A DNA stretch of 64,000 nt, from the NCBI RefSeq assembly GCF_029227915.1, contig NC_079877.1, forward strand, positions 4,402,001-4,466,000, in the 5' to 3' direction. The notes below the pieces were generated by a model. It had not been told where the DNA came from and made no database searches. It saw only the letters and a program-made list of their open reading frames with translations. A program made the position numbers and the translations under genes. This DNA is from Hydractinia symbiolongicarpus. Lineage: Eukaryota; Cnidaria; Hydrozoa; Anthoathecata; Hydractiniidae. Numbering within the stretch: position 1 is the first letter of the stretch; each line of letters starts with the position of its first letter. Shown one piece after another: positions 1-64,000 of the stretch.

Positions 1-157
1 TGAGCGTAGAACTTGTATGTTGTGTATTTCTCAAAGCTAGCTAGATAAAACTTATTTATGAAAATTAAAAACATCTAATGCAATGTCGTTTTAGATAAAA
101 ATGGCATTTCGTCATTTTTTTTTACATAATTAAAATTGCACATTGCGCTGTTTTCAG

Positions 158-561
158 GTAAAGAAGTTAGTATCTGACTTCGCCGACGTTAAAAATGTAT
201 ATGTTTATTCCATACAGTAAGTGCAGACGTTCTGTTTTTGAAATTAGTTAATACAGTGAAAAGAAAACTATCAATTAACTTTTAGGATAAATAAAGCTGT
301 AAATAATTTTTATCTTTACTAAAGTTGTTAATGATTTTTTTTTCTTATTTTGAAATGCATTAGCTATGTACAGTTTTATGCTTAGTTTAATATTATATTT
401 TTATCTATTTTATTTTAGAAAAGAAGTATCCGGCTTGTATGTGATCTTGTATGTGGAAATATTGGAACGGAACACTGGTCAAGCTGTTTTCTACAGAATA
501 AGAGATAACATGAGTCTGTTAAAGGCAAAACATATTGGGTTCTGCTACAAAATATTTCAAA
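158..561 (+). CDS. Two upstream exons of the perlecan-like gene, possible SEA-type domain
   Basis: Exons 158-216 and 419-561 were found by splice signals, not homology. The first runs from a TTTTCAG acceptor to a GTAAGT donor (phase 2). The second starts after TATTTTAG, continues the open frame, and ends at a weak GTTGGT donor (phase 1), which is exactly the phase required by the next exon at 871. The translation alternates hydrophobic and polar residues (VYSI, then [12 protein letters not shown]) like beta strands. A SEA domain would be expected near the perlecan N-terminus, but the match is by shape only. The weak donor makes the second exon's end uncertain. Confidence 0.4.
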
Positions 562-3500
562 GTTGGTATAACTTTTCAAAATATATGCACTGTATTAGCA
601 AATATGATTAATTTAATGTTTGTTAAACACAGTGGTATATAATTTATTTTTTTTAATTTCCACTTACAATCAGAAGAAGTATTGTTTGTAGTTGATGTTT
701 GCAGTTGATAATAGTTTTTTAATTGCAAGAACTTTCTACTATTTAATTTAGTTGTTTCAGTATCAAGAAAATATGCATGTAACTCTCTTCGGATATTTAG
801 AGGACCATGTATTTTACAACAATGGTATAAATCCAGTGTTTCAACTTCAAATTTGATAATTATTTTATAGGATGTTGTAAACCACTTTATTTCCATTCAT
901 TTAATGATCAAACAACGTCAAAGAAGGAAAATGTTTTAAACTTAAAAATCATTCCAAATAACGCCTTCTCTTCTGGTAAATGCCACAAGTCATTGGATAT
1001 GGGTAAAGGCGATGTTACAGTTCAAACTCGTGGTCAACATTCGTTAGATGCACTTACATTTTCTTTATATTTTAAACTAAATCACATTAAAGGACTGCAC
1101 CCTATCATATCTTCTGTTAACTACAATACACAGTTAAGACTTGAAGTTCAAGATGGCAAGCTGGTGTGGATGTTTTACAATATCCGTAACAGCAAAGGCT
1201 TCATCGTATCTACACAAAGAATTCTAAAAGCAAACACATGGGTGCATATTTTAGTGGATTACGAAGCAAACGGAGGTGTTGGGAGAATATTTACAGATGG
1301 TGTATTCCAAACCAAAGTGTTGAGCCACGTCGCTTTAAGCAGTAATTGGATGCTTGGATTGAGAATTGGAAAGTATTACTCTGGTGGGTTGGATTACAAG
1401 ATGGACGGATATTTAGATGATTTGCATGTTTTTGATTGTGTGATGACTCTGCAACACATCCATGTTTTATCCAAGTCGTGTGGAGAGGTCATGTGTGATT
1501 CTGTTAAATTACAAGGTTAGTCTTGCATTGGAATTTATGAGATTGACATATGGAAACAATGCATTTGCAACCCAAAAATAGCATTCCCTGTGCCTTCAGC
1601 ATTTGTAAAAAACTGACATTTTCCAAATTATTGTGTCGATTTTATTTTAATTAATTTTGTTGGCAGCTGAAAATTGAATCAGGAAGAACTCTAACGTTGA
1701 CATTGAAACAGGACAAATTCTGTCTTTAAAGTTAAAGGACTAATTTAACTTTGTTACTTTTCTTTAAGGTCCAGATAAATTTGTGTTAGTGAAACAAACA
1801 AAAGAAAAAAGCACAGATACTGTAAGTCTCATTTCGTTGACTTCGAATTTTTCGAACTGATATTATCTCATGGTTGTAACAATAATCTTCTCTATTAAAT
1901 GAACATTTTGCATAAATATAATACATATCTTTATAGGTGGAAAAGAAAAAAGGAGGTGTCAATAAATGCAATCAAGCTGGTTCTCTTCCTAGTACACAAA
2001 CTGATAACAAATGCAGATGCAAGGTGAGAGTCTAACAACCATGACAAATTGGGCAATCATGACAAAAGTCAATTGAACTACCTTATTCTTCTGGATTAAA
2101 TAGGATTATTTCTCATTGTTTGTTTACTGTGATAAGTTATGTAATGGTTTAATATAAACATCTACAATTATGAGAAAAAATATAATGAAACAGGGCGACT
2201 AATTTAGAATTTTTTATGTCATAGTCCCGCATTTTACATTTTTCACAGTTTGATTATCAATATTCACAGCTGACATCGGATCTTAAGTTATTTCATTAAG
2301 CCTAAACTCTTAAAATGTGATAATTGTTGCTGACGTCAGCATGGCCATTTATCACGAATTTCTAGGTTTTCGCAGACCCTGACGTTGATTATTTCGTTAT
2401 TGCGTGCTAGCGATTGCGACTAGCAAATTATATATAGGATATCTGCCTGGTCTACGTTTGTGCAAAAGTTGCGACTTTGCAGCCTTTCGGCTGCATAGCA
2501 TAGACCATTTGTCGCTTTTTGCCACTTGAAAAAAGACGAGAAAACTTTGTCTCAATTTTTTTGTCCAAGATTGTAGTGTGTTTTAAAAATTGTGTCTCAA
2601 ATATATCAATTTTTATTTCATTTCTAGGATAATGTAAAAGGGAATTACTGCGATACTTGTGTGGCAGGGACATTTAACCTGCAACAAGAAAACAAATATG
2701 GCTGTCTGAAGTGTTTCTGTAATGGTCTTACAACTGACTGTAGAAGTGCAAAGCTGGAAAGAAAACAGGTAAGGTATAATTATGCGAAACACAATTACAT
2801 ACTTTGTATTTATTGCTTAGTGGTTAAGGTGTTAAGCTTTGTCTTAAGGTCTCCCACATATCCAGACCACAATTTTCATGAATTTAGTTTAGTGATCTAC
2901 GGCTGTTAGGATGAATGATTTTAATACCCAATTAAGTATGGCCGAAGGGTAAAGGGTTTAATACTCTTGAAAAGTTGCAAAAAATGGAGACAACTCGAAA
3001 ATTCCGACCTATTCGGAATTCCGTTCCGACCTATTTATTGTTTTTACAAACTAAATATGTAACAGCATAATTTCGTTAGTTTTATCAACAGCCTCTTTTT
3101 TTGGAAAAACCTTTTTTTTCTTTGTCCAGACTGTTTTAAATGCACAAGATATAAGAAACTTAAATCTCCGTACCATTGATGACAGCAAACTTTTGCAAGA
3201 CAACCTATTATACAACCCACTTACGAATTCAGTATCGTACAAGTACTCCAGCACATCAACTTTAACTGATATATACTATTGGGAATTACCATTGCGCTAT
3301 TGTGGTGACAAGGTAAGTGCTAGAAATTTTTTTTGCAGTGATTTACTTTTCACCTTTATGAAATGAAAAAATGTATTTGTATTTATATACTTAAATAAAC
3401 ATACATAATATTTTAAATTACAACTTAAATAATTTGTCTTTCAATAAATGATGCTTTTCTTTACCTTTTTAGCTTTCTGTAATGATTTTGTTTAGGTCTA

Positions 3501-6500
3501 CATACAATAACTAGAATTTACAGAGAACAGATTTAATCTGAATTTATTATATACTTATCTATATTAAAGTGTTGTATTTTCTATTTTTTCTGCTTTCACT
3601 GTATTTAGCTTGTGAAATTTATTTTATAAATTTAAGCGTATAAGTGTTTTACGAACAATTAGATAGATATTTTCTTTCTATACCAGCATATTAGAGTGCT
3701 AATTCTTGATGTTTAGGTAGCGTCGTATGGAGGTAATTTAAGATACACAATATCGTATCTTTCGCGACCAATTGATAAACCACTTTATGGTGCTGATGTC
3801 GTGCTAATGGTATGTCCTAAATTTTTTCGAATTTTAACCACAGAATAACCATCTCCTCTTGCTAAATATTATTTAAGTAGAATATTTTACGCTATTTCTC
3901 GTTTTGGTAAGAAATTTTTTGAATGTAAGGCGAATCACTAGAAGTTATACGGAATCTCTAATCTTCTTCCAATCCTTCTTTTTAATTCTGTCAAAATACG
4001 TGTCTCTGTTTAACAACGCATTTGGTAAATTAAAAAAAAAAAAACATTTAACCATCTGAACGTGATTTTTGGCTAAAATCTCGTCAAACTGATTTGTTTT
4101 TAGCTCTCTGAATTCTCATTTAGTTCTTCATTTAATTATATTTAACCTTCTAAATGGAAATCCTATTTTACACACGTTGTTTTTTTAGGGAAATAATCTG
4201 GAACTTCACTATACAGAACGAACTGATCCATTACCTGGTCAGCAACACTATTACCAAGTAATTCTTGATGAAGTAAGTTTTACGTTGATTTTAGTGGTCT
4301 CCCTTTATAGAAAATTGAAGCGATGTACCTCATAGCTTAGTGAAGAAATAGGTGTAGCAGGAATTATGTCAGATATTTGTTCGACTATTCTTCATAATTA
4401 AATAAGATTTTGTAAGCGTTTTTTAAAGGGTTTTGTTATAGAATCTTTTTACCAGTGTAAACATTTCTTTGGAAAGCACATATATTCGTGAAAGTAAAGC
4501 TTTTTCACATGAATTTTTAGAAATTTTGGAAGCACAGATCAGGTTACGAAGTATCTCGTGAAGAGATGATTATTGCTTTGGCTGGTATTAAATCGTTCTT
4601 GTTGCGTGCAACATTTAGCAGTGATATGATCGAAACAAAGTAAAGATTATTTCTTATCAAAACAACATATTATTTTTATTTTATGTGGTCGACCTCACCA
4701 ATTTTAAAGTAAATACCCTGTCAACTGATGCCAGGAGAATTCACCAAGGCTAGGCTTCACATGGATTTTTATTTCAAATTTTCTTACAGAGAAGCAAAAA
4801 AATTTTAACCAAGCTACCATAAGACTTTGTTAAATTTAAAATACACCAAAAAGCAAGAAACACATTTTGGCGCAGTACTAACCAACGTTTAGAACAAAAA
4901 CATTGATATCCACGAAACTCACTTACATTCTTTCACATTCTTTCACATTCTCTCACATTTTTTCACATTCTCTCACATTTTCTCACATTCTCTCACACTT
5001 GTTTGTTGTGTTTAGTTTGTATGAAGTACGCTTAGATGTCGCAGGTTATAATCCACTTTCGTCAAACGATCATGTGGCACCCATGGTCGAAGAATGTAAC
5101 TGCCCACCGCAATACTTTGGTACTTCTTGTCAGGTAGGCTATAATATCTGTTACAGATACTGAATAATATATTAAATCATGTGTTATTCCGCTGTACATT
5201 TGTAGCAACTCTAAGTTTATCTTTTTTACTGTCATCGCTGGCTAGTTTTCTTAGGGTAAATAACAAATTTAATTGCAATTTAAGTCTATTAAATTCATCC
5301 AGTGCTTGATTTTGATTGTCAAGCTGGCAATTAAGTTAAAGCTTCTCATGAGTATCCGTTTCAGTCATACAAATTATTAAATCCCTTTCAATATTGCTAT
5401 TCTGTTTTGAAAAAATTATTCCACAATATTTAGCATTGTAACAAAGGTTATACCAAAATAAAGAATGGAAAGTTACTTGGACGTTGCGAAGAATGCCAAT
5501 GCAATGGACATGCAGTAGATTGTGATGGTAAAACTGGTCAATGTCGGGTATGTTCAGCTAATCTGGTGATAGCTTGCATTAAGTTGGCAATAGATAAATT
5601 TCATCCAATGCTTTCGTGCTAAAGTTATAGAAACCTTACAAAATAAAAGGGCTATCAGAGAAAATATAATTTTTTTTTAAAAAAAAGCATGTACAGGTCA
5701 GGGCGAACTCTCCAAACAAAGTTACCGTTCCCCTTCAACTCAAAAATACCATTTTCAGGTTGTGGGTGTTGTGGTAAACTTTATGAGAATATTATAAGTA
5801 TTTTTTTTCCAAATCTTACACGTTAAACTTTTTTTATCAATTTATTTTTGCTTCTTTGTCACTTTCGCTTTTCTGCCGTTTTGAAGGTAGCCATATTTGT
5901 TTTTATTTGTTTGTTTTTTCACATTTCTTCGCTTTTAATTTATTATTGCTTTTTTTTGTAAAAACTTTTGACACGTTTTTTACATATTAGGCCTTCAAGA
6001 AAAATCTAGAGCAAAAGCCCCCGTTCTTGTTTCTTAAAATTCTACTACTTCTGGCTATTGCACATTTAATAGACGTCTTGCATTGCGATGAATTTTGAGA
6101 AGTTACTTCTCTTTTTTTTATCTAAATTTTATTTCTTCCGTAAAATCATTTATTTTCACAACACACTGGATTCATTATAGGACTGTCAGCATTACACCAC
6201 AGGTGCACACTGTGAGAAATGTGTACCTGGATACTATGGTGACCCACGTTCAGGTCAAATAGATGCTTGTAGGCCGTGCCCGTGTCCATTGTCGGTGAAA
6301 TCAAATCAGTAAGGAATTTTTATTTGCAAGAACTTTTTGTTAAATAAAACTGTACTTGTAAGTGGTTAACACCTAACTCAACCTGGCTAAATAATGTGTC
6401 GAATATCTGCTCAAATCTTTCCAGGTTCAGTTCAACTTGCGTGCTGGACACAGATGGTCAACCCACTTGTGACGCATGTAAACCAGGTCATACTGGAAGA

Positions 6501-9500
6501 CAATGTGAAAGGTATTGACTACGTTAAGGTGGTATCTTTTCAAAAAAATTATTTGGACGAAAATGGCTACTTTAGTAGGAAATAGTTTACACGAGTGTAT
6601 ATATGTGCTTTTTTTTTAAAAAAAACTTTACTGCTAAGATTGAAATTAATGAAGCTGAAAAATAACTTTTTAAGTGACACTACCTTAATTAGTCCCAGTA
6701 CAAATTTGTTATTTTATTTTTATTTAGGTGTTTATCCCCATTTCTTGGTAATCCAACGAAGCCTGGTGATTATTGCAAAATTCCGAAAGGTAACTCCTTT
6801 TTTTATCTTCTAATAAAAATCTTTTTAAAACGCCTACTTTGAATAAAGTAGTACACATTTCTATGTCAAAATTTCATCGCAATGCAAGATTTCTATCAAA
6901 TGTGCAATAGCCAGATGTAGTAGGATTTTATGGAGGGTTATAAATTTTCATCATATCTTTGACGATGTTCAAAGTATTGTAAAAGTTGTCATTATCCTGT
7001 TTCTATTTAGAAAGCAAATGTAGGGATTGCGATGAAAGAGGAAGTATTGATTCCACATGTGATCGTTCCACTGGTAACTGTGCATGCAAGGTACGTTTAG
7101 ATAAGTGTATTAGAAAAACTCTAGAAATATATCTACTAATAAGAAAGTTATCCTTTCCATGTTCAGCTATAATATTATATTTATTAATTTCGTTCTTTTC
7201 TTAAGAAAAATGTAGAAGGACGTAAGTGCACACAGTGTAAGGAAGGCACGTTTAATTTGGATAAAAAGAATTCTGATGGTTGTTTGTCTTGTTGGTGTTT
7301 TGGTGTGTCGTCTACATGCGACAGTGCAAAATACTACAGAAGATTGGTACGTGTTTATTAATTATAGACTCTAATTGTTGACTCTTGCAGCATGCTATAC
7401 GACACTTAAAAAGAAAAGAAAATCAGATTTCGTGATTTTTCTATAAAACATATTTCGCGGAAAATATAAAACCCTTGCAGAATGTTTTTAACAAAGAAAA
7501 GAATCTACGTGATATTAATTTCCCGATTTCTTTCGCTATCCAAATGTACCGCGTTACAATCTTACGATAAAGAAATTAAAAGTAATGTGTGAAATTTCTA
7601 GAGATTTAAATAATTTCCTTCATACATTTCTGCCTGCACAGAGCCTGGTAACTATTCTTTGTTTTAGATCAAACTTGCAAATATTGGGAACGGTTTAAAG
7701 ATTACAGATTTCGATGAGGCGTTAAACATAAGACAAGGATTTTATGCGAATACAAAAGAATTAGTACTAACAGGTGTGGACAAACTTGCCCAAGTTCCTA
7801 TGTATTGGTCCATGCCAAGAAAATTTCTTGGAAATAAGGTAAGCCATGATCAAGCTGTTGCAGAATTGACGTCATTGAGGATAATTAAAGCCTGTCTTAC
7901 ACGTGCACCTTTTGCCTTTGTTTACACAACGGTATTAAAAGTGCAGTACACTTAAAGGAAACCTTGGTTAATTTAATACCAGTGTACTGTAGTGCGCTGG
8001 CACGCTTTAAATGATGATAATATTTTCCCCTGGGCGTAAAAATAAATGTAAATCTTTGTTTCGCAACTAGGCGTAAAAATGGGCGTTCTTTGTCTTTTTC
8101 TTTAGATTACATCTTATGGAGGTCATATTTCTTACGTCGTCTCTTACGAAGCAATATCTACTGGAAAGCCATATCTTAAACCTGATATTAAACTTGTGGT
8201 ATGTTTCTTCATATTGTCAGAAAATTATGTAAAGTGAGGTAACTGGTTAAAATCACAAGAGTCAGCCCACCAGAGATGTCTTCTTTAAGTTCTAATAAAG
8301 TTCAGATAAAACTTTAAATCATAATTTGAAAAAACGATGCTTAAAATAAAACATATGAAAAGCGAAATATTTGTAATCTTTTATCCTTCTTCTTAAATTG
8401 GAGAGAAAAATAAGATCAAATCTTAATTCTGGAAACAAAAAGCATGTCTGTGTTGTGCTCTCATTTATCCATTATATCGTCCGTTAAATACAGATTCTAC
8501 TTTAACTTTGGAAATGTTGAAAAAGTAAACTCTAATAAGACGCTTTATTTGTACACCATGTCTTTCTTGGGTACCAGTAGGTGTAGAGTGTGAAACAACC
8601 GCCTGACTTCGTTTCAGGGCCGAGACCAAGTTTTAATCACCGAAACAGATATTATCATTGAAAACAGACAGTTACGACAAATCAAAGTAACTCTCAAAGA
8701 GGTGAGTATGAGTTAAAATCTTTTGTTGATTTTTCTATATAAGCAACCTCGTTGCTACAGATCTAGGCCTTAAATTGGTTTAAAAATTAAGCAATTTATC
8801 AACCTTATAACATAACATGCATTCCCCGGACATTCTTATTTGGAGACTGCGGCAAAAGTCTTCCCAGAAGCAACATATATCAGAACTATGGTGTGGTTTC
8901 AGAGTTAGTTTACGAACAAGGATCAATGTACGTTTCACGATGCCTATACTGTGTCAATTTTAAATTAGGTTCTAAAAAAACAGCTACTACGGGTCAAAAA
9001 GCTCTTCTAACCTTAGCAACCTAAGCTTTAAACCCAGAATCAAGGTTCCTTAAAAACGTATTGTATTATAATTTGGTTTACATTTTTCCCCAGAGTAACA
9101 ATATGAACCAGCGGATTCGATCGAAATAGATAAGTATCATCGAGTGATTTTCAAAATCTCAGCTGCATCTGGGCAACATTTAATATTACCATCCGAAATT
9201 CTATCCTCCACAGTTACTATTGGTGTATGATTCTACGTAGCGCCGTCAATCTTATAAACGGGTGTTCATAACTTTATTGCTCATTATCTTTTCCTAACTC
9301 AGGATGACTGGACTACACTTTCCGGCGCGAAAGTATCACGGGAAGAGTTTTTGAATGTTTTGGTCGATCTTAAAAGCCTTCTAATTCGTGCAACATACAG
9401 TACCGGTACTCGCATCTCATCGTAAGTCCAAACTTTTTGTAAATAGAAAAGGGGATTTGTGGCCTGACTGTTTGTTTGTTGTTTTGTTTTGGTGTCCGTG

Positions 9501-12500
9501 ATGTTGTGTTTTGTTACATGTCGATTCCGATTTTTCTAGCTTACGTAATGTCGAGATGGCTGACTCAGTTGCCTTTAACTTGAGATTGGGAGTTGCTTCC
9601 AGTGTGGAACGCTGCCACTGCCCAAGAGGTTATACTGGACTGTCTTGTGAGGTAAAATTATTTTTGACGTCCCATCTCTTGCCATAGTTTCAATTATATA
9701 ACAGAGTTAGTAATAACAAATATTCTAATCAGATGTAAATATATTGACCAATATTGATGGTTTGCCAATAATTAAAGTCTGTGATTACGGTTCTAAATAC
9801 AAGGTTATTTTACTAAACCACGGTCAGTTAAAATAGTTGATGTACTTTATGCTTGGAATATGTTACTGCCTGGTGAAGGGATCTAATGAAAACACACAAA
9901 TGAAAAAATCTATTCGTGTATTTTTGCATTAATAATCCACTGTATCAACATTTCAGAAATGCGATAAAGGATACACTCGCCATGTCGATGCGTTTGGTCC
10001 TGGTGTAACATGTAAAAAATGTGAATGCCACAGCCATTCTGATAATTGCGACAAAGAAACTGGTGTTTGTGTTGGTTGCAAAAGTAACACACAAGGTGAT
10101 CATTGCGACGAATGTATGGCTGGTTACTATGGTGATGCAATAAATGGTCGCTGTAAAAGATGCGCATGCCCACTATTGATTAAAACCAACCAGTATGTTC
10201 GTTGATAATATTTAACACGATCAACTATTTATTCTCTCTGTGGAATAATTTCTATTAGTCCACGTTATGAGCCAAAATTTTCAAATGCTTTCCAGACACA
10301 ACAACAACTATTACCGTTTATCAGCGATCTTGTGGAACTAGCATAGATGCTTTGTATTTGATGACAGAATGATTATTGTTTTTTTCCTGAGGGGGGAGGA
10401 GATGGGGGTCATGCTTTTTCTTGTTTTGCTAGAAAATTCCAGTATGAGTTTTTGTCTTTATCAACTTATTTGGGTTTCGCTACTGGTCTCTTGTCTCTCT
10501 TCTATTAATATCCGTTTAGGTTCAGTACAACGTGTGTTTTAAACCAAGATGGCGGGTATTCTTGTGACAGATGTCAACAAGGTTATGATGGCAGCAACTG
10601 CGGAAAGTAGGAATTTCTTATATTTGTCCATAACTAATACACTCTTTTTTAAGCAACATGGTATAAGCAAAACGCGATTTAAATCCTTTTTTAAAATACT
10701 GAAATATTAATAAGCAACAAGCCAGCCTAAAGTGAACAAAACAAAATTGGGAAAAAATGTGAAACACGACGGTAGTTTACGACACTTTGTTCTAAAAGTT
10801 GTGTAAGTTTTACGCAGCATCTTGGTTAGAACTCAAGTTTGATTTGAATTGGCGTAAATTAGGTCCTACTTTATTATTTAAAAGTATTAATTAAAAAAAT
10901 TAAGAGCTACATAGCTACAGTCACAATTTTGTGTTACTTAAAAAAATGCGCAAAAAAAAGAAAGCAGGTGCAGACAGATGGCATGGCATAAAGTAAACAA
11001 TAAGGTTTTTTTCATCTATGGCCACATGCCTTTTGCTAAGAGACAAAAGCCAGCTGTACATTGAAGTAACAATGTGGCAATCGAATATAAATAAAGTCAA
11101 GTGTGATCTGATGTCTTTTCAAGTCATGAAAGTTTCGATAAGTTACATTTTTTTTCTGTCAGTGAAATCATATCTTTACCTTTTTAGGTGCAGTAATGGT
11201 TACACAGGAAACCCAATGACACCTGGAGGTACATGCAAAAAAGTTGCTCAGAGCTGTAGGTTGTTGTTGTTGTTGTAGTAGTATGAAATCTTTAGAAGTT
11301 AACCGACTGGTGCCCTTGTGGTAGAGCGTTCGCCTCCAGTGCGGAATCTCTTGGGTTTAAACCCAGGCCGAGTTATGTCAGAGACTATAAAAGTAATCGA
11401 TTCTTTCTGCTTAACTTGCAGCATGAGGAAAGGATTGCTATCTTAGACAGTTGTCAAGTTGAGGGTTTTTGTTCTTGTACGCCTTTCGTAGCTTAAAATA
11501 AAGCTTTACATGCACTGGGACCCTCATTGATAATAGTTCTATTAGAAACTAAAGAGGCTTTCTACGGTAATAAAAAGTAAAATAAATGTTTTAATACTGT
11601 CATGTGTATGCTAAACATGTATGATTTCTTGTAATGCATTCGGAAGTCATTTTTACAACTACAGCAAGTATGAAATAATTGGCACTCTGCTTAAATTGTT
11701 ATTCGTAGCATCAAAAACTCTCCCTCTTACCCAAACATAAGAAATGGTTTATTATTTTAATTTTGTCTGGGAAAGAAGATTTATCACTTTATGACACCAA
11801 AATAACAATTTTATTACTAACAACAATTCTCTAGATAACGCTGCACCATCTGTGCAAGTAGTTCCCAGACGTCGTTCAGATCGAAATGAATCAACAGCCA
11901 CTTTCAAGTGCACTGTACATGGAACACAACCATTAACCATTATGTGGGCTCGTATTGACGGTCGCCCGTTTTCCAATCGTGTTTACATACACGAAGAAGG
12001 AAATAGTAAAACCTTGACCATACGAAATTTAAAGTTCACTGACCAGGAAACTTATATTTGTTCCGGTAGGAATGAATATGGTTTGAATTCTGTCAGAGCA
12101 ACGCTGTTAGTTTTAGGTGAGTAAATTGTCAAAATAGGTTTGTTCTGAATTACATTTAGCTGTTCTGCAAAACCAAGGTTATAGCCAAAACTCTTAAAAG
12201 GGGTAAAAGGTAGGCATTAAAAGTGTATTACTTCTAAAATAGATTATGAAACAACAATACATCTTGATACAGGTCATAAGATGGAACCGATTCGTGCTAA
12301 AGTTACACCAAAATCAATGCGTATTGAACAGGGTGGAGTCGCTCGGTTCTTATGCAGGGGTCTTAGTCAGTTAACATCAACGATCAGATGGAACCGTGAT
12401 GGAAATCGAAAATTGCCAAACGAAGCGATTGTTAATCATGGTGTTCTCACTATACCCGATGTACAGAGACGTCATTCTGGGTTATACACCTGTACAGCAT

Positions 12501-15500
12501 CGAATCAATACACCACAGATAGAGTGAGTGCACAGCTGAGAGTTGGAGGTAAGTTACAAGCTTAATTTAACAGTCATGGTTAAACTTACAGATTAAAGAG
12601 GAAACGCGTGTCCATTTGATTTAATCCAAGACATTTTGTTTATAAGACGTTACCAATTTTGACCTGGAAGGGCCTAAACTGTTTTACACCATAGTTTATC
12701 TGAAAACTTAGCTTAATTATACCCATAGTTTAAAAATTATTCGGAGGATCCACTTCTCTCCTATTCCTTCAGATAGATACGGATCGGAATGCAACCACAG
12801 CTACACAAATCGTTCTCCATTGTTGTTAAGTGGGAACATACATTCAGTAACAAAACTTTTAACTAACATTGTGTTTGTTAAAATATAGTCATTTTCTTCA
12901 GAGAGACTGCATCACAGGTCAAATAAAATCCGCCCGTAGAGCTACTTAGCTGCTGCATGCGGTATTGGGTTTATATCAAGTTATTTGCTATTTCTTAGAA
13001 TACAGTTTTTTTGCTTTTCTAGTTGTGGTTCCACCTCAAGCATCAGTACAACCTTCTTACCAGACTGTTGATATTGGGGACAACATTAAATTTCGTTGTT
13101 CTATCAATGGTTATCCTGCACCTAAAATATCATGGAAGAGAGGTCATGGAAAAGCTATGTTAGATAATGTAGAAATCACTGATAATTCTTTAAGAATAAA
13201 AAATGTTGTTATTGGAAACGAGGGTAGCTATCAGTGTATCGCAACCAACCGTGGCGGAAGTGTGACAAGACGAGCCGTATTGTACGTACGAGGTATGCTA
13301 GTTTTTAAGGTCTTTTTTGCAGATCATGTACCTTAAGGGAATTCATTTTCGCGAGTTTTTGTCAATTTTGCGAGACTAGTTCACGCAAAAATTATTGGAA
13401 ACCTTGTTATCCTCTAAAATTACTTCCAGCGAAATTTAAATTTTTACTTTTACCTTTTTTTCTTTAAATTAGGGTACAACTACACATAACAAACAGCAGT
13501 CTTTATTTTTCACATTTAGCGAAAAAGGGTATAAAGAAACAAAATATTAGAAAAATTTTTTTCTTTTTTTTCAAAATTTAATTCTCGCGAATTATTAGGG
13601 CTTGCCAATTTTGCGAAAATTAGTTCTCAAAAATATTAATTCCATTAAGGTAAAATTACATTACTGTAACGTTTTAACAAAAGTTCTAGAGGTATCTTAG
13701 ACAAGTGCTTAACTGTTAATAGACCTTTTAATTTATAGTGCTAGCATTTTTAAATTTATTTATGACTTCAATTAAAACCACAGAACAACAGTACACATTA
13801 AAAGCGACTACCTTCGTTTGTTAAGATTTGAGATACCCTGATTTTCCAATACGGCATTACGAAGTCATAAATTTGAAAATGGTAGCACTATCAGTAAGAA
13901 GCTCTATTCTGCAGAAGCTACGCGTTCATGTCATTTCTTTTAAACAGTATTACTCAACTGAATTTTTTTTCTTGAAACACAAGTACTGTTAGTGTCCAGA
14001 CTGCAGTAAACATTCTCTGGAATGTGTGTTTTTTAAGAAAATTGATTTTTTTTATCTTCATTGGTGAGTGGAGATCTGAGTGTTCTTAAATTAACGTGTT
14101 CTTTTTCAATCCATGATCTTAATTCTCAAACTAACTCCTAGGTCCTAACAGCCTACCAACCATTCTCATTCAACCTTCCGAACGATATGCCAAACCGGGA
14201 TCTCTTGTTAGATTTTTATGTTCAATCAGTGGCTCCTCAGCTGAGATAACCTGGAGAAAGAGTAATGGAAAGTTACCGCTTAGAAGTTTCATCCGTAACG
14301 GCGAGTTGCAGATCTCATCAGTTGCCCATGTCGATCAGGGTTTGTACACCTGCTCGGCAAAAAATGCGTATGGCACCGTATATGCCACAGCCAAACTTGT
14401 TGTTTTACTGGGTAAGTAAAAAGACAAGAAGCTGCTCATGCGGTTATTCATTTTATTATTTCAAATTTAACTTGACTCAATATTTACAACCCAACCGCGC
14501 CTTGTGCATCTCCCTTTTTTAGGTCTGAGGTAAATAAATTTATTTATTTTACGCAAAATGAAAAGAAATCTCGACAAAAAGTTTTTATTTTGACTTTGTG
14601 GGTCAAAATGCTGTTTTCTGGGTTTTACCCTTAAAACCACGTAAGGAAAGTTCATTATCTGCGTTGAGGAGTTTTACTATCCTGCTTTAACTAATAATGA
14701 TCTTAATCTATGTAAAGTAAAAATATAAAAACGCATCGCGTCACTCAACATGATGTCACCTAGATTATCGATTCTGCCACACACAGTTTAATATATAACA
14801 AAACCTAAGAACCAAAAGTCTATTAAATGGTTCAATTTATGTCTGACAACAACATATTTCGTTCGTTCCAAACTTAAATAGCTAGAACGCATGCGGTTAC
14901 GTATATGAATCTTTTTAAGAGAACACGTAAAATGTATGCGAAGATATTAGTCTATTTGAACCTACCAGGTATTATCTAGCTAGCATAGTAGAAAGTTTTA
15001 TTTTTTTATATATATGTGTATATACGTATGCTAAATGCACTGTGTGTGCGGAAGAGGGTAACTTTGTGCGTAGCCGTTACCACGCTATTCACCCTGTGTT
15101 CGGGTCCATGTTTGTTTTGCTACTTTTTACTGTTTTTATTCTTCAACCAAAGCAGCAGTGTAAAAAAATGCTCTATTTGATGTTTCGACTAACTTTAGAA
15201 ACAAACTTCTCTGTCACACAGTTCAAATAGCTTTTTCTTTTTTATAACAAATATTTATTCTCGCCAAAAGATTTTTTTAAATTATGGAAAATTTATTTGT
15301 TAAAGTAAAGTTGGAAAACGAAAAAATTTAATATTATCAAAGTCATAGTGACTCCTTCTGTTTTTTATGAGATTTTCATTGAGATGTGAAATAAAAGAAG
15401 CTAATGTTATTAGTGAAGTTTATAAAACAAATTTGTTTTGATAAATACATGTATTTTTTTAGATTTATAATACTTAAAACTCACTTCGATAAAATAAAAA

Positions 15501-18500
15501 TTGAACTTGTGACGAGAGGAATGTTGTTTACTTACCCTTTTGCTTTCTGTGTCATTATTTAATCTCATCAGGGTAGCAACAAATTACAAGTTTCGATTTA
15601 ACAACATGACAATCATTATGAATCATAATAACACAAAGTTTACTAAGAATGAAGCACGAAATATATTGTTGTTTCTGTGTTTTTAAACTTTAATTCTAGC
15701 CCCTTAGAAAACAGCTTATACTTTTCTCACGGTTCAGTTTTTCTGAAATTTCTACAAATTTACTTATAAGAAGCTTACACTGTTTTATCATTCGTCCCTG
15801 GGCACATACAGCATATTGTTCCAACAATTCAATCACCTTTCGACCTCAACATAAGCGGGTGGCGGTTCAAAAGGTAATTCTGGTCCACCAATTTGACCAG
15901 GAGTTGGTAGCGGTACTGAAAATCTCAGAGGAGGTAATTCCCGGCGGTGATTCAAATCACTTATGTCTTCTCGCTTGTCATCCAAGGCTTCTAGAATTTC
16001 TTTAAGTAAATGTAGTTGTCCAGCAACTTGTGTTAACAGAGCTTCACAAAAATAATCAAAAGCATCCGGTCCCTTCGTAACTAAAATATCTAAGAAGCGC
16101 TCAGCACGACGAAGACGAGTTCTTTCATAATTAATGTCTTCTTCATTATCCTGATCTAAAATTTGCTTTGAACGTAAAAATGGAAAGAATCTTTGAGGAT
16201 CTATATCTTTACATAATATGTATCTCTTTTCTTCTAAAACATCTCGTTTCCATTCAGCATAGACTTTTAGAATTTCATCCTCATCATGCGCCATGTTTGT
16301 TGTCATTGAGATTTATGAGGAACGTAATGACACGAACTTATTGAATAGATTACGGCGTGACGCATTTCCTCCCCCGCTTTCATATGGAAACAACAATAGC
16401 CGTTTGTTTAATTTCCAAACATGGTAGCAATAATAAAGACGTTTAAACGTAAAACCTTACAAAAACGAGTGCAACAAAAACATTAGCTTGTTAAAATCGC
16501 CATAACGAGCTAACCGAAATTTCTGCATTACGTGCGTTTAAAAGTACGTTTGTTCGGGGAAGGGGAATGAACAAGTGGATGATTATATTTGCGCACGCTC
16601 GCTAGCTTAAGCCAATACTTTAAAGCTCATATTTTGGTGCTGTAAAAAGTGGTTACTTGAGAGAACGTACGTCCTTTGTTATATCCATCCCGGTGAGAAG
16701 TATAATATTTCGGACTGTTTTTAACACGTAATTTTCGCGCTGTGAAAAAATCTATTGAGCGTATAGCAAAGTATATCGAAACCTTCCCCCACAAACAAGG
16801 GGAAGTAAAATTCGTATATTACGATTCGCGCACGTAATTTCTGCACAAAATCGTACGGCCCGCATTGACTGCATTGTTTAAGAGGGGTTCTTTAGAAGTA
16901 AGAGAATGTAAATAGTGTTTTTTGTAAACTATGTACCTGTCATTAGGTTTCTCTTTAAACATCAAATTAATCTGGACAAGGTTCTTCACACTGTCGTGTT
17001 TAACATGTACTTTTCTGTCAGAAAATATTTTAGAACAACGCGCGTACAGTGAATTTCGTGTTTGAACTTCTCGGAATTAAATTTTGCAGTTTGTGGTTTG
17101 GCGAAATTTGACATTTATTTGGGGAAAAATAGGAAACAGCAAAATTTTTCCGACAATAAAGTATAATTTACAAACGGTTAGTTAAAAACAAAAACACGGC
17201 GCATAAAGCTGCGTGTGGTATGGTGGTTAATACAGCATTTGTAAGATATAGCAAAAGTTTTAGCTCCAAGAATTATTTCTGTGGACGTAAAAAACCAATA
17301 TTGCTATTAATGCGCACAATAAATAATGTATATATTTTGGTTCTATCATAATATTTGAATATATATATATATTTTTTTTATCACTCAGGAATACAAAAAC
17401 ATATTCAAAGGTTATTTTTACCAACTATTCATGCGCTCGGCTACAAGAGGTACAGGAAACCTTCGCAACATCGTTTTAAAAAAATGAAATTTGAGAAGCA
17501 TTGTTTTTGATAAGCAACAACCAGATGGACAGTGAAGTGTTTTTGTGCAAATTTAAGAAATAACACTTTCTGTCTAAATTCACTCCCCCCACTCTATTTA
17601 TTTTGATGTATCCATTTTCCCCTCTTCATCCTCCAATTCGGCAAGTTCTTTTTCAATTAGCTCTCTGGCGCGTTTTACATTTGTGAATTCGTTGTAGTGT
17701 TTCTTTCTGTGGTCTTGAAACTCCTTCTTTTTTTCCTTCGCATCGTCAGTTAAATTTTCTTCCTCATCACTTTCGTCGGGATTACTCTCGTAGTCTTTTC
17801 TAGGAGCTCCTGTAGCAAGTTTTTCCGCAACGTTATCTATGTTAGCCATTTCTCCTTCTTCCCCTGCAAGCTAAAAAATAGTTTTATTAAAACTAATTAT
17901 TGGGAGGTGCGGGACAAATTATACATGTGATAAATTTTTCTATTATTAATTTTTTTGCGAGGATATTTGAAATTAAACACTTTTCTATAGTTCATTTTAA
18001 AACATTTACATTGAAAATATTATACAAAACCCCCCAGAAAAGATAGACAACCAAAACAGGAGCAAACAGACTAAGCTTTCCTTCCATATAAAAAAGCCGC
18101 TGTCATATGAAATAGATTGAGAAGTTGTCAAGGGGCTGCTTTATTTAATTAAAAAAAACACATTTAGACCCAAAGGAAAGAAACTATTTTTAAAGGAAAG
18201 ATTGTGGAATTAAGATTTGTAAATAGGACTTACAAAATTATGCCAAATGCAAAATACAAAATATGTTGGGTATGCACACATTTTTATTGAAATAGCAGAA
18301 ATAATAACTCACATAACTATAAAAAAATAAAATTTAATGCTGAATTTACAGAAAGACTACAAACGAGCCAGAAATAAGGTAGGACATGGAATAAAAGTTT
18401 ATTTATGTATTGTATATTGAGCATATTTATACAGGATGGTTTTGTCAGTTTAACCCTTTTTGATCTAGAGGTTTGCAAACATAATAACAGGTTAGGAGAT

Positions 18501-21500
18501 CCCCACCCCCTTAATAACTTTCAATAGGCTTGTCCAAATTGAATCAAACTTGGCACACTTATTATACGTCATGAAAGGAATGAAATGTCAGCAATGTCAA
18601 GTACTTTTTCGGTGACGTAATTGAAGGCTTAAACTTGTCCCAAAAATGTTTACAATTCAATAATAATTTTAATAATAAATAAAAGTTATTTAACATATAT
18701 AACTCTGGATTTTACATAGTTTGCATGAAAGAACTCCTAAAATTGTTTGAATATCCAATTTTTCCAAATTTTTGTGTTAAAACCTTAAAAATCTTAAGGG
18801 GTATTTTCGAGTAATAGCCAATATCCAAGGTTCTAAGAAATTAGGGGCCTAAAATTTAGCATGCAGGTGTTTAATGAATAAATATTGACACTCACATGTC
18901 AAAACCATGCAACCTAGCAAAAGAAAGTTATTAAAAAAAACCCAGCAGAAACAGTGGAATCAACCAGTTGGGAAAAAATCAATTAATTGGGAGGTAAGCT
19001 TTAAAAGCTTATATACCTCCCAAAAAAAGAAAAGTTAATTTCATATGTATAAAAAAGCTAGCTATAGGACTAAAATTGCTGCTAGCTAGTTGTTATGAGT
19101 CATGATGATACTGGCAATAAAAGTCATATTATAACCCTATATGATTTCCTAGACACCTATTAGATTAGATGTGCATATTTTACATGGCTAGCCTCACAAA
19201 TATCGAGGGATATACCCTGTCTATTATTTCCAGGAGGAGCCATGGCGTAGATGGAGAGTCCTAGAGTATTTAATGCTCATTTTGAGCTACGCAGACCCAA
19301 TTAGAGCCCGCGCTCTACTAGACAACTCCCGGTAACATCCAACGGCCCACACAGTGGGCCATCTTCCCAATTTCCCTCACATGGCTTGGGTTAACCCTGG
19401 GCTATGGTAACATTCACTCGCCCATGTTGAATCGCCGTCAAGAGGAATCGAACCCCGGTCTCCCGCACAAAGTACGAGAGCTATAACCACTAATCTACGG
19501 CGCCACGGCCTAACTTAACTTCTTCACCTTTGTGGACGAGGGTGAAGATAAGCTGCATACGCCGTAAAAAGTGCGGGCGTTTTCAGGCGAGTTCGGCGTT
19601 TTGAAAAAAATTCAAGTATTCGCCCGAAAAAACCCGCATAGACCCGAACAATGCCCGAAAGAAAAAAAAAACAGACACTAATATATGATTAAAAAAAACT
19701 ATAAAAATTAAAATAAACTTACTATGTCGTAGCGAAGTTCTTAGAAGAACTGTTTTTGATGGTTTTTGAAGAAGTTTACTTTATAAATAACTTATATATA
19801 AACTTTATTAACTCCTTTCTCATCAAGTGCCTTCTTCCCAACCATCGTCCGCATGGTTTGTTACAAGGAACTGCATTTCGGGAATGTTCCGGACGAGTTC
19901 GGGAAAGTGCGGGCGGTTTCGGGGGACAACCGCCAATTTTATTTGAAAAGTTGCTCGAGCTCGCCCGTATTTATGCGGGCGTTTGCGGCTTATCGGCACC
20001 CTCTTCTTTGTGGGTCTCTAAATATAGACCTTTTTGAATGTATACATTTTTTGGGGTAAGTCGCTCTTGCTCTAACAACTGCGTTGCAGGCAGAAAGATG
20101 TGGGAGCTTGTTAAAAAAGGTCTTTTTTAGCCCATTTTTTTCTATGGAAACATTTTTGAGGCTTTAAACTATCACCAAGAGTGTAGATGACTTCTAATTG
20201 ACTACATATAGATGAGTTGTGAATGTTTACAAAATTCCGTATTTGCAGTCAAAAAAAGAAGGACTGTATAGTCAAATTAAACCTTATGCTTATTTATAGA
20301 TTTTCAGGAATATAGGGTTGAAAAGGAATTGAAATTGTTTTTTTTTTAAACTATTATCCTGCTGAATTTACAGAAAGACTAAGGGCAGACTTAACCAATT
20401 TTGGTGTTATTTTTTTTTTACACTCAACATTTTTGATCTCTATTTTTTGCATATGCACATGCATGTCCATCCTTCTTGATGCAAAATCAAAACATTACGT
20501 AACGCCGCAACTCATCTATGTTTATATAAAGTCGTAATGATACCTTTGTGCGAAGAAACAGACTCTCAATTCACCTTGCACCTGCATCTTTTTGCTTGCC
20601 TTGCAATTGTTAAAGCCAAAAGGTTTTACCGTGAAAAATGTAAACACTCAAAAAGGTCTAAGCTACCCAAATAAAATAAAATAAATAAACAGGGTATATA
20701 TCTCCATATTCGTGAGGCTAGCCATGTAAAATATGAACATCTGTATGGGCACTATCGTATGAGAAATATCGTACAGCCATGACATATTAAGAAAGAACGC
20801 TTCCGAGAGTGGCCAATGCAAAAAATTAGGCAAGCTGTTTTACCTCATCATAATTATACGGTGTTGGGGGTTCATCAATTTTCATATGTCCATAGTCCTT
20901 GTTCGCAGGATGATAAGTTTCTAATATATTCATTTCGTCCCACTTCACTTCTGGATGCGTATGATCTTCAGACTTGTGTTTTAAAATTCCTTTAACTTCT
21001 TTTCCAGCCGGATTCACGGGACATGTTGTTAGCTGCGACGCCTCCGCCATCTTTTCCGGAGTAATGTCTTTCACAAATTTACGTTCAGTAAAATAAATGG
21101 CGGGTCGCCAATCCAGGTTATGCAGGTTTCTTTCATTTTCATTTTTGCACGTGCAAACGTATCAAAAGTTTAGATTCCACTCAAACTTTTCCATAGGTTT
21201 GCGCAGTTATTTCTTTAGAGAACATCAGAAGTTTTACTTCTTATAGAGGCAGTTGTAGTTAGCGTATAAGCTTCATTGATTTTCGATTGATATGTAAAAA
21301 ATCAAAATGTTTGGCTTAATTTACAATATTATTTCTTTTGCTTGTCTTTGTTGTAATCTTTTTGGTATGTAAACTTGAACCGTGTCCTATTACATTATTA
21401 TGCAACCAGGAAAAACTGGTAGCTAAGAGACTAAGAGGCACACCTTAAGTTGCCCTAACAATTTGTTGATTCGTAGGCATTCACAGGTGGAAGGGGGTTG

Positions 21501-24500
21501 TCTTGAATTTCTGTTACTTTTGAATGCATCATTCCTTTCAAAATATTCAGAATTAACTAAAACATTTTTCTAAATATTTTTTTTGGTGATGAATTGGCCT
21601 ATTTAGTATTAATAAAGTTGTTTAGCAACGATATTCAGAACCAAATGATGGCACATTTCAATGTAGCTATGACTTAATTTAGGTGATGCTCATATGCCCT
21701 GTGGGTTATTTTTTAATAAAAAACGAGTCATTATTTTATCACGGTACTATTGGTTTGATATGTTTTAGCAATGCAGATTACACAAGTGAGAAAGTACGAT
21801 TGCGAAAACTATGTGTTCGGTTGCAACTCATATTGGTTACGTGTATTTTTGGTCCTTTTTTTTTCCGTATTATATAATGCTAATGCTAAAGCTGAAAATG
21901 CCCATAATTCTAAAAAAATTTGAAGTTTCTTACATTTGCTACCCAATTTGTATAAACAAATTGTTTTATCATATTCGTAATCTTGAAAGAGCTGTAACCA
22001 TGCTAGAATTATGAATCTAAGGAAAAACAATTGGCCAAGAGTACAAATTTGTTTTAGACAAAAAAATAATTAAATTGGGTCTGAAGTATTATTAAAAAAA
22101 ACAAATTTGACGTACAGTAATATGCCGATAATGTAGAATTTTTGAATTTCCGCGCCCGAAGGCGTAGGAAATTCTTTAAAACCGTCGTTTTTTCTTTTGG
22201 AGCATTTTTTGAGAAAAAATCGACCCTAGGATTTCACGTTCCTCTGATTTTTTATTACCTAAATGTCATTTTAGGCCAAAATTGGTTCAAAAATTAAAAC
22301 TACTTTATTTTCCACAATATTTGGCACAGTTAACAAAAAAAGTATACTGAACATGATGGTGACATCAAAATTTCGATTTTTGGCCACCTTAAATGTCATT
22401 TTAGGCCAAAATTGGTCCAAAAATTAAAACTACTTACTTTATTTTCCACAATATTTGGCACAGTTAACAAAAAAGTATGCTGAACATGATGGTGACATCA
22501 AAATTTTGATTTTTGGCCACCTTAAATATCATTTTAGGTCAAAATTGGTCCAATCGACAAAATATGGCACAGTTAACAAAAAAAGTATGGTGACATCAAA
22601 ATTTCGATTTTTGGCCACCTTAAATATCATTTTAGGCCAAAATTGGTCCAAAAATTAAAACTACTTTATTTTCGACAAAATATGGCACAGTTAACAAAAA
22701 AAGTATGCTGAACATGATGGTGACATCAAAATTTCGATTTTTTGCCACCTTAAATATCATTTTAGGCCAAAATTGGTCCAAAAATTTAAACTACTTTATT
22801 TTCGACAAAATTTGGCACAGATAACAAAAAAAGTATGCTGAACATGATGGTGACATCAAAATTTCGATTTTTGGCCACCTAAATGTCATTTTAGGCAAAA
22901 ATTGGTCCAAAAATTAAAATTACTTTATTTTCGACAAAATTTAGCACAGTTAATAAAAAAAGTATGCTGAACATGATGGTGGCATCAAAATTTTGATTTT
23001 TTGTCACCTGAAATGTCATTTTAGGCCAAAATTGGTCCAAAAATTTAAACTACTTTATTTTCGACAAAATTTGGCACAGTTAATAAAAAAGTATGCTGAA
23101 CATGATGGTGGCATCAAAATTGTGTTTCTTTTTGTCAACTAAATGCCGTTTAAGACCATAAACGTTTCAATCGGAAGACTTTCAACCATGAATGATAGGC
23201 TATAATCTTTGTTCGCAATTTCTTTTAAAGTGTGAGTTTATTATGACATGTTTCGTTTTGTTTGCGTTTGTTGTAAGATGTAATGTCACTTGTGTGTTTT
23301 ATCTTCAGAGCTTCAAGCACCAAACCTCTTTGAATGTTTGGCACGATAACACAACGAATTAGCAGGTTGTCATCAAATATTTTGGTAGCAAGCGGAAATT
23401 CTTAGAGCCCCCAGGGCTTCTTGTTTTATAACAAACTGTGCTGTAAAGCTTAAGTAAAAAAAACAAGATATATCGGTTTTTGAGATCTGGGATTTAATGT
23501 TTTAGTAATCATATGAAATTATGACATCATCAAGAGGCTCTTAAACAAATAATTCTGTTAAACAAACAATTATAATTGCTATTTAAAAAATATTCATGTG
23601 CAATGTTTATGGTGTAACTGAAAGCATGCAGGTCCAAAAGAACAGGAGATACATCTTTATTGGAGCTATTAAAACCATGTGTGATGCAAAAACAGGTGCT
23701 GCATTCAAAGAGAACGAACTCATCTTTAAATTTGCCTGCGAGAAGTTAGTTTGATTGTTTAAAAAGTGGAGTAGCAGTAGCTAACAAAAACCACGATCAC
23801 AGTCCTTATAAAAGAGTTAACCAAAAAAATATAAAAAAAGTTTTGTTAGATATATATTTATTCAGACGGTCTTCGTCAGGATCTTAAGTACATCAGTCTA
23901 TGAAAACGTTTCTTTCTTCAATCTATGTTCATATTAAACATTTCACATTTATTATTTGTTTTTTCCAGGCTAAGAAAAAAGCGAAAGAAAAAAAGCTTTT
24001 TTGAAAAACATGTAAAACTAACGTGTCTAATACACGTTAATTTCAGATGCTTCCCAAAAATTTATGCTTTCTTTTCAGTAAGAAATCTTAAATAAACAAA
24101 ACTTTAGCATACAGAAATGAAGCAAAAGGATCATTCAGGGAATAAAACATTCATAATGGCTCTTGCCCGCGTTTTTTACAGAAATTTTGCTTAAAAGTAT
24201 GTCAGATATAAAAGCCTATAAACTGTGCAAACATTAATAGATCGACTTGAAATCTTCAGAGACGTTTTCTTAAACATTAATTGTGCCATGGTGATAACGG
24301 CGTTACAATGGCCCATGTAATATCTTATGTTTTAGGCCACTCTTTTGCAACACATATTTTTAATGTTTTTCCACTTTTTCTCAAAAATACTGAAGTTTTC
24401 TCGTGTGTCTAATGTTTGCATATCCTTGAAAGATGATTGACTAATAAATTCAAAAGCCACTTAGACCTCAGCCTCCAGGGAATATGTATTTGAATGGCTT

Positions 24501-27500
24501 TTAAAAAACGGAAACAACCACAAGTGTGCAGCAAAACTCTGAATATCCAGGGAACTTTGCATCACGCATAGTTTCAAAGAACACCCCTTTCAATACAAAT
24601 TTGTATAGAATTTAAATGGACAAATCGTGAGTTGTATCTTCTGTTCTTTTATACCTCCATGCTGAATGAATTTATCACCTCTTATGTACCTTAGGCTATT
24701 TTCCACCTCTGGACAATTTCCTGTGCACTTAAATTGTTTACACCACATGAGTAAAAAATTTTCCAATCAGTTCAAGGGGAAGTAGAACCAAGGTCACAAT
24801 TTTTTCATTCTGTGTGGAAACAACAGGTAGAAAATTAGGGAGGAAATTGCACTAGTGTTTTTACTTTTTAGTAGCATTTAATTTTGTTTTATTTAGAGCC
24901 AGGGTATAAACCAACAACTCTATTATCACCAAAGTTTGCCACAGTTATTGAAGGAAAGTCTATTTTCATCAAATGTAATGTCACTGGTTCACCATCTCCT
25001 CTTGTCTTGTGGAGCAAGCCAAATGGACTACTTACTAGCAATCATGTTGTTAAAGGTCATGAACTGCATATTATTAAGGCAGTTCCGACAGACAGTGGCA
25101 CTTACGTATGCACTGGTCAGAACAAGCTTGGTGTGCACAGTTCAACATCAGTTATCTCAGTTGAAAGTAAGTGAATTAATGCTTTATGCTCCTTGGGATT
25201 CATACTAATTATTAATATTAAAAATTAAATTGAATGTTCTTCCTGTAGGGCTTACTTAGAATGAATAGATTAAACCTGCTGTTTTCATTATTATATAATA
25301 TATTCCTTTAAAATCAAAATTCTATGTATAAATTGCAAATAAGACCTATCTTTTAGACCTAATGGTTATTTAAATCTTAAGCACAAAAGAATGAATTCCA
25401 TTTATGTTAAATTTAACTATTCGTGTATGTGCCTTAACTAGTTTCTGCTTATGGCAAGTCTGATATATTGTAGCAGTTTGACTTGACCGTCCCTTGAATA
25501 AGTCACTATTTTATACTAAGAGTGCACAAGATATCCGGTTAATATTTCTTTAATAAGAACAATGATTTTTTGGGCAATAATGTATGTGCTGTTTCATATT
25601 TTTAAAAATAATTATAGGGCGATTGTCTCCAAAGTTAACAGTTACCGGTCCTCATCACCGAACAGTATATGCTGGTGATAAAACAACTTTCTTTTGTAAG
25701 TCAACTAGTGGCATCCCAAAGCCAACTTTACATTGGATCAGTTCAGGTGGTTATCGTGTATCATCTCGTTACATTAAAGAATCACATGGTGGGTTATTGT
25801 TAAAGTTTGCAAAGTTATTTAAAAGCCATGAAGGAAATTACTCTTGTGTCGGTATAAATATTGCTGGTAGAGTGGAAGAGAAAGTCTCAATTAAAGTGAA
25901 AGGTATTACTCAGTATTTTTGTTGTTTAATACCACACATTATGTTTATATGTAAAATTTTATTAATTTTAACCTGGAAAGTTTTGGAATCCTTATTGCAA
26001 ACAATTCCTTGGAAAGAATAATTTTTTAAGGAAGAAACTTATGATATGCTTATGAGATATTTAATGCTAAGTTTGATGTTGATACACAATTATTTTGTAG
26101 CATAAGTGATACTTTTTGAAAATTTTAATTTTTATTTTTAATTATTATTTTATTACTTTCAACTTTTTTTTGTTTTGTTTTTTTTGTAAGAACTGTTGTA
26201 ATAAAGTTAAAATTTGTTTCCTCAAAAAATTATATTTTAAAGAACTAAAAAGTTATATTTTTGTGGAGTTAAACTTGCAGATTTCAATACTATACTAAAA
26301 TACTATATGCTATAAAGACAGTTGTAGAGTGTATAAAGCATTTAAGCTAACAATTTCTTTTTAACTAGTTAACAGCCTAAAATCGTTTGACTTTAGGCTG
26401 TTAACTAGTTGGATAAATTTTGGTTTGTTCACATTTAAACATCAAGACTGAAAGTTCTACCATTACTAATGATTTATTGTTTCACTTTTTATTTGATTTA
26501 GTTTGTTTTTATTTCCTGCAAATTTGAATTATCCATTAGTGCCAATGCAGTTCTTTTAAATTCATAGCTATTTATTTTAGGAGACCCAAGAGTGCATCTT
26601 AAACCAAGAGGACTACGACATGTTGCTAATGGCGATAAGATCAAAATTGAATGTTATGGCTTTGGTCACCCTGTTCCTGCTGTTGTGATGGCTTTTCCAA
26701 GTTCCATTAACATATCAACCAAAGATGTCAAAATAAATAATACAAAAGGATATTTAAGAGTGGAATTTGTGGCTGATTTTGATTTCTCTGGCATGTATTC
26801 TTGCAAGGGAGCAAGTGCTTTGGGTGAAAAACATGACTGGCTCAATATAAGAGGTATTATATAGTATAGAAGGCTTTTGGTATTTTAAAATTATTGTTTT
26901 TACTGTAACCTTTGGAATCTTCTAGTGAATAGTGAGGATAAAGTACCAACAGCTAGTATTCTTCCATCACAAGTAACTGCTAAGGTTGGTGATGAAGTGA
27001 AGTTATTCTGTGATGCAAGAGGTGTGCCTAACCCAAAAGTTTATTGGACTAGAGATAATAGCCGGACAAAAATATCACACAGACGTCTCTTGCATATTGA
27101 TTCGGTAGAAGAAAGTGATGCTGGGGAATATCACTGTCGCGCAAAAAACAGGAAAGGTAGCAGCAGAGTGTCTGCAACCTTAGACATTGTTGGTGAGTAC
27201 AACAGCTATTTTTTATTAATTTTGTTCAATTTGTTTTATTAACCTTTGTGAGATTAAATGAATTAATATACGTAAAGATTCTTGTATTATTAGAGTTTGA
27301 GCGACCTTAAATCTAGCATTTTTTAGTTCCAAATATATTTGAAAATGCTTTTTAGTTAAACATCTAACAAGCAAACCTTTAGAATTTAGTTTTGAGATCA
27401 ATATATACTGTGATCAGTTGCTATAGTAAATCTTAGTTATTTTTTTACCAATAAACATTTCATGTTTATTTTCAATTTAGTCCCACCCACAGCCAAAATA

Positions 27501-30500
27501 TCTCCAGAATATGTTGTAATAAAAAAAGGAAGGTCATTTAACTTGAAGTGTCAAGTACTTGGTTCACCACCACCTACAATTGAATGGAAAAAAGTTGGTA
27601 CAAACGAACTTTCTTATCAGTCCCTTCTTAGCTTTGACAATGAATTAGTTGCAACAGCAGCAAGAACCGAAGATGCAGGAACATACGTTTGTACTGCTAA
27701 AAACATCCATGGCGTTTCTATATCTTCGGCTGAAGTTACCGTAGTAGGTGGGCCATTTGTAAGAACTAAACTAAATGGATTTTACTGTTAAACCAGCTGC
27801 AGTACTGAAATCAGAACACCTAACATCGTGGACCGCGTATCATGCGATAGTAAAATTTTTTAGCATCATGAAAGTCGCGATCCATCGTGGGGGTGACTTT
27901 CATGATGCATCGTGATTTTCGCAATCCACATCGCGACCGTCATGATACATCTTTAAACATTATAATAACACTTAATTAGTGTCATGAGAGAATAACACCA
28001 TTGAAAATAAAAAGTTATTTTATTGTTGGTTTTTTAAATGAAAAATAGTTTCGTCGTTGTAAGCTTCTTTCTTGTTTAGACAAATCCAACCTAATTAGTT
28101 GTTCTACAGGCCCAAGCGGCCCTAATTTTCAAGAAAACAAAAAAATAATATCAAGCAAAAAAGTTTTTAAGAAAAAAAAAATTAAAAACATAAAAACATT
28201 TTCTTATCCCATCTCATAAAAAAATATTATTATTGTCATAACACCCTTCTTTGTTATGATTATTATATGTGTTTAAAATTACGCTTGCTAAAATCTAATA
28301 GTGCAAGACTTTTACCGTATTCTCTCTAAAACACAATTCTGGAGATAATTTTTTCTTTTGTGCTGAATGTAATTCTAATGTATTTATATCTTTGCAATCA
28401 CATTGAGAACAATTTGCTTCTGGTAATAGAGCAGTATAGCAGGTATCATTTTTAAGGTGTTATTGACATGTGTTTCACAACCTAGTGCCCAAGACTTCAT
28501 TATTAATTTCTGTAAAAAATATTTAAAAATGCAAAATTAAATGTATCTTTTTTATCTTCGCTACCTTCAAGCAACAGGACCATTGAAAATATGAAAAATA
28601 CAATTCAAAATACAATTAATAAGACACATGCAACTATCTCCTCCCCATTGCGGCAATATATTTTATCATGCACACTATGATTATTATTATTATTATTATT
28701 AACATTTATTTGGGTTCAATTTTGTACAAAATTGTTCTTCTCCCTAAAATGAAATATAAAAATGAAAAAAATTATAGATTAAGAATAAATAAGTGTTCAA
28801 AAAATAAATTTTTTTATATACATTAAATAAAAAAGAAAACCGCGATGAGAAAAACTGAAAAGGCTTGAAAGAAATTGAAACGCTCGAATCGACGAGAAAT
28901 TAAGAAACGATATATGGAATCAACCTAAATTGTAACTAGACAAAAAGCAGAGAAAACGATAAATGGCCTCTATGATTGCTGAGATATAAATGGATAACAA
29001 AATTCTATAAAAATTAGAATATAATGTGCCGTACATCGCTGTTACAGACAATCCCTGATAATTATTATGTTGTTAGCTTTTTACCTTGAGTGCTAGTTCC
29101 ATTTTTTTAGTGAGACAAATTTTTATTATTTTTTCTTCGCAACTAAAAAATATAAACTGCGTGCGTTATGCGAAAATACATAGAAAAAAATTGGTTGTTG
29201 TAAGACCCTCCTCCATCGTTATTTTTCAATTTTTTTTGCTCTTGTTGTTCCGACTATACATTTTTGATAAAATTATTTTTATTTTGCTGACAGTAAGCTA
29301 CTATCCTATAGCCCGTGAACAACTAATTACGGTATGGTCGCCTTATTTCTAAAATCCAATTTCCAATATAAATATATTGCAAGATGCAAAAGAATTTTTA
29401 AATTTGAAAAAAAAGACACAAGATTATACCCATCTATTGTTTAATATTTTTAATGTTATTCACGATCCATCGCGACAATCACAATTAATAGTGACGATCG
29501 GGATAGCATGATTATTTTTTTATACATCGAGACTATCGTGAAGTTCTTTGTTAACATTTTTTCTATGGCAATGGTCACAATAAGATCGCGGATCATTCGT
29601 GTCGCGCATGATACACGCTCACGATGTTAGGTGTCCTGATTCCAGTACTGTATGCCTTTCCTTAGACTAAATAATTATTTGAGGAAATCTGGTGCAATCA
29701 AAAATTCCAGTTGTGCAAATTTAGGAATACAGTATATATTTGTAGCCTTTGATATAACGTGCACATTTCTGTGCATTTTTCTTGAGGTAAGGAATTGTTT
29801 ATTTGTAAAATAACTTTTGCTAATTGATTTATATGATATTTTAGAACCTCCATGGATAGTAACAAGTAACAAATCTCGCACGTATGTCAACCTCAAGGAC
29901 AGAATTATGCTGCATTGTGAAGCCACAGGGTATCCCAAACCTAGCATTAAATGGCTGATACCCAGTAGTTCAACTGCGACATCAAGAAAGGATTTCTTAA
30001 CAATTGATGAAGTAACAAAGTATGATCATGGTCAGTATAAATGTCAGGCCAGCAATTCTGGTGGGATAATCGAAGAAACTTTTACAGTTGCTGTTAATGG
30101 TAACACTTTTCTACGTTTTTCTTTTCTTGTGTCTTGTGCCAGGGCCAGTAAAGTTCATTCAGCTGTTATTGATTCTAATACACGAAGTTTTAGTTCTTTC
30201 AGTGTTTAATCTACATTTATTGCTTAAGAAACACCTTGTCAATTATTTTTAGAAATTCCGCGAGCAAATATTGATGTTGATAGTGTTATCACAGTATTGG
30301 CAGGTACCCAAAAATCAATTCAATGTAAAGGTTATGGACAACCAAAACCCTCACTTCAATGGAGTAAAATTAAGGACAACATGCCTAGAGATGTGATTAT
30401 AAGGGGTGGGACATTGCATTTCAGTAAAATCCATTCTGAACATGCGGGAACCTACCGCTGTTTGGCTGAAAACAAATTTGCATCTGTGTTATCAGAAGTT

Positions 30501-33500
30501 CAAATTATTGTTAAAGGTAATTTAATGTTCTTTCTAGTTTCTGCCATTTCAGTGTTAGTCAATTTCTTTAAATGATGTTGTATGTTTTATGTTTTAAGCT
30601 TGTTTGGTACACCTTTTAATAGTACAACTTTTAATAAAAATATTTTTTTGGTTTGAGATTTAAAGATATATGGCAAAGAAATGCAGACATGTACTGCACT
30701 TTAATCTGTTTTATTTACAGCGTAATCTGTGCAACTGTTTAAACTTTTTAAATTATAATGAATGGTCTGCAAAACTTAATTAAAGCTTATGAAAATTTAT
30801 GTTTGCTAACCATATCAATTGTAGTAAAGTAAATTTTTTTCTGTATACAAATATATTTTTAGGTGATCCTATTGTTTCCGTTTCACCTAAAATCTTAACG
30901 GTTAATTTTAAAGAAGAAGCAAAGTTTTACTGCTCCGCTACAGGCTCACCTAATCCAAAAATAACATGGTTAAAATTAAATGGTAACCTACCAGAAGAAA
31001 GATACATCAAACGAGATTTTTTTCTCATATCAAGTGCTAAACCATCAGATGCAGGCACTTATATTTGTCGGGCTGAAAATGATCTTGGTATATCTGAGGG
31101 ATTAGTGCAGTTACAAGTTTATGGTAAGCAGCAAAAATTTAGTGAGCAATTAGATTCAATAGGATTTAATAATTATAATGAAATGAAACTTTGCCAGTAT
31201 CGAATTTTCTGAATCTTCTTTTTCATAAACATTTTCACATAATATATACATGCTTAATTAGAATTTCATTTTAGAGTTTGTTCCAAGTTTCAATACTACC
31301 TACAATTCTATGATCATGTTCGATAAAATGGAATATGATTTGCACACCACAAGGATAACAATTTCTATGAAGCCATTACAACCTGAAGGATTATTATTCT
31401 ATAGTGGAAAGGCTTCGAAAGATTTTATCTCGCTTAGCCTAAGAGATGGTTTTGTTGTATTTCAGTATGACCTTGGATCTGGTCAGTCATATATTAGGAG
31501 CAAGTTTAGGGTCAGTTTAAGCCAATGGGTAACTATTGTTGCATCACGCGATGAAGGCAGTGGTTATTTACAAGTGAACAATCAACAAATTGTTGGTGGT
31601 AAATCAGGAGGAAAGTACCGTAGATTGAACTTAAACAGTGAAATATTTCTTGGTGGTCATGAAAATTATGATAAGATTGTCAAGCAAATTAATTTAAGAA
31701 GTGGTTTTAGTGGATGTATTAGTCAGTTGGTTGTAAATGGTGTAGAAAAGCATTTTGGTAGGTATCAAGTTTCTTTAACTCTGGGAAACAAATTTTTTAA
31801 TTCAAGTTACCAAAAAACGTAATGCTCCCTTGCATTCTTTCATCAATTTTCACATTTAAATAAGGTTTATGGAGTTTATTTACTTTTCTTTTAGTTTCGG
31901 AGCCCCTTCTTTTAAGAAAAGTTGTTGCTTGTAAGACGTGCAGTAAACAGTCGTGTCTGAATGGAGGAGAGTGTTGGCCAGCCAAAACAAGAACAGGAAA
32001 GACATGCAAGTGTCCTGCTTCTTATACTGGTTCGCGATGTGAAGAGCGCGTTGAGAGTTGCTATCCTGCAGCTTGCAAAAGTGGTGGAAAATGTACGAAT
32101 AATGTTGGCAATGGTTATACTTGTAAATGTATTCTTGGACGATATGGTAAAAGATGTGGGAAAGGTAAAAAAAAATTTCATTTAGTTTACTTTGTGTTTT
32201 CCCTTTTGTTGTAACATCGTTTAACTACTTTCAGCAGTTGTGTATTGATTACAAACATGAAGTTTTATTTATCTTCGTAATCTTCTTAACAAGTTTAGAT
32301 CTAGATAACTTAGTTTTGTGTTAGAATGAAATCATACAACCCAAACAAGTCAAAGTTCGCTAAAGTAAAAATGTGAATTTTTACGTTAAAAGGATTTAAA
32401 GTTATTTAGGATTTAAGTTTTTTTTTCATGGACGTAGTTGGTAACTGTTGCCTGTTGAAACGACTGTGTTCTATACATCTTTGACTAAGGGGTAAATTAT
32501 ACGCAATAAAAGTTAATATGTTATGGAGGTATCAACATTGTGGGTTTACAATGTTGATACCTGATGATCATTTTCCAATTCACATCCTCTAGTACTTGTT
32601 TTTTTTAACGGTTGTTTAAACAATGTCTAAATCTAAAGGTTTTTCATACAAAACCGCAGTAAATAATAAATTATAAAAAACAAAAGTTGCTTCAAAAAAA
32701 GTAACGAATCATACACTTTTAGGCAAATAAGAGTGACTTATTTCTTTCTTTCTTTATTCCCAGGACACTCTATTACCATACCATCTTTTCACCGAAAGAC
32801 TTATATTTCATACAAGCTAACACAGTTTCTCCCCAATTCATTGACCGTCTCAATTTCATTTAAAATTTTAACACGAGACGATGTGGAAGTATTTTCAATC
32901 AAGCAAAAATTTCGAAATTCACAAAAGTTCTTAAAAATTCACATACGGAATGGAAAAGTTGTTTTAAAGTATGACCTTGGTGATGGCGTTGTTGTTATAA
33001 CTACAAAGAGAAAAGTTGACATTGGGAAATGGATTAATGTTTATGCAGAGCAGAGAAGAAGATATGCTTCATTGTCTGTAAACAATGGTCAAGCTTATAA
33101 AACCGCCTCATCTGGACGCCATTACTCATTAAGCTTAAACGCAAAGTCGACCTTGGTTATTGGTGGTGGGAAACGAGGCGAACTTCCAGGTATGCTTGGT
33201 TGTATTCGAGAATTGATTATGAATGGGAAAAGAATAAATTTAGCAGAAGATTTCATCGAAGCAAAATATTATTCCAGTTGTTATAAATTCAATTCACCAT
33301 GTTTGTCTCAACCATGTCTCCATGGTGGTACATGTCACATCATTTCAAAAGAATCTTTTAAATGTAAATGTTTGTCAAAGTATAGCGGAAAAACATGCGA
33401 TAAACGTGTGAAATCATGTGGAAGATATCCTGACTGTAACAATGGTGGAAAATGTTCCAATAAGACAAGGAAAGGAGACCTCTGCATGTGCCCAATTGGG

Positions 33501-36500
33501 TATACGGGAACATCATGTGAAAAAGGTGAAATACTTATTTTGTTGCTTCCTTTAAGAAAACAAACCTTTTACTTTGTTGCTGGCATTTGCTGATATCCTA
33601 GTGATGGATTTTTGTCTGACCCCTAGACTTCTACATCATTTTTTAGGAGTATGGTATAAAGCGATAGTTATGTGCTTACATTTTCATGGCGAGCAATGTA
33701 CTAGAGTTTCTTTTGTGTATCAGTCACAGATTTAAATTTTTCTTGATATAATATTTAAAGTTTCGTAATATTTAATTTGGAGAGGAGAAGCTTCAAAACT
33801 TTGCAGGCTTTCTTATGAAAATGTAAGGCACAATTTATAGAACTTAGTGTTCCAAAACATTGTTTGCTTTTGTTTGCATAAATATTCGCCTTTTAGCAAC
33901 CTCAATCGGTGATGCTATCTTATTCAATGAAGAGAGCTTTTTGGTTTATCCGAAAAGTCTAATAAGGTATGCCGTAGGTTTATTATTTTTTTTAGGGATT
34001 ATCAGATGCTTATTTATTTCCTTGCTTTGAAAGTTTTTTTTTTGTTTCTTGTGTTTTATTTTCCTTAGGTCTTTTCCTTTGTTTTGTTTTATGTTTGTTT
34101 TTATTTTGTAACTTGTATATTTTACTATCTTGTTACCCTTTATTTGGGTCTATATTTATTGTAGAAGAGTGGAAAGAAGTCGCATTCTCATTTCCATGAA
34201 AACACGAGAACAAAATGGCTTGTTGTTGTGGTTCGGTCAGAACATTGATATTAGTCCCGACTTTTTGCTTCTTGGATTACGTAATGGGTACTTTGAAGTG
34301 CAGTAAGTTTTTGAGGACAGTTTTTTTCCTTTTGGAAACTCAGCTTTATATATTTTTAACTGTCGGAAGTGTGTCCATTTGTTTCAGAAACTTTATTGTT
34401 ACAACTTTGTAGGAAGCTCAAAAATTGTGTTTGACCAAAATGAAGGAAATCATAACTAATTATAAAACCTGTTTGGAAAACTGTTTACTCATAGAAATAA
34501 CTTTAGTTTAACTTTCATAACAGGTATGTAAATGCTGAAAAAGAACATTTAACCTGTGTTTTAGATATGAATTGGGAAGTGGTCTTGCAGAAGGAAGAAG
34601 TCATACTCGTGTTAGTGATGGTGAATGGCACGATGTTGAGATTACCAGGTAGACCTGGTTTGACATTTTACTGTAAAGCTTAATGAAAAGATAGCTATAC
34701 TTTTCTTCCATTTCTTTCTCAGATTTTTTTATGCCATAAAATAAATTTAATAAAATTTCAAAGCAACTGGCATACACAACTGACAAGGATTGTTGCAACA
34801 GCAGACTGTTTCATGTTTATTAAATCTCTATAATAATGTCGATAAACCGGGCCATGCTAAACCAGGCACAACATCTTTCAACTACAAGTAACAAACGTGT
34901 TGTATTTTTATCGACTCTGCTGCGACGGGTAATTTTCCATTGCTTCTCTAATGGTTAACGACTAGTTTCACACATATTAGTGGTGCAAATTTTGTAGACA
35001 GACGTCTAGCACGATGCGCGATATCACAACCACATCACAAGTGCTTTTGTTAATCCAATCAACATAACAATTTACTTTTTATTGGTTCTGTTTATTACGT
35101 AACTAAATTTTCTCCGTAGAAATGGACCTACATTGGGCTGTAGTATTGACGGCAAACGAGAATTCACGATTTATTCTGAAGGTCGGAACAGAAATCTTGA
35201 TGTTTATTCCAACTTAATCTTAGGTAAGACATTGATTTAATTCTTCCTGTCGCAATTTTTAAATTTTATCTCGCGAAACTTTTAAGGATGATTATTCGCA
35301 AAGAATTTGTTAGGTACAAACTTTTTCAATTGCCAATTCATAAAAGTATATGCACTAAATTTTTGTTAAATAATATGGTTTAAAATGTCTTATCTTCGAG
35401 TCGCCAAATTTTTCTTCAAACGAAAAAATATATTTGCGTAGTATTAGAAAAAAATAGGGGGTGATGCTTTAAACGTATGCACCTTAACAAAATGATCCTG
35501 TCTCTGAAAATTACTTCTTTTCCTTTTCTGTTATTAAAAATATAAGCCACTTTACCTGTAAAGCACAAATAAAAATTGATGCTTTGCTACAGGGTAAAAA
35601 CAAAAAAATCCTCTGAGGGACATTTGTTTTAAACATAGCAATTCGAAATAGTGAAATTATTATAAATCACGAATCACGAAACATTTTCTTGTCCAATTCG
35701 TGGATTTGCGACATTTTTTTTACTCATAAAAATTTACTCCTGAAATTTTGAACTTACAATTGTCAATTCTGCACAGATAGAAAACATATTCGCTTCGAAA
35801 TGTTTAAGAATCATGTTACGTTTGTTATGAACTCTTTAAGTTAAAGTTGCTGTAAATTTTCGATTAGACCCGAAACAGGTCCTATTATAGAGGTTAAATA
35901 CTGAAGGCAGTTAAAACTACAATAGTGAAAAAAATGAAACCGCACATCTCACCGCGCAAAAGTAACAATTTTGCGAAAAAGCTGTCTTTGTTTTTTTATT
36001 TTTTTCCCGGATTGTAGTAAACAAAGGTTTCACTTGTATTAATGTAGCCAATTTTTTTAAAACTTATTCAAATAGAAAATAATTTTTTGTGGAAACTGTA
36101 TCTCAAAGATAAAAAAGTCGAAAGGGGTAAAAAGAAATGTTACTTTTTACTTGAAAAAGTAGAAAGGTTTTTTTAGTTATTGAAAATTATTGAAACGTTT
36201 TCTTACGTGTTAATAATATTTTACACTCAAAAGTATGTGCGCAAAATTGTTTCTCTAAACTATCTTTACTACTCATATTTTCTGCACGCGTTATTTCAGG
36301 AGAAAAGTGCAAATGTTGTTGTTAAATTTAAACTACAAGTCGCAAGAAAATAATTGTTGTTAGAAACAAAAGATTTTTAAACTCGATTTTTATTGCGCAG
36401 TAAATTTTTGCAGAGGCAAGTCCTCGAAGGAAACCTTCAAAGATTTCTGTCAATTTTTTGATCTTTCTTTTGTCAGATGCTGACTGTTTGTTAGATTGAA

Positions 36501-37221
36501 AAAGATGGAGAATTGAATAGAATAGAAAATTGGAGGAAAATTAATTTTAAATATTATAGAGCCTGAATGCGCATTGTAATTAGGGGAAAGTAACAACAGT
36601 AGAAAAATATTTCATGTTTTTTAATATTTATTTTTCTTTGAGAGAAAAGTAAGTTACATATAAATAACCACAAATGAAATTTTGTATATTTAAAAAGCTC
36701 AACGGTGCTGTCCCAAAAGTTTTAAATCCATATAGCTACCAGACCTTAATCATGAGAGGAAACTAAAATACAAAAGAATTTGGGCACGCGAGCAAAATTG
36801 AAGAAAAATGAATTACGATTGCTAATAATGCCCCCCTTCGCGTTATTTGCGGCCTCCCTGAGTCAGCTGTTAATTTAACTGATTCTTGAAAATTTTCTCA
36901 ACATTACACACATCGTAATATAAACCTGGAATTATTAGTTTTTCTTGGAAAGTGCATGAATTTTGTTTTCTGGTGACCTTGTGTAAAAGAAACCTGTTGT
37001 TCAGTATAGCGCAAGTGTATACCCTATGTTGTGAATGTGTATTAAATAGAGTTCAAACGTTTTTAGGTGGAGGTGAGGATGTTTCAGTTTTGTCCCGAAG
37101 AAAATTTTCTCGTGGTTTTCAAGGCTGTGTCAAAGATTTTAAAGTTGAAGGAAGATCGATAGATTTTAACAGCAAACCAGAAAGAGGTTTTAATATTTAT
37201 CCTTGCGAAAAGTATACTTAA
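158..37221 (+). CDS. HSPG2-like: Perlecan-like basement membrane heparan sulfate proteoglycan core protein (5' end outside window)
   Basis: Secreted modular matrix protein of basement membranes. I read 45 exons: 158-216, 419-561, 871-1515, 1769-1821, 1937-2023, 2628-2768, 3130-3312, 3717-3809, 4189-4272, 4521-4639, 5016-5133, 5434-5547, 6181-6308, 6425-6511, 6728-6789, 7011-7090, 7206-7346, 7668-7838, 8106-8198, 8618-8701, 9303-9421, 9540-9651, 9957-10192, 10520-10606, 11188-11255, 11835-12116, 12273-12548, 13023-13292, 14142-14411, 24897-25166, 25618-25902, 26581-26853, 26926-27192, 27481-27747, 29845-30099, 30253-30516, 30863-31123, 31275-31757, 31895-32164, 32764-33525, 33897-33966, 34165-34302, 34565-34648, 35120-35223, 37067-37221. 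All are flanked by AG and GT and their phases agree, summing to 8613 bases. The order LE/LamB, then Ig, then LamG/EGF is specific to perlecan. Signal peptide, LDL-receptor repeats and glycosaminoglycan attachment region are not seen and should lie upstream or be absent. The first two exons are the least certain. Confidence 0.93.
871..1515 (+). CDS. LamG/pentraxin-like (concanavalin A-fold) exon
   Basis: A 645-base exon (phase 1 to 1) coding about 215 residues. Typical features of the LamG_3/pentraxin-like jelly-roll family are visible: a strand run LTFSLYFKL, then [10 protein letters not shown], then a turn with FTDGVFQTK, and the ending [14 protein letters not shown]. Two cysteine-containing edges (CHKSLD and [15 protein letters not shown]) probably form disulfides. 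In vertebrate perlecan the region before the first laminin module carries LDL-receptor A repeats and an Ig domain, so this position for a LamG-like fold is unusual. Confidence 0.75.
1769..2768 (+). CDS. Linker and laminin-EGF module leading into first LamB
   Basis: Exons 1769-1821, 1937-2023 and 2628-2768. The first is a charged linker. The next two carry the cysteine pattern of a laminin-type EGF: CNQAG, CRCK, then [14 protein letters not shown] and [13 protein letters not shown]. The last part (CFCNG...TDC) is the LE half that always precedes a laminin IV domain in laminins and perlecan. The 141-base exon has an exact-length counterpart at 7206-7346 before the second LamB. Confidence 0.85.
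3130..5133 (+). CDS. Laminin IV type A (LamB) domain 1
   Basis: Exons 3130-3312, 3717-3809, 4189-4272, 4521-4639 and 5016-5133. Hallmarks are [19 protein letters not shown] followed by LRYTISY, which is the LamB core (W-x-P ... GDK..SYGG.L.Y..SY). The domain ends with [13 protein letters not shown], the second half of the split LE module. Exon lengths 93, 84 and 119 recur exactly in the second LamB domain. Confidence 0.92.
4921..4999 (+). repeat. 10-bp pyrimidine tandem repeat next to a splice acceptor
   Basis: About eight units of TTCTNTCACA/TTTCTCACAT run up to 17 bases before the TTTAG acceptor at 5015. It therefore forms much of the polypyrimidine region of that perlecan intron. Confidence 0.85.
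5434..7346 (+). CDS. Laminin-EGF repeats between the two LamB domains
   Basis: Exons 5434-5547, 6181-6308, 6425-6511, 6728-6789, 7011-7090 and 7206-7346. They give a run of LE repeats with the usual eight-cysteine spacing: [20 protein letters not shown], then [39 protein letters not shown] with [10 protein letters not shown], and [11 protein letters not shown]. These are rod-like spacer modules on the extracellular protein. Confidence 0.9.
7668..9651 (+). CDS. Laminin IV type A (LamB) domain 2
   Basis: Exons 7668-7838, 8106-8198, 8618-8701, 9303-9421 and 9540-9651. Core motif: [19 protein letters not shown] followed by ISYVVSY, matching LamB domain 1. The end [20 protein letters not shown] parallels [20 protein letters not shown] of the first copy, and [13 protein letters not shown] closes the split LE. 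Vertebrate perlecan has three such domains; only two are seen here. Confidence 0.92.
9957..11255 (+). CDS. Laminin-EGF repeats after LamB 2
   Basis: Exons 9957-10192, 10520-10606 and 11188-11255. LE cysteine patterns include [45 protein letters not shown] and CSNGYTGNP. The 236-base exon corresponds to two exons (114 and 128 bases) of the earlier LE group, so an intron differs between the copies. Ends in phase 1, feeding the first Ig exon. Confidence 0.9.
11300..11530 (+). repeat. Candidate tRNA-derived SINE in a perlecan intron
   Basis: Begins with a tRNA-like head: GTGGTAGAGCGTTCGCC resembles an A-box/anticodon-arm region and GGGTTTAAACCC sits where a B box would lie. It does not fold into an acceptor-closed tRNA and is followed by about 150 bases of unrelated tail. 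Only one copy was seen in the window, so the ends are estimates. Confidence 0.45.
11835..12116 (+). CDS. Ig domain 1 exon
   Basis: One exon, phase 1 to 1. I-set type Ig with first cysteine in FKCTVHG, core tryptophan in IMWARIDG and the second cysteine in [12 protein letters not shown]. First of the domain IV Ig array; upstream is the last LE exon. Confidence 0.9.
12273..12548 (+). CDS. Ig domain 2 exon
   Basis: One exon, phase 1 to 1. Core residues are visible in RFLCRG, IRWNRDG and [12 protein letters not shown]. Confidence 0.9.
13023..13292 (+). CDS. Ig domain 3 exon
   Basis: One exon, phase 1 to 1. Core residues are visible in [19 protein letters not shown] and [12 protein letters not shown]. 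Confidence 0.92.
13331..13650. mobile_element. MITE with CCTTAA-GGAATT termini
   Basis: Left end CCTTAAGGGAATTCATTTTC and right end, reversed, CCTTAATGGAATTAATATTT form imperfect terminal inverted repeats; flanking TA on both sides could be the target duplication. The interior repeats TTTTGCGA/TCGCGAA words and has no coding potential. A shorter relative lies at 41189-41304. It sits in the perlecan intron after Ig3. Confidence 0.6.
14142..14411 (+). CDS. Ig domain 4 exon
   Basis: One exon (270 bases, phase 1 to 1), read from the CTCCTAG acceptor to a GTAAGT donor. Core residues: [16 protein letters not shown] and [12 protein letters not shown]. It has no in-frame ATG near its start, so start-codon-based ORF calling misses it. 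It precedes the 10.5-kb intron. Confidence 0.92.
15833..16306 (-). CDS. CARD-domain protein with C-terminal PPxY motif
   Basis: 157 aa, complete single-exon reading frame with ATG at 16306 and TGA/TAA-type end at 15833. Residues about 10-105 look like a caspase recruitment domain: [19 protein letters not shown] (helix 2/3), [20 protein letters not shown] and [20 protein letters not shown]. The phrase L(D/E)IL..KGPDAF..FCEAL is a very common CARD signature in apoptosis and NF-kB adaptors. The tail is proline-rich and ends in [10 protein letters not shown], which contains PPAY, a class I WW-domain ligand as found in NEDD4-family substrates. No caspase, kinase or NACHT domain follows, so it is an adaptor or regulator rather than an effector. 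It lies antisense inside a perlecan intron. Family identity is confident; exact orthology is not assigned. Confidence 0.85.
   Translation of the reverse strand: MTTNMAHDEDEILKVYAEWKRDVLEEKRYILCKDIDPQRFFPFLRSKQILDQDNEEDINYERTRLRRAERFLDILVTKGPDAFDYFCEALLTQVAGQLHLLKEILEALDDKREDISDLNHRRELPPLRFSVPLPTPGQIGGPELPFEPPPAYVEVER
17598..21050 (-). CDS. PPP1R2: Protein phosphatase 1 regulatory inhibitor subunit 2 (inhibitor-2)
   Basis: Two exons on the minus strand: 21050-20844 and 17870-17598, 159 aa. Exon 1 ends ...NYDE before GTAAAA; exon 2 begins after TTTTTTAG with [10 protein letters not shown]; both junctions are phase 0. All three PP1-binding regions of inhibitor-2 are visible: KGILK near residue 30, the block [13 protein letters not shown] with [16 protein letters not shown] (PxTPY includes the GSK3-site threonine), and the C-terminal HRKKHYNEF (the HYNE motif that inserts at the phosphatase active site) followed by the acidic helix. 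It binds and inhibits PP1 catalytic subunit in cytosol and nucleus. An upstream in-frame GTG at 21074 is not needed. Human inhibitor-2 is about 205 aa, so this version is shorter, mainly in the linker and tail. Confidence 0.95.
19169..19506 (-). mobile_element. tRNA-derived SINE, copy 1
   Basis: On the minus strand it starts GTGGCGCCGTAGATTAGTGG (A-box-like) and has GGGGTTCGATTCC (B box) about 50 bases on, followed by a 260-base body ending GAGGCTAGCCATGTAAAATA. The same sequence occurs in opposite orientation at 47950-48289 and its tail alone at 20690-20750. It lies inside the PPP1R2 intron in the same orientation as that gene. Confidence 0.85.
19536..20005. mobile_element. hAT-like MITE with 8-bp target duplication
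   Basis: 470 bases bounded by exact CTTTGTGG copies at 19528-19535 and 20006-20013. Terminal repeats are imperfect: left ACGAGGGTGAAGATAAGC, right reversed AAGAGGGTGCCGATAAGC. The interior is rich in GCCCG/CGGGC words in inverted arrangement. An 8-bp duplication is characteristic of hAT (and P) elements. Non-coding. Confidence 0.75.
20690..20750 (+). mobile_element. SINE tail fragment, copy 3
   Basis: CAGGGTATAT...GAGGCTAGCCATGTAAAATA matches only the 3' end of the two full SINE copies. It is preceded by an AATAAA-rich tract and lacks the tRNA head, so it is a 5'-truncated insertion or the tail of a partner LINE. Confidence 0.7.
22261..23165 (+). repeat. Tandem satellite, about seven 130-bp units
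   Basis: Unit starts (AAATGTCATTTTAGGC) at 22261, 22391, 22524, 22622, 22752, 22881, 23011 and a decayed one at 23141. Spacings are 130, 133, 98, 130, 129, 130 and 130. Each contains AAAATTGGTCCAAAAATTAAA, TTGGCACAGTTAACAAAAA and GAACATGATGGTGACATCAA. The 98-base unit has an internal deletion. No stable coding frame. Confidence 0.92.
24897..25166 (+). CDS. Ig domain 5 exon
   Basis: One exon, phase 1 to 1, first after the large intron. Core residues: [20 protein letters not shown] and [12 protein letters not shown]. Confidence 0.92.
25618..25902 (+). CDS. Ig domain 6 exon
   Basis: One exon, phase 1 to 1 (285 bases, the longest Ig exon). Core residues: [20 protein letters not shown] and [12 protein letters not shown]. 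Confidence 0.92.
26363..26410. repeat. Perfect 19-bp inverted repeat (hairpin)
   Basis: AACTAGTTAACAGCCTAAA at 26363-26381 is followed, after a 10-base loop, by its exact reverse complement at 26392-26410. Lies in the intron before Ig7. Confidence 0.85.
26581..26853 (+). CDS. Ig domain 7 exon, lacking the core tryptophan
   Basis: One exon, phase 1 to 1. Cysteines are present in KIECYGFG and [12 protein letters not shown], but where the other domains have the invariant tryptophan this one reads [10 protein letters not shown]. Both splice sites are good, so this is a divergent domain rather than a broken one. Confidence 0.85.
26926..27192 (+). CDS. Ig domain 8 exon
   Basis: One exon, phase 1 to 1, separated from Ig7 by only a 72-base intron. 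Core residues: [20 protein letters not shown] and [12 protein letters not shown]. Confidence 0.93.
27481..27747 (+). CDS. Ig domain 9 exon
   Basis: One exon, phase 1 to 1. Core residues: [20 protein letters not shown] and [12 protein letters not shown]. Confidence 0.93.
27800..29650. mobile_element. 1.85-kb inverted-repeat DNA transposon (non-autonomous) in perlecan intron
   Basis: Left end CAGTACTGAAATCAGAACAC and right end, reversed, CAGTACTGGAATCAGGACAC continue into shared CTAACATCGTG. Subterminal sequence on both sides is full of ATCGTG/CGCGAT/ATGCATGA words, while the middle is plain AT-rich DNA with an (ATT)n run near 28680. No transposase frame. If the true ends are CTGAAATCAG and CTGATTCCAG, the flanks are TA on both sides. 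It occupies most of the intron between Ig9 and Ig10. Confidence 0.65.
29845..30099 (+). CDS. Ig domain 10 exon
   Basis: One exon, phase 1 to 1. Core residues: [20 protein letters not shown] and [12 protein letters not shown]. Confidence 0.93.
30253..30516 (+). CDS. Ig domain 11 exon
   Basis: One exon, phase 1 to 1. Core residues: [20 protein letters not shown] and [12 protein letters not shown]. Confidence 0.93.
30863..31123 (+). CDS. Ig domain 12 exon
   Basis: One exon, phase 1 to 1. Core residues: [20 protein letters not shown] and [12 protein letters not shown]. Last Ig before domain V. Confidence 0.93.
31275..31757 (+). CDS. LamG domain 1 (domain V / endorepellin-like)
   Basis: 483-base exon, phase 1 to 1, coding a complete laminin G domain: GLLFYSG, then [50 protein letters not shown] and the closing [11 protein letters not shown]. 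Perlecan domain V binds integrin and alpha-dystroglycan through such domains in other animals. Confidence 0.93.
31895..32164 (+). CDS. EGF repeats 1 and 2 of domain V
   Basis: One exon, phase 1 to 1, with two six-cysteine EGF repeats: [13 protein letters not shown] ... [14 protein letters not shown] and [14 protein letters not shown] ... [12 protein letters not shown]. Confidence 0.92.
32527..32562. repeat. Perfect 15-bp inverted repeat (hairpin)
   Basis: AGGTATCAACATTGT, loop GGGTTT, then ACAATGTTGATACCT. Lies in the intron before the second LamG exon. Confidence 0.85.
32764..33525 (+). CDS. LamG domain 2 plus EGF repeats 3 and 4
   Basis: 762-base exon, phase 1 to 1. LamG part: [46 protein letters not shown] and [15 protein letters not shown] part: [13 protein letters not shown] ... 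[12 protein letters not shown] and [13 protein letters not shown] ... [12 protein letters not shown]. Carrying LamG and two EGFs in one uninterrupted exon contrasts with the third LamG, which is cut into five exons. Confidence 0.93.
33897..37221 (+). CDS. LamG domain 3 and C-terminus of perlecan-like protein
   Basis: Exons 33897-33966, 34165-34302, 34565-34648, 35120-35223 and 37067-37221. The assembled domain reads [50 protein letters not shown] and [17 protein letters not shown], ending YPCEKYT and a TAA. The last intron (35224-37066) is 1.8 kb of AT-rich sequence in which I see nothing. Equivalent to LG3 of endorepellin. Confidence 0.92.
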
Positions 37222-40200
37222 AATTGTATAAAAAAATTTTTAAAAGAAATTTATTTTTACTATTTTTATACATTAAAGAAAATTCATGATAATATAACTA
37301 AGCTACTTGCTATAACACGATTTGTAATCTACGATACAAAATGTTTTTGCATTTGTTTACATGTAAAACTGTGTCTTCTTTGTTGGATTTTTACTTCGCC
37401 TCTTTTTTAACGCAAAAAAAAAAAAAAATCAATTCTATCGAATTAGAATTTATAAAACTCATGGTAACTTTCTTTTTGACAGTGGTATATAAATGGCATT
37501 AAGACATCTTTATTTTGCTATTTTTTACTTCACTTAATTTATTTCTAAATTCATTCTGCATTTTATATAATCTTATATTGTGCATTAAAATTTTTCCTCT
37601 CAAAGCCACTACTTCTTAAAAGTCCTGCAGTGGAATACACTCCTGAAAATTTGAGAAAATTCCTGGAAAATAACATTTTCATTCTTTTTTTTTTTGACTA
37701 GATCTATTTTACCATTCTCTAAGTTATAAAAGCTTCTAACGTTTTCCTTGTTATAATTCCTGTTTTGTCAAACTAACTCAAAAAAATGGAAAACACCTGG
37801 AATTTTCCTACTGAAAATGAGTGGCGTTCCTGTCTTAATATATGTTGAGTTTTTCATATATCAACCGGTATTGTAAAGTCAGTTTTACTTTTACATTATT
37901 TTGAGACTAACTTGCATGCCTTGCTCTTTAAACAGAAGTTAGTAGTATAAAAGTAAATAAAAAGTTCAGAGACTGATATTTACAATGGTTGAAATCTGTT
38001 TTTATCGATGTAAATGGTTTTAACCTAAAGTTTGTCGCTTACCTTGTATTGTTGCTTACCCTTTTTACTTAAAGGATTGGTGGAGAATGAAAATGACATA
38101 TATACTCTGTAATATGCTATACCAGCTACACCATGTAACATCGGTGAACTATCCGTAGTATATTTTGCGCGAATGGGTTTTTGTTACATTTTTGTATATA
38201 TCCTATTTTAACTTTAGCAGATATGAGCAAATAAAGAAAACCTATATATGTGAAAGTTAGTAAAAGTTAGGTGCTATTACTATGGGCTACATATACAGTG
38301 GCAATAGAAGCGTAGCAGCTTGTTACCTTGCTTCTTGTGTGTTCGCACCAATTTTAGGACCAAACTTTCGCTGTCATAAAGTTTGAAGGAAATTTGTAAC
38401 ATTTTTGCATTTTAAAACTTAGTACGTATACTTTTTTTAAGTAGATTTTTTGTGCAGAATTTGATGGATAAGGAAATTTTGTCGTTTAAAATTTTGTAAG
38501 AATTGCTTTCACCAACTACGAATGTGGGGAACGTTTTTCACCACTAAAGTTTTTGAATAGTTTTGATAGATATGTTCGATGTGCTCTTTCGTATATTTAT
38601 ACTGTTTTTTCCTGCAAATCCGTTAAACGCCATTACCAATGCCGCAACGAAAGATTAATTGGCCATCAGCTGCAAAAGAAAAACGAAGTTCTTTGGTTGC
38701 CACAAACGTTGGAAATTTTTTTCTGGATTAAAGACAGAGACTTTAGGCTAGCCATTCCCAAGGGAGAGCATTACGCTTACATAATATTGTGTGAATAAAA
38801 TCTTATTGTTACGCAATGAACTAACCGCAAGTTTTCTCTTTTTTAAATGTATCGTTTCGATGAGTTTGTCTTTTTTCTCCCACTTGTACACTTTTGGCAT
38901 AGTACTGCTGTGTTAAAGGAAGTACTTCTTTCAAATCTTTTCACTGCAACCAGACTATTTAAATTCATTTGTTCAAAAAAAAATAACATATCTTCATGCT
39001 ATGATGAAAGCAGAAAGTACCATTCAATTCGCAGTTCTATTTAAAAAAAACAACATCATGCGTGCCAGGTTTTTTATTACTGAACGCATGTTGGCCAATA
39101 CTTATATTACCTTGTCTAAGACAGCGAGACCACCATTGGCTTTTGATGTAAAGACAGAATTCGAAGCAAAGAGATCGCAACATCGATAATCCCACCAATT
39201 AAAGTGCACCATTATTGCTATCACTGTTTTACCAATGTCAGAATTATTTACCCTCTATATTCATAACCTTTGACGTAACCTTCTCTTGTCTCACCGAACT
39301 CCTAATTTCCTATTCTGCATTCACTTCAAGTCAAAATAGTAAAAAGCACCTGTTGTCGTCATCTTAAAAACGCAAATTACTGTCTTCTACACCTGTGGGA
39401 TATGTGGGAAGCCAATTGATAGATTGGCACAAACATTGTCCAAATGTGTCTGGTGCTTTAATCATATCTGTCTATCGCCAAAGAAGGAGTTGAAAAATTA
39501 AAATAACATTTTTTTTAAACGGTATGTTTTATATAATACAATTTTTTTCTGGTGTTGACTGTAATCATTTAACTTAACTCATGTTTTTAGTGCATACCAT
39601 TCTTTTGCAGTGCTATTATAAAGGAGTACAATACCATTTGTGATGTTATATACAACACCCGTTGGATGAATAACTAAAATGGATAAAATAATCCTCAAAC
39701 AGTTTAAATATTTGCCGTATCGATGACAAAAGCAATGTTAAGTTTATTTGTATCAGTAACTGTTTCGACCTCAGAATCTGCACGCAAGCTGCCTCATCAC
39801 TCAACTCGACCTAAGTACAACCAAATAAATATTGTAAGTTGGGTCACCAGCTCCTAAATTTTTATTTGTCACTGCGACACATGTTACTTGTTTAATATTT
39901 TTTTTACAAATATTCAGAAGCACAACAGTGGGTGGAGCAAAACTAAAGAAAAAGTTTTTCTGATTTTTGAATTTTAATTTTTCTGTAGTGTTTTACACAT
40001 CTCGAACGGTAACTGTACTAGTTGAAGCCCAACCAAGAGGTTTGTATTATATTCGAGTGCGTAAAACAAATCAGTGACGAAAGTTTAATAAATTTTAGAT
40101 TATTTCTCGTAGCACTTTATCTCTTAGATAAATGACATAACATAGCGACTGACGTGTTGCCTTTTTTTCTACGTCGAACTTCATTCTAAATAAAAAAATG

Positions 40201-40623
40201 ATTTAAGTGGACTGTCCGAATTAATGTTAAATTCGAAATATTTCTGAAATAAAAATTTCAGACAGTTTCGAAATAAAAATTTTAAATGTATCTCGGCTTT
40301 TAGAGGGGAACCAAGGGAACGACGGGTGGGATCTGTATTTTTTTTAAAAAACCCTATTGTTATTGGGCTTATGCCATAAATATATTCTTTTATTACTAGG
40401 AGTCGGAACCGAGGTCCAAAATATGCAAATTTTAGCACCATAAATCTGAAAATCACAAGCAGGCAAAGGCATAATAAAGCCGGATTTCCATTCAAATTAT
40501 TTCAACGCTTGCACATAATTTATTAGCTCTTCTATGTCTTGGTTTAATTTCAACTGTTTTCATTTATCACATTTTGCTGCAGCTTGTTTTGTTACATTCC
40601 ACCATGGTTTGAGAAAAAAAGTA
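37222..40623. other. Perlecan 3' region and intergenic stretch
   Basis: No gene recognised. AATAAA-type signals near 37955 and 38226 are candidate polyadenylation sites for the perlecan transcript. The rest is AT-rich without convincing exons or repeats. Confidence 0.5.
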
Positions 40624-41076
40624 CAGTGGAATCTCTCTAAAACAGAGACCATTGGTGCAAAAAAAAGAGGTTTCGGCTTTAGAGAGATTGTATCCAAAAA
40701 CACTCAGCAAAATCTTCCACCGATTTACAAAAATTTCCAATTGCGAAATAACATGTCGAGCCACAGGGAAGCCTATAAACAGGGGGGCTGATTATGATCT
40801 GGAAATTTCAGTTTTGTACGAGTTTGTTGGTGTCGTTACAAATTTTAACAAATGTTTTTTTTTCATGCGTCCGCTTTACACAGAACTTTTCCAAGGGAAA
40901 ATATCATTTGGCGCGAAAAAAAGTGTCCGTTTTATAAAGTGTCTGCCTTATAACTGTCCGTCTTATAGTGATTTTCTTGTGAGAGTTTGACCTGAAATCA
41001 GTCCGTTCCAAGAAATAGTGTCCGTTATATAGAGGTGTCCGCTTTACACCATGTCTGCCATAGAGGGATTCCACTG
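40624..41076. mobile_element. pogo/Tigger-like MITE
   Basis: 453 bases with terminal repeats CAGTGGAATCTCTCTA and TAGAGGGATTCCACTG, flanked by TA on both sides. The interior has paired GTCCGTTTTATA / TGTCCGCTTTACAC words. CAGTGGAA-type ends with TA duplication are typical of pogo-related Tc1/mariner elements. No transposase. Confidence 0.8.
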
Positions 41077-41188
41077 TATTTTTTTAGTCTTCCAAGAATT
41101 TAAAAACTCGTCCTTTCTTAAAAAGAAAGAAATCTACATTTTGTAAAAGAAATTTATATTTTTCAAAAATATGACTGTCTACCTTTAT

Positions 41189-41304
41189 GGAATTAATTTT
41201 CGCGAGAATTTAATAGATTTTGCAATAATTTTTGCGAATGGCGAGAGTGACAAAGTATTTCGTGAAAAGCGAAAAAAAGTTGCGAAATTGCGAAATTTAA
41301 TTCC
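41189..41304. mobile_element. Short MITE (GGAATTAATTTTCGCGAG family), interrupted at its right end
   Basis: Left GGAATTAATTTTCGCGAG and right CGAAATTTAATTCC are inverted. The family is the one at 13331-13650. Its outer right end appears to resume after the next element as CTAAAGG at 44175, so the GACGTC element landed inside it. Confidence 0.6.
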
Positions 41305-41305
41305 A

Positions 41306-44172
41306 CCCAGCCGGCACAAGACGTCTTTTAGACGTCTTAAGATGTCTTTTTTTAATCTTCTGTTAGAAAACGCTATTAAGATGTCTTTAATGCATCTTCT
41401 TAAGAACGTCTTTCAAAAGACATCTTTTATACGTCTTTTGAAAGTAAATAAATGCGAATCCTGTAGTATACGCATTTTAGATGTCTTTTAGAAGATCTTT
41501 AAAAGACGTCTTTTAAAAGACATCTAAAAGTTATCTAAAATATATCTTTTAAAAGACGTCTTTCTCTTTTTGCTATAATGCATCTAAAACGCGTCTTTTA
41601 AAAGACGTCTTTTCCTACTTCTAAAAGTGGTCTAAAATGCGTCTTTTAAAAGACGTTCGATTTTTTATATGGAAAATTCGATTTAAAATAACGGGGGTGT
41701 TCGCAAACTTAGTTAGCATGTTTATTTTGTAGGAAATCAATTTTTCACGAAATTGAAAGTGGTAATTGTCACTTTTAATTATTTTTAAATACTAATGTAT
41801 TTTGGCGACCCTTCATAATACGTTTTTATTTCATTACGTCGTAATTTTGTTTTCCTGCACCCCCTGACGGATATTCTTTGACACTTGACCATTGGAACAC
41901 TCAATAAAAATTGGCGGTAGTTTCATGAAAGCATCTGCGGGATACCGGTCGTTTAAAAAGTAAGTATTTTTGTTTTGTGATTCTCGGAATAGAGTACAGC
42001 GGTTTTTAGTACTAAGTCTAAAGGTCAAATTCGTGTTCGGTTTCCCTGGACACAAAAAGTCGGTCCCGGCCATCTTTTACAGAAAGATGGCGATATGTAA
42101 ACAAGCAAACCCAGCTAGCCAGCCAGTAGTCAAAAAAAAGGACAAAGACTGGAAAGAAAATATTAAAGAAATCAAATTTGTTTTCTGGTTTTGGTGTTTA
42201 ATGAAGGAACCGTTATTTTTATTCTATATGCTTTTATTTTTAGACAAAAACTATTTCTTTTAACCTTGAAAGAAATTGAGAAAATGTATATATTTTGTTT
42301 TTGTTATACACTGCTGAAGCTAGCTAATTAGTTATTAGGTAGCACCTAGCTATATAGGACGCTAGCTAACTTCAAGCTAAATGGAAAATACTGTCTAATT
42401 TTATCTTTATCTAACTCTAATCCTAACCCTGTCTTATTGCTCTTCGGTACAAACTGTCAATGGAAGCTCTGCCCTCCGCCTTTCTTCCTTTACCAGTCAA
42501 TCAACAAAGTCAATTTTTCATATTTACCATTCATGACACTGTCCAGGTCTACTTACCTTTAATTTTAATTTTAATTTTCGTCAGGATCTTCACCACTACA
42601 TTCATGGCGCAAGCCAATTTAAAAGGCAAGAAAGACAAAGTCCCGCTGGAAGGGAAATTAATTTATAGAATTATAGTAGGTACGTGTATTAGCTGATGTA
42701 TTACGTTGTTACCCTTCTATGTATGGTGTGTTTTCTCTTAGTTTTTGGATAGAGAGATTGATTGAGAAAGGCACGGTTGATTCAAGTTATAATGTTTTAA
42801 GAATGTTCTACTGTGCTACAGTCATTTACAAAAATAATGAGTAAATCGTTTTGCTATTACATAGTATGCAAATGATCGCGTTAGGTTCATTGGTCTATTT
42901 CTCAAACATTTACTGACTACGTTTCTATAAAAATCTATTATTTATCTGGAAATAAGCTATTTCTTTCTCTCTAGAATCTGTCAACGAGCGTTTTAAAGAT
43001 GCGAACGAACAAGAGATGAGACGCATAATTGGAACCAAACTTCGAAACGCTCCCAGTCAAAGGATCAGGGACATAAGGGGTACCTTAAATGTATAAATTT
43101 CCAAAAAACAAATAAAAAGCCCTTTCGACTTACCTCATTTATGAATGTCATTTATACATTTAATATATCTCTTTTTGTTTCTTCTGAACAGACTTCCTTA
43201 TTATTTCCAATATTTATTTTGTTTATTTCGGCCTTGCAAGCGTTACGACGAATTTCAACTACTAGCAACTTTCACAAAATTTTTAAGGTGACTCTTTCAT
43301 ATGGCCTAAGCTCAATATGCTTAAGATTTTTTCGACTAGAGTTCCAATTTATGCTTTAAATAGCATGGATAAGTTCACAAGTAGAATTCGTATTACAGAT
43401 TATTGTAATGATCACAATTTGTAAATATGAATATATAAATGAATTGTATAGTGTTGATTATTAATAATATTTTATTTATTTATTTCCGGTTATATTTAAA
43501 TTATATTTATGTAATTATAAAATATATTTATTGTACGAGTTTGATATAAAAAGTTCAAAATATTTTTATCGCAAAATATTTGTCGTCTTTCATGTCGTTA
43601 TTTCTGCAATTTATTAAAAATGTACGTTTTAAAACGTTAACGTAAACGTCTTAAATTTATTTTATCAAATGCCTACAAAAACAACAAAAACAAAGGAAGA
43701 CGTCTTATAGATAGATAAAAGAAGTCTTTGTCAAGATGCATTTAAGAAGTTGCATTTAAGATGCATTTTAGTCGCTTCTACATCTGTAAAAGGTCTAAAA
43801 GGCGTCTTTAAAAAGATGCGTCGTAATAGTTTTTCTTAAAAACGTCTAAAAGAAGTCTTTGGGAAGATGCATTTAAAAAGTTGCATTTAAGATGCATTTT
43901 AGTCGCTCCTACATCTGTAAAAGGTCTAAAAGACGTCTTTAAAAAGACGCGTCGTAAAAAAATTTCTTTAAAACGTCTAAAAGACGTCTTTGGAAAGACG
44001 TCTTTTAAAAGATGTCTAAAAGAGATCTTTTGGAATGCATCTTTGAAAAGACCTCTTTTAGACGCTTAAAAAGATGCATTATAGACGGACAAATCAGCGC
44101 TAAAAAAGACGTCTTTTAGAAATGCGGAAGATGTCTAAAAGACGTCTTTTAGACATCTTTGTGCCGGCTGGG
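41306..44172. mobile_element. 2.87-kb inverted-repeat element packed with GACGTC palindromes
   Basis: Ends are perfect 12-base inverted repeats CCCAGCCGGCAC / GTGCCGGCTGGG. Flanking CA at 41304-41305 and 44173-44174 is a candidate 2-bp target duplication. Both subterminal regions (about 41318-41660 and 43690-44160) are dense in AAAAGACGTCTTTT and related self-complementary words, allowing extensive folding. No transposase was seen; the central kilobase includes a candidate small spliced gene (42460-43096). Confidence 0.75.
42460..43096 (+). CDS. Candidate small two-exon gene inside the GACGTC element, unrecognised
   Basis: Exon 1 ends at 42679 (GTAG before GTACGT) and exon 2 runs 42975-43096 from a TTTCTCTCTAG acceptor to TAA; phases match (1 to 1). 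An ATG at 42460 would give 113 aa with a hydrophobic stretch near residues 31-45. Alternatively exon 1 starts at 42585 after a polypyrimidine/CAG acceptor, with ATG at 42604-42606 giving about 65 aa of charged protein including KLIYRIIV and ANEQEMRRIIGTKLRNAPS. AATAAA follows at about 43109. No family recognised; it may be a host exon captured by the element or the tail of its own protein. Confidence 0.35.
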
Positions 44173-44175
44173 CAC

Positions 44176-45276
44176 TAAAGGCTTACAGAGCATTTTTGCG
44201 ATAGCACAAGGAGGATCTGTTTCTACTTTTTTTACTTCAAATAATCCTAAAATTTCTGGATATTTTGTAAAAATTATAAGGAAAATTTTAGTCCATGTCA
44301 AACTTAATTCTTATAATGGATTTTCTTTTGTGGAACGCAAGTTCAAAATAGTTCAGCATCCAGTACGAAAATAAACTTTTGTCCATCCAATTGCTTGTTT
44401 AATGCTTTTGATATTTGTGGATTCTTGTGTGTTTTCCTGAAATCTCCTAAATTTTCGTGTGTACCTTCAGTTGATTAATTTGAGGTTAAAAAAAATTTAT
44501 TTCGACCTCGCGAAGATTTGCTTGAATCACAGAGTTACATGGCCTACAAAATGGAAGGTTACAAGAGAATTATTTTTTGTAGGAATTTTTTCACAAATTG
44601 GGTTACAAGAGAATAATTTTTCGTAGGATTTGATAACGTCAATAAAAACAACGTATTTATCGCCATATCGTTTTTCTTCCGCCTTTTAGCTTCTATATCT
44701 GCGCATCGTGCTATGGAAGAGGATCAGTTTAAGATTTAGAGACAAAAAGTGCATATCTAAAGTGCTTGAAATTCGTCCTGAGGGCCCTCTCCGTATAGGT
44801 AGGTTTTTATAAACGAGACAGCTTTTACGGGCGATTGTAACAAATGAACGTTGATTACTATCGCCTAAGAATGTCAGCCTGTGTCGCTGTAGAAGCTTTT
44901 TGTTGCTAATAATAATATTTGTTACTCAGGACAGTTGTCAGTAACAAGGTACAAAATTAAACCAGATCAATTTGATTTTGGATCTTGGAATTTTACCATT
45001 TATAACTATTTTGTAGGTGTTTACCAACGTAGAATTTACCATATTTTCTTTTATGTCGCCAGTAAATGATTTAGAAGTGTAGTGCCATAAAACTTTACCT
45101 GTATATTCAAAGTTTGGGCGTTTGACCCGCTTTTTTGACAAAACACAGTTGTGTCCGCCTGCTTGATACTTTAGCCAGTGGGAATATGTGTCAATTTAAT
45201 TAGCAAATTCTAAAATTTGGCGTTGTTTTAGTAATAAATTATTTACAATTTTGCTTTGAGTACCATGACACAGTGT
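44176..45276. other. Intergenic, nothing recognised
   Basis: AT-rich sequence between the GACGTC element and the tRNA-Lys gene; no coding or repeat structure that I can support. Confidence 0.5.
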
Positions 45277-45349
45277 GCCCGGTTAGCTCAGTCGGTAGAG
45301 CATCAGACTTTTAATCTGAGGGTCGCGGGTTCGAGTCCCTCATCGGGCG
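45277..45349 (+). tRNA. tRNA-Lys (TTT)
   Basis: 73 bases folding to a full cloverleaf: acceptor GCCCGGT/ATCGGGC, A box TTAGCTCAGTCGG, anticodon loop CTTTTAA, B box GGTTCGAGTCC. Identical over its whole length to the copy at 62869-62941. Confidence 0.97.
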
Positions 45350-45706
45350 AAATTATTTGTTTTTTTATTCACAGTAATTAAAGCGAAAACATGCGAAATT
45401 CTTTTATTTTAATTGTGTGTTATTGTTTAGACAGAAATGTTTGATACTATGTTGACATTTATTTTACGAAATGAGAAAAAATTAAAGGGATACCGACATT
45501 TTTATGCAAATGCTGCTAGTTGTAAAACATGCAGTACAAGAACTTGTGAAATAAACACGCTTTAAAAAGCATTTTAAAAGTTCAACAAAGTATTTAATTA
45601 AAAGTACGTTTTTTTTTGTAAAGAAGAACGTACTTTTGCGCGATACTTCCACCAGATCAGAGAGCCTATAAAAATTTTTTGTTGGGGCCTGTCCGGGTTT
45701 ATTGAA

Positions 45707-45778
45707 GGGCCTGTCCGGGAGTCGAACCCGGGACCTCTCGCACCCGAAGCGAGAATCATACCACTAGACCAACAGGCC
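45707..45778 (-). tRNA. tRNA-Pro (CGG)
   Basis: 72 bases on the minus strand: GGCCTGT acceptor pairing ACAGGCC, anticodon stem CTCGC/GCGAG around loop TTCGGGT, B box GGTTCGACTCC. A 13-base copy of its 3' acceptor/T region (GGGCCTGTCCGGG) also occurs just outside at 45685-45697. Confidence 0.96.
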
Positions 45779-46136
45779 TATATGCGAGAGGTAAAATATT
45801 GTTATTTATAAAGTAAACCCTTACAATTTTCCATGCTCAGTTAAGACAAAAATCTACAAAAAAAAACTGGCGCAAACATTGCCCCCCGAGGTGCTGGTGC
45901 TGTTGTTCAAGCATTTTAAGACAGATAAATAGATTTTGTGGTAAAAATGAAACCCCTGACAAAGGCATTATCAATGATATAGGATACTAGTTTATATGTT
46001 TTGTTCCTAACTTTTTGTCTAATTTTATCTTGAATATTCTTTTATAGTATATTCTTTTAAATAAAAAGCTTTTACTTTAAGATGCCCTTTATATTTATTT
46101 GTATACGTAAAAAAATTGACAAAGAATGGTTGGACG

Positions 46137-46208
46137 TAGCAGAGGGTAGTTTCGATCTACCGACCTCTGGGTTATGGGCCCAGCACGCTTCCTCTGCGCC
46201 ACTCTGCT
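46137..46208 (-). tRNA. Initiator tRNA-Met (CAT)
   Basis: 72 bases beginning AGCAGAGTGGCGCAG on the minus strand, with anticodon arm GGGCCCATAACCC and T loop GATCGAAAC, the hallmarks of eukaryotic initiator tRNA. Differs from the array copies by a paired change in the T stem (GGTAGATCGAAACTACC here, GGTGGATCGAAACCACC there). Confidence 0.97.
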
Positions 46209-47949
46209 GTGTACCTTTGAGGATTGTACAGTATATGTTCGACAAAATGACCTTGTTAGTTCCTAAACACCACCGATTTTATTTTGTATGTATTTGTTTT
46301 AAAAGATCTGGGCTTGGTTTGTGTCACGCGATTACACCGTGCTTATTGCAAAGTGTTGTTTCAAACAAGAGGGTTTGTTCTCTTTTTGATCACGCAGTTA
46401 TGTAAGTTCATTAATATCCCTTATATATAACTTTCGTAGGTAAATTTGGTCAACCAAAAGTCATATGTTTAGTAATATGTTAGCTAGCCAGAATTAAAAG
46501 TATCTAGAGCCGAGCAGCTTTATACTAGTTAGCTATCTAAAAAGATATAGAAATGTTAGTGATGTTCACATTATATATATTCATTATATTCTTCACATTA
46601 TGTTATTTGTGGTGTTCACATGCTTCGTAAAATAATTTCCTAAATATTGAAAAGGTGAAAATGACATAGCTTGCTAGTTAATGTTTGGTATTAGGGTCCC
46701 GCTTTATTTTGAGAACAATGGAAATGCTAACTTGTATACACAGGTGAAAAATATACAACACTGTGATGATCGAAAATATCAAGTAAGAAAAAAGCACTGA
46801 CGCTAAAATTGATAAAGTCTGCTTTTAACAGCCTCCGACTAAATGGAGTTAAAACTCTATTTAGTCCAGGGCTATTTTAATAAATATTTTTTTGCTATGC
46901 TGCATGGTTATAATACTTACTTTCATATCTACTATTACGCATCTGTATACCAAATTTTTAGATCCTGTACCTCTTCAATCTTTAGGTATGAGCTATTACT
47001 TTATAATCAGGAAAATATCATAACTTTTGTTAGAATTATTCCTAGCACTGGAAACTCAGAAGACAACTGTGAATAATCGTTTTCCCCCCTCCTCCTGCAG
47101 TCATCATACATTAGAAACAGCCCAGGCCGAATAGGTTTAAACGGAGAAAATAATAGTTGAAAATTATTAGCCAACTTTAAAGGTAAAAACTTTAGACTTT
47201 GTAAATCAATCATAAAATTCTTTATAAAATTTTTGTAAATTGGTCAGTTTTGGGTTTTAATTCATGGGTGTAACAAAAAAATGATCTATATATTATGTAT
47301 TTTTCACACTTGTAAGGAAGTATATATTTACAAATGCAAGAAAGAAGTAAAGAAAAGCAAGTTAACCAAATTTCAAATGCAAATATAGAGCCCAAATTCA
47401 ATTTTCTCTAGAAACTTGATCCACAAAAATATAACCAGCACACCCTCATCTCAGTTTTTTTACGATTTATCATTTTTCGCAAGAGTAAACATTCACCATT
47501 TGTGCTAACAAATATTTCACAAGAATAGACTTTCACAATATAGAAATCAATTTTTTTGTGGAACTTCTTCAGCGAAAGTTTTTACCTTTAAAGTCATCAA
47601 AAATTTATTTTTAATAGCACGTGCTGAAGGCTGGATGGTTGATATGATTTCTTTGAATTCTTGAGCTGGCCATTTTTGGAGTGCAAGGGACTTATTAACA
47701 CAGCATATTTGTGATGTTCGCCTAAGTCTGTCCAGTTGTATTAAACAAGGCTTTTTCCTTGTCTTCTTATACACCAACTTTTTTCACAGGAGGAAGCTTT
47801 AAAATCACTAAAGTTTTCCATTGTTTGAAAATTCCTAACTTGCTCGGTCAAGTGAAACTCACCCAGTTGGGGATAAATCCCGTCCTTTAACTTAAATTAT
47901 ATACCTTGTATATTGTATTGTATTGTACATTATATACATTGTTGTTTTT
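46209..47949. other. Intergenic, nothing recognised
   Basis: AT-rich stretch with no supported gene; open frames here are short and lack splice or homology support. Confidence 0.5.
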
Positions 47950-48289
47950 GTGGCGCCGTAGATTAGTGGTATAGCTCTTGTACTCTGTGCAGGAGACCGG
48001 GGTTCGATTTCTCTTGACGGTGATTCAACATGGGCAGTTGAATGTTACCATAGTCCCGGGTTAACCCAAGCCATGTAAGGGAAATTGGGGAGATGGCACA
48101 CTGTTTGGACCGTTGGATGCTGCCAGGAGTTGTCTAGTAGAGCGCTGGCCCTCCTAATTGTGTCTGCATAGCTCAAAATGAGCATTAAATACTCTAGGAC
48201 TCTCCATCTAAGCCATAGCCCCTGCTGTAAATAATGTGCAGGGTATATCCCTCAATATTTATGAGGCTAGCCATGTAAAATATGCACAT
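47950..48289 (+). mobile_element. tRNA-derived SINE, copy 2
   Basis: Starts GTGGCGCCGTAGATTAGTGG, B box GGGGTTCGATTTC, then the same body as the minus-strand copy at 19169-19506, ending GAGGCTAGCCATGTAAAATA. The two copies differ at scattered bases. Confidence 0.85.
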
Positions 48290-50218
48290 CATCATGCCAG
48301 GCAATAACGATATCTAGTGACAAGTCACATAAGAATGAAGAAATATTAAAGGGAAACTCCAGTGAAAGAAAACATAATTTGAAAATTGTTATTTTGATAA
48401 GATATACATTATTCCCCCAAAAGAATTTAAATAGCTAAAAAACACTTCCTATTCCGAAGAATTTTTTAAGGACTCGCAAATTCATGAAGGCTAGGTAGCC
48501 AACTATGAAACGTCATATCGTGCTCAAAATATGATAGATCCACAACCTTTTTAAATATTTTGTTTACTTCTTTTGCTTTCTTCCTTAATTGATATAATGT
48601 CTGGCAGTTCTATTGAATATAATATGTTTTCATTTATTTCGTGTTTTGGATATTTCACTTAAGAACAGATATAGGAAGCTGAAGGCATTGAGCTTCTTGC
48701 CTTGCATCTGCGGATGGACTTCCCAAGTGTAAATACACAATTTTTTTTTAAGCAACTAACTTAGAATTTTGGTTACATTTCAACTTGCTTATTTTTTGGC
48801 AAATATCTAGATCTAAAGTTTCTTCATGGTTAATTTTCTTCAATTTAATTATCAGTGTTTCTATAGGAAAAGAGAAAATACGAAAGAGTCACTGTTTTGA
48901 AGCCAAGAAACAATGGATTATATAAATTAAAAAAAAACATCAAAAATGTTTCTATCTTTTTCATTGCAATTTTATTGTTTTGCGAATTATAACTCACAAC
49001 TGTGCAGAACTGAAGTTGCGTGGGGGCTATTTTTTAACACAAAAGATTTGGTTCTAGATGCTCCAAGTGCTCCAATTACCATCTCTATTAATATAGAGCA
49101 TACAGTTTTGAATCCCAGGTATGAAAGAAATAGCCCCCACGCTGCTTGATAATTTTTCAAATTTAGTTGAGTTGCTTACAGACAAGTTGCTGATAAAACA
49201 AATGTGTATTAATAATGAACGATTTATATACAAGTTTATATATTTTTTTGCTTTTGTTATGGAAAAATGTTTTTATAACTCTTAATTCATGTTTTTTGTT
49301 TAAAGTTTCTTATTTAGCTTCTCTGTTTTGTTACTTCTTTTCTAACCATTTATCTTGTCAATATGATATCATTATTTCGGGTAGAACCAACATTTAAATG
49401 CTTAAATTCTTGAACTTAGAGAGTACATGTAGCTAATACATTTTTTCACAAAATTTCATTCATGTCTTAATAATGTTTAAATAACGCTAATAAATTTACA
49501 GCCCAAAACATTGTTTTGTTGCCCTAAAGCTAAATAGCTTTTCGTTAACGCCCTATATATAACTATCTTATAACGCGGTATGGTATGGTTTTAAGCCAGG
49601 AGGATGAAATAGAGCGAAAAATATTTTGACGTGTTGTGATAGGTCTTGAGTTTCAATTAAGATGCCGAAGAAATTACCATGTAGACGAGGTTAAAATTTT
49701 AGCCTTGTGTTGCTTATAAAATACATGCTCGTCGCCTATATATTCGTTGGCATTGTTGCTCTATCTGAATCACCGGGTCATTAAATGGCATCTTAACAGC
49801 TGTTAAATCTGTACCCGTGACAAACGAACCGACAAAATAAGTTTAAATCCGATATAAGTTTGAAAAATAATCATTAAGAAAAAAGACAATCTCCAAGCTT
49901 AAATCTACTTAGGCCAAAGGGAGGGTTAAAAGAGTTAAATTAAATTAGTTTGTTAATAACAGAATGGTTGGCTAAGTGCTCCAGAGACTTCTGATAGCTG
50001 ATTTTATTATCCTTTTAAAATGGTAAATTTTTTTTAAAGCAGGCACACCATGCCCATTGTGAAGAGCACTATGTAATATTTTTCAAATCTCTTGGTCTTT
50101 TGATAAACTCTGGTACCTTAGTATGTCAATAAAAGAGTTTGCTTTTTGTAAAGACAGCCTAAATCAAGATTCTTTTTGTTACTGTATTTTTATATCTCGT
50201 GTTCTTTGTTTTTTTCAG
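48290..50218. other. Region upstream of otopetrin
   Basis: Apart from the inverted repeat at 49018-49142 I recognise nothing. It should contain the otopetrin promoter and a non-coding first exon, but the sequence alone does not place them. Confidence 0.45.
49018..49142. repeat. 15-bp perfect inverted repeat bracketing about 95 bases
   Basis: GCGTGGGGGCTATTT at 49018-49032 and AAATAGCCCCCACGC at 49128-49142. Could be a very small MITE; no target duplication identified. Confidence 0.6.
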
Positions 50219-50257
50219 GCACTAACATCTTGATGTGTTTGTAATCAATTATTCGAA

Positions 50258-52054
50258 ATGGCTGATAATTTTGTGACAGGAAATGGTGAAGAAGAAGACT
50301 TGATGGGAAATATTGAAAGTGATACCGGTTCAAAAGAAGCATCAGTCCCCCCACTTGGCATTTCTCGACCTAGCTTTCTAACTCAAGTAAGAACTTGTGC
50401 CACAATCCTTCTGCAATTTATTAATTCTCTAAGTCCAAGCACAGAAAATATAATTGCATTTTTTTGGGCTGCTTTGATATTTTTTATTGGTGTGATATTT
50501 GTTATCGCACAATACACATCCAGCTTATCAAATTTAGTCTTTGTATCTACATATTGGGTGTTGTTTACGTTTATTACCATTGGCATAATTGGAATGTCAG
50601 CAGCCATTGGAAATCGTAATAACTTAAATTTTATTAAAAAAAGTGTGGATGATCACGATGAACATCACGAGGAAACAGTTTCCAAATACCTAATAGGCAA
50701 TGCTTATGTATTTGCCACTGGTAATTTTTTGATTGATTTATTTTCCATTGCAACAGTTTTTCATTGCAGCTTGGGAACTAATATAGACCGTGATAAATAT
50801 GTAAACAAATTCATATTTCATTCTTCAAGAATAATCTTCACGTCGCTGCAGCTGATTTTTTTGCAAATATTCACTGGCGTAAAAATACAAAGAAAGTACC
50901 AACTTGTATTTAAAGTTTTAGTTGTACATCTTATAGCAACTAATTTTAACATATGGTTTACATTTTTGTGCCAAGAAACTGGAATATTATCAGGAGATAC
51001 CGAAGAAGGGACACACTCAGGTGAATATAATATCAGTTGTACATCGACACCTAATGATACAGTGTATGCAACGGCAAGATATATGAGCGAGGTTTTGCAG
51101 CCCTTTATTTTAGAATTTAGTTTATTGGCTGCATCTTTATTATATTCAATATGCCCGCTAAATTTAACAATTTCGCAACAAAGAAGTGATGGCAGGAGAA
51201 AATACAATTATGGAGCTGTCGATGTTGTTCAAAGAGACGATTCTAAAATATACAGATCTGATCCTGGTTTGTTGGTTGGTATTTTTGTTGCCTTGCTTTT
51301 AGTCATATCTTCGTGGAGCCTTGGTGACAAGAAGCATTTTATTTATGATATTCGCTTTAGTTATTACATGCAAATCATTATGCATATCTTAATTATAATG
51401 TGTTCTAGTATAGTTCTCTATGAACTTAAAACGTATCACAATAAAAAGCCACAAACAAGAAAATACAAAATCGATGATTACTTGTTGCTAATAACAGGTC
51501 CGTGCGGCTTCTTACCCTTTTTAATCACTGTTATCTTCTCGGTTTCTGAGGAGATAAGTCACGACAAACTGCGTCGTGTTCTTGAATACACGGGAGAAGA
51601 TATCTTAAAACATACAACTGAAATAAAAGTTTTATTAGGAGTCCTGAGCACCATTAATGTAATGTCAGTTCTTTTGCAAACATATTTCCTGTTAGAAGCA
51701 CACTCTTATGATCGAGCTCGCTTTTCCGCTATGAGTACACGGCGACATTCGTCAGATCTACCAGTGGAGACAGAACAACAAGAAAGGAAAAAGTTAAAAT
51801 CAGCTGCTCGCATAGGACAATGGCTAGTACTGTTACTGTTTGTAAACTTTGCTTTTTGGGTTACTGATTCATTTTTTGAATTAAGAAATGATTTGAAAAG
51901 AACTTACAGCGTTTCTTCGGCTTATTGGTCAAAGAGTACATGGAATCTTTTTGCAAAGTTTTTGTATCCAATTATTATTTTCTTCCGATTTCATTCAGTT
52001 GCTATGATTGCTCATATTTGGTTACATTTTCGTGTAAATAGAAAAAGCGCTTAA
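50258..52054 (+). CDS. OTOP-like: Otopetrin proton channel
   Basis: 598 aa in one uninterrupted exon; a TTTTTTTCAG acceptor at 50218 suggests a non-coding first exon upstream. Otopetrins are 12-helix plasma-membrane proton channels active in acid sensing and otoconia formation. Visible matches are the multiple hydrophobic helices (first about residues 62-84), the middle segment LLLITGPCGFLPFLITVIF, INVMSVLLQTYFLLEAHSYD, and the C-terminal helices WLVLLLFVNFAFWVTDSFFE and FLYPIIIFFRFHSVAMIAHI, where FRFHSV before an acidic or helical end is the usual otopetrin terminus. The N-terminal 40 residues are acidic and cytosolic. A loop at residues 245-270 is polar with Cys and N-glycosylation-type sites. 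AATAAA at 52385 is a plausible polyadenylation signal. Paralogue number cannot be assigned. Confidence 0.93.
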   Translation: MADNFVTGNGEEEDLMGNIESDTGSKEASVPPLGISRPSFLTQVRTCATILLQFINSLSPSTENIIAFFWAALIFFIGVIFVIAQYTSSLSNLVFVSTYWVLFTFITIGIIGMSAAIGNRNNLNFIKKSVDDHDEHHEETVSKYLIGNAYVFATGNFLIDLFSIATVFHCSLGTNIDRDKYVNKFIFHSSRIIFTSLQLIFLQIFTGVKIQRKYQLVFKVLVVHLIATNFNIWFTFLCQETGILSGDTEEGTHSGEYNISCTSTPNDTVYATARYMSEVLQPFILEFSLLAASLLYSICPLNLTISQQRSDGRRKYNYGAVDVVQRDDSKIYRSDPGLLVGIFVALLLVISSWSLGDKKHFIYDIRFSYYMQIIMHILIIMCSSIVLYELKTYHNKKPQTRKYKIDDYLLLITGPCGFLPFLITVIFSVSEEISHDKLRRVLEYTGEDILKHTTEIKVLLGVLSTINVMSVLLQTYFLLEAHSYDRARFSAMSTRRHSSDLPVETEQQERKKLKSAARIGQWLVLLLFVNFAFWVTDSFFELRNDLKRTYSVSSAYWSKSTWNLFAKFLYPIIIFFRFHSVAMIAHIWLHFRVNRKSA

Positions 52055-55000
52055 TTTTATTGTTTAAAAGCTTGATTTCCATTAAAATGCGTTACAATTT
52101 TTGTGCGACTGTTGTAGAGATGAAAGAATTCTATTTTAAAAACAAGTTGTGCAACTGCATCGATGTACAATATGTATTTGCATTAAATTCGATACGGCTT
52201 TTACCAGCTCCAACTTTTTACAACTTCATGATTATTTACCAGTTTTTGTTTTTAATCGAGCTTTTGAAACATGTTCAGTATACTCAAAATATCTCTTTAA
52301 CATATCTCTTTTTTATATATAAACATTTTTATATATTATAAAACATTGATAAATCCACTACGAGTATATAAGAGTATATAAGAAAATAAAAGTCGTGAAA
52401 AAAACTGGAATTGAGAAAAAAATTCCAAACAAAAAAAACACCCTTCCTTCTTAAAGCTTTGGTAACACCCCTCCATCAATTTTTTTCGTTTAAAAATACA
52501 TCGTTATATTGCTCTTATTCAGCTCTACAATATCTTACTACATCTTTTCAAAATAATTATTCGTTCTCAAGTTATAATGCATACTACATAAAAATAGTAC
52601 ATAAATCAACGATAGCTAACACGATAATTATTCAAATTTCGAAATAAAAAAACACAAGAATTTGCAGCCAGACGTGTAACTCTTTCAAAACAAATTGTTT
52701 CGCTAGTTTTTGACGAAATGGAGGGGAGTTATTAACGCAAACACGCAATATATCGACCGAATTTCTTGTTTCGATAAAAAAAGACCTAAACATTTCTTTT
52801 GGTACCTGTGAAAAAGTGTAGTATTGGAATTTTAACCTTGTTAATAATTGATGAGTCGAAACATTTTCGGTATAAAATTAAAGTAAGTTAAAAATTTGTG
52901 TTGATAAATGTGAAACATGGTTTCTAAACGTACAAATAAAAACGATGATAATAGAAAATATTTTTATAATAACAGTATGTAAAGGGAAAAAGTATAACAG
53001 TATAACTTCACAAAAAAAAAATAAAAAAAATAAAGAATAATTTATAGCTTGCTAATAATAGTGTGCATGGTGAATTATATTTCTAATTTTAAAGAAAATT
53101 AAATTTGTCCCTTTTATTCGGTGCAAGGTCAAAGATAATGTTATAAAGAAATATATTTTTCCTGTTTAATCCCACCAAAATAACACTTTTATAATATATT
53201 TTTTCTAAAACTTATTTTAAAATTAAGCATACATGTTACATCCGTGAAAAAAAATTAACTCTGAGGGTCTACCGTATCCTTAAATTATTTTGTGTTCTCT
53301 GTTTTATAAAGTTGTTAGAATGTGTAACTTTAAGTAACGTTGAAAAACTTTTGCCTTCAAGAAATTATAAATCGCCATTAAGGTTTATTTTCTTTAATGT
53401 GTCACAGCTTTTGACAGAAAGTGAATGAATTTGATTCAGTTTATATGTTTTATGTGATCTTTGTTTGAATCCGAAAAAAGTATTTTAAGAACAATTTTAT
53501 GAAAACACGATCCTCAGAAACCATGGGAAAATCCAAGGTTTCCCCGACGTTAAAATTCAACGAAGTTAAAACAAACTGGTTAAAATTAATGTTGCATTTG
53601 TTATTTTGTGTGTCCGTAGCACGACCTTATTTTGTGCATAGACTGAATACGAGTGTTATTAATAGAGAGAGATAAAGATAATGTATAATAACAATAATAG
53701 TGTATACTTCGATAGATATTTTGTATACCCGAATATAAAAAAATTGATATAAGTAAATTATTTTTTGTGACTAATTATGAATGTTGGTAATTTGCACATG
53801 TATTTGAAATTTTTAGACTTTAGTCTAAATTTTTTATATAAATTATAAATTATAAATTTTTATATAAATTTTATTTCCATAAACTAATTGAGTTACGACA
53901 ATATATGTAACAGTAGTAATAACACGAATGTAAAATCATTTGAGAAATGAGTTGCCACTAAATAATCCTTTTGCAGATTTGTAATGTTTTATAATTGATA
54001 TTTTATATGAAGTTATTATTTAAAAAAGCACTTTGCCTTCTTCAAAAAATTATATTCTGAACCTCGTCTCCAGGGCTCGTTAAGTTTTTATATTTTGACG
54101 GAACAGGTAGCTTTGATTTTATCATGGATCACTATCACTACCTGAGCAGAAAAGAAACAAGGCTTGTGTGTCTGTTTGACCCATACAACAATCAGAACTT
54201 TTCAATTGTTTTTCTGCCTAAGTGGATTTTTCCACGGGCCTAATCTACTAGTCTATATAATAATACGCCAGTTCCGTGTGTCTGTAACAGGCAAAGTGGA
54301 TGTGTGTTTTTTTAAAGAAACAGCCGCGGTAACATGCCACTTTTGCTAAAATTTTATTTTTATTTTGTCTTTTGTGTGCTTTTTCAAATTGATTTAAAAT
54401 TTTTGTTTTGAAAAGTCACGGTTAATTTTTTTTATTGTTTTCATAAAAACCTTTGTGTAATGATGTAAACTTTATTACACAAAAGTCACGGGTAATTAAT
54501 TTTTATTATTCCGTAAAGCGCGTGTCTATTGTTTACTGTTATATGAAACATATTGGTTTTATTTATTCCCTCTTAAATGGAATTAACAACAAAGCGTTTT
54601 TGACAAAAAGAGCAATGAATTTCGCTGTTTTTTTATTCGGTATCTATAATGGATTCTTCCACGCGACTAAATACTAGTGTACAATAATCCGCCAAGTTTT
54701 TTCGTCAACATGGTGACGCAAGGGTAAATCTCAAGCCTATCAAGGTTAAGTTTTATTTAGTAATACATATTTTATTTTCTTGAAAAGTATTCTTGAGCAT
54801 TTCGATCAGTAAGGTTGAGTTTCTTCAGCATCTTTCTCGTTGCTGTACCCAAAAAATATAAACATATTTTTGAATGTTGAAAGTTTTAATGCATTTTCTT
54901 TACTCTCACGGAGTAACATTCCATGGTTATTCCATAGAAAACAATTAAAATCGTAATTTTGGTTTGTGTTATGAAATATAAGTTAAAAGAAGTCGTATAA

Positions 55001-55662
55001 GTTCCCATACTTGCTTAATGTATTCCCAAGGAATCATACATTGCGTTGCGGTGTATCGAGTACTGCACTTTGGGGTAAAATAAGACATATTGAAGGTATA
55101 TCAAAAATATATCAAAAATCAAAAGTTTTTGTGTTTAGTTCTTCCTTAAAATGGGTCACACCAAATATGTCTTAATACTTCAAGACGGAAGGTATTGCCG
55201 AGTGAAGAATAGATTGTATAAAATGTATAAAATATGAAATAGATCGTATAAAAAACGTAAAACTTTTAAAGAACGTTATAAAACAAAACCAACATCAAAG
55301 ACTAAGTCAACCTAAGTATTTTGAAAAAAAAACAACACTTATTTTATACATATTTTATACGTTATTTTTGGCAGAAAACATGTATAAAATCGGTTTTTAC
55401 GCTAGCAACTATATAGCAACAGGGCCGGTGGGGCAATTTTAAAGTGGAGGGGCTAAATTATTCAGTATTACAGCAGTCCGACCATGGCTGGGGCCGACGG
55501 GTGAAAATTTTTTTAAACTTTCGGCCCCTTAGATTGGCTTAAACATACTTCAAATTCCGAAATATTGCTATCTGTTGTTACCCGATTAAGTAGATATGCT
55601 TTCGCAGTTTTGATCAGGTTTAGTTTTTCATATTTGTGTAAATTAGGATTTGAGATGGAGTG
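52055..55662. other. Otopetrin 3' UTR and gene-poor stretch
   Basis: After the likely 3' UTR (to about 52410) the sequence is AT-rich with no gene or clear repeat that I can support. Confidence 0.5.
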
Positions 55663-56305
55663 AAGGCTGAAATACACGGTCAGTTTAAAATGATCATTTT
55701 AAAATGATCATTTTAAACTGACCGTATATTTCACAAAAAATGACGAAAAACACCAGTCATTTTAAATGATCATTTTAAAATGATCATTTAAACATGTTTG
55801 AAGTTTATCATTTTAAAATGATGAACTTCTGCATAGAAATTGCTAGACGGAATTGTTTTACTATGACGCCATTGAGTTTTTTGAGTATATTTCAGTTATT
55901 TTTGTCTAAACAGAAGGAGTATAGAAGATAGTAATTTTCAATTTTTTTCGAGTACAAATTTAATATATTACAAGAATAATTTTCAAGATGGGAACTAAAG
56001 CGCAGAAAACGGAATCAACTGAGAATTTTATAAGTGCATGGGGAGAAGAAGAAAGTCTGTGAAACGTAACTTTGACAGTTTATGAGATCTATTTCTTCTG
56101 CGTTTTTTTCTTTTTGAAAGAATGGTAATTATAACAACTGCTGCAGCACATTCCTCTTCAGAGTCCATAGTGTAAAGAACTTTTATTTACAAATTCTATC
56201 ATTTCAAAATTACTCATGTATTCAAGTGTTCCATCATTTTAAAATGAAGGAAAACACCAGTCATTTTAAAATGATCATTTTAAACTGACCGTGTATTTCA
56301 GCCTT
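55663..56305. mobile_element. MITE with long inverted ends made of TCATTTTAAAATGA palindromes
   Basis: Left AAGGCTGAAATACACGGTCA continuing GTTTAAAATGATCATTTT, and the right end its reverse complement (ends ...TGACCGTGTATTTCAGCCTT). The inner repeats AAAATGATCATTTT are themselves palindromic and recur several times. About 640 bases, non-coding; target duplication not clear. Confidence 0.8.
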
Positions 56306-57124
56306 TAAGGTTACTGTACAGGAAACAATTTTTTTTTAGGTTTTTTGCAAAAAATTCATGACATATAGAAAAAAAAAATTATCTTTCGAATGACATATTT
56401 TATATTCCATAAAAATATTTGGAACATTCCTTTTTTCTGGAAAAAGCCTTTTTAGAGGTGTTATATCCTTCACACCTTCGAGAAAATATGTGCAAAATGA
56501 GTTGAGCATATTTTTGTAAACATTATGCATGATATGAAACTACCGTATAAATATATGCACAATAATATTTTTTAGATAGTTTACTTTCACCATCGGGAAG
56601 CATTGTTGATCTCATACAGAGCATGGGTATGTATTGATCAATTAATAATTGATTAAACACATGATAAACTCCCCTCACCCCTGAGCAACAACTTCAGAAT
56701 TCAACCCAAGATCCTTTGTATATTTTAAAAGGAAAAGGACCAAGCCAACTGCAAGAATGTGAAAGAGTACGAAGTTACATCAATCGTCCGTATTATATAC
56801 TTAAATTCAAAAGTGCTGCAATTCTTGTATGTACCACAAGCGTAACGCAACCAAATACACATAATTAGAGGCGCCAATTGAACTTGTCAAAGTTCACTTG
56901 TCCAATTATAGACTTAAGACTTAGGTCTTCAGGTTTTAGGTTACGTGATCATACTGTCAATGCGAAATTAAACAGCAAGAAATGCTCTAGACATATGCAG
57001 CGCGGTTTAGTATTATTATTATTATTATTAATACCAGGTAATCTTACGAGCATCATAAATCCTCTTATGACCATTGGCAACTACTGAAATGAGTATAAAA
57101 ATAAATAAATTAAAAACATCGTCT

Positions 57125-57197
57125 TGGAGGATCCGGGCATCGATCCCGGTACCTCTCGCATGCAAAGCGAGCGCTCTACCATGTGAGCTAATCCCCC
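57125..57197 (-). tRNA. tRNA-Ala (TGC), unit 1
   Basis: GGGGGATTAGCTCACATGG on the minus strand, anticodon loop TTTGCAT, B box GGGATCGATGCC, 3' end ATCCTCCA. Full cloverleaf. Confidence 0.95.
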
Positions 57198-57285
57198 TGG
57201 AAATGGTAAAAAGGTCATAGTTCGAGTGCTGTTCGCAATACTAAACTACACCTTACATGAGACACATTTCAGCTTACCTACCTTC

Positions 57286-57357
57286 AGCAGAGTGGCGCAG
57301 AGGAAGCGTGCTGGGCCCATAACCCAGAGGTCGGTGGATCGAAACCACCCTCTGCTA
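57286..57357 (+). tRNA. Initiator tRNA-Met (CAT), unit 1
   Basis: AGCAGAGTGGCGCAG start, GGGCCCATAACCC anticodon arm and initiator-type T loop GATCGAAAC. Confidence 0.97.
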
Positions 57358-57450
57358 CGTGCGAGCTATCGCATCATTTTAAAAACCACGTCATACTACA
57401 AACGTGACATGACCTGCATAGTCCTGCACAAGAACTGTACGATGCTACAT

Positions 57451-57544
57451 CCACCGATAGCTCAGTTGGTAGAGCGGAGGACTGTAGACGAACTTATACC
57501 ACTCAGGCATCCTTAGGTCGCTGGTTCAAATCCGGCTCGGTGGA
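57451..57544 (+). tRNA. tRNA-Tyr (GTA) with 21-base intron, unit 1
   Basis: CCACCGATAGCTCAGTTGG start and GGCTCGGTGGA end. The anticodon stem GAGGA/TCCTT is interrupted after GTAG by 21 bases (57489-57509), the standard position after nucleotide 37. Mature length 73. Confidence 0.95.
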
Positions 57545-57585
57545 CTTGCATTTTAGGCCTAAAATTTTGTGTGGCAGGGAAAAGT

Positions 57586-57692
57586 TGTCGGAAGTGGGAT
57601 TCGAACCCACGCCCTCATTCGAGGACCAGAATTCTCCACGCGATGAGTGGAAGAACATTTTGTCTTGAGTCTGGCGCCTTAGACCGCTCGGC
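57586..57692 (-). pseudogene. tRNA-Leu (CAA) split by transposon, 3' portion
   Basis: Minus-strand 3' part from GCCGAGCGGTCTAAGG through anticodon CAA, a 32-base intron and the end TTCCGACA. The 5' nine bases GTCGGGATG plus a second GCCGAG lie at 62606-62620 on the far side of the transposon. The break falls in the A box, so this copy should be dead. Confidence 0.93.
57687..57692. other. Target site duplication CTCGGC, left copy
   Basis: CTCGGC here and at 62606-62611 abut the transposon ends. The uninterrupted unit 2 has a single CTCGGC at 63908-63913. Confidence 0.95.
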
Positions 57693-57942
57693 TATGGAGT
57701 CATGTACTGGACAAAAGTCACGCTATAGAGTGTCGTGTTGCGTAGTAGAGTGTCGAGGTGCAATATAGATCCCAAGGTCGCGAGGCGTAGTATAGGTGGA
57801 CGCGAGGCGAAATAGAGAGTCGCGAGGCGTAATAGTGAGACGCGTATGTAATAATAGAGAGATGCGAGGCGTAATAGAAGGACGCGATGCGTAACAGAAG
57901 GACGCGTTGCGTGATGGAAAGACGCGCAAACAAGGGCGACGC
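57693..57942. repeat. Left terminal inverted repeat with degenerate 20-bp units
   Basis: The first 117 bases match the right end in reverse. From about 57780 there are some seven degenerate units of GCGAGGCGTAATAGANNGAC, of which only the outer few are close to consensus. Confidence 0.9.
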
Positions 57943-58879
57943 GGCGTGTAGGAAGAGGGGACGCGTACTTTCGCGCCATTTGCCTTGGTTACCCGTGAAT
58001 AAATTTCGAATTTTTTCAATTGACTGGCAAATTAATCAAGACAAAACACGAAAGAAAAAGTAAGTTTTTGTAGCAGCTGGGCTGACCGTTCTCTCTGATT
58101 TTTTCTCTCCTGTTTTTTTAATTTCTGCTGTATTATAGTTATATTCTGATAAATTGTGAGAAGTTGCTAATTCATAAGTATGTGTAGTAGTGAAGGGAAG
58201 CAATGTAGGGCAACGACGACATTTGTCAACACAGGTATAGCTGGCACCCCCCCCCCTCCTCATATATATTTTCTCATTAAAATTTGTAATGGGCTAGCTA
58301 TACTATTGCTATAAATAATGGATTATATTATTTGCCCTAGCAACTTTTACTTCCTTTTTTCCTTCCCTTGTATACACCACCAATCAACCCCCCTCCCCCT
58401 GCAACGAGGAGGGTGCCGATAAGCCGAAAAATGTTATTACACTGCTTGCATGCTATTCTGTTATAAGCAATGTGCTGTTTTTGTATTAATATTGTGTTTT
58501 GTATCACCATGTGATTACAATGTTTTGATAGGTAAACAGGGCAGCTTATAAAACAGAACGTAGGACTACGACTGGTAGTTAAATGGAACTGTGCGGTGCA
58601 TATGCATGTGTACAACAACACTGTCAACAGGTGTATTGTAATGATGGCAAATTTCTCAAGTTTTGGTTTTCTTCAAGTGACACTGCACCCATTTTCAAGA
58701 ATTTTAAATAATGCAGCAAATATGTACAATGTTCTTATTCGATTTTCCTTTAAGGATATTCTTAAGACATTTTTAAATTTTTGTCTTACTATCGTGAATA
58801 TTTATCGGCATGGTTGTAATTTTCAAAACTTTCAAGCTAAATTGTATGTGATGTTTTAGGAATTAAAAATTGATTCAGC

Positions 58880-59853
58880 ATGCAGAAAGTGAAAGACGCT
58901 ATAGACAGACTGAATAATGCATTGGATGGTCTGTCATCATCAACAACAAGTACTCAAAATAATCCAAATCAGAACATCTTCCAGAGTCCAAACTCACATC
59001 CAAGTCCAAACTTACATCCAAGTCCACAACATCAGAGAATTCTACAAGATTTCAAGTAGGTTGATATTTTTAAGAGTTGTGAATTTCTGCTCCCAGCATG
59101 ATCATTGCCTCCTTTGTATCTTTTCGATAAGTTTCAATAATCATCTCTCCAGGAGTACTGCTCACAGGCATTATGCTGATTGTGACTATTGAATTTTTTC
59201 GTGCCTTTGTACCTTTTTATAACATTTTTCATTTTTTTGATTTTGTTCAACTTTAATTTCTTTCTGTATACACTGAGTAGAAAGATTATTATGTTTGAGA
59301 CAGATTTTTATTTTAATTCTTGTTCTGTTTCAGTAAGCAATTTCCAGCGTTGAATGCTGGTGGTAGCCGATATCGCCCACAAGCAAAGAAACCACGTCTC
59401 TCTAATAACTTCATTAAGGACACATGGACCCATAAATTCTGTGCACTGAGCTACAAAGATACATCAGTTTCACCTAATACACGTGAATTAATGGAGCTAA
59501 ACCAAGTTGGTCTCGGAATTGAAAAAGTTGTTTTTCCTTCCAAAACTGGAACACATGCTATGCTTCTGGAAGAGTTAACAAAAGCTTATCCAAAATTATC
59601 ATCACAGAGTGGTGGCATTGAACTTCTGAGGGCTGAGAGTGGTGGAATAAACCGACCATTGGTGTTGATACCACCAAGAAAAGATGGTTATTCTATCAGC
59701 TATTTAAAAAATTTAGTACCCGGTCACGCTGTAATATACATCAGACCAGTGCAGAGCGACTTACCAATGGAGGAACCAACTATGGATTCAGTCCTATGCA
59801 AGAATTCTTCCAGTGATATACATACTTTTAATGATCAGATTGATTATGATTAG
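58880..59853 (+). CDS. Transposon accessory protein with G2E3/HECT-ligase-type N-terminal domain
   Basis: Two exons, 58880-59055 and 59334-59853, phase 2 junction, 231 aa. Residues 1-60 are Ser/Asn/Pro-rich with a repeated HPSPN/LHPSP motif. Residues about 80-195 match a pattern I know from fish and invertebrate 'G2/M phase-specific E3 ubiquitin ligase-like' proteins, just before their HECT domain: WTHKFCALSYKD, then VGLGIEKVVF, then AYPKLSSQSGGIELLRAE, LVLIPPRKDGYSISYLK and AVIYIRPVQSDLP. No HECT domain follows here; the frame stops at TAG. A basic RPQAKKPRL stretch near residue 70 could be a nuclear signal. It sits upstream of and parallel to the transposase. Its role in transposition is unknown; regulation of host factors or DNA binding is speculation. 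Confidence 0.75.
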
Positions 59854-60306
59854 TCTCGAATTTATGACTGACTTGTACGCTCCTTGAAGTCTATATATAC
59901 TGCACATGCATTTATAAGTTCGTCTTTTTGTTGTTCTATTTTGTTTGTTTTCTAACTTTTATATGGAAAAGATGTATGGTTATAGTCGTGATCAAGTTAC
60001 GCATTGCATTATCATTCAGCTGTGCTAACCAAGAAGATATTTTTCTTTTCTTTTTATTTCACAAGGGTTATGTTTGTTATTTTGTTCTTTATGTGAAAAA
60101 ATGTTCTACTTATATACGGTCGACTCACTCAGAGAAAGTTATTTAAAAACAGAACTGTTATCGTTAAGTAACTTTTAAACATATTTCGAACATTTTGGAG
60201 GGAATTTCGTCTGGCATTTTTAGGATTTATTGTATGATTAAACAAACAAGTGGTTTTGTTGACATTTCGTGTACTTATGCAGTACTTTTATTTTTCAGAA
60301 TATAAC

Positions 60307-61749
60307 ATGAATATACAACAATTGAGTCCAGTTGATTTTATTAAGAATTCTGTTGTTGATACATTGAAACTAATCCAGTCGTTATTGTCATCCTTTGTTG
60401 ACGCGAATACAGCAGATTTGGATTATCCTGTCTATAGACTTGATGAACTTTACAGCTTCTGCTCTAGAGCAGCTTTAGAGTATCCAGATGTTATAACCGA
60501 AAATGTACTGAGTAGTATTCATCAAGCATCAGTGATAATTCAATCAGTGAACAAAACTAGTAACGCGGAAACTGTACGGCACAAGATAGGCAGGCCTTCT
60601 TTCGATATACCTGAGGAAACTCTAAAAACTTTAGTGAGGTTGAATTTTTCGCAGACGGCAATAGCTGAAATGTTCGGAGTAAGTGCAAAAACTATTCAAA
60701 GAAGATTTAAAGAGTTTGATATTGAACCTAAATCGCACACTATGATTGGTGACGAGGAACTTGATGAACATGTCAAAAAAATTATTTCAGATTTTCCTAA
60801 CTGTGGCATACGTAGAATGAAAGGTTTTTTACTGTCTCATGGTTATCACATTCCTTGGAAAGTTGTTCGTGATAGTATGTGGCGGGTTGATCCATCAGGG
60901 CTATTGATGCGCTCGTTGCAACGTAATGTAGTTCGAAGAAGAAAATATAGTGTTGCAGCGCCAAGGTCATTGTGGCATATAGACGGCAATCACAAATTGA
61001 TAAGATGGTCGATAGTCATTCATGGCGGCATAGATGGGTATTCTAGGCGTCTAATGTTTCTGTCGTGCGGATCAAGTAACAAGGCTACTGTAGTACTCGA
61101 TTTATTTCTGACCGCAGTACAAAATTTTGGCTTGCCGTCGCGTGTAAGAGGAGATCATGGGGTGGAAAATGTAGACGTTGCTTGGTTTATGATATCAAGA
61201 CGAGGAAGTAATCGTGGTAGCTTTATCGCTGGGAAAAGTTGCCATAACCAAAGGATAGAGAGGTTCTGGAGAGATCTATTCCACGGCTGCACATACATAT
61301 ACCACAACATATTCACTTACTTGGAAGAGATAGGAGCCTTGGATATATCGAATGAGTTGCATTTGTTTTGCCTTCATTATGTTTTTATTCCAAGAATAAA
61401 TGCACATTTTCAAAGATTTATCCTGGGCTATGATCACCATCCTATCCGAACAGAGAGAAACCTTTCTCCTCTTCAATTATGGGAAAGAGGTTTGTTGTTG
61501 CAAAGGAGACCGTCAGAAGATGATATTGTCGATGACTGCGATTCATATGGTATAGATTGGAGTGTACCGAGTCATTATATCGAAACCCGTGACGATGCTA
61601 TTGTGGTTCCCGAGATAAATCATCCATTTCAAAGTAATGACTTATACCTGGAATTTTGTAGATCTAACGATCCAATGGCAAATTGCGATAACTTCGGTAT
61701 CGAAGTGTTTCTTCGAACTGTTCAGGTCGTAGAAAGTACATTGTCATGA
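60307..61749 (+). CDS. DDE integrase-core transposase
   Basis: 480 aa from the ATG just after a TTTTTCAG acceptor at 60298; an in-frame start at 60250 lies in what looks like the upstream intron. A helix-turn-helix of the resolvase/Hin type is at about residues 98-142 ([13 protein letters not shown] ... [20 protein letters not shown]). The integrase fold follows: [12 protein letters not shown] (Asp226), [15 protein letters not shown] (Asp283) and [10 protein letters not shown] (Glu318), so the catalytic triad is intact with 34 residues between the second Asp and Glu. The end includes [13 protein letters not shown] and [11 protein letters not shown], shared by the integrase-core proteins abundant in fish and cnidarian genomes. 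No frameshift or stop. AATAAA at 61884 is a candidate polyadenylation signal. Confidence 0.92.
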
Positions 61750-62260
61750 ACACCACTATTAGTTCACTCACAGAACTTTTGATTGAATTGCTTAACTTGA
61801 CATTAGTTACATTAGATACATTACAAAGAAGAAATTCAAACATTTTGTTCACTATATACGTACTAGATATTATGCTTAGGTAAAATAAAGCTCCTTCAGT
61901 TCTTCTAACCACGCGAAAAAATAGCCACAGCAGTAGTCATTTAATAAGTTCTTCCCGTGCCTAATTATAGAGCGCGCTCTTTTTTGTTTCCCCGTCCCAA
62001 CGTCGAAAAGTTGTATTATGCCCTGATCGAGGTTGTTATTCTGCTTATCATAACTCCCCTCTAATAGGCATATAATATACACGAGAGGTTATGATGAACT
62101 AGTAGCCCTTGTACACCAAGTATGGAATCTTTTTTTTTCATTTTTTCCTTTTAAAGTATTCATGACAAGAAAAAAGTGAAGATGTATGTAAGCGTAGTTC
62201 TTTCTCTGACACGGATCCTCCCATCACACATCTTATTACGCTCCGACTTTACACGTATTT

Positions 62261-62605
62261 CTATTACGCCTCGCGTCCTTCTATTACGCCTCGCGTCTCT
62301 CTATTACGCCTCGCGTCCTTCTATTACGCCTCGCGTCTCTCTATTACGCCTCGCGTCTCTCTATTACGCCTCGCGTCCTTCTATTACGCCTCGCGTCTCT
62401 CTATTACGCCTTGCGTCTCTCTATTACGCCTCGCGTCCTTCTATTACGCCTCGCGTCTCTCTATTATTACATACGCGTCTCACTATTACGCCTCGCGTCC
62501 ACCTATACTACGCCTCGCGACCTTGGGATCTATATTGAACCTCGACACTCTACTACGCAACACGACACTCTATAGCGTGACTTTTGTCCAGTACATGACT
62601 CCATA
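62261..62605. repeat. Right terminal inverted repeat with ten exact-length 20-bp units
   Basis: CTATTACGCCTCGCGTCCTT/CTCT repeats every 20 bases from 62261 to 62460 (ten units, variation almost only in the last four bases), then degenerate units to about 62520 and the terminal repeat to 62605. The units are contiguous, with no spacers. Confidence 0.95.
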
Positions 62606-62620
62606 CTCGGCCATCCCGAC
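62606..62620 (-). pseudogene. tRNA-Leu (CAA) split by transposon, 5' portion
   Basis: Reads GTCGGGATGGCCGAG on the minus strand, ending in the 6-base target duplication. Compare the intact gene at 63807-63922. Confidence 0.93.
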
Positions 62621-62688
62621 ATGACACGAACGCTGCTGCAAATTGCTCTGCGCAAATTTCATTCATTTTACGCCTATGGAAAAGGCAT

Positions 62689-62761
62689 TGGAGAACCCGG
62701 GCATCGATCCCGGTACCTCTCGCATGCTAAGCGAGCGCTCTACCATCTGAGCTAGTTCCCC
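62689..62761 (-). tRNA. tRNA-Ala (AGC)
   Basis: GGGGAACTAGCTCAGATGG on the minus strand, anticodon loop TTAGCAT, end TTCTCCA. Its 3' end is seen again at the right edge of the window (from about 63991), as part of unit 2. Confidence 0.95.
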
Positions 62762-62868
62762 ATCAAGTTTGCTTCGCCTTTGCCACTCCGCAAATGTTAC
62801 GTTATTCATCCTCTTTCGACAAGACATTGTGGTGAAAGTTAGTTCACCATCGTACCAAATAATTGTTA

Positions 62869-62941
62869 CGCCCGATGAGGGACTCGAACCCGCGACCCTC
62901 AGATTAAAAGTCTGATGCTCTACCGACTGAGCTAACCGGGC
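62869..62941 (-). tRNA. tRNA-Lys (TTT)
   Basis: Same 73-base sequence as 45277-45349, on the minus strand; full cloverleaf with anticodon loop CTTTTAA. Confidence 0.97.
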
Positions 62942-63014
62942 GTAAATCTGTATTCCCGGACAGTCCCGCGAACGCTACTGACGTGAAACGAAACATTGAC
63001 AAGATAAAAAGAAC

Positions 63015-63086
63015 CTCCCCGGCGGGGAATCGAACCCCGGTCTCCCGCGTGACAGGCGGGGATACTTACCACTATACTACCGAGGA
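63015..63086 (-). tRNA. tRNA-Asp (GTC)
   Basis: TCCTCGGTAGTATAGTGG on the minus strand, anticodon loop CTGTCAC, B box GGTTCGATTCC, end CCGGGGAG. Confidence 0.95.
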
Positions 63087-63345
63087 CGAGTTCATATTTA
63101 AATAATATGTTCGCGATGGCGTCAATGCCCGAATGCCACACGGTCGATCATGTTAAAAGCTGAAACTGTGTATACTGTCAATGCGAAATTAAACAGCAAG
63201 AAATGCTCTAGACATATGCAGCGCGGTTTAGTATTATTATTATTATTATTAATACCAGGTAATCTTACGAGCATCATAAATCCTCTTATGACCATTGGCA
63301 ACTACTGAAATGAGTATAAAAATAAATAAATTAAAAACATCGTCT

Positions 63346-63418
63346 TGGAGGATCCGGGCATCGATCCCGGTACCTCTCGCATGCAAAGCGAGCGCTCTAC
63401 CATGTGAGCTAATCCCCC
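63346..63418 (-). tRNA. tRNA-Ala (TGC), unit 2
   Basis: Same sequence as 57125-57197. Confidence 0.95.
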
Positions 63419-63506
63419 TGGAAATGGTAAAAAGGTCATAGTTCGAGTGCTGTTCGCAATACTAAACTACACCTTACATGAGACACATTTCAGCTTACCT
63501 ACCTTC

Positions 63507-63578
63507 AGCAGAGTGGCGCAGAGGAAGCGTGCTGGGCCCATAACCCAGAGGTCGGTGGATCGAAACCACCCTCTGCTA
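63507..63578 (+). tRNA. Initiator tRNA-Met (CAT), unit 2
   Basis: Same sequence as 57286-57357. Confidence 0.97.
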
Positions 63579-63671
63579 CGTGCGAGCTATCGCATCATTT
63601 TAAAAACCACGTCATACTACAAACGTGACATGACCTGCATAGTCCTGCACAAGAACTGTACGATGCTACAT

Positions 63672-63765
63672 CCACCGATAGCTCAGTTGGTAGAGCGGAG
63701 GACTGTAGACGAACTTATACCACTCAGGCATCCTTAGGTCGCTGGTTCAAATCCGGCTCGGTGGA
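63672..63765 (+). tRNA. tRNA-Tyr (GTA) with 21-base intron, unit 2
   Basis: Same sequence as 57451-57544, including the intron. Confidence 0.95.
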
Positions 63766-63806
63766 CTTGCATTTTAGGCCTAAAATTTTGTGTGGCAGGG
63801 AAAAGT

Positions 63807-63922
63807 TGTCGGAAGTGGGATTCGAACCCACGCCCTCATTCGAGGACCAGAATTCTCCACGCGATGAGTGGAAGAACATTTTGTCTTGAGTCTGGCGCCT
63901 TAGACCGCTCGGCCATCCCGAC
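63807..63922 (-). tRNA. tRNA-Leu (CAA) with 32-base intron, unit 2 (intact)
   Basis: 116 bases from GTCGGGATGGCCGAGCGG to TTCCGACA on the minus strand; CCAGACTCAAG is followed by a 32-base intron after nucleotide 37, giving an 84-base mature class II tRNA with a long variable arm. Serves as the empty-site reference for the transposon insertion in unit 1. Confidence 0.96.
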
Positions 63923-64000
63923 ATGACACGAACGCTGCTGCAAATTGCTCTGCGCAAATTTCATTCATTTTACGCCTATGGAAAAGGCATTGGAGAACCC
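63914..64000. repeat. Start of unit 2 distal half at window edge
   Basis: CATCCCGACATGACACGAAC onward matches 62612-62698, the sequence on the far side of the transposon in unit 1, confirming that the transposon is an insertion and that the array continues. Confidence 0.93.

What the first reader, a model, noticed from the sequence alone, without database searches (positions are those of the whole stretch)
57586..62620. Intact integrase-type DNA transposon inserted in the A box of a tRNA-Leu gene, with the empty site present in the same window
The ends abut exact CTCGGC copies, and the neighbouring array unit shows the uninterrupted site with one CTCGGC. Near-identical terminal repeats and an intact DDE triad point to a young, possibly active copy. 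The 6-bp target lies in the tRNA's GCCGAG (A-box) segment, so this may be targeting to a Pol III promoter or to a dispensable multicopy gene, as some retroelements do. One event cannot separate targeting from chance.
Basis: partly seen in the sequence, partly recalled or inferred. Interest (0 to 1): 0.8.

Follow-up and report, generated by a model that had tools for sequence, protein, structure and literature searches.

The report
Ordinary transposon that hit a tRNA
A young cut-and-paste transposon in a marine hydroid landed by one event inside one of many tRNA-leucine gene copies, and the other copies of the same transposon that were examined sit at unrelated places, so it does not aim strictly at tRNA genes.

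Summary
A 4,913-bp element (57693-62605) with near-identical terminal inverted repeats splits a tRNA-Leu(CAA) gene at nucleotides 10-15. It is flanked by CTCGGC duplications, and the identical empty site lies one array unit away. "Intact" is wrong: five sibling copies are 6,523-6,526 bp, and this one lacks 1,650 bp, which removes the CUE and HECT (E3 ubiquitin ligase) part of its first gene. The transposase frame (PF24764, DD56D34E) is whole.

Of 15 other sites with both ends, 0 are in a tRNA gene; 12 have 6-bp and 3 have 7-bp duplications, all of different sequence. The only other tRNA copy is identical, shares the 1,650-bp deletion, and lies exactly four array units plus one element away, so it is an array duplication.

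tRNA targeting is therefore not supported, although a weak bias cannot be excluded with 16 events. Termini, duplication length and transposase type fit the IS3EU/GingerRoot superfamily. The notable by-product is the HECT-ligase gene in full-length copies.

The parts
57693..62605 (+). Whole DNA transposon copy (4,913 bp), an internally deleted member of a 6.5-kb family
   Evidence: Termini TATGG..CCATA, inverted repeats; alignment with 16 other copies
57693..57824 (+). Left terminal inverted repeat, continuing into 20-bp subterminal repeats to about 57926
62474..62605 (-). Right terminal inverted repeat; 20-bp subterminal tandem repeats at 62260-62519
57687..57692 (.). Target site duplication CTCGGC, left
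62606..62611 (.). Target site duplication CTCGGC, right
57586..57692 (-). 3' part of the split tRNA-Leu(CAA) gene (with its intron)
   Evidence: 100% identical to the uninterrupted copy; joined flanks give tRNA-Leu(caa)
62606..62620 (-). 5' part (nucleotides 1-15) of the split tRNA-Leu gene
63807..63922 (-). Uninterrupted tRNA-Leu(CAA) gene at the end of the next array unit: the empty site
   Evidence: ARAGORN with introns gives 63805-63923; nucleotide 1 at 63922 by the acceptor stem
60307..61749 (+). Transposase, 480 aa from this Met, integrase core PF24764 (rva_4), DD56D34E
   Evidence: Pfam 2.9e-78; spacing
59317..59853 (+). Remnant of the first gene: about 150 residues identical to the HECT gene of full-length copies, then a 20-residue tail made by the deletion
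   Evidence: no Pfam match on the remnant
62612..63913 (.). One complete 1,302-bp unit of the tRNA array (Ala-AGC, Lys-TTT, Asp-GTC, Ala-TGC, Met-CAT, Tyr-GTA, Leu-CAA; the Leu gene runs 9 bp into the next unit)

Best explanation
This is a young, internally deleted copy of a small, recently active DNA transposon family that fits the IS3EU/GingerRoot superfamily, in Hydractinia symbiolongicarpus. Its integrase-type transposase cuts and pastes by staggered strand transfer, leaving 6-bp (sometimes 7-bp) duplications at sites with no evident shared sequence. One insertion fell by chance into one unit of a high-copy tRNA array, where losing one tRNA-Leu copy is tolerable. Later exchange within the array copied the block carrying the transposon. 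Shown: boundaries, duplication, empty site, siblings at unrelated sites, shared unique deletion of the two array copies. Inferred: cut-and-paste chemistry, tolerance, and duplication by unequal exchange rather than by assembly error.
For: 45 exact termini genome-wide. Joined flanks: 0 of 15 other paired sites in a tRNA, 15 different duplications, 12 of 6 bp and 3 of 7 bp. Rfam: no tRNA in 38 of 38 scanned flanks outside the array (40 such flanks were held); a half tRNA gene in L015 was detected as a positive control. The second array copy is 4,913/4,913 identical, shares the 1,650-bp deletion seen in no other examined copy, and lies 10,127 bp away = 4 x 1,302 + 4,913 + 6. tRNA-Leu(CAA) is multicopy: 40 of 40 scored matches are full length and identical (500 candidates). 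TAYGG..CCRTA ends and 6-bp duplications are what the literature gives for IS3EU.
Against: Under uniform insertion, the chance that at least 1 of 16 events hits a tRNA gene of these arrays is only about 0.15% (78 units) to 0.9% (445 units, an extent inferred from sparse hits); tRNA genes outside these arrays were not counted. A mild bias towards open or Pol III chromatin is therefore possible; the 95% interval for 1 of 16 is 0.2-30%. The site was also picked after the fact. The array runs into a 500-N gap, so the second copy could be an assembly effect.
Confidence: 0.9

Rival explanations
1. Sequence-specific targeting: the transposase recognises the tRNA A box (GCCGAG), as Dada transposons do, and uses multicopy tRNA genes as a safe haven.
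For: The insertion is in the A box at nucleotides 10-15, close to the nucleotides 8-13 used by many Dada families. A second array copy has the identical site.
Against: 0 of 15 other paired insertions in tRNA, none with GCCGAG as duplication. Many identical, uninterrupted tRNA-Leu sites are free (40 of 40 scored). The second array copy shares a unique deletion and an exact array spacing, so it is not independent.
Confidence: 0.02
2. Weak or indirect bias: the element prefers accessible chromatin or interacts loosely with Pol III factors, so tRNA arrays are hit more often than by area.
For: One hit in 16 events where about 0.0015-0.009 tRNA hits would be expected by area from these arrays.
Against: Single event, chosen after the fact; no tRNA found in the other examined flanks of up to 600 bp.
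Confidence: 0.08
3. Two independent insertions at exactly the same nucleotide of two array units four units apart, which would itself mean site specificity.
For: Two copies with the same CTCGGC duplication.
Against: Both carry the same 1,650-bp deletion, seen in no other examined copy, and the same 40 extra bp relative to the reference copy, and are 100% identical; spacing is a whole number of units plus one element.
Confidence: 0.03
4. Assembly artefact: the junction between element and tRNA-Leu does not exist in the animal.
For: The array is next to a 500-N scaffold gap and consists here of identical units, which are hard to assemble.
Against: A perfect duplication and a clean empty site are what transposition gives and chimeric joins do not; in the stretch C3:4440001-4494000 the only gap is 3.6 kb beyond the second copy. 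The HiFi read N50 of 13,241 is longer than the element.
Confidence: 0.03

Closest known systems
IS3EU / GingerRoot superfamily (Repbase; Kojima and Bao 2023, PMC10045372, parts 1-2 of 5 and passages read; PMC12730594 of 2025, passages read)
   Same: TA..TA termini (TATGG..CCATA), usually 6-bp duplications, TIRs over 30 bp, integrase-like DDE transposase without an HHCC zinc domain, accessory genes in some families.
   Different: Accessory gene in full-length siblings is a CUE-HECT ubiquitin ligase, whereas the TET-bearing fungal families carry alpha-kinase and TET/JBP genes; long TIRs with 20-bp tandem repeats. Transposase placement was not tested against labelled IS3EU sequences.
Dada superfamily (Kojima and Jurka 2013, PMC3706591, passages read; PMC8869645, section 4.2 and passages read)
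   Same: 6-7 bp duplications; tRNA genes including the A box used as sites.
   Different: Dada transposases carry a DxxH (or CxxH) motif and are related to hAT, MuDR, P, Kolobok and IS256; Dada families insert at the same site again and again. Neither holds here.
Pokey (Daphnia rDNA; mentioned in passages of PMC3706591; piggyBac kinship recalled)
   Same: A DNA transposon found partly in a multicopy RNA gene and partly elsewhere.
   Different: Pokey prefers 28S rDNA; here there is a single event in a tRNA gene.
TRE5-A of Dictyostelium (mentioned in passages of PMC3706591)
   Same: Mobile element associated with tRNA genes.
   Different: Retrotransposon, inserted at a distance from the gene through host proteins, not inside the gene.

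Membership tests
IS3EU/GingerRoot | TA..TA termini (TAYGG..CCRTA in rust fungi) | tested here: met
   TATGG..CCATA directly abuts the duplications in the window copy and at the 15 other sites. The copies were found by this terminus, so their sharing it is by construction; the fit to the published ends is not.
IS3EU/GingerRoot | Duplications usually 6 bp | tested here: met
   6 bp at 13 of 16 independent sites, 7 bp at 3
IS3EU/GingerRoot | TIRs longer than 30 bp | tested here: met
   132-nt arms, 97%; stated for the rust-fungus families only
IS3EU/GingerRoot | Integrase-like DDE core, no HHCC domain upstream | tested here: met
   PF24764 2.9e-78, rve 2.3e-05 below its cut-off; N-terminal matches only to helix-turn-helix models, below cut-off; no zinc-binding integrase domain listed; DD56D34E
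IS3EU/GingerRoot | Transposase falls in the IS3EU/GingerRoot clade | not tested
   No labelled IS3EU sequence was at hand
Dada | 6-7 bp duplications | tested here: met
Dada | D/CxxH motif between second D and E | tested here: not met
   Read by eye from the residues between D283 and E318
Dada | Recurrent insertion at one site of a multicopy RNA gene | tested here: not met
   0 of 15 other paired sites

The most novel reading that the evidence does not exclude
Full-length members of this family are two-gene transposons that carry their own CUE-HECT E3 ubiquitin ligase beside an IS3EU-type transposase, and the ligase acts in the element's life cycle (for example on transposase stability or host silencing). 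Copies like the one in the window, which lost the ligase but keep the transposase, are natural deletion variants.
Probability: 0.4. Interest if true: 0.45.

Novelty: new member of a known kind. Interest (0 to 1): 0.22.

Why it matters
If tRNA targeting had been true, an integrase-type DNA transposon outside Dada would have evolved the same safe-haven strategy. The genome-wide table does not support that. What remains useful is a very young, low-copy IS3EU-like family in a laboratory cnidarian, with a clean empty site and a ubiquitin-ligase passenger gene, which could be used to watch recent transposition.

Tried and rejected
Viral contigs: transposase protein, alignment A1 and the 18-bp terminus gave no relative. 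Genome contigs gave three short contigs (L001-L003) in a Cycloclasticus MAG from a sponge, probably host DNA; no paired TAYGG..CCRTA ends by the script's criteria and no tRNA there, so no target could be read.

Notes on scripts: the comparison of the joined flanks with the empty unit printed 'False', but only because the joined string ran 5 bases past the end of the window; the 387 bases that could be compared were all identical. One search printed the element one base too long at its left end; coordinates here follow.

Precise intron loss was considered for the 1,650-bp deletion, because the missing segment can be read as GT..AG. The 4-bp TCAG repeat at the breakpoints explains it equally well, and other copies have other internal deletions.

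A consensus target around the 6-bp sites was looked for: 13 sites, no strong column; no statistical test was made.

Not done: flanks of the 22 termini with 1-2 mismatches (the control pattern gave 9 matches in all) were not examined. The search for other related transposases and for other TA-ended insertions at the same tRNA-Leu site did not complete.

Dropped from the duplication count: five single termini (C1, C4, two on C10, C11), and a cluster of six termini on C10 (tandem and inverted partial copies). Their flanks were scanned for tRNAs only. Rfam scanned 40 of 42 flank loci; L039 and L052 were left out of that scan and were scanned by ARAGORN alone.

Papers: no paper in the library held HECT domain, DNA transposon, transposase and ubiquitin ligase together, nor HECT, transposon-encoded, DNA transposons and ubiquitin. 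One search asked for two of IS3EU, HECT and ubiquitin, found 5,343 papers and listed 3, none of which held IS3EU. One search found one paper with IS3EU and tRNA genes, seen in the listing only. These searches do not show that a HECT-bearing IS3EU is unpublished.
Full report
What is there. The window holds a 4,913-bp element at 57693-62605. Its ends are TATGGAGTC and GACTCCATA, with 132-nt terminal arms that are 97% complementary; 20-bp tandem repeats lie at 62260-62519. CTCGGC stands directly outside both ends. The sequence up to and including the left CTCGGC (56951-57692) is identical over 742 bp to 63172-63913, and the sequence from the right CTCGGC on (62606-62698) is identical over 93 bp to 63908-64000. 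The empty site is therefore in the same window. Joining the flanks with one CTCGGC reproduces the uninterrupted unit over all 387 bases that could be compared and gives a tRNA-Leu(CAA) gene with a 32-nt intron across the junction. The duplicated bases are nucleotides 10-15, inside the A box (position recalled). No chance model was computed for this; 742-bp identity on one side and a shared hexamer at a perfect empty site leave no room for chance.

Not intact. Copies elsewhere in the genome are 6,523-6,526 bp in five cases (L059, L060, L061, L073, L074). Aligned to L059, the window copy lacks positions 2098-3747 (1,650 bp) and has 40 extra bp and 2 substitutions in 4,873 aligned bases. In L059 the first gene reads 641 aa stop to stop; the 634 aa scanned carry a CUE domain (1e-05) and a HECT ubiquitin-ligase domain (5.4e-14). 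The window copy keeps only about the first 150 residues of it. The transposase frame (480 aa from the Met at 60307) is complete. It matches PF24764, an integrase core, at 2.9e-78, has D226, D283 and E318, and is identical over 479 residues in 10 of the 15 other paired copies.

Host. The largest contig of the genome that holds the window is 42,572,105 bp, exactly the largest scaffold given for Hydractinia symbiolongicarpus HSymV2.0 in PMC10411563 (passages read). The total held here is slightly smaller (480.9 Mb in 76 contigs, against 482.9 Mb in 84 in the paper), so the held file may be a trimmed version. The window is C3:4402001-4466000.

The 18-bp terminus has 45 exact matches in the genome (23 forward, 22 reverse; 0 for the reversed control pattern). 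They are 4 ends of two copies in the tRNA array, 30 ends of 15 other pairs, 5 single ends and a cluster of 6. Flanks of 42 stretches outside the window were fetched. For 16 pairs of ends besides the window copy the flanks were joined. One pair is the second copy in the same tRNA array. The other 15 lie at 15 unrelated sites, with duplications of 6 bp (12) or 7 bp (3), none of them CTCGGC/GCCGAG. 0 of 15 are inside a tRNA gene, and ARAGORN finds no tRNA gene in the 600 bp on either side of any of the 15. Rfam at E up to 0.1 on 40 of the 42 flank stretches found RNA matches only in the two stretches of the array copy, including the left half of the split gene as a positive control. The two stretches not given to Rfam were scanned by ARAGORN alone. 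With up to 2 mismatches there are 67 termini against 9 control matches; the 22 inexact ones were not followed.

The second array copy is not a second hit. It lies 10,127 bp downstream, which is four array units of 1,302 bp plus 4,913 plus 6. It is 4,913 of 4,913 bases identical, carries the same CTCGGC, and shares the 1,650-bp deletion that no other examined copy has. Copying of a block of the array after one insertion explains all of this. The six complete units around it and a 1,008-bp piece of a seventh are 100% identical. The array then runs into a gap of exactly 500 N at C3:4478351-4478850, so its true length and the number of disrupted genes are open.

How common is the target? Of 500 candidate matches of the tRNA-Leu gene 40 were scored and all 40 were full-length and identical. 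The same unit was found in all five places sampled between 8.385 and 8.883 Mb on C3 (complete or nearly complete units 97.8-99.6% identical) and at 3.352 Mb (96.8-98.6%). tRNA matches run from 8.380 to 8.960 Mb (63 scored of 49,105 candidates). If that whole stretch is array it would hold about 445 units. No exact terminus of this family lies there, so many identical target sites are free. By area, at least one hit of 16 in a tRNA gene of these arrays has a probability of about 0.15% (78 units) to 0.9% (445 units); tRNA genes elsewhere were not counted. That is small, and it tells against pure uniform insertion, but the event was chosen because it was in a tRNA gene. A mild bias cannot be excluded with one event: the 95% interval of 1 of 16 is 0.2-30%.

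Mechanism. The anatomy is that of a cut-and-paste DDE transposon: inverted ends, fixed short duplications, an integrase core with a helix-turn-helix-like N-terminus (matches below cut-off). Staggered strand transfer across 6 bp would give the duplications; this step is inferred from the family. The many different internal deletions among copies are the usual product of incomplete gap repair after excision (inferred). 11 of 14 other copies show 0-3 substitutions against the reference; L063, L064 and L070 show 35-128, which I take as misalignment beside their large deletions because their long left parts are 99.7-99.9% identical to the window copy. The family moved very recently.

Family. IS3EU is described with TA..TA ends and usually 6-bp duplications, and IS3EU and GingerRoot form one clade (PMC10045372). 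In rust fungi the ends are TAYGG..CCRTA with TIRs over 30 bp (PMC12730594). All of these are met. Clade placement of the transposase was not tested. Dada transposons do target tRNA genes, often nucleotides 8-13 in the A box, with 6-7 bp duplications (PMC3706591, PMC8869645). This element lacks their motif and their recurrence, so it is not a Dada and does not work like one in target choice.

Verdict. A well-read observation, a sensible hypothesis, and a negative answer to strict targeting. It is an ordinary young transposon that once hit a tRNA gene copy.

Noticed in passing
L059:1647-3572 (within C3:23042971-23049535); remnant at window 59317-59853: Full-length siblings of the transposon carry a 641-aa frame with CUE and HECT domains. 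Beside an identical protein, seven homologues at 33-41% identity were listed; whether those lie in transposons is unknown.
   Followed up: partly
G000 C3:8.380-8.960 Mb, also 3.352 Mb and 4.459-4.478 Mb (window 56951-64000): A 1,302-bp unit with seven tRNA genes is tandemly repeated. tRNA hits span about 580 kb, and all five places sampled there are this unit.
   Followed up: partly
G000 C3:4478351-4478850: The tRNA array runs into a 500-N scaffold gap, while the large array at 8.38-8.96 Mb is in the opposite orientation; this may be a scaffold order or orientation error.
   Followed up: no
C10:7938466-7954600 (L068, L069): Cluster of partial copies of the same transposon: head-to-tail copies with a 3,744-bp period that share ends, followed by a copy in inverted orientation.
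   Followed up: no
window, element position 2098 (about 59790): The missing 1,650 bp can be read with GT..AG borders (CAG/GT..CAG/TC), like an intron, although 4-bp microhomology explains it as well.
   Followed up: no
window 57451-57545 and 63672-63766: Called tRNA-Leu(tag) without introns, but tRNA-Tyr(gta) with a 21-nt intron when introns are allowed.
   Followed up: yes
window 50258-52051: Long uninterrupted otopetrin (proton channel) frame, PF03189 5.2e-18.
   Followed up: no
L001-L003 (LWTN01000118, 139, 127): Contigs of a Cycloclasticus symbiont MAG from a sponge encode relatives of this eukaryote-type transposase, probably sponge DNA in a bacterial bin.
   Followed up: no
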